A stretch of 21,328 nt of DNA, from IMG/VR virus record IMGVR_UViG_3300050821_024006, positions 1 to 21,328 of that record, one strand, 5' to 3'. Both the position numbers and the translations under genes were made by a program. Shown here piece after piece: positions 1-21,328 of the stretch (positions within the stretch are counted from its first letter, which is position 1; the number at the start of each line of letters is the position of its first letter). This DNA comes from a virus. Below the pieces are notes generated by a model that saw nothing but the letters and a program-made list of their open reading frames with translations, made no database searches and was not told the origin of the DNA.

Positions 1-99
1 ATCCGTCACCGAACTGCTATTCGGCTTCCCCGCCAACTCCTTCGCAGCATCAAACTGCTTCTTGATAGAAGTCCGGCTATAGAGGTCGTCGCGTGCCAT
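1..99 (-). CDS. Hypothetical protein, 5' end only (runs off the window)
   Basis: An ATG at 99-97 opens a reading frame that stays open for 33 codons to the left edge. The peptide begins MARDDLYSRTSIKKQFD. One base separates it from the stop of the upstream gene (TAA, A, ATG), which fits the tight packing of this operon. There is no convincing SD, so translation probably depends on coupling to the gene before it. The visible part is polar and charged with no recognisable motif. Its place right after the capsid gene and a probable decoration protein suggests another structural or head-completion protein, but that is inferred from position only. Confidence 0.6.
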   Translation of the reverse strand, partial: MARDDLYSRTSIKKQFDAAKELAGKPNSSSVTD

Positions 100-100
100 T

Positions 101-547
101 TTAGTTATACGGCGAGAACTCGATACGAAACGCGATGGTCAAGGCCGTCGCGCCGCTCGTGTTAGTCGCCACGTGTGTCGGCTTCAGCACCAGCGCCGAT
201 TGCGCCGTGTAAAGCAGTCCCAGACCCGCTGACGTGAAGTAGTAATCGGCCCACGTTATCACGCCGACAGCCTGTCCCTTCGTAGTCGATGACACATACA
301 CCATCGGCGTGCCGGTCGTATCCTGAAGCGAGAGCGTCAGGCCGGAGCCGCCGTCGATGGCGGGTAGCGCAATGGTGAAGTCCGACAGAATCCCGTTGTT
401 GGGGATGTTGCAAAGCTGGATCACGTCGGTCGTGCTGAGAGTCGTGTTCGAGGTGATAACCACCGTATCGAAAAGTTCGCAAGGATACACGCCCAGCTTG
501 GCCGGGTAGGTGTTGAACTTGCTCGCAGTGTATGTCGCGTTCGCCAT
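101..547 (-). CDS. Small beta-rich virion protein, possible capsid decoration protein
   Basis: 148 residues starting at ATG 547 with a strong SD (AGAGGAG, spacer ATAAC). It lies 11 bases after the stop of the major capsid gene. The sequence is rich in Thr, Ser, Val and Ala, poor in charge, and reads as alternating beta strands, for example VVITSNTTLSTTDVIQL and GVITWADYYFTSAGLGLLY. There is no signal peptide or membrane segment and there are few cysteines (residues 23 and 46). Small beta-sandwich proteins encoded directly after the capsid gene are commonly decoration or cement proteins. I infer that role from location and composition and recognise no specific family. It could also be a head-completion or tail protein. 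Confidence 0.75.
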   Translation of the reverse strand: MANATYTASKFNTYPAKLGVYPCELFDTVVITSNTTLSTTDVIQLCNIPNNGILSDFTIALPAIDGGSGLTLSLQDTTGTPMVYVSSTTKGQAVGVITWADYYFTSAGLGLLYTAQSALVLKPTHVATNTSGATALTIAFRIEFSPYN

Positions 548-558
548 GTTATCTCCTC

Positions 559-1647
559 TTACTGCGCGTTGGTCGCTGCGGTGTTGAGCGTGTCGATGTC
601 GAGGCCGTAGGTGTCGATTCCCGTCACACCGAAATCGGTGCTATTGAACGACACCTTGACCAAGCCCCAAATCGCGCTCACGCCGATACCGATCTGCCGT
701 CCGTAGTCCCTAAGCTCTTCCAGCCATCGGAACTTCTGCGACTCGTCCTGCCCGCGTCCGAAGGCCAGCACCGCCGCTTGCGCGCCCAAACCTACGGCTC
801 GCTTGGTATTCGCTACAGCGGTTCCCGCATTCGCGACTGAGTTGGTCACACGCGAGTTCTCGTGGAGCAACACGCCGTGGTACATGCCCAGCGATTCCCA
901 GAAGATCGGGTTGTCGCCGATGTCGCCGCCGGTCATTGCCGCCTTCTCGATGTCGAGCCATTGGCCTGTCGAGGTGTTCTGGCGCATGTCCGTGGTCTGT
1001 GATGGGTGCATGACCCCGATAAACAACTGCTTCCCGCCTACCTTCACGGGGCGGATGCCGCTCGTCAGCGCCTTTGCGGAACGCACGAACGTATCCCAAA
1101 AGGTAATCTGGAAAGTGTTGGCGGATGTCAAAGACGCCGCGTCGGTGATGCCGGTGGGCAGAATCTGCCGCGTGATCGCGACCGGACTCTGCAAGCCGGT
1201 ATAGTTCACGTTGGTCTGCGGCGTGTACGAACCCAACTGGTTGGCTGCACCGTGGTCAACGCGCGCCGCGTACCAGTCGGCCAGCCGATTACGACCGATC
1301 TTGCGCCGGTCGAATAGTACGCGCTGGTTGCTGATAGGGCCGACGAGCAGAACGGCGTGCGCCAGTTCCGATACGGTGAGCGCATCGCTGTAGGTCGTCG
1401 GCGCTTCCTCGTTCCCCGTCAGGGTCTGGAGGTTGAGTACGCCAGCGCCTTGCAGCAACTGCGATACGCCGAAAGTAACGGAATCGCCTGCGTGCTTTTG
1501 CAGGTCGTCCAGAATCTGTATTGCTGAGGAATCCTCTTTCGAGGCTATGCGCATGAAGAACGCAGTCTGTGCGACCTGCGCCATCATCTGCTTGGCCCAT
1601 CTTTTTACCGTCAAGGCGTCGCCTGTCTGATAAACCCAATCCGCCAC
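559..1647 (-). CDS. Major capsid protein, N4-gp56 family
   Basis: This is the main shell protein of the phage head. I place the start at GTG 1647, giving 362 residues beginning MADWVYQTGDALTVKRWAKQ, because a consensus AAGGAG lies 7 nt upstream. A TTG further upstream at 1707 would only add a non-conserved Arg-rich leader that overlaps a hairpin. Features typical of the N4-gp56 (DUF4043) capsid family are visible: an N-terminal ALTVKRWAKQMMAQV stretch, then KHAGDSVTFGVSQLLQGAGV with the GNEE that follows it, then LADWYAARVDH, and in the C-terminal half LFIGVMHPSQTTDMRQN followed by NPIFWESLGMYHGVLLHEN. The length is close to the family norm. A sigma70-like promoter and a structured leader precede it, suggesting extra transcription for high-level synthesis. 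Confidence 0.93.
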   Translation of the reverse strand: MADWVYQTGDALTVKRWAKQMMAQVAQTAFFMRIASKEDSSAIQILDDLQKHAGDSVTFGVSQLLQGAGVLNLQTLTGNEEAPTTYSDALTVSELAHAVLLVGPISNQRVLFDRRKIGRNRLADWYAARVDHGAANQLGSYTPQTNVNYTGLQSPVAITRQILPTGITDAASLTSANTFQITFWDTFVRSAKALTSGIRPVKVGGKQLFIGVMHPSQTTDMRQNTSTGQWLDIEKAAMTGGDIGDNPIFWESLGMYHGVLLHENSRVTNSVANAGTAVANTKRAVGLGAQAAVLAFGRGQDESQKFRWLEELRDYGRQIGIGVSAIWGLVKVSFNSTDFGVTGIDTYGLDIDTLNTAATNAQ

Positions 1648-1654
1648 GTTGTTA

Positions 1655-1660
1655 CTCCTT
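1655..1660 (-). promoter_or_regulatory. Strong ribosome binding site of the capsid gene
   Basis: On the minus strand AAGGAG is followed by the 7-nt spacer TAACAAC and then GTG at 1647. This site decides the start of the capsid gene against the longer TTG-initiated frame. It sits just downstream of the inverted-repeat arm at 1663-1671, so folding of the leader could affect its access. Confidence 0.85.
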
Positions 1661-1662
1661 GT

Positions 1663-1729
1663 CGTTAAATCTAGGCGGATGTCCCTGTGGACGATCCGCG
1701 TTCGCAACCTATGTCGCTCTGATTTAACG
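1663..1729 (-). promoter_or_regulatory. Nested stem-loop in the capsid mRNA leader
   Basis: Within the untranslated leader of the capsid gene, a perfect 9-bp inverted repeat (CGTTAAATC and GATTTAACG, at 1721-1729 and 1663-1671) encloses an inner hairpin at 1675-1699. The inner hairpin has GCGGAT pairing with ATCCGC, one bulged base, GTCC pairing with GGAC, and a 4-nt loop ACAG. No U-run follows, so it does not look like an intrinsic terminator. It may be a stabilising 5' structure, an RNase III processing site or a translational control element. The pairing is seen directly in the sequence; the role is inferred. Confidence 0.55.
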
Positions 1730-1808
1730 CCGAGAGTTCGGGCGGTGAGTGTCGCGCTTGTGTCGCTGCGCTAGGCGGCTCGCTGACGTGGAGCTAACGA
1801 TAAGTCAG

Positions 1809-1837
1809 GATTTACGCTTCCCAGCGATTGATGTCAA
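1809..1837 (-). promoter_or_regulatory. Sigma70-like promoter upstream of the capsid gene
   Basis: On the minus strand a perfect -35 box TTGACA (1837-1832) is followed by a 17-nt spacer and TAAATC (1814-1809) as the -10 box. The -10 matches the consensus TATAAT at only 3 of 6 positions. It starts 6 bases after the stop of the exported protein gene and directs transcription into the 196-nt capsid leader. This is the only place in the window where a consensus -35 falls in a true intergenic space with reasonable spacing. Confidence 0.5.
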
Positions 1838-1843
1838 CGGGGG

Positions 1844-2284
1844 TCATGGACTTTCGATGAAATAGGCTTCGCAACCGTTCGTCGCCGCGCAGATGCAATC
1901 CCATTCCGACTGCAAAGCAGGGACGGTCGTGTTCGTCGGCGCGGTGTATGCGAAGCAGTTAGCGCCGGGAAAGACTACCCAGCCCGCACCAGCCGCTGTA
2001 GGCGCTGTCGTGCCGCCTGTTCCCGCTGCTCCGCACGTCTGTCCGGTAGTGGTTATCGTCACCGGACCAGGTGCGCAGAACATCAGATTGGTGCCGATAG
2101 TGTTCGCGGTCTGCGAGCCTTGGTTGCAGATCATAAACGAACTGCGCTGCCCGCATTCCGCTACCTTCACAGCCGCCGTGCTGACGGCAACGGGAGCCAT
2201 CGTTGTGCCGTTGGGGTTGATGTTAAATCCAAAGGCAACGGCTGGCAGCAGGGCAACAAACAAGCCTACGAGATACTTTTTCAT
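1844..2284 (-). CDS. Sec-exported, cysteine-rich virion-like protein
   Basis: 146 residues. The start ATG 2284 overlaps the previous stop (ATGA) and has SD GAGGGGG 6 nt upstream. Residues 1-19 form a classical Sec signal peptide: MKK, a hydrophobic core (YLVGLFVALLPAVAF), and probable cleavage after AFG. The mature part has eight cysteines, an even number that would suit disulfides in an oxidising compartment. The body (SSFMICNQGSQTANTIGTNL, then an Ala/Thr-rich middle, PGANCFAYTAP and a C-terminal YFIESP) resembles small beta-rich phage proteins with an 'R..l.I.N.gs...iG' strand pattern, though that likeness is from memory. A signal peptide on a gene between scaffold and capsid is unexpected. 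It may act in the periplasm or at the cell surface, for example in receptor masking, superinfection exclusion or assembly. Function unknown. Confidence 0.8.
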   Translation of the reverse strand: MKKYLVGLFVALLPAVAFGFNINPNGTTMAPVAVSTAAVKVAECGQRSSFMICNQGSQTANTIGTNLMFCAPGPVTITTTGQTCGAAGTGGTTAPTAAGAGWVVFPGANCFAYTAPTNTTVPALQSEWDCICAATNGCEAYFIESP

Positions 2285-2508
2285 TTGCCGCCCCCTCGCG
2301 GATTTGGCTGACGCCCCATGCCGTACGGCTTGAGCAAAGATTCGCCGCCCGCTTCACGTCTCAGTTTGCGCGCAGCCATGCGTTCATCGGGCAGTTTCGC
2401 CGCCACGTCAATCTGCGCTTCGGTCTTGCCTTCCTTGCGCATTTCTCCAGCAGCCTGCTGAAATTTACGATAGTCCCGATACTGAGCGTCACTCATCTTG
2501 CGTGGCAT
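2281..2508 (-). CDS. Small basic hypothetical protein
   Basis: 75 residues, start ATG 2508, one base after the stop of the upstream gene (TAA, C, ATG). It ends in an ATGA overlap with the exported-protein gene. The sequence is mostly helical and charged (DAQYRDYRKFQQAAGEMRKE, with DERMAARKLRREAG further on). It has a disordered tail ending GRQPNPRGGGK, closely resembling the end of the preceding small protein. No known domain is recognised. Its location between scaffold and capsid genes suggests a minor head or assembly factor, inferred from context. Confidence 0.72.
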   Translation of the reverse strand: MPRKMSDAQYRDYRKFQQAAGEMRKEGKTEAQIDVAAKLPDERMAARKLRREAGGESLLKPYGMGRQPNPRGGGK

Positions 2509-2509
2509 G

Positions 2510-2707
2510 TTAATACGGCTTTCCGCCGCCTCGCTCGTTCCGCCGCCGTCCTGTTTCGTTGTCGGTCGCCCGTCCGTGATGCTTCTTGTGATGCTTCTTG
2601 TGCATCGGCGGCTTCATCGGCATCGGCGCTGCTGGCGCGGGCGCTGGTGCTACCGCAGGCCCGCCAAACGGCGGCTGCGCTCCCGGAAACGGTACTCCTG
2701 CTCCCAT
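2510..2707 (-). CDS. Small Pro-rich, His/Lys-rich hypothetical protein
   Basis: 65 residues. ATG 2707 lies 4 bases after the scaffold stop, with an AGGAG 9 nt upstream inside the end of the scaffold gene. The first half is a low-complexity Gly/Pro/Ala segment (AVAPAPAPAAPMPMKPP). The second half is a dense basic run with HKKHHKKHH, ending NERGGGKPY. It is almost certainly disordered. The basic His-rich block could bind nucleic acid, metal or the acidic scaffold, which is speculation. Good SD, tight spacing and coding continuity support it as a real gene despite its low complexity. Confidence 0.68.
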   Translation of the reverse strand: MGAGVPFPGAQPPFGGPAVAPAPAPAAPMPMKPPMHKKHHKKHHGRATDNETGRRRNERGGGKPY

Positions 2708-2711
2708 CGTC

Positions 2712-3755
2712 TTATGCTCCTATGTCGAGTGACGCCACTCGTTTGTTAAAAGCCTTGTCCTTGGTCTTTTCCAGAAAGTCATCTTCCGGCATGTCAGCGA
2801 TATAGACGGCGAACTCCTGATTACTCATCGTCTGCCACTGACCCTGCACCGGAGTCTCCGCGCTCTGCGTGCGACCTAGTCCCTGCACCTTCTGTCCGTT
2901 GGCGATCTGGTCAATCTTGGCGTTCCCGTTCGGCTGCTGTCTCACGCCCGCGTTAGCCGGTGGCTTGAATCCCCATTGAGTCGCCATGTTGATGACGGCA
3001 TCAGCCAGCGGAACGCCTGCCTGAGCCGCCGACGTGACCAGCGCCATCTCTTCATTCGCAACGATGGATGCCGCCTGCTGCTCGCTGTGTCCGACGCTCT
3101 GCCAGAACTTGCGGCGCGCGTCGCGGGCGAAGTCCACGGCGGTATCGTAGTAGGCGTATTTCTGACGGCCCAAGTTAGCCTGCCCCTGTACCCAGTTGCC
3201 GAGTTGCTGTTGTTGGAATGCAGTCTGGAACTCCCGCGAGCGCCCATTGACAAATTGCTGGAGTTGTCCGACCTGTTGTTCGAGAGCGAGCGCCTTCTGT
3301 TCCGCGTCCCATGCACGCGCTCCAGCAGCGTCAACATCGGGGTCGGGACGCATCTTGGCGATTTCAGCTTGACGCGACGCATACTCCGCCCTTTTCTGAG
3401 CTTCGTCCGCCAAGTCCTGCTTCGCCTTGATGTTGGCGAACATGAGTCGCGTCTGTTCGGCTTCGTTGCGATACTTTTCAAGTTCTTGGCGGGTGTTGTT
3501 GCGCTCCTCTACGACTTCCTGAAAACGGTCGTAGGGAATGGTCGTCGGCTTCTTGCCCTTTCCCTTTCCACCTTCGGCGGTTTCGGGAGTCTCTATGGCG
3601 GCAACTTGCTCAGTCTCTTCGCCTTCGGGAGCGGGCGCGACGGCAGTTCCCGCTTCCTCGGCGGCAGCAGCAGCCTTTTCCTCTTCGGATAGGGCGTCTC
3701 CCGTATCTTCCAGCATCGGGTCAAAATTTGGTGCGGCAGCTTTAGCTTTCGGCAT
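2712..3755 (-). CDS. Capsid scaffolding-like protein
   Basis: 347 residues from ATG 3755, chosen because GGAGAG lies 8 nt upstream. A GTG at 3764 is also in frame but overlaps that SD. The gene overlaps the end of the ATP-grasp gene by 14 bases. The protein has an acidic Ala/Glu/Pro-rich N-terminal third (with SEEEKAAAAAEEA), then a Lys/Gly linker (GGKGKGKKP), then a long helical coiled-coil section (EVVEERNNTRQELEKYRNEA through LEQQVGQLQQFV). The C-terminal region contains IADMPEDDFLEKTKDKAFNK. This layout and its place upstream of the capsid gene match phage scaffolding proteins, which template procapsid assembly and leave before packaging. No protease domain is visible. The assignment rests on architecture and context. 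Confidence 0.8.
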   Translation of the reverse strand: MPKAKAAAPNFDPMLEDTGDALSEEEKAAAAAEEAGTAVAPAPEGEETEQVAAIETPETAEGGKGKGKKPTTIPYDRFQEVVEERNNTRQELEKYRNEAEQTRLMFANIKAKQDLADEAQKRAEYASRQAEIAKMRPDPDVDAAGARAWDAEQKALALEQQVGQLQQFVNGRSREFQTAFQQQQLGNWVQGQANLGRQKYAYYDTAVDFARDARRKFWQSVGHSEQQAASIVANEEMALVTSAAQAGVPLADAVINMATQWGFKPPANAGVRQQPNGNAKIDQIANGQKVQGLGRTQSAETPVQGQWQTMSNQEFAVYIADMPEDDFLEKTKDKAFNKRVASLDIGA

Positions 3756-5028
3756 GTTCTTCACTCTCCATAAAATTAGACCAGCGTATTCCTAGTTCCT
3801 CTCCTTCATGCACAGTCTCAAGCGCCTTCGTCAGCGCCCCTGAATCGTAAGTTATCCCCGTTCCCTTGATGGACTTCGCCACTTCCTGAGCCTCAGCAAT
3901 CGCCTCTTCCATCGTATCGCCCAAGCCAATCGCCCCGCCCATCTCGGCAATCTCGTTCATGCTCACCGCCCAATCCACGCCGTCGATATTGCAGTGCCCG
4001 TGAATCGCGGTCCTGTCGGGCCTGTCTATCTGCACGGCGATGGGCCGTTCCTCGAATGTCGATGAGCGTAGCACGATCTGCGCTCCATAACGTGCAGCGA
4101 ACTCAGGCTCTACCACCTCTCCGTTCGCGTAGCCCCAAAGCATCTCACCCAAGTTGGTAATCATCTTGCTCTGAAGCTCCGAAGGAGGGCTGCCAAACCG
4201 GCACGTTGCATCGATGAAATAAGTGCCCTCAGTGTTCTCCCGCGTCTCGGTCGAAAAGGCACCACGGTAGTTGAAGGCTTGCAAGGCGGGACGGAGTTTT
4301 TGTTGAGTACTACGCATCCGAGGGGATAGATAGGCTGTGCTACCAACGAAGGCGCTGTCTTTGACTTCGTAGCCAAAGAGACCAGCGTTAGGGAACTGGC
4401 CTTCGGCGCAGAATGTGTCGAATCCAATTTCGACACAAGGCCCGTCATCGTCTGCAATGGGCGTTTCGACGACAAATTCAGCAAGCGACCCATACGGCCC
4501 CAGTTTCATCTCGATCTCGTTCAGAATGTCTCTCGATAGCACTTCCCCCTGATGCTCGAATGTCTCTCCATCGCCCCGAAACCACGACAGTTTGACCCAT
4601 AGACTGCTGCTGGACCGCAACATCTCCCTCAGTGCCGCTACTCCATGTATCCCCACTCCAGCAGCAGTCTGTATGTCCAACTGTGCGCATACGTTCTTCA
4701 GGAAGGCTCGATCCCTTTCGAGTCTGTCTGCATCACCGGACCCAAACACAGGCATTCCCTGTCGCCGCAAGTAAGTCTGAAGCCCTGAGTAGCCGACATC
4801 TGGAAATACCACGAGGTCGGCTCGGTCGATGTGGTCGAAGAAATCGTCAATCCGCTCGATTCCGGCAAGTCCAATTCCAGGTAGCAAGTCTCGCGCACGT
4901 CGGAAGCTCGCATCGGATGGTGTCCAATATAAAACCTCGGCATAGTCATCCACCACGGCTTCTGCGAGCATGGTATAGTCGCCCCCAAGATCGCAGAACA
5001 TCACCGTCTTTCGCGACAAATCCGTCAT
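3742..5028 (-). CDS. ATP-grasp-like carboxylate-amine ligase (PurD-like)
   Basis: 428 residues. ATG 5028 overlaps the glycosyltransferase stop (ATGA), so the two genes are coupled. Residues 1-95 look like a pre-ATP-grasp Rossmann-like domain (TVMFCDLGGDYT, with ADLVVFPDVGYSG further on). The next part has the order expected of ATP-grasp enzymes: GSGDADRLERDRAFLKNV at about 97-113, a nucleotide-binding-type lysine in WVKLSW (about 146) followed by a Gly-rich loop FRGDGETF, FVVETPI at about 185-191, and YFIDATCRFG at about 270-279 in the place of the metal-binding 'ExNpRfG'. There the usual acidic and Asn positions read Asp-Ala-Thr-Cys-Arg. The C-terminal GLGDTMEEAIAEAQEV resembles the PurD C-domain. 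Such enzymes join a carboxylate to an amine with ATP. The substrate is unknown, and the altered metal motif raises the possibility of a specialised or weakened activity. Confidence 0.72.
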   Translation of the reverse strand: MTDLSRKTVMFCDLGGDYTMLAEAVVDDYAEVLYWTPSDASFRRARDLLPGIGLAGIERIDDFFDHIDRADLVVFPDVGYSGLQTYLRRQGMPVFGSGDADRLERDRAFLKNVCAQLDIQTAAGVGIHGVAALREMLRSSSSLWVKLSWFRGDGETFEHQGEVLSRDILNEIEMKLGPYGSLAEFVVETPIADDDGPCVEIGFDTFCAEGQFPNAGLFGYEVKDSAFVGSTAYLSPRMRSTQQKLRPALQAFNYRGAFSTETRENTEGTYFIDATCRFGSPPSELQSKMITNLGEMLWGYANGEVVEPEFAARYGAQIVLRSSTFEERPIAVQIDRPDRTAIHGHCNIDGVDWAVSMNEIAEMGGAIGLGDTMEEAIAEAQEVAKSIKGTGITYDSGALTKALETVHEGEELGIRWSNFMESEEHAES

Positions 5029-5798
5029 GCGTCATGGACCACCGCGCCGTTAGTATGTTCAGCAGGACCGACGATACAACCCCTATCAAACTTGTACTTT
5101 TTGTATTGTTCTGGATGCTCCTCAGCCAGCCATAGCTCGTAACTCAGCGCCACTTTCTTGACGTGCCCAACTTGGATGCCTGCGTGCCCCCAAATCGAGA
5201 ATCCAGCCTTCTTGGCGCGGCGGCAGAAGGTCAAGTCCTCTCCGAGATGGTGAATCTTCTGGTCGTCGGTGTTGAACGCCTCGTCGTGCCCGAACCACGT
5301 CCACTCGTCCCCGCCGTGAACCTTGAGAAGTCCCTCGAACACGGACCTGTGCATGATGCAGAAGCCCATGCCGATGGCGTCCACCGCTTGCGGCTGTCCG
5401 GGGTCTGGCTCGATGCGATTCACCGTCCGATATTTGCCCTTGTCAGTCTCCATGAACCAGACAGGGCAGAGATGGCCCTGAGCGAGCCGCGAGAAGTAGA
5501 TACCCGACACGATGGGCCGCGTCACGGGGTCCGCTATCTCGTAGAGCGCATAGACCATCTCAGGGCGGAAGTCGATGTCGCAATCGAGGGATACCAGCCA
5601 ATCATCTTTGGTCTGGAGGAACTGCTTGACCATGTTGTTGCGGTTCTCGGCTACATAGAGACCGCGCACGGGGATTTCGTTCTGAACGAGGCCGTTGTGG
5701 AGACGGTCGAAGATTTGCAAATCGCGCTTGGAGTCGATGAACTCCTGCTCTTGATTGCCGTAGCAGTAGCCGATGCTGACGGTGCCCTGATTCTTCAT
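5025..5798 (-). CDS. Glycosyltransferase, GT-A fold (family 2-like)
   Basis: 257 residues from ATG 5798, which overlaps the previous stop (ATGA). An upstream in-frame extension to 5882 would overlap the preceding gene by 88 bases and reads as non-conserved Arg-rich sequence. GT-A hallmarks are the N-terminal strand TVSIGYCYGN, the donor and metal site DDWLVSLDCDIDF (D72, D74, D76), an acceptor-side AIGMGFCIMHRSVFE (about 141-155), and GEDLTFCRRAKKAGF (about 186-200), where the ED pair is the usual catalytic-base position. No membrane segment is present, so it is likely cytosolic. It is followed without a gap by an ATP-grasp gene. Candidate targets are virion proteins, DNA bases or host surface sugars; its place among head genes makes a virion target attractive but unproven. 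Confidence 0.85.
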   Translation of the reverse strand: MKNQGTVSIGYCYGNQEQEFIDSKRDLQIFDRLHNGLVQNEIPVRGLYVAENRNNMVKQFLQTKDDWLVSLDCDIDFRPEMVYALYEIADPVTRPIVSGIYFSRLAQGHLCPVWFMETDKGKYRTVNRIEPDPGQPQAVDAIGMGFCIMHRSVFEGLLKVHGGDEWTWFGHDEAFNTDDQKIHHLGEDLTFCRRAKKAGFSIWGHAGIQVGHVKKVALSYELWLAEEHPEQYKKYKFDRGCIVGPAEHTNGAVVHDA

Positions 5799-6298
5799 GC
5801 GATGACCGGATGCGGCTCCGCGCTGGTAGCTGCGGTCCAGTGGCACGTCGGGCACTCGTTGAGAATGCCGACCGGCGCGCACTTCGACACGCTAGGCTTC
5901 GGGGCGGGCGGCAGCGGCTTGGGCGGTCCCGCGCTGATCGCCTGCTTCGGGATGACGAGTTGCGTCGGATGCGGCTCGATCCCCTTCGCCAAATCACCAA
6001 ACGTCCAGCCGCAACCCTCGACCTGGCAAACTTGCCCGGGCGATGCCGTCACAGGCGGATGCGCCGCGATGTCTCTCGGCAAACCCTTCGCCACGAGTTC
6101 GTTATCATGCGCTGCGATAGCCTTGAGATTGGCCGCTGCGTCCGTGTTTGCCTTGTCGATGGCTGCTTTCTTTGCTTCGTCATCGACACGCTGCTTCTCG
6201 GCGGCTTCGGCTTCCAGTTTCGCCGTTGCGACCTTCTCTGCGGCGTCAGCCTTGGCCTTTTCCGCGCTCACTTCTGCTGGAGTGGGTGTCTCTGCCAT
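5795..6298 (-). CDS. Coiled-coil protein with two Cys-Cys-His metal-binding-like motifs
   Basis: 167 residues from ATG 6298, with GAGG 8 nt upstream. A TTG at 6304 is in frame but too close to that SD. Residues 1-70 are an Ala/Lys/Glu heptad-like helix (EKAKADAAEKVATAKLEAEA). The C-terminal half carries two related motifs: C91-x4-C96-x-W-T ending EPHP, and C149-x2-C152-x-W-T ending EPHP, separated by a Pro-rich linker. Each could hold one metal ion, or together they could make one zinc site. The start lies within a few bases of the previous stop and the end overlaps the glycosyltransferase start. I recognise no family. A minor virion or adaptor protein is possible. Confidence 0.75.
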   Translation of the reverse strand: MAETPTPAEVSAEKAKADAAEKVATAKLEAEAAEKQRVDDEAKKAAIDKANTDAAANLKAIAAHDNELVAKGLPRDIAAHPPVTASPGQVCQVEGCGWTFGDLAKGIEPHPTQLVIPKQAISAGPPKPLPPAPKPSVSKCAPVGILNECPTCHWTAATSAEPHPVIA

Positions 6299-6300
6299 GT

Positions 6301-6768
6301 TCAAATCCTCACTAAGTCAATGCGTTGATTCGCGTCTTTGTTGCTGGTCAGCCATGTAAGCGCCATGCCACCTTTCACAGACCCTTCCATCACCTTTTGG
6401 TCGGGGTGATTGATGAGAGGCCCGAATAAATCTCCGAGCAAATCTCGCGCTTCTGAGTAATCTTCCTGCGTCCAGTCGTCCACGCACACAATGCCTTCCT
6501 TCGGCACCTCGAATATCGGCACACCGTCAGCACCGTACACCAATTCGTCGCCTATCGTCTTGATGAGACACACCGACCCCTGCCACATCGGAGGTTTCAT
6601 GTAGGCGGCAAGGAATAGCCGCAGAGACCACGGGCCTAGCCGGACACCGAAGTCGTCCAAGATGGTCATGGGAATTTCCGTGCATGGATTGCACCGCGCG
6701 ATGTCGCGCTGGCGCTTGCACGTCTCCTTCCACTTGGCGATCTCTTCGCGATTAAGATTTTGACTCAC
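6301..6768 (-). CDS. Conserved-looking hypothetical protein
   Basis: 155 residues. The start is GTG 6768, overlapping the previous stop as GTGA. The sequence is globular and mixed: an N-terminal helix with two cysteines (KWKETCKRQRDIARCNPC), then ILDDFGVRLGPWSLRLFLAAY, and a C-terminal DLLGDLFGPLINHP. No signal peptide, membrane segment or known catalytic motif is seen. It lies within a run of four small genes between the portal and the glycosyltransferase. Position suggests a minor head or packaging-related protein, but no function can be assigned. Confidence 0.72.
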   Translation of the reverse strand: MSQNLNREEIAKWKETCKRQRDIARCNPCTEIPMTILDDFGVRLGPWSLRLFLAAYMKPPMWQGSVCLIKTIGDELVYGADGVPIFEVPKEGIVCVDDWTQEDYSEARDLLGDLFGPLINHPDQKVMEGSVKGGMALTWLTSNKDANQRIDLVRI

Positions 6769-7166
6769 TCGTCTTCTCGCGGTGCGAAGGGATTAACGAT
6801 GCCGCGTTGCTCACGTCCCGCGCGCTGCTGCCGCATCTCCGACAGCTTCTCGAATAGGACGTAGCTGCATTCCTCGCAGGTATCTTCTAGTTTCAGATCG
6901 CACGTCCAGATTTTGCGCTTACACTCCACGCATTCTGTTTTCCCGACGATAATGTGGCTCTGGACAGCGCCATGCTTGGCGGCTTTCAGTACCCAGTAGG
7001 GCAGGCGTTCCAGCGCAAAGCCAGTGAAGTCGAAATTAGGATCTATCGACGGCGCGTGAATCGGCTTGTTGAGCTTGGGAGCCTCAGTCTTTACCGTCGA
7101 AGGCAACGGCTTGTTGAACCGCTCCATCACCGGCAAGCTGCTCCGCGCTTTGCGTCCTTTCGGCAT
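6765..7166 (-). CDS. Small protein with zinc-ribbon-like cysteines
   Basis: 133 residues from ATG 7166, with AGAGGGG about 10 nt upstream. The N-terminal 40 residues are basic and Pro-rich (MPKGRKARSSLPV), probably disordered. The middle has a C79-x2-C82 pair, C89, and a C97-x2-C100 pair (TECVECKRKIWTC and DTCEECS), a layout typical of a four-cysteine zinc ribbon. The tail is charged. The gene overlaps the upstream gene by 83 bases and the downstream one by 4. Zinc ribbons often bind nucleic acid or mediate protein contacts. The role here is unknown. Confidence 0.75.
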   Translation of the reverse strand: MPKGRKARSSLPVMERFNKPLPSTVKTEAPKLNKPIHAPSIDPNFDFTGFALERLPYWVLKAAKHGAVQSHIIVGKTECVECKRKIWTCDLKLEDTCEECSYVLFEKLSEMRQQRAGREQRGIVNPFAPREDE

Positions 7167-7425
7167 TTAGCAAATACCCCTCTGCGAACAGGTATCCTTC
7201 GGCTGGTGTGAGGATGCCTTTCTTGACGAGTTGCGCTCCGTAGGTGGGCGCGTCAACACGATCATCGAGTCCGAATCGCTCAACCAGATCGCCAAGAATT
7301 GAGTACGTAGCGCGTGTACCAACCTTGCCCAAGAAGCCTCGGTTGAAGCAATGTAGGATGAGGACTTGATCACTGGATAGCCTCAGCTTCGTCGCTATCG
7401 TCGCCAAGCACGTTAGCAGTTCCAT
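7084..7425 (-). CDS. Hypothetical protein overlapping both neighbours
   Basis: 113 residues. ATG 7425 has a good SD (AAGGGAG, with spacer CGCCAA after GGGAG). The gene overlaps the upstream zinc-finger gene by 56 bases and the downstream zinc-ribbon gene by 83 bases, so only about 60 percent of it is non-overlapping. The protein is mainly helical (MELLTCLATIATKLRLSSDQ) with a possible winged-helix-like stretch (TYSILGDLVERFGLDDRV followed by GAQLVKKGILTP). I assign no function. The good SD, and the 203-base gap that would otherwise lie between its neighbours, argue for a real gene. Confidence 0.65.
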   Translation of the reverse strand: MELLTCLATIATKLRLSSDQVLILHCFNRGFLGKVGTRATYSILGDLVERFGLDDRVDAPTYGAQLVKKGILTPAEGYLFAEGYLLNAERTQSAEQLAGDGAVQQAVAFDGKD

Positions 7426-7948
7426 TTGGCGCTCCCTTGAGCGGGTCTATCGGTTGTCGAGATGCGCGGGCGTCGGCGTCGTTGGGATGAATGACCATCT
7501 TCGGGCCTGCGGGCTTCGGCTTTGCCACAGATGGGTTGATAGGCTTGGGTGCCAGCATCTGTTGCGCCAGCGTTTGCCCCGCACGGTCCTGAACGGCTCC
7601 ACCGACTTCGTACTGTCCATGCGTCTCGCAGAGCCAGCCGTTTTTCGTCTCGTTCAGAATGACGCCCTCGCGTCCGCAATAGGTGCAGGGATTCTTGACG
7701 GCTACTGCAACGGGTGACGCTTGAGTCACTTGGACCGCCTCACGCCCGCGTGAGACCTTGAAACCCTCTGCCTTGAGCAAGCCGATCAGTTCTTCCAGTT
7801 GCTCCCCGACGTATTCCAACGCTGCCGCCTTGCGCGCTTCCAACGCAGCGAGTTTCACGTTCTCGTTAGCACGGGCGCGGATGCGCGACTTAACCGACTT
7901 GCGCCGCTTGCGGACCACGGCGAGTTTAGGTCTGGTTTCCGATTCCAT
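7370..7948 (-). CDS. Basic coiled-coil protein with one Cys3-His zinc finger
   Basis: 192 residues from ATG 7948, preferred over ATG 7966 because GGGAG lies 6 nt upstream of 7948 while the longer form has no SD. It overlaps the portal gene by 23 bases. The N-terminus is strongly basic (KLAVVRKRRKSVKSRIRARA), followed by an Ala/Glu/Leu helix (ALEYVGEQLEELIGLLKAEG). A zinc finger of the form C88-x2-C91 ... C107-x2-H110 follows (NPCTYCGREGV and GWLCETHGQ). The last 70 residues are Pro/Ala-rich and acidic at the end, probably disordered. A DNA-binding or portal-associated minor protein is possible. No specific family is recognised. Confidence 0.75.
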   Translation of the reverse strand: MESETRPKLAVVRKRRKSVKSRIRARANENVKLAALEARKAAALEYVGEQLEELIGLLKAEGFKVSRGREAVQVTQASPVAVAVKNPCTYCGREGVILNETKNGWLCETHGQYEVGGAVQDRAGQTLAQQMLAPKPINPSVAKPKPAGPKMVIHPNDADARASRQPIDPLKGAPNGTANVLGDDSDEAEAIQ

Positions 7949-10043
7949 TCGGCGCTCCCGTTCCATTCATTTGTACTTTCGCGGCGGCGATGCGGTCGTG
8001 TAGTAACTTCTGATGCTCAAGACTCTTTTTATGCGCCAACTCGGAGGACCGCAATAGGGTATCGCTCGTTAGCTGCGCCAATTCCAGATTCGACTTCCTG
8101 TCTATGGCCTTCGCTTCCGCAATACTGCGCTGCGTATCGGCACCGAGTTTCTGAATCTTCGCTTGCGTCATTTGCGGGTCTTCGGTTTTACCTCCACCTT
8201 TCCCCTTTGGAGGTGGTGGCGGAGTGTTCTGAGCCAATTCCTGAAACTCCGCAACGAGTTGCGTCGGCCACGGTGAAAATTTGAGGGCTTTAACCAAGAA
8301 CGCTTGCCCGAATGGCGATTTGATAAACTGCGGTGCTATTTGTAGTACTTCCTGCCAAATCTGCGATTTGAGGTTTGGGTTATGCTTGACGCTATCGTCC
8401 AGAATCATATCGTACTGGTCTTGTGCGGGCAGTTCGGATTTGAACAGCGGAATCGCTTTCGAGTTAAAGTCGCCGCCCACACGCACCAGTTGCCCATAGG
8501 ACCAGTACTCGCGCACGAACTCCAGCACCGTTCTGAATTGCTGCTTGCGGAAGCGGGAGATATTGTCCCAGAACCAACCGAGAATCATCAATCCGCCCTG
8601 CACGCGGCCCTGAATCGACGGCCCCGTTGCGTCGCCTGTCGATATACCGAGCATGTCGTCACTGACGCCAGAGATGCGCGACATCGAAGTCTTCGCTTCC
8701 TGAAAAAGCATCGGCGGCACTTGCGAGATGTTCTGCGGCTGTCGCGGCAGGATATCGGTGGCAAGATTCGCATCCGAGTTCGCTTCGATCCAGCCGTCCA
8801 CGCGCGCCCATTGGTCCTTTGCCATGTTCACGTCGGCAAAGGTGCCCGTCTTGAAGATGACGCCGCCCTTCGCGTTGGTGATGTACTGAGCTACCAACGA
8901 TGAGATGGCCTTGTTCATCGTGTTCTGCGGGTCTTTCAGTGACCGCACGATGCCGTACCAGGTTTTTTTCACTTCGTCGTACTGGCCGGTGATACAGAGA
9001 AGAGACCAGCCCGCAGGCAGCACCACCTCATCTTCCAGAATGACGCCGAGCGAGCAGTAGCACTGCTTGTACACCGGCTTGAGTTGCCGCACGGCTTTCG
9101 GCATCGGCTGTCCAGCCAAATCGTTCTTGACCTTGAGCGCATCCCACTGTTCTTCGGTCAGTGTCTGCAACTTCTGCGGGTCTTGCGGGTCTGCGATGCG
9201 CCAGATCGGAATCATGTCGCGATACTGGAACTGAATTACTGGAATTGAGTTAGCGCGTTCGGTGCGCTGCCCTACTTGCGGATTAGCCTGCTCGTTCGCG
9301 CGGGAGTAGTACGGCGTCACCTCTTCGTAGCGGTTTACGTCCTGCTCCTCGTAGTAGATGATCGCACCGTCCACCTTGTCGATCATTCCCGGAAATCGCT
9401 TCTTGAAGTCAGGACGCGAGAAGTCCCGTTTGCGATACCGGAACTTGGCGTCTTCGATGTTGTCCTGAATCGCCTTCGTGTCCCAGCCCATCTCCTTGTT
9501 CGGGAGCCTGCGCACGACCACGCGACCGTCAGGATCGTCATCGTAACTGGTCAGCACTTCTACCCAACCCATTCCGGTGACGGCGCAGTCCTTGATGGCG
9601 CGGGAATCTTCCAACTCGCCGTCGCACATATCGAGCACGCAGCCCACGGTCTCCGAGGCCAAGTCACCTGCGGCATCGTGAAGCATATCGGAATCCACGG
9701 CGCGGGAGACGGCGTGAACGTCCTGCCGGTTGAGGCGTTCCAATCCTGAGATGGCATCTATCTTGTCGCCAATTTCGTTAAAGACGAGTGCGGGACGGCG
9801 CAACTGCTCCATCCGCATCTTGTCGAGGTCGGGCCACTGATGTCCGTGGTAGTAGCGCGAATCTTCCATCGCGCAGTTGTTGAACGTGGTGACGCCGGTG
9901 GCAGAAGCGCCAACGTCGCGCATGACACGCTCGCCCAGTTTTTGCTTCTCAGGATCGTCGTTTACTGCAAAGGAAAAGGCCAGCGATGACGATGCTGTAT
10001 CCTGACCCTGATCCGTCAGGGATTTAAGGAGATTTTCGGCAAT
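7926..10043 (-). CDS. Portal protein, P22-like
   Basis: The portal is the dodecameric ring at the head vertex through which DNA is packaged and ejected. The frame is open from a TGA at 10062-10064. The first ATG is at 9923 (665 residues), but the only good SD (AGGAGAG, 10050-10056) points to an ATT at 10043, giving 705 residues, near the P22 portal length. No SD precedes ATG 9923, so I prefer the longer form; a reader wanting an ATG should use 9923. Numbering from ATG 9923, residues 17-29 (NCAMEDSRYYHGH, then QWPD) and RRPALVFNEIGDKIDAISGL match the P22-like portal N-terminus. SGVSDDMLGISTGDATGPSI lies in the core. The last 110 residues are a Pro-rich linker and long helices, as in barrel-bearing portals. 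Confidence 0.9.
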   Translation of the reverse strand: MAENLLKSLTDQGQDTASSSLAFSFAVNDDPEKQKLGERVMRDVGASATGVTTFNNCAMEDSRYYHGHQWPDLDKMRMEQLRRPALVFNEIGDKIDAISGLERLNRQDVHAVSRAVDSDMLHDAAGDLASETVGCVLDMCDGELEDSRAIKDCAVTGMGWVEVLTSYDDDPDGRVVVRRLPNKEMGWDTKAIQDNIEDAKFRYRKRDFSRPDFKKRFPGMIDKVDGAIIYYEEQDVNRYEEVTPYYSRANEQANPQVGQRTERANSIPVIQFQYRDMIPIWRIADPQDPQKLQTLTEEQWDALKVKNDLAGQPMPKAVRQLKPVYKQCYCSLGVILEDEVVLPAGWSLLCITGQYDEVKKTWYGIVRSLKDPQNTMNKAISSLVAQYITNAKGGVIFKTGTFADVNMAKDQWARVDGWIEANSDANLATDILPRQPQNISQVPPMLFQEAKTSMSRISGVSDDMLGISTGDATGPSIQGRVQGGLMILGWFWDNISRFRKQQFRTVLEFVREYWSYGQLVRVGGDFNSKAIPLFKSELPAQDQYDMILDDSVKHNPNLKSQIWQEVLQIAPQFIKSPFGQAFLVKALKFSPWPTQLVAEFQELAQNTPPPPPKGKGGGKTEDPQMTQAKIQKLGADTQRSIAEAKAIDRKSNLELAQLTSDTLLRSSELAHKKSLEHQKLLHDRIAAAKVQMNGTGAPNGIGNQT

Positions 10044-10049
10044 GACGAT

Positions 10050-10056
10050 CTCTCCT
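10050..10056 (-). promoter_or_regulatory. Ribosome binding site implying a non-ATG portal start
   Basis: AGGAGAG on the minus strand overlaps the stop codon of the exported-protein gene. The core GGAG lies 8 nt before an in-frame ATT at 10043. No ATG, GTG or TTG in the portal frame lies within reach. The TTG in the next frame (10042) hits a stop after eight codons. So this SD either drives initiation at ATT or marks a sequence difference that removed a normal start. Confidence 0.55.
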
Positions 10057-10687
10057 AGAGGTCACATTCCATGATGCAATGCGGCACAATCGCGGTCGGC
10101 GTACCAGTCGGAGTCCATCCGTAGTCGAGTAAGTCACCCACGGCAGTGACGAACGTATGCGTCGTATCATGACAATTGGTCTGCGCCGCCGTCTCGGTAC
10201 AAGTCAGGGCTGTAGCCACCGTGTTGTCATCCACGGCGATGGCCCAACTCGTTCCGCCTGCGGCTGTCAACGTGCCCGCGATGTTGGTCGTTGAACAGTA
10301 AAGGTTCTTGCAGGTCATCACGTTGCTGACTTCCTGCATGGCGTCGCCTTCGGTGGCCGCAACCAGCGTGGCAATCGAGTTGCCGCTGATCGGCGTGAAC
10401 GCTTCCGCAGCTACCTGTGAGAATACAGCGGTGGTGCCGCCAGTGAAGAATACGCGCATCGATCCGGGCGCTACCGGCATCGACACGAAGTTGCTGCCGT
10501 TCCAGACGTACATCGTCTGAGTCGTGCTATCGAGACAAAATGCCTTGCCGGTGACGGGCGGCGCGGTCTGCGGCGTATAGGTCGAGCAGCCAGACTCGCT
10601 GAAAAACCAGTTGTTGAACGTAAAGGCGTGCGCATTGGCGGACAGCGCCAGCAACAGCCCCACCATGAGCGTTACAATTTTCTTCAT
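10055..10687 (-). CDS. Sec-exported, cysteine-rich protein preceding the portal
   Basis: 210 residues. ATG 10687 overlaps the stop of the 978-residue protein (ATGA). The N-terminus is a textbook Sec signal peptide: MKK, core IVTLMVGLLLALSAN, and cleavage likely after AHA at about residue 21. The mature protein starts FTFNNWFFSESGC and contains eight cysteines, including a C-x4-C pair (TCKNLYC) and a C-terminal C-x3-C (HCIMEC). It is otherwise Thr/Ala/Val-rich and beta-like, with a C-terminal VGDLLDYGWTPTGTPTA stretch reminiscent of phage surface or fibre-like proteins. Even cysteine count and signal peptide suit export and disulfide bonding. Its function is unknown; an extracellular, periplasmic or late-added virion role is possible. 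Confidence 0.82.
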   Translation of the reverse strand: MKKIVTLMVGLLLALSANAHAFTFNNWFFSESGCSTYTPQTAPPVTGKAFCLDSTTQTMYVWNGSNFVSMPVAPGSMRVFFTGGTTAVFSQVAAEAFTPISGNSIATLVAATEGDAMQEVSNVMTCKNLYCSTTNIAGTLTAAGGTSWAIAVDDNTVATALTCTETAAQTNCHDTTHTFVTAVGDLLDYGWTPTGTPTAIVPHCIMECDL

Positions 10688-13620
10688 CCTTCGGCTCCCT
10701 GTTGTGGCGGCTGTAGTACAGTCCGCAGTTGACTCAAAATACGCTGCCTATCTTGTGGCTGCAAGTTTTTTCCTTCGTTCTGGATATGCTGCGCCAACGC
10801 GGACAGTGCCAACTCCCGCTCCGCTGGGTCCGCCATCGCGAACGCATCCACCGCCTGCTGCGGACTCATGCCCTGAAATAGTCCCGCGAGTCCCGGCTTG
10901 TCCGGCTGTACCATCTTGGCGATGTCGGTGTGCGTGAGCTTGCCCGCGCGAAGGTCCGCGTTCACTTCCGGCGCTGAACCTGCGGCAATGTCCTTGTTCA
11001 AATCTTCAATTCGGGAGACTCGTTCCGGCGACACCGCTCCGCGCGGTCCTGCGATGGTCTTAGCTTTCTCGTGCTCGATGTGCTGAACCATCGGCCCCGG
11101 CCCTTTCGATGCGGGTTTTGGTGCTTCCACTGGCGGTTGTCCATGCTGCGCGATCTGGCTGGCGATAGCTCCGTCAACCAGGCTCTGCGCGAATGTGTGC
11201 ATGGCCGCTGGAGTCCCCGGATTCTGCAATGCGCGATAGAATACCGCCGCCGCTTCGGGACTCGACTGGATGCTGGAGCGCCACGCAGCCGCAATACCTT
11301 CGCGACCGAGCACGGCCCCAGCGCCGATGCCACCTTCAATCAGCATGGGCGGGATACGCCCTGTCATCGCACCGTAACCGCCCCCGCCAATGGCTCCAAA
11401 GGCCGCACGTCGCATCAAGTAGCCTGCCCATTTGCCACGAGCCGGACTGTGCTCCTGAATAGCCTTCACAGCCGCCGCTTGGGGGTCTTCGGGCTGAAAT
11501 CCTTGTGCCGCGTCTCGTGCGGTACGCGGTGCGGGCAACACGCCCTGTTGATAACCCGCCATTCCCGGCTTCTGCTGTCCCGCCGCTGCGTCCTGCGCTG
11601 CCTGTCCGGGGTCAAGATTATTGAACGCCCGCACAGCGATCATGGACTTATCTTCGTCGGTCTTGGCGGCGTCCATCTGCGCTTTGATGCGAGCGCCAGT
11701 CGGCCCAAGAGCGTTCGCGTCCTTGTAGCCTTGTGCGATGATTTCTTTGCGGAGATTAGTCAGCGCCTCGCTTCGCGCTACTTCGATCTGCTGTTGCAAC
11801 TTCACGCGGGCGTTAGGCGAGGTCGCAAATATCTCGTCCAGATTCTTCGCCTGCTTGTCGGCGTACACCCATGCTTCTGGTTTTGTCAGCGGCCCCTTGA
11901 AGCCAAGTCCAGCGAGAATCGGCGCGTGGTCGGGGTTTATCTTTCCGCCCGTGTTTATGTAATCGGCATACATATCCCGAAACTGGACTTTCTCTTCCGG
12001 TGATAGACGCTTAACGAAATCCGTGCCGCGTTGCGGGTTGCCGACGATCTGCTCCATAACCGTATGGAGTTCGCCGCCCTTCGGATTGTTTATCTTGTCG
12101 AGAAAATCGTAATCGCCGAGTCCGCCGTTGCGGTAGGCTCGATAGCGGTTGTTGAGTTCTCGCAATCGCGGCACGCCGGAGTTATCAAGGTCCGACAGCA
12201 ACGCTTCGCGCATCTGCTTCGCGACCAGACCGTCGTAACTTTCTGAACTGCCTACCGCCGCGCCCCACTTGGAGTTGAGGCCAATCGCCTGCCCGATTGT
12301 CGGACCCGTTGGAGCGGACGCACCTTGAGGCGCAACGCCCGACTCGCTATAGCGCCCTACCGTAACCAGCCCCGGCCTGAGTCCCGGTCCCTCGACGCTC
12401 GATTGCAGATTGCCTGCGTTTTTCAGAATCAACTGCTGTTCGGCGGGCGACATCGCCCTCCACTGCTTCGGCTTGAAACCAAGCGCCATCGGACTCGGCG
12501 CTGCCTCTTTGGGAGAGGCCATTCCCTTCGATTCATCCAGCAACTTCAGTGTCGATGGACTGAGCTTCCAATTATTCTTTGCCGCAGCTGCTTCCAGTTC
12601 CGCCGCTTTGCTCGCGGTGTTGGTCAGCTTCGCAGGCTTGTCGCCAAATTGTCCACGAGCGTCTTCGTATTCCTTGTGAAACTCGTTGCCCGCTTCGTTG
12701 CTCTTGGCGATGATGATGTTCCGCTTCGCTGCTTCGGTCTGTGCGAAGTTCGGATCGAATCGCGATGCGCGGGTCTGTTCTTCGGTCTTGCCAAGCGTAC
12801 CCGCAACGGTTTCCTGACGCGCTTCGGGAACGATTCCCTCCTGCAACTTTCCTTGTGCCTTCTGGAAGTCCGTGTTCGCGTCGGCTTTCGCCTGCTCGTG
12901 CGTACGCTCGAATGATTCCTGCTTTTGGAGAGCCTTCTGCGATGCGTCGGCACGTTCCGCGAGGTTCTTCTGCCCCTGTTTCTCGGCAGCTTCGGCGGTT
13001 GCGGTCTTTTGCTTTGTCGCTTCTGTCGTCGCGGCGTCCTGTAATTTTTGTTTGTCGGCTAGATTGGCCTGTTCGGTAGCTTGCGCTGCGTCAGTTCCAA
13101 CTTGCCCTAGTTCCGACTTGCCCACGAGCGAATCCACAATCGCATTCGATGCACTACCTGCTATGTTTCCGGCAATCGGCCCAAATCCTTCGGTCGCTGC
13201 TCCGATCTTTCCTTCGTAATTCGCTTCCGCCATCGTCGGCTCTGGCTGTTTGGAGCCGACCAACTTGCCCATATAGTACCGCGCGGTCGGACTGGTCATC
13301 GCGCCGAGACCAGCGCCCGCCATCGCACCGATAGGCACCGTCAACGGATCGAATGGACCGCCCGCTGTACCTAAGAGCGCACCGCCTTCAGCACCCGCGA
13401 CAATCGGAGCGATGCCCGCACCTTGTACGGCGACGTTCTGACCCGCCTGCTTGAATGTTTCGCTCCAAGGCTGCTGCTGCGGCGCTTTCTTCGCTTGATA
13501 AGACGCCCTCCACGCATCGGGCGAGACTACTTTCACGTCGCCCGCACCCTTTTTGGCGAGGTAGGATTTCTTCCAATCGTCAGGATTGACGACGGTTACG
13601 TCTGTACCGTCATCGGCCAT
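10684..13620 (-). CDS. Large internal virion / DNA-ejection-like protein
   Basis: 978 residues from ATG 13620. The N-terminus has a tandem duplicated motif (TVVNPDDWKKSYLAKK and KVVSPDAWRASYQAKK). A Gly/Ala-rich hydrophobic region follows at about 66-108 (GIAPIVAGAEGGALLG, with PIGAMAGAGLGAMTSP further on). Residues about 175-300 are a long Ala/Gln/Lys/Glu helical stretch. A second Gly-rich hydrophobic region begins with AAFGAIGGGGYGAMTG in the last quarter. Size, helix-rich low-complexity composition and amphipathic Gly-rich segments match internal or ejection proteins of podoviruses, which enter the host envelope to conduct DNA. No lytic transglycosylase or peptidase motif is evident. It lies downstream of the repeat protein after a 171-base gap and is coupled to the exported-protein gene. 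The family is not identified, so the call rests on architecture. Confidence 0.75.
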   Translation of the reverse strand: MADDGTDVTVVNPDDWKKSYLAKKGAGDVKVVSPDAWRASYQAKKAPQQQPWSETFKQAGQNVAVQGAGIAPIVAGAEGGALLGTAGGPFDPLTVPIGAMAGAGLGAMTSPTARYYMGKLVGSKQPEPTMAEANYEGKIGAATEGFGPIAGNIAGSASNAIVDSLVGKSELGQVGTDAAQATEQANLADKQKLQDAATTEATKQKTATAEAAEKQGQKNLAERADASQKALQKQESFERTHEQAKADANTDFQKAQGKLQEGIVPEARQETVAGTLGKTEEQTRASRFDPNFAQTEAAKRNIIIAKSNEAGNEFHKEYEDARGQFGDKPAKLTNTASKAAELEAAAAKNNWKLSPSTLKLLDESKGMASPKEAAPSPMALGFKPKQWRAMSPAEQQLILKNAGNLQSSVEGPGLRPGLVTVGRYSESGVAPQGASAPTGPTIGQAIGLNSKWGAAVGSSESYDGLVAKQMREALLSDLDNSGVPRLRELNNRYRAYRNGGLGDYDFLDKINNPKGGELHTVMEQIVGNPQRGTDFVKRLSPEEKVQFRDMYADYINTGGKINPDHAPILAGLGFKGPLTKPEAWVYADKQAKNLDEIFATSPNARVKLQQQIEVARSEALTNLRKEIIAQGYKDANALGPTGARIKAQMDAAKTDEDKSMIAVRAFNNLDPGQAAQDAAAGQQKPGMAGYQQGVLPAPRTARDAAQGFQPEDPQAAAVKAIQEHSPARGKWAGYLMRRAAFGAIGGGGYGAMTGRIPPMLIEGGIGAGAVLGREGIAAAWRSSIQSSPEAAAVFYRALQNPGTPAAMHTFAQSLVDGAIASQIAQHGQPPVEAPKPASKGPGPMVQHIEHEKAKTIAGPRGAVSPERVSRIEDLNKDIAAGSAPEVNADLRAGKLTHTDIAKMVQPDKPGLAGLFQGMSPQQAVDAFAMADPAERELALSALAQHIQNEGKNLQPQDRQRILSQLRTVLQPPQQGAEG
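13486..13602 (-). repeat. Tandem 21-residue-period W-x-x-S-Y motif
   Basis: Residues 7-24 and 28-45 of the 978-residue protein are near-duplicates: DVTVVNPDDWKKSYLAKK and DVKVVSPDAWRASYQAKK, sharing the D-V-x-V-V-x-P-D-x-W-x-x-S-Y-x-A-K-K pattern at a period of 21 residues. It looks like a short linear motif used twice, for instance for docking to the portal or another ejection protein. The repeat is direct observation; the docking role is inferred. Confidence 0.8.
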
Positions 13621-13638
13621 TTTGATAAGCCTCGGAAC

Positions 13639-13800
13639 ATGAAACAGACACTACTGATTCTGGTCGGACTCGTTGCGGGAATCGCCGTGAGTCATTGGCA
13701 TTCGCAACCGCCTGTAGTCGTGATGTCGAGAAGCGCGTGGCGCGCATCGTACTGCCAAGTTCACGAATGCCCGACACTGGAATTGCCGCAATCATTCTAG
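13639..13800 (+). CDS. Possible small membrane-anchored protein on the opposite strand
   Basis: A 53-codon plus-strand frame fills the 171-base gap between two minus-strand genes and ends at TAG 13800, overlapping the convergent gene end by 9 bases. The peptide starts MKQTLLILVGLVAGIAVSHW, a good single membrane span or signal anchor, and continues with a short hydrophilic tail containing SAWRASY and two cysteines. No strong SD is visible. If real, it would be the only plus-strand gene here. A small inner-membrane peptide, such as a lysis, exclusion or regulatory factor, is possible. The hydrophobic span could also be chance in a spacer. Confidence 0.4.
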   Translation: MKQTLLILVGLVAGIAVSHWHSQPPVVVMSRSAWRASYCQVHECPTLELPQSF

Positions 13801-15045
13801 CGAAGTGAATCCACTGCCATCGGGATTGGCGTAGCCGTGAACGTCGCCCTTCATGGCAGGAACTTTCCCTGACGGGATGAGTGCCAACGGATCGCCGACC
13901 TCTGGATGCGCGCCGCCACTCAGCCCCATACTCGCCATTTTCCCGTTGATGTAGTTTTCTTTATTCAAGAGATAGTCGGCGGTGGACATCGTATGCTTGG
14001 CGTACATCGACAATGAGTCGTCGTACTCCTTGCCCAAATCCTTTCGGATGTTGGCTACTTTCGCTGCCCGCGCCACGGGGTCTTCCGCTTTTGGCGTCTT
14101 TGGAATCGTCGAAACTAATTTATCAGTCGGCTTCTTCTGTGCGCCACGATACTGTTCGCCCGTGATCGGATCGTACCAGTTCGCAATATCTTTTCCAGAA
14201 CCAGCGGCGCTCGCACGCTCACCTTCGAGTTTCAAGCGTTCGGGAATTGCCGCCGTCTCCGCCTTCGTCAAGTCAGTACGCGCAGGTATCGCACCCGCTT
14301 CAGCCGTCTCTAGTGCGGTGCGCGCGGGAATCGCCGCTGTCTCTGCACCAACATGTCCGGCTTCCGCATTCCGCAAAGCAATTTCAGAAGGAATCGCCCC
14401 CGTCTCTGCTTCGGTCTTTTTCGTAGTAGCAGCCGTCGCCCCAGTCTGCGCCTGAATTTGCGCTTCTTTCAGCGGCTCTTGGTAAATGGCTGTAAACGCT
14501 TCTTTCGGGTCGTACACCTTGCTCGTGTCCGTCGCGATGGTGTTGGCAATAACCGTCGCGCGTTGGGCCTGCGTCGGCGTCATACTCGGTATCGCCGCGT
14601 GAATCTGCGCCGCCAGAGCCGCGTTCGCCGCCGGAATCCCCGCTATCTGCTGAGTCTTGGCGCTAGTGAGTCCCGCCTGCGCGCCCGTAAGTGCGTTCTG
14701 CTGCTGCATTCCCGCAATCTTGGCGGCGTTCAAAGGAGCCTGAGACTGTGCCTGCTCGGCTGCGTTAAAGGCGTTCATCGCGCCGAGACCAGCGTTGGCG
14801 AATCGCGCGCCGCGTCCCTGCATCTTCGGTGTCCCGATGGCGTTGAAGTACCCGCCGAGCGCCGCTTGCGTCAGCGGGTTGCCAATCAAACTTGCCGCTC
14901 CTTGCATAAACCCGGCTTGCTGTGGAGGAGGTGCAGCCGTAGAGGGGGAAGAGGACACCCCCTGCGGCTGCGGCGGCACGGGCTGCTGTTGAGACTGTCC
15001 AAGCAATGCAGAGGCGAGAGTCTTTAGGTAGCTGTCGAGACCCAC
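13792..15045 (-). CDS. Repeat-containing internal virion-like protein
   Basis: 417 residues. The start is GTG 15045, directly adjacent to the previous stop (TAA then GTG), with GGAG 8 nt upstream. The N-terminus is helical then Pro/Gln/Ser-rich (GQSQQQPVPPQPQG). Residues 45-150 are Ala/Gly/Gln-rich and helical (with AALGGYFNAIGTPKMQGRGA). Residues about 203-280 are 14-residue tandem repeats built on AIPAR-x-x-L-x-x-A-E-A-G. The C-terminal part is more globular, ending in PAMKGDVHGYANPDGSG. Ala/Gln-rich helical repeat proteins between terminase and portal in short-tailed phages are often internal or ejection proteins, and I infer that role here. No enzymatic motif is visible. Confidence 0.75.
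   Translation of the reverse strand: MGLDSYLKTLASALLGQSQQQPVPPQPQGVSSSPSTAAPPPQQAGFMQGAASLIGNPLTQAALGGYFNAIGTPKMQGRGARFANAGLGAMNAFNAAEQAQSQAPLNAAKIAGMQQQNALTGAQAGLTSAKTQQIAGIPAANAALAAQIHAAIPSMTPTQAQRATVIANTIATDTSKVYDPKEAFTAIYQEPLKEAQIQAQTGATAATTKKTEAETGAIPSEIALRNAEAGHVGAETAAIPARTALETAEAGAIPARTDLTKAETAAIPERLKLEGERASAAGSGKDIANWYDPITGEQYRGAQKKPTDKLVSTIPKTPKAEDPVARAAKVANIRKDLGKEYDDSLSMYAKHTMSTADYLLNKENYINGKMASMGLSGGAHPEVGDPLALIPSGKVPAMKGDVHGYANPDGSGFTSLE
14206..14439 (-). repeat. 14-residue tandem repeats (AIPAR...LxxAEAG)
   Basis: Inside the 417-residue protein the units AIPSEIALRNAEAG, (half unit) HVGAETA, AIPARTALETAEAG, AIPARTDLTKAETA and AIPERLKLEGERA follow in direct succession, preceded by a more diverged ATAATTKKTEAETG. 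Each unit is two heptads, with Ile-Pro opening the first and Leu...Ala-Glu in the second, suggesting a helical rod kinked at each proline. One half unit breaks the period, consistent with unequal recombination or slippage. Confidence 0.85.
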
Positions 15046-15447
15046 TTACATGCTCCCGCCGAGTAGCTTTTGCAAAATGGCCTGAATGGATTGCTGTCCA
15101 CCCATCTGCGGCGGACTCGGAATCTTGGGCGCGGGTTGCGCCTGCGGAGTAGCCGCTTGCTGCCCCATGTTCTGCGGTGTCATTGGTGGTCGCACTGGGG
15201 GTGGCGGAGACGGTGGTTGCTGCTGTTTCTGTCCTCCCATCATTTGCGACAACATAGCGGGATTGAGAGACGCTAATGGGCTAGGTGTCGCCTGCCCACC
15301 CTGCGGTGGCGGTGTAGTCGCCGCTTGCATACCGCCGACCATCATCGGAACACCCGTCGCCGGATTGCCGGTCGCCGTCATAGCAGCGCCGCCCGCTACT
15401 TGAGCGGCCTGCATCATCTCGGCCAATGGTTGAGAATTACCACCCAT
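15046..15447 (-). CDS. Pro/Gln-rich small virion-associated protein
   Basis: 133 residues. ATG 15447 shares a base with the previous stop (TAATG). It starts MGGNSQPLAEMMQAAQVAGG, then becomes a low-complexity Pro/Gln/Ala region with runs such as PPSPPPPVRPP, and ends in a short helix QSIQAILQKLLGGSM. The start MGGNxxPL is shared with the upstream Gly-rich protein. No family is recognised. Coupled translation with flanking ejection-like genes suggests a minor virion component, perhaps a flexible linker with a terminal docking helix. Confidence 0.7.
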   Translation of the reverse strand: MGGNSQPLAEMMQAAQVAGGAAMTATGNPATGVPMMVGGMQAATTPPPQGGQATPSPLASLNPAMLSQMMGGQKQQQPPSPPPPVRPPMTPQNMGQQAATPQAQPAPKIPSPPQMGGQQSIQAILQKLLGGSM

Positions 15448-16085
15448 TACACTACCGACATGCCCCCGCCTATGCCCCTTGAATTAAGCGGCATCTGTCC
15501 TTGTGGAAGATTCGGGTTGAGTCCCCCGCCTAGCGGACTCGCTGTCGGAGAGATGCCATTGCCGCCGCCGTTTCCTTTACCGCCGTTCGGCATCTGCGGA
15601 TTTCCACCGCCGCCGCCTTGTCCCGGCGTCGGCCAGATACTTTGCCCCGGATAGAATTGCCCTAACTGATTCGCTGCCGGGGGTGAATACATATTCTGGA
15701 CGTTGCCGGGATTCTGCTGATATTGCTGCTGCCAGTACGGAGTGCCGACGCCACCGCCGATCAAAGACTGCCCGCCGCTACCAGTGTTGGCCCCTGGTCC
15801 GTAAGGAGTAGCATCCGTTCCTCCCGCGTTCAGTCCGCCACCCTGTTGCGGCATTGGGGGAAGTCCATAGGGTTGTCCGCCACCGGAACCACCAGCGCCC
15901 ATGCCAGTCAATCCGCCAGCCATCGGATTACTGCCAGAGTTGGAACCGGCTCCGTAGGGCGTAACGTCGGTGCCGCCGGAGTTCAGACCCCCGCCGCCTT
16001 GCTGAGCATTGAATTGCCACTGATTAGGCTGCTGCATCCCTGCGAATGCGTTGCCGCCTTGTAGTGGATTGCCATTACCGCCCAT
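15447..16085 (-). CDS. Gly-rich protein with an internal duplication
   Basis: 212 residues from ATG 16085, with CAGGAG 6 nt upstream; that SD sits in the last codons of the HNH gene. The composition is dominated by Gly, Asn, Pro and Gln with almost no charge. Two copies of a ~23-residue unit occur (QGGGGLNSGGTDVTPYG at 29-45 and QGGGLNAGGTDATPYG at 81-96, each with a GxNxGS tail). The rest is similar low complexity (QQGGGLNAGG, WQQQYQQNPGNV, PGQGGGGGNPQMPNGGKG). It resembles glycine-rich adhesive or flexible structural segments. Position among virion genes suggests a disordered virion or tail-associated protein. Function unknown. Confidence 0.7.
   Translation of the reverse strand: MGGNGNPLQGGNAFAGMQQPNQWQFNAQQGGGGLNSGGTDVTPYGAGSNSGSNPMAGGLTGMGAGGSGGGQPYGLPPMPQQGGGLNAGGTDATPYGPGANTGSGGQSLIGGGVGTPYWQQQYQQNPGNVQNMYSPPAANQLGQFYPGQSIWPTPGQGGGGGNPQMPNGGKGNGGGNGISPTASPLGGGLNPNLPQGQMPLNSRGIGGGMSVV
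15777..16001 (-). repeat. Two-copy GLNxGGTDxTPYG repeat
   Basis: Copies at 15930-16001 and 15777-15845 encode GLN-S/A-GGTD-V/A-TPYG-A/P-G-S/A-N-S/T-GS. The DNA of the two copies differs at many third positions, so the peptide has been kept while codons drifted. That argues for selection on the peptide rather than a recent duplication. Confidence 0.8.
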
Positions 16086-16088
16086 TTT

Positions 16089-16586
16089 TCACTCCTGCGC
16101 CGCCACGCGCCTGCGTCTATTGTGCGTTTGTTCCAGTCTCGTCGCCCATCTACAATTCCACGGCTCGTAATAACCGTTGTTATCGACGCGCTCTAGCGTC
16201 ATCCCATCAGGTCGCGGTCCCATATCTTCAATGAATGCTGCAACGTCGTTACGCCACCGATTGCAGACCCATATTCCTCGACCGCCATAGTCTTTGAACT
16301 GCGGGTTGTTCATGTTGAAACAGCGGTCTTTCATCGCCTTCCAAATGAAATAACGCAGGTCTTCCTTCCCAGTTTGAGCGTAACCGTGCCGCCAATTGCT
16401 AGGTGTGCAGCCGCACGTTTTCGTTTTGCCCGACACTAATTGGTATGAGACAACGACGTGCTCACGTCCACAATCGCACCTGCATTTCCACATCGCATCT
16501 CCACGATGCGGAAGATTCGGTACGCGCTCGATCACGGTCAGCTTTCCGAACTTTTGCCCCAATAAATTTCTAAGTGGTTTTCCCAT
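16089..16586 (-). CDS. Free-standing HNH homing endonuclease
   Basis: 165 residues from ATG 16586, without a strong SD. The N-terminal module is a Cys-rich knuckle (WKCRCDCG at 33-40, then KTCGC at 56-60) typical of phage HNH/AP2-type endonucleases. The C-terminal module has [12 protein letters not shown] (about 100-111) and an HNH-type core [19 protein letters not shown] (131-149), where the first catalytic position reads Glu-Arg-Val-Asp. Such enzymes cut DNA at sites in related genomes and spread by repair. The gene sits between two virion genes in the same orientation. Its last codons supply the SD of the next gene, suggesting a well-settled insertion. It may be a selfish passenger or help packaging, as HNH proteins near terminases do in some phages; the distance from the terminase favours the passenger view. 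Confidence 0.87.
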
Positions 16587-16603
16587 TCGACTATTCTAGC
16601 AGA

Positions 16604-17374
16604 TCACTTCGATGTGCTCGCTGGATTTGGCGAGGTCGTGATACTCGTTCCCGACCCGCCTGTCGCTTGTCCGATGATCGGCCCAAACATTTGCAATGCC
16701 GTATAGGGCCACATGCCCTGTGCGAGCGCGTTCTGGTAGCCGGTCTGCAAGACGTTCTGAGCCTGCTGCTGTTGCTGCTGCCCGACACCCGCCATTTCCT
16801 GAGATGGAATGTACTGACCTGACGCGAGCGCCGGAGCTTGTCCGATTGCAGCCGCCTGTTGTGCCAGCCCTTGTTCGTATGCCGGTTCGTAAATGTTCGC
16901 GGAAAGATTGCCAAGTTGCTGTCCGAGTTGAGACTGCGCGTTGCTGAACGCCTGCTCCGTGCCCGATGAACCAAGTCCGCCAGCCGCCACCGCGTTCCCG
17001 AGGATATTCGGCGCTACCGCCTGTTCGTAATTTTGTACGACTGGTTGTGCGGCTGCGTTGTAGTACTGCTGAAGATACGGGTTAGAATCGGGACTGAGAT
17101 TCGCGCCCGATGCGATGTTGGCGTTGGCGGCTTGCGCACCTTGCAGAGCGCCTTGCGTGCCACCCGTCTGCATATTAGACAAGCCCATCGCGGCAAGCTG
17201 GTCCTGCGTGAATGGCGCAACCTGCTGATTCGGAAGCGGGGACGGCGTTATCTGACCGCCCGGAAAGAACTGATTGCCCGCAGCGCCTAGAAAATCCTTA
17301 GCATACGGTACGGCCCACGCGGGCAACTCATTTTTGGTGGTAGAACTTGTATTCGATGGGGTGCCGCCGCCCAT
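16604..17374 (-). CDS. Gln/Ala/Gly-rich virion protein, ejection- or tail-associated
   Basis: 256 residues from ATG 17374, 10 nt after AAGGGAG; a TTG at 17380 in the same frame is too near that SD. It begins MGGGTPSNTSSTT, followed by LPAWAVPYAKDFLGAAGNQF. The central part (NPYLQQYYNAAAQPVVQNYE, IYEPAYEQGLAQQAAAIGQA) is helical, with a Gly-rich turn AGGLGSSGTEQAFSNAQ and a Gln run (QQQQQQ). The tail is Ser/Thr-rich. This layout, with NPY, a Y-x-x-x-x-x-P-x-L-like segment and AGGxGSSG, recurs in virion proteins of short-tailed phages, as I recall them. Role inferred: internal, ejection or head-tail protein. The SD lies in the arm of a small hairpin. Confidence 0.72.
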   Translation of the reverse strand: MGGGTPSNTSSTTKNELPAWAVPYAKDFLGAAGNQFFPGGQITPSPLPNQQVAPFTQDQLAAMGLSNMQTGGTQGALQGAQAANANIASGANLSPDSNPYLQQYYNAAAQPVVQNYEQAVAPNILGNAVAAGGLGSSGTEQAFSNAQSQLGQQLGNLSANIYEPAYEQGLAQQAAAIGQAPALASGQYIPSQEMAGVGQQQQQQAQNVLQTGYQNALAQGMWPYTALQMFGPIIGQATGGSGTSITTSPNPASTSK

Positions 17375-17383
17375 GTGCAAAAT

Positions 17384-17400
17384 ACTCCCTTGGTAGGAGT
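17384..17400 (-). promoter_or_regulatory. Small hairpin overlapping a ribosome binding site
   Basis: On the minus strand ACTCC and GGAGT form a 5-bp stem around a 7-nt loop. The 3' arm includes most of the SD (AAGGGAG) of the gene starting at 17374, followed by ATTTT. It could slow initiation, or be a remnant terminator-like structure. The pairing is short, so confidence is low. It lies in the 75-nt gap between the GNAT-like gene and this gene (17375-17449), where nothing else is seen. Confidence 0.3.
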
Positions 17401-17449
17401 GCGCGGCATCACTCTCCTGAACTAGAAGAACGCTATTCGCGAAGCCTTG

Positions 17450-17917
17450 TCAACTCATGCTCCACGTCGTGAAGCCGGAAGTGAAGCCGTATCGCTCGAA
17501 TCCCTTGCGCGTCGAGAGCATCACTGGCCCCACGGCGCCCAGCGTCCGCGCCTGTTCCCGCATGAATGCAAGGCTCATCGCCACTGCTTCAGGCAGGTTG
17601 TCGTCGGGCAGGCGCTCGCGTAGCGGTATCGCGTATCCGATCCAGAGCAGGTATTCGAGCTTATTGGAGAATGGGCGGCGCTGCGTGTAGGTGACGAAGA
17701 ATCCCAGCGCACGAGGGCCGCGTGTCACCATGTAGAGTTGCGCGTTGTTAAAACGGACGGCGGCGTAAACGTCTTCGGGGATGAAGTCGGGCTTCACCTT
17801 GCGCTTTACGGTTTCAACGCCGATGCGCACGAACGGCCACACGTCGTGAAGGAATGTAGGCTGTACTTGGTTGATGCTGACGGGTTGCGGCGTTTGCGAG
17901 AGGTTCACTTCGCCCAT
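17450..17917 (-). CDS. GNAT-like acyltransferase-fold protein
   Basis: 155 residues from ATG 17917. The frame is open further upstream to 18049, but that part is Arg-rich antisense of the preceding gene, so I use the internal ATG, which gives a 13-base overlap. The core reads AAVRFNNAQLYMVTRGPRAL, then GFFVTYTQRRPF, LEYLLWIGYAIPL, AVAMSLAFMREQARTLGAVG and STRKGFERYGFTSGFTTW. The strand order with a helix followed by a terminal 'G(F/Y)xxxxGF' is that of the GNAT fold, and the ending GFERYGFT is characteristic. The acetyl-CoA-binding R/Q-x-x-G-x-G/A loop is not evident, so it may be a non-catalytic structural member. Such GNAT-like proteins occur among virion genes of podoviruses. Confidence 0.65.
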   Translation of the reverse strand: MGEVNLSQTPQPVSINQVQPTFLHDVWPFVRIGVETVKRKVKPDFIPEDVYAAVRFNNAQLYMVTRGPRALGFFVTYTQRRPFSNKLEYLLWIGYAIPLRERLPDDNLPEAVAMSLAFMREQARTLGAVGPVMLSTRKGFERYGFTSGFTTWSMS

Positions 17918-18474
17918 GCGCTGCCGATGCTGTCCCTTCGGGCTTGCTCTCCGTCTCTTTCGTAATCGTCGGGGTCCACGTCGGGAGAATGATAGTCGTC
18001 CGCGACGACCACAACCTTTTCGCGAACCCCAAACAGTCGCATCCACCACGGTTTCTTTGCCTGCACTCGTTCTGACCGCAACTGCCGCACTTCGTCCGTG
18101 AGATACTGCATCTGACGCTTTAGGTCGGTCAGATTTGATGCCAGCGGACCAACCTTTTGTAGTTCGCGCACAACTGTCTCAGTACCCGCAACGAGGTGAG
18201 CGAACTTGCTGTCATCGCGCGTAAGTGCGCCTTGCATCTCGCTCATCATCTGCGTCATCTGCGTAAAGAACACGGGCCATGAATCGTTTAGCGACCCGCA
18301 TTTGCGAAGTTCGACCACGGCACGACGTGTCTCGAAGGGCGTCTGCGCTGACAGGTCGCGAGTTTCCGCCCACACGCGATTCACTTCTGCCTGCGTAATC
18401 TCGCCACGTTCGATGCGGAGAGCCAATGCCTTGTCCGCGTGCATTGTGTCTAGTTCGTTCACTCGCTCAGCCAT
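17905..18474 (-). CDS. Coiled-coil hypothetical protein after the terminase
   Basis: 189 residues from ATG 18474 with a strong GGAGG 6 nt upstream, embedded in the last 16 bases of the large terminase gene. It is mainly helical (MHADKALALRIERGEITQAE; LTDLKRQMQYLTDEVRQLRS) with a heptad pattern at about 110-140. An aromatic basic patch (KKPWWMRLFGVREKV) follows, then an acidic tail. Residues 60-100 contain FFTQMTQMMSEMQGAL. No domain is recognised. It could be an oligomeric adaptor, or a peripheral membrane protein through the WWMRLF patch. Translational coupling ties it to the packaging genes. Confidence 0.75.
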   Translation of the reverse strand: MAERVNELDTMHADKALALRIERGEITQAEVNRVWAETRDLSAQTPFETRRAVVELRKCGSLNDSWPVFFTQMTQMMSEMQGALTRDDSKFAHLVAGTETVVRELQKVGPLASNLTDLKRQMQYLTDEVRQLRSERVQAKKPWWMRLFGVREKVVVVADDYHSPDVDPDDYERDGEQARRDSIGSAWAK

Positions 18475-20072
18475 GAGCCACCTCCGCTACCGTCGTAGCC
18501 GCCGTCACCAAATTTTCTCGCGCCTTCGCCCTGCCCGTAACTTTTCGGATAGACGATATTCAGTTCGGGGTCTTTGAGCAGAGCGAAGGCATCCAGTCCG
18601 TCCTTGAACCGCGTGAACGGGAACGGCGTGTATTCCAGCCTTATGAACCGTTCGATCAAGTCGATTTTCTGCCCGCTCTTCCGCGTGAACTCGATGCCAT
18701 TCTCAGGGAAGAGCATCAGCCCTTCACGGAACTCTGGCACCAGCCGTTCGTAGATTTTGTTTTCCTTGCTCAGTTGATTGGTGCCAAGCGGGATAATCGT
18801 GAACCGGAAATTCTCACGGTCCATCCGTTCCTTGAGGTAATCCACATCCGCCTGCATCGCGTGCTTTTCGTAGCCGACTTTCAGAATCGGATCGTACTCC
18901 CTCAGTAATCGAAACAGATGGTCGCCGCGCTCCGTCAGGTTCAGCTTGTCAAGTACGCCGTCGAGCACGTATTTGCGGCGGTCGTGATTCAGCCCCACCA
19001 CCCACATCGCGCATTGCGAGTTTGTCGCGAGGCTGTCGCCAGCGGGGTCAACCAGGATGTACTTATTGAGACTGCGGATGTTCGGAATCGTTTTGTAAGT
19101 TTGCAGCCACTCGGTTCTGAATCCCGACTCCTTCGTCGCTTCGGTCGGGTCGAGCAAAATCTGCATGGCGAACGTGCGCGGACTCATCGCCTGCTTTTTC
19201 TTTGACAATCCTTCTTCGGAGAGCAGTAGACTCTTACCGTCTGCGACAATCGGACGGATGCGCGGAATACCGAACTTCCGCTCCATCATCACATGGTAGG
19301 TGTCGCCTTCGTCGTAGAAGGTGCCCGCCACTCTGAATGATATGGGGTCCGTTGCCGCAAGGTTCAGCGACTGTTCCCACATCTTCGTCACCTTGTCGAT
19401 CATGTCGGGGCCGGTGACGGCGCGTTCCTCGATTACGTCATCGTAAATCAGTTTTTTAAAGTGCTTCGAGGTCGGCTGTCCGTCCGTCAGTCCCCACGCC
19501 TCAACGGTGGACTCTTTCGGGTTGCCTTTACGCTTGACGATCAGCCCGTCATCTTCCGCCCACTTCGGTGCTTCGAGTTTCGGCTGTTCCCACAACACAT
19601 CGGAAAACAATTCCTTGAGGCGGTCGTTGTTCTCGAACTCGACTTTGATTTGCCGCAAGAACTGCTTGGCGATGGGGCGGGTGTGGCTGAAGATGCCGAA
19701 CGTCACTTCTGGGTCGATGAGAATATCCTGTATCGTCTTGCCGAACGTGATGAGCGTGGACTTGAATCCGCCGCGACTCCAGAAGTCGAGATGATTGTCG
19801 GGCGCTTCCTGCACTTCGGCGGCGCGGTCGAATACCCACTGATGATCGAGATACGTTCCCGATAGCAGGATATGACGCACGAGAAAGAACAAATCGTTGC
19901 GGGCGAACCAGCGGAGATGATCGACGCGACGGTCGTGCGGACATTTCTCCACGGTCGCGGCCCACAATGCCGATTCCTCTATGCTACGCGAGCGCGCAAT
20001 AGGCGGATGCGCGGCGCAGGTGTCGGCGCGTAGTACGCTGTCTCGAAGATCGGAGATGGGGTTACGAGCCAC
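18459..20072 (-). CDS. terL: Terminase large subunit (packaging ATPase-nuclease)
   Basis: 537 residues from GTG 20072 (SD GAGGA upstream), overlapping the previous gene by 11 bases. This enzyme docks on the portal, cuts concatemeric DNA and drives it into the head using ATP. The ATPase domain shows a variant Walker A (SRGGFKST, 99-106), a coupling-region FSHTRPIAKQFLRQI, and Walker B (KKLIYDDVIEE; acidic D211, D212, E215 and E216). The RNase H-like nuclease domain shows YILVDPAG (D342), VGYEKHAM (E402) and FKDGLDAFAL (D491, D494), the usual three acidic positions. The C-terminus is a Gly/Ser-rich tail (GDGGYDGSGGGSWLSE). Length is typical. No intein or truncation is seen. Confidence 0.93.
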   Translation of the reverse strand: MARNPISDLRDSVLRADTCAAHPPIARSRSIEESALWAATVEKCPHDRRVDHLRWFARNDLFFLVRHILLSGTYLDHQWVFDRAAEVQEAPDNHLDFWSRGGFKSTLITFGKTIQDILIDPEVTFGIFSHTRPIAKQFLRQIKVEFENNDRLKELFSDVLWEQPKLEAPKWAEDDGLIVKRKGNPKESTVEAWGLTDGQPTSKHFKKLIYDDVIEERAVTGPDMIDKVTKMWEQSLNLAATDPISFRVAGTFYDEGDTYHVMMERKFGIPRIRPIVADGKSLLLSEEGLSKKKQAMSPRTFAMQILLDPTEATKESGFRTEWLQTYKTIPNIRSLNKYILVDPAGDSLATNSQCAMWVVGLNHDRRKYVLDGVLDKLNLTERGDHLFRLLREYDPILKVGYEKHAMQADVDYLKERMDRENFRFTIIPLGTNQLSKENKIYERLVPEFREGLMLFPENGIEFTRKSGQKIDLIERFIRLEYTPFPFTRFKDGLDAFALLKDPELNIVYPKSYGQGEGARKFGDGGYDGSGGGSWLSE

Positions 20073-20499
20073 GCCGATTCTTCCTCACTCGCCTGAACGC
20101 ATCCTCGATTGCCTTCATGTAATCACCCCACACTACGCCGAGCGCAAGAGCAAGAACACGCTCTGATGCTTCCGCCGTCGTGTGCGCGAAATGATAGGGC
20201 GCGTCGGACTCGTTCCCCGGCTCGCTCTCCATATCGTTCTCTGGACGCTTGCGTTCGTAGCTCTCGTCAAACTCATCGACCTGCGATACTTCGATTCCCT
20301 GCATCCGGCAGATTTGCGCTTCGTCTATTTCGTGATGAACCAGAAGATACTCGAATAGCGGATCGCCAAGGACAACATGATTAACGACCAAGGTTCCATT
20401 CTCCAACGCCCGCCAATCGGCAACCGTATCGTAGGGCATCGCTTCGTCGGGCATGATGCTCACTACGACGGTTCGATATGGAAGGTTGGTCATCTTCAT
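20062..20499 (-). CDS. Conserved phage protein with HExxE-type motif
   Basis: 145 residues. ATG 20499 overlaps the stop of the small terminase gene (ATGA). It carries LLVHHEIDEAQICRMQGI (about 52-69) with an H56-E57-x-x-E60 motif, followed by VDEFDESYE, and later APYHFAHTTAEASERVLA with H103 and H106. This order (a His-Glu motif in a helix, an Asp/Glu-rich loop, then AxYHxAH) recurs, as I recall it, in small phage proteins of unknown function and could form a metal site, but the classical metalloprotease HExxH is absent. It lies between the two terminase subunits, so a packaging-related role is possible. Function unknown. Confidence 0.75.
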   Translation of the reverse strand: MKMTNLPYRTVVVSIMPDEAMPYDTVADWRALENGTLVVNHVVLGDPLFEYLLVHHEIDEAQICRMQGIEVSQVDEFDESYERKRPENDMESEPGNESDAPYHFAHTTAEASERVLALALGVVWGDYMKAIEDAFRRVRKNRRGS

Positions 20500-20990
20500 C
20501 CGGTTCCCTCGTCTCCGAATTGCGCACGGTCCAGCATCAAAAGTACGTCTTCCTTCACGTCGGGGTGCGCCACCACGAATTGCGAGAATAGTTCCTTGAG
20601 GCGTTGAAATCGTGGGTCGAGCGCGTCGGGGCGGTTATTGTAGGCCCCCGCCAGCTTCGCCTTAGCCTCCACCACCTTCGCCATTTCCTTGAGGCAGAGC
20701 ATGGCGTCTCGTTTCGATGCGATCTTCTCGTTGTCGGAGGTGAAATCGGCGTAGAGGTTTTCCAGTTGGCGATGAATGAAATCCAAGTCTCCGTGGTACT
20801 GGTCGGGCGTGCCGACGATCACCATCGGCAGGTTCTTGGTGTGACCCTGTCTGCGATGATTGGCGAGAGCGAAGACGGATACGCGCGCGTCGCGGGCGAT
20901 CTGCTCCAGCGGCTCGCCCCGCGCTAGGCGGTCGTCGGTGCCCGCCTTGATGAGACGCGGTAGCTGGCAGACTTCGCAGTTACGTGCCAT
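20496..20990 (-). CDS. terS: Probable terminase small subunit
   Basis: 164 residues. ATG 20990 shares its first base with the previous stop (TAATG). The N-terminus has a CEVC pair and a helix-turn-helix-like segment, RLARGEPLEQIARDARVSV followed by FALANHRRQGH (about 21-50). The middle is a long helix (DAMLCLKEMAKVVEAKAKLA) suited to oligomerisation, and the C-terminus is acidic. Small terminases pair an N-terminal HTH that recognises the packaging site with an oligomerising helical core. Position, two genes before the large subunit, agrees. The identification rests on layout rather than a diagnostic motif; a generic HTH regulator is the alternative. Confidence 0.65.
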   Translation of the reverse strand: MARNCEVCQLPRLIKAGTDDRLARGEPLEQIARDARVSVFALANHRRQGHTKNLPMVIVGTPDQYHGDLDFIHRQLENLYADFTSDNEKIASKRDAMLCLKEMAKVVEAKAKLAGAYNNRPDALDPRFQRLKELFSQFVVAHPDVKEDVLLMLDRAQFGDEGTG

Positions 20991-21328
20991 TAGGCGGCTA
21001 CCAGTTTCTCGCTGCGGGCATGTTGACGGCGAATCGGGGCCACCACCTTGCCCTCCGACAATCTCTTTCTGAACATACGCGCATCAAAGCCGAATGTCTC
21101 GCAAATCGCAAGAAAAGAGAACGGCCCCATCCCGTCCGACGCGAACCACAGTAGAGTCTCGAAGTAGGCTGGTCCCTTATGCTCCCTGTTCTTGAATTTC
21201 AGGTAAGTACGAATCGCATCCTCCAGTACGGCCAACACCAACCGCGACTCTCCATCCAAGTGACTGCGCTCAGCCTGCTGACAAGGCAGCAAAACGTCTG
21301 GCGCGATATCTTCTATCCTCACCGGCAT
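20990..21328 (-). CDS. HTH-like hypothetical protein (start at window edge)
   Basis: 112 residues from an ATG at the very last bases of the window, so the true start could lie further upstream. It is predominantly helical (LVLAVLEDAIRTYLKFKNRE; YFETLLWFASDGMGPFSFLA). The C-terminal PFSFLAICETFGFDARMFRK resembles the helix-turn-helix-like end of small phage and prophage proteins of the form 'fSFxxiCexLGlDxxxxRxxL'. The protein may bind DNA, perhaps for regulation or packaging-site recognition before the terminase. The SD cannot be judged. Confidence 0.65.
   Translation of the reverse strand: MPVRIEDIAPDVLLPCQQAERSHLDGESRLVLAVLEDAIRTYLKFKNREHKGPAYFETLLWFASDGMGPFSFLAICETFGFDARMFRKRLSEGKVVAPIRRQHARSEKLVAA

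Follow-up and report, generated by a model that had tools for sequence, protein, structure and literature searches.

Introduction

PurD, or GAR synthetase (TIGR00877; PDB 2yw2, 2xcl and 1gso), is an ATP-grasp enzyme whose full-length fold, domain order and C-terminal domain recur in the phage ligase described here, along with its ATP-grasp lysine and the arginine of its ExNxR motif. Phage-borne members are also found in the R2K clade of ATP-grasp enzymes (CDC123, R2K.2 and R2K.3), which are predicted protein modifiers (PMC4431377, PMC7824862). Phage glycosyltransferases of the GT2/PF00535 type are gathered in the families phrog_34859 and phrog_1574. Glycans on virion subunits have a precedent in mycobacteriophages, where capsid and tail-tube subunits are reported to carry them (Freeman et al. 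2023, as cited in PMC10568470 and PMC12619734); those phages are unrelated to the one studied here, and the available parts of these two accounts mention no ATP-grasp ligase. A search of open-licence papers returned no description of a PurD-like ATP-grasp enzyme in phage head modules.

We analysed an uncultivated tailed phage represented by the whole 21,328-base IMG/VR virus record IMGVR_UViG_3300050821_024006 (hereafter the window), whose structural genes lie on the minus strand. Its ligase differs from PurD in scoring below the TIGR00877 cut-off, in lacking the substrate motifs, in having DxT/S/C in place of ExN, in carrying an extra invariant glutamate (E261) and in its phage structural-gene context. 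Like R2K enzymes, it is a phage-carried ATP-grasp ligase for which protein modification can be predicted and in which a polar residue replaces the Asn of ExN, as known for that clade; unlike them, it is PurD-like over its full length, is encoded among virion genes and, in all 13 family members, matches no R2K Pfam model. The neighbouring glycosyltransferase (GT) belongs to phrog_34859/phrog_1574 and is ordinary except for its place beside the ligase.

Results

All window features given below are on the minus strand. The head module contains a P22-like portal protein (7926-9923; PF16510, P22_portal, 1.3e-64) and a major capsid protein (MCP; 559-1707; PF13252, Phage_capsid_3, 2e-53), and the window also encodes a terminase large subunit (phrog_38, 8e-36). 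Between portal and MCP lies a presumed scaffold gene (2712-3755, ATG at 3753-3755), so named from its position and composition; it matches no Pfam or PHROG family, and its homologues adjoin the ligase in eight phages. The sequence-only reading had placed a GT and an ATP-grasp enzyme inside this module, and the arrangement is as it described. The GT gene (5025-5798, 257 aa) and the ligase gene (3742-5028, 428 aa) share an ATGA stop/start overlap at 5025-5028, and the 3' end of the ligase gene overlaps the scaffold start by 14 bases (3742-3755). In most relatives, the ligase-scaffold junction is an overlap of at most 41 bases or a gap of at most about 80 bases. Gene position suggests late expression of both enzymes; promoter and terminator scans gave no more sites than shuffled sequences. 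The closest head relatives in GenBank phages are Rhizobium phage RHph_Y1_10, Microcystis phage Mae-JY35, Paracoccus phage KLEP18-1 and an uncultured podovirus from Manatee Spring, and both the ligase and a window-type GT are absent from the whole records of these four.

The resemblance to PurD proposed earlier is real and distant. The window ligase alone matched no Pfam or PHROG model and scored 31.6 bits against TIGR00877 (purD), 256 bits short of the curated cut-off of 288 bits. Homologues were reached through a capsid alignment into IMG/VR, initially five and then 13, which align over their full length at identities down to 29%. PHROG models matched none of the 13, and Pfam gave only GARS_A (one member, 0.0013) and DUF6281 (one member). 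Compared with the PDB, the 13-sequence profile retrieved GAR synthetase at 4e-13. An AlphaFold2 model of the ligase reached a pLDDT of 89.5 and a pTM of 0.90, replacing an earlier five-sequence model that was discarded (pLDDT 47). Its best Foldseek matches in the PDB were GAR synthetases (E 1e-20 to 1e-21, TM 0.64-0.72), followed by biotin carboxylases and PurT, and the model thus has the ATP-grasp fold. The best viral structure match in BFVD had a TM of only 0.48 on the query; BFVD therefore holds no close viral structure of the full-length ligase fold. The ligases form a phage family not catalogued before, with no Pfam or PHROG family describing its members, and the earlier remark had been that no described system obviously matched the pair.

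The ATP site, judged from the alignment, appears intact. When aligned with E. coli PurD, R/K107 falls on the SK lysine, K146 (4591-4593) on the ATP-binding lysine of VIKAD, E188 and E200 in the hinge region, and D273-x-T275-x-R277 on E-x-N-x-R. K146 is invariant in the 13 members and in E. coli PurD; E188, E200, E261 and R277 are likewise invariant in all 13, and R/K107 and D/E273 are kept down to 29% identity. E261 (4246-4248), in an S-x-E motif, is acidic where the PurD residue is not, and presumably falls at the third metal acid of D-Ala-D-Ala ligase; this comparison leads us to predict it as a second metal ligand. The catalytic lysine, metal acids and arginine expected of the ATP-grasp superfamily are thus present in every member as K146, E261, D/E273 and R277.

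The putative metal/phosphate motif DATCRFG (D273-A-T-C-R277, 4198-4212) had been singled out as a departure from ExNxRxG. It is indeed present in the window, and its oddity disappears on alignment. Position 273 is D in 12 of the 13 members and E in one, position 275 is T, S or C, and R277 is universal; because D-x-[TSC]-x-R is shared across the family, DATCRFG is a family rule and not a peculiarity of the window. Replacement of the Asn of ExN by other polar residues has already been recorded in ATP-grasp enzymes (PMC4431377). On the substrate side, the PurD motifs GREH, GPEAPL, KADGLAAGKGV, DHKR, NTGGMGA and GDPE are missing, though the core aligns; GPEAPL, NTGGMGA and GDPE, which E. coli PurD has, occur in none of the aligned ligases. 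From these sequence comparisons, the ATP half of the enzyme looks functional and the substrate half changed, with carboxylate-amine ligation as the putative chemistry.

The ligase occupies a fixed position in the head clade. In all eight such phages (the window, L007, L008, L009, L011, L088, L089 and L093), portal and scaffold flank it, with the scaffold gene next downstream; L007 has a short overlapping open frame in between, and the near-identical L091 represents L011 a second time. L007, L008, L009 and L011 were found by capsid search, and L088, L089 and L093 by the ligase itself, so the unbiased presence in close MCP relatives is four of four; L010, whose contig ends before the ligase region, is outside this count. 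Of 49 records searched over their full length, 11 carry the ligase, and more distant capsid relatives lack it; most of the records are fragments. Relatives with MCP identities of 59% or less are without it (e.g. L012, 59%, 58 kb), and the ligase is therefore not needed for P22-like head assembly generally. Single-sequence searches of GenBank phages and viral contigs found no close relatives, and the GenBank phage collection searched held no carrier. GTDB contig scans for a bacterial member, made with weak queries of one or two short peptide patterns, found none.

Inheritance of the ligase parallels that of the portal. The supported portal-tree pairs window/L007, L008/L009 and L088/L089 recur in the ligase tree, with a deeper node unresolved, and ligase and portal distances correlate at 0.84. 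Between the window and L007, dN/dS is about 0.11 for the ligase (dN 0.164, dS 1.51), 0.14 for the portal (0.19/1.33), 0.21 for the GT (0.23/1.08) and 0.24 for the scaffold (0.36/1.49). The ligase is under purifying selection, with a constraint like that of the portal in this comparison. Vertical inheritance as part of the head module therefore seems a better description of the gene than recent passenger.

The L011 ligase gene carries an HNH homing endonuclease insertion at its start (6309-6893), and the ligase N-terminus occurs twice. In L093 (12826-18720) and L010 (1-5074), the head module is rearranged, with fibre-like and other late genes separating scaffold from capsid.

Distant family members have other surroundings. 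The ligases of L095 (phrog_6, 2e-60; phrog_177, 2e-48) and, alike, L096 sit in Mu-type baseplate modules, that of L097 lies between terminase and a P22-like portal, and that of L098 is in a late region without assignment. A 974-aa protein upstream of the L098 ligase seemed portal-like by eye and matched no portal family. The L099 ligase lies on a 172 kb contig, within a glycan island (GT11-like, polysaccharide deacetylase, FkbM and GT25 genes), which favours a carbohydrate link for this member. An IS605-type TnpB gene (OrfB, with a Cas12f1-like TNB domain; 8704-9888) lies directly upstream of the L099 ligase.

The GT assignment made from its DCDID and GEDLTFC motifs holds (phrog_34859, 4e-30; phrog_1574, 3e-19). 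Both aspartates of D72-C-D74 (5577-5585) and, in G186-E187-D188 (5235-5243), both E187 and D188 are invariant in seven homologues, so that DxD, ED motif and family match all identify a GT2-type GT-A enzyme. PF00535 is matched by the homologues in L011 and L012, and the window GT itself falls below its cut-off. A single-sequence search of viral contigs returned no close relatives of the GT, and at least 561 candidate IMG/VR stretches encode relatives of it. Among the best 80 of these loci, a single one has the ligase in the flanks that were fetched, whereas a related capsid gene is present in 11.

The sequence-only reading treated the two enzymes as a pair and proposed stable adjacency in relatives as its check. 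The pairing was not supported. The GT adjoins the ligase only in the window and L007; it follows the MCP gene in L011, L091 and L088 and was not found in L089, L093 or the fragments L008 and L009. Both genes occur in four of the eight head-clade phages (the window, L007, L011 and L088), and, within the flanks fetched, the ligase is missing from 79 of the 80 GT loci. Separate occurrence, which that reading had named as counting against it, thus applies to the GT, while the ligase stays beside the scaffold throughout the head clade. L012, which has no ligase, encodes a GT1-methyltransferase fusion, a related GT-A and a GHMP kinase in the interval from scaffold to capsid (6279-9781). The variety of sugar genes in the head clade and L012 indicates that such genes enter the head module repeatedly. 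The GT is best read as a mobile, independently acquired accessory, belonging to a large phage family that frequently occurs in structural-gene regions, rather than the fixed partner of the ligase, and it probably glycosylates a virion protein or a surface polymer.

Upstream of the GT, a small Cys-rich protein (5795-6304) ends in a C-x6-9-C-x2-C-x-W..PHP tail and is a possible partner or substrate of the ligase. One or two such modules form its C-terminus, and the tail is kept in L007, L008, L009, L011 and L088 (PHS in L088). The protein was found in none of the remaining head relatives and is likewise missing from L089 and L093, two ligase carriers whose lack of it weakens the case for an obligatory substrate. 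The genes directly upstream of the ligase elsewhere include one for a collagen-like Gly-X-Y protein in L008 (6468-6854; PF01391, 1e-8) and, in the baseplate modules, a conserved protein 41% identical between L095 (4887-5327) and L096 (330-743). The latter had no match in Pfam, PHROG or the PDB, and an AdoMet decarboxylase-like reading of it was thus unsupported.

Discussion

We give roughly even chances to the reading that best fits these results: the ligase is an active PurD-fold carboxylate-amine ligase with a substrate other than that of PurD, acting on a late phage product, likeliest a virion or head-assembly protein, and the GT is an independent accessory. Such an enzyme would bind ATP and metal through K146, R107, E188, E261, D273 and R277, would use ATP to turn a carboxylate into an acyl-phosphate and would then join an amine to it, following general ATP-grasp chemistry. 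A late phage product is the likely target because the ligase is co-inherited with portal, scaffold and capsid, immediately precedes the scaffold gene, shows portal-like constraint and turns up again near virion genes of unrelated phages. Virion-protein modification is plausible, with a surface polymer or host target as the rival. A more specific proposal is that in this podovirus clade virion morphogenesis includes a fixed step in which the phage-specific PurD-fold family makes a covalent amide modification (an amino-acid tag or a cross-link) on a head or assembly protein, and that elsewhere it modifies the baseplate proteins of other phages; we put this forward tentatively, as possible and rather less than probable.

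The main rival is a host target, such as a surface polymer, receptor or metabolite, which the ligase would modify late in infection, the late operon being only its carrier; amidation of a uronic-acid polymer to block superinfection would be an example. Surface polymers are the targets of known TupA-type ATP-grasp enzymes, one family member resides in the L099 glycan island, and several ligase carriers have a GT of the window GT's family. Late phage genes are also where host-acting morons accumulate, and for this reason position alone cannot fix the target. We nevertheless regard a host target as unlikely, if a serious contender, given the fixed position and portal-like constraint of the ligase over divergent phages and the 59 kb ligase carrier L089, which has no Glycos_transf_2 match. 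A single two-step pathway of GT and ligase building a moiety on a virion protein, as proposed from the sequence alone, draws on the ATGA coupling in the window, the adjacency in L007 and the co-occurrence in half of the head clade when L011 and L088 are counted; it appears improbable, since adjacency is gone in every other relative, L089 and L093 have the ligase without the GT, and only one of the best 80 GT loci has the ligase.

A PurD relative that has lost catalysis and persists as a structural or assembly factor would agree with the T, S or C at the ExN asparagine in all members and with the lost substrate motifs, but the five invariant residues and the retention of R/K107 and D/E273 speak for activity, and the asparagine substitution has its precedent (PMC4431377); there is perhaps a slim chance that it is right. 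Fold and distant homology to GAR synthetase, and surveys that have called phage genes purD (PMC11097641), could suggest an auxiliary metabolic gene raising host purine synthesis, but the sub-threshold TIGR00877 score and the absence of PurD substrate-side motifs from all members make this very improbable. Hypermodification of phage DNA, with the GT acting on a hydroxymethyl base, seems the most far-fetched: phage GTs do this elsewhere, and the L012 GT weakly matches phrog_842 (0.005), but 12 records, including contigs of 62 kb and 59 kb, held no thymidylate-synthase-type hydroxymethylase; a TET/JBP search was also run, in which no control gave a match.

Should virion proteins prove to be its target, the ligase would represent a new kind of post-translational step in phage head assembly. 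If they are not, the family is still an uncatalogued one, which annotation pipelines could mistake for purD and so report false auxiliary metabolic genes. The conservation of its place beside the scaffold makes the question of its target testable by mass spectrometry in one isolated relative.

Sec-type signal peptides (MKKYLVGLFVALLPAVAFG.., MKKIVTLMVGLLLALSANAHA..), which are unusual for virion proteins, were noted by eye at the start of several genes in late, structural regions, two of them in the window (1844-2284 and 10055-10687, minus strand). Similar signals were seen by eye in the late regions of L088, L010, L093 and L007, including long fibre-like proteins of these relatives.
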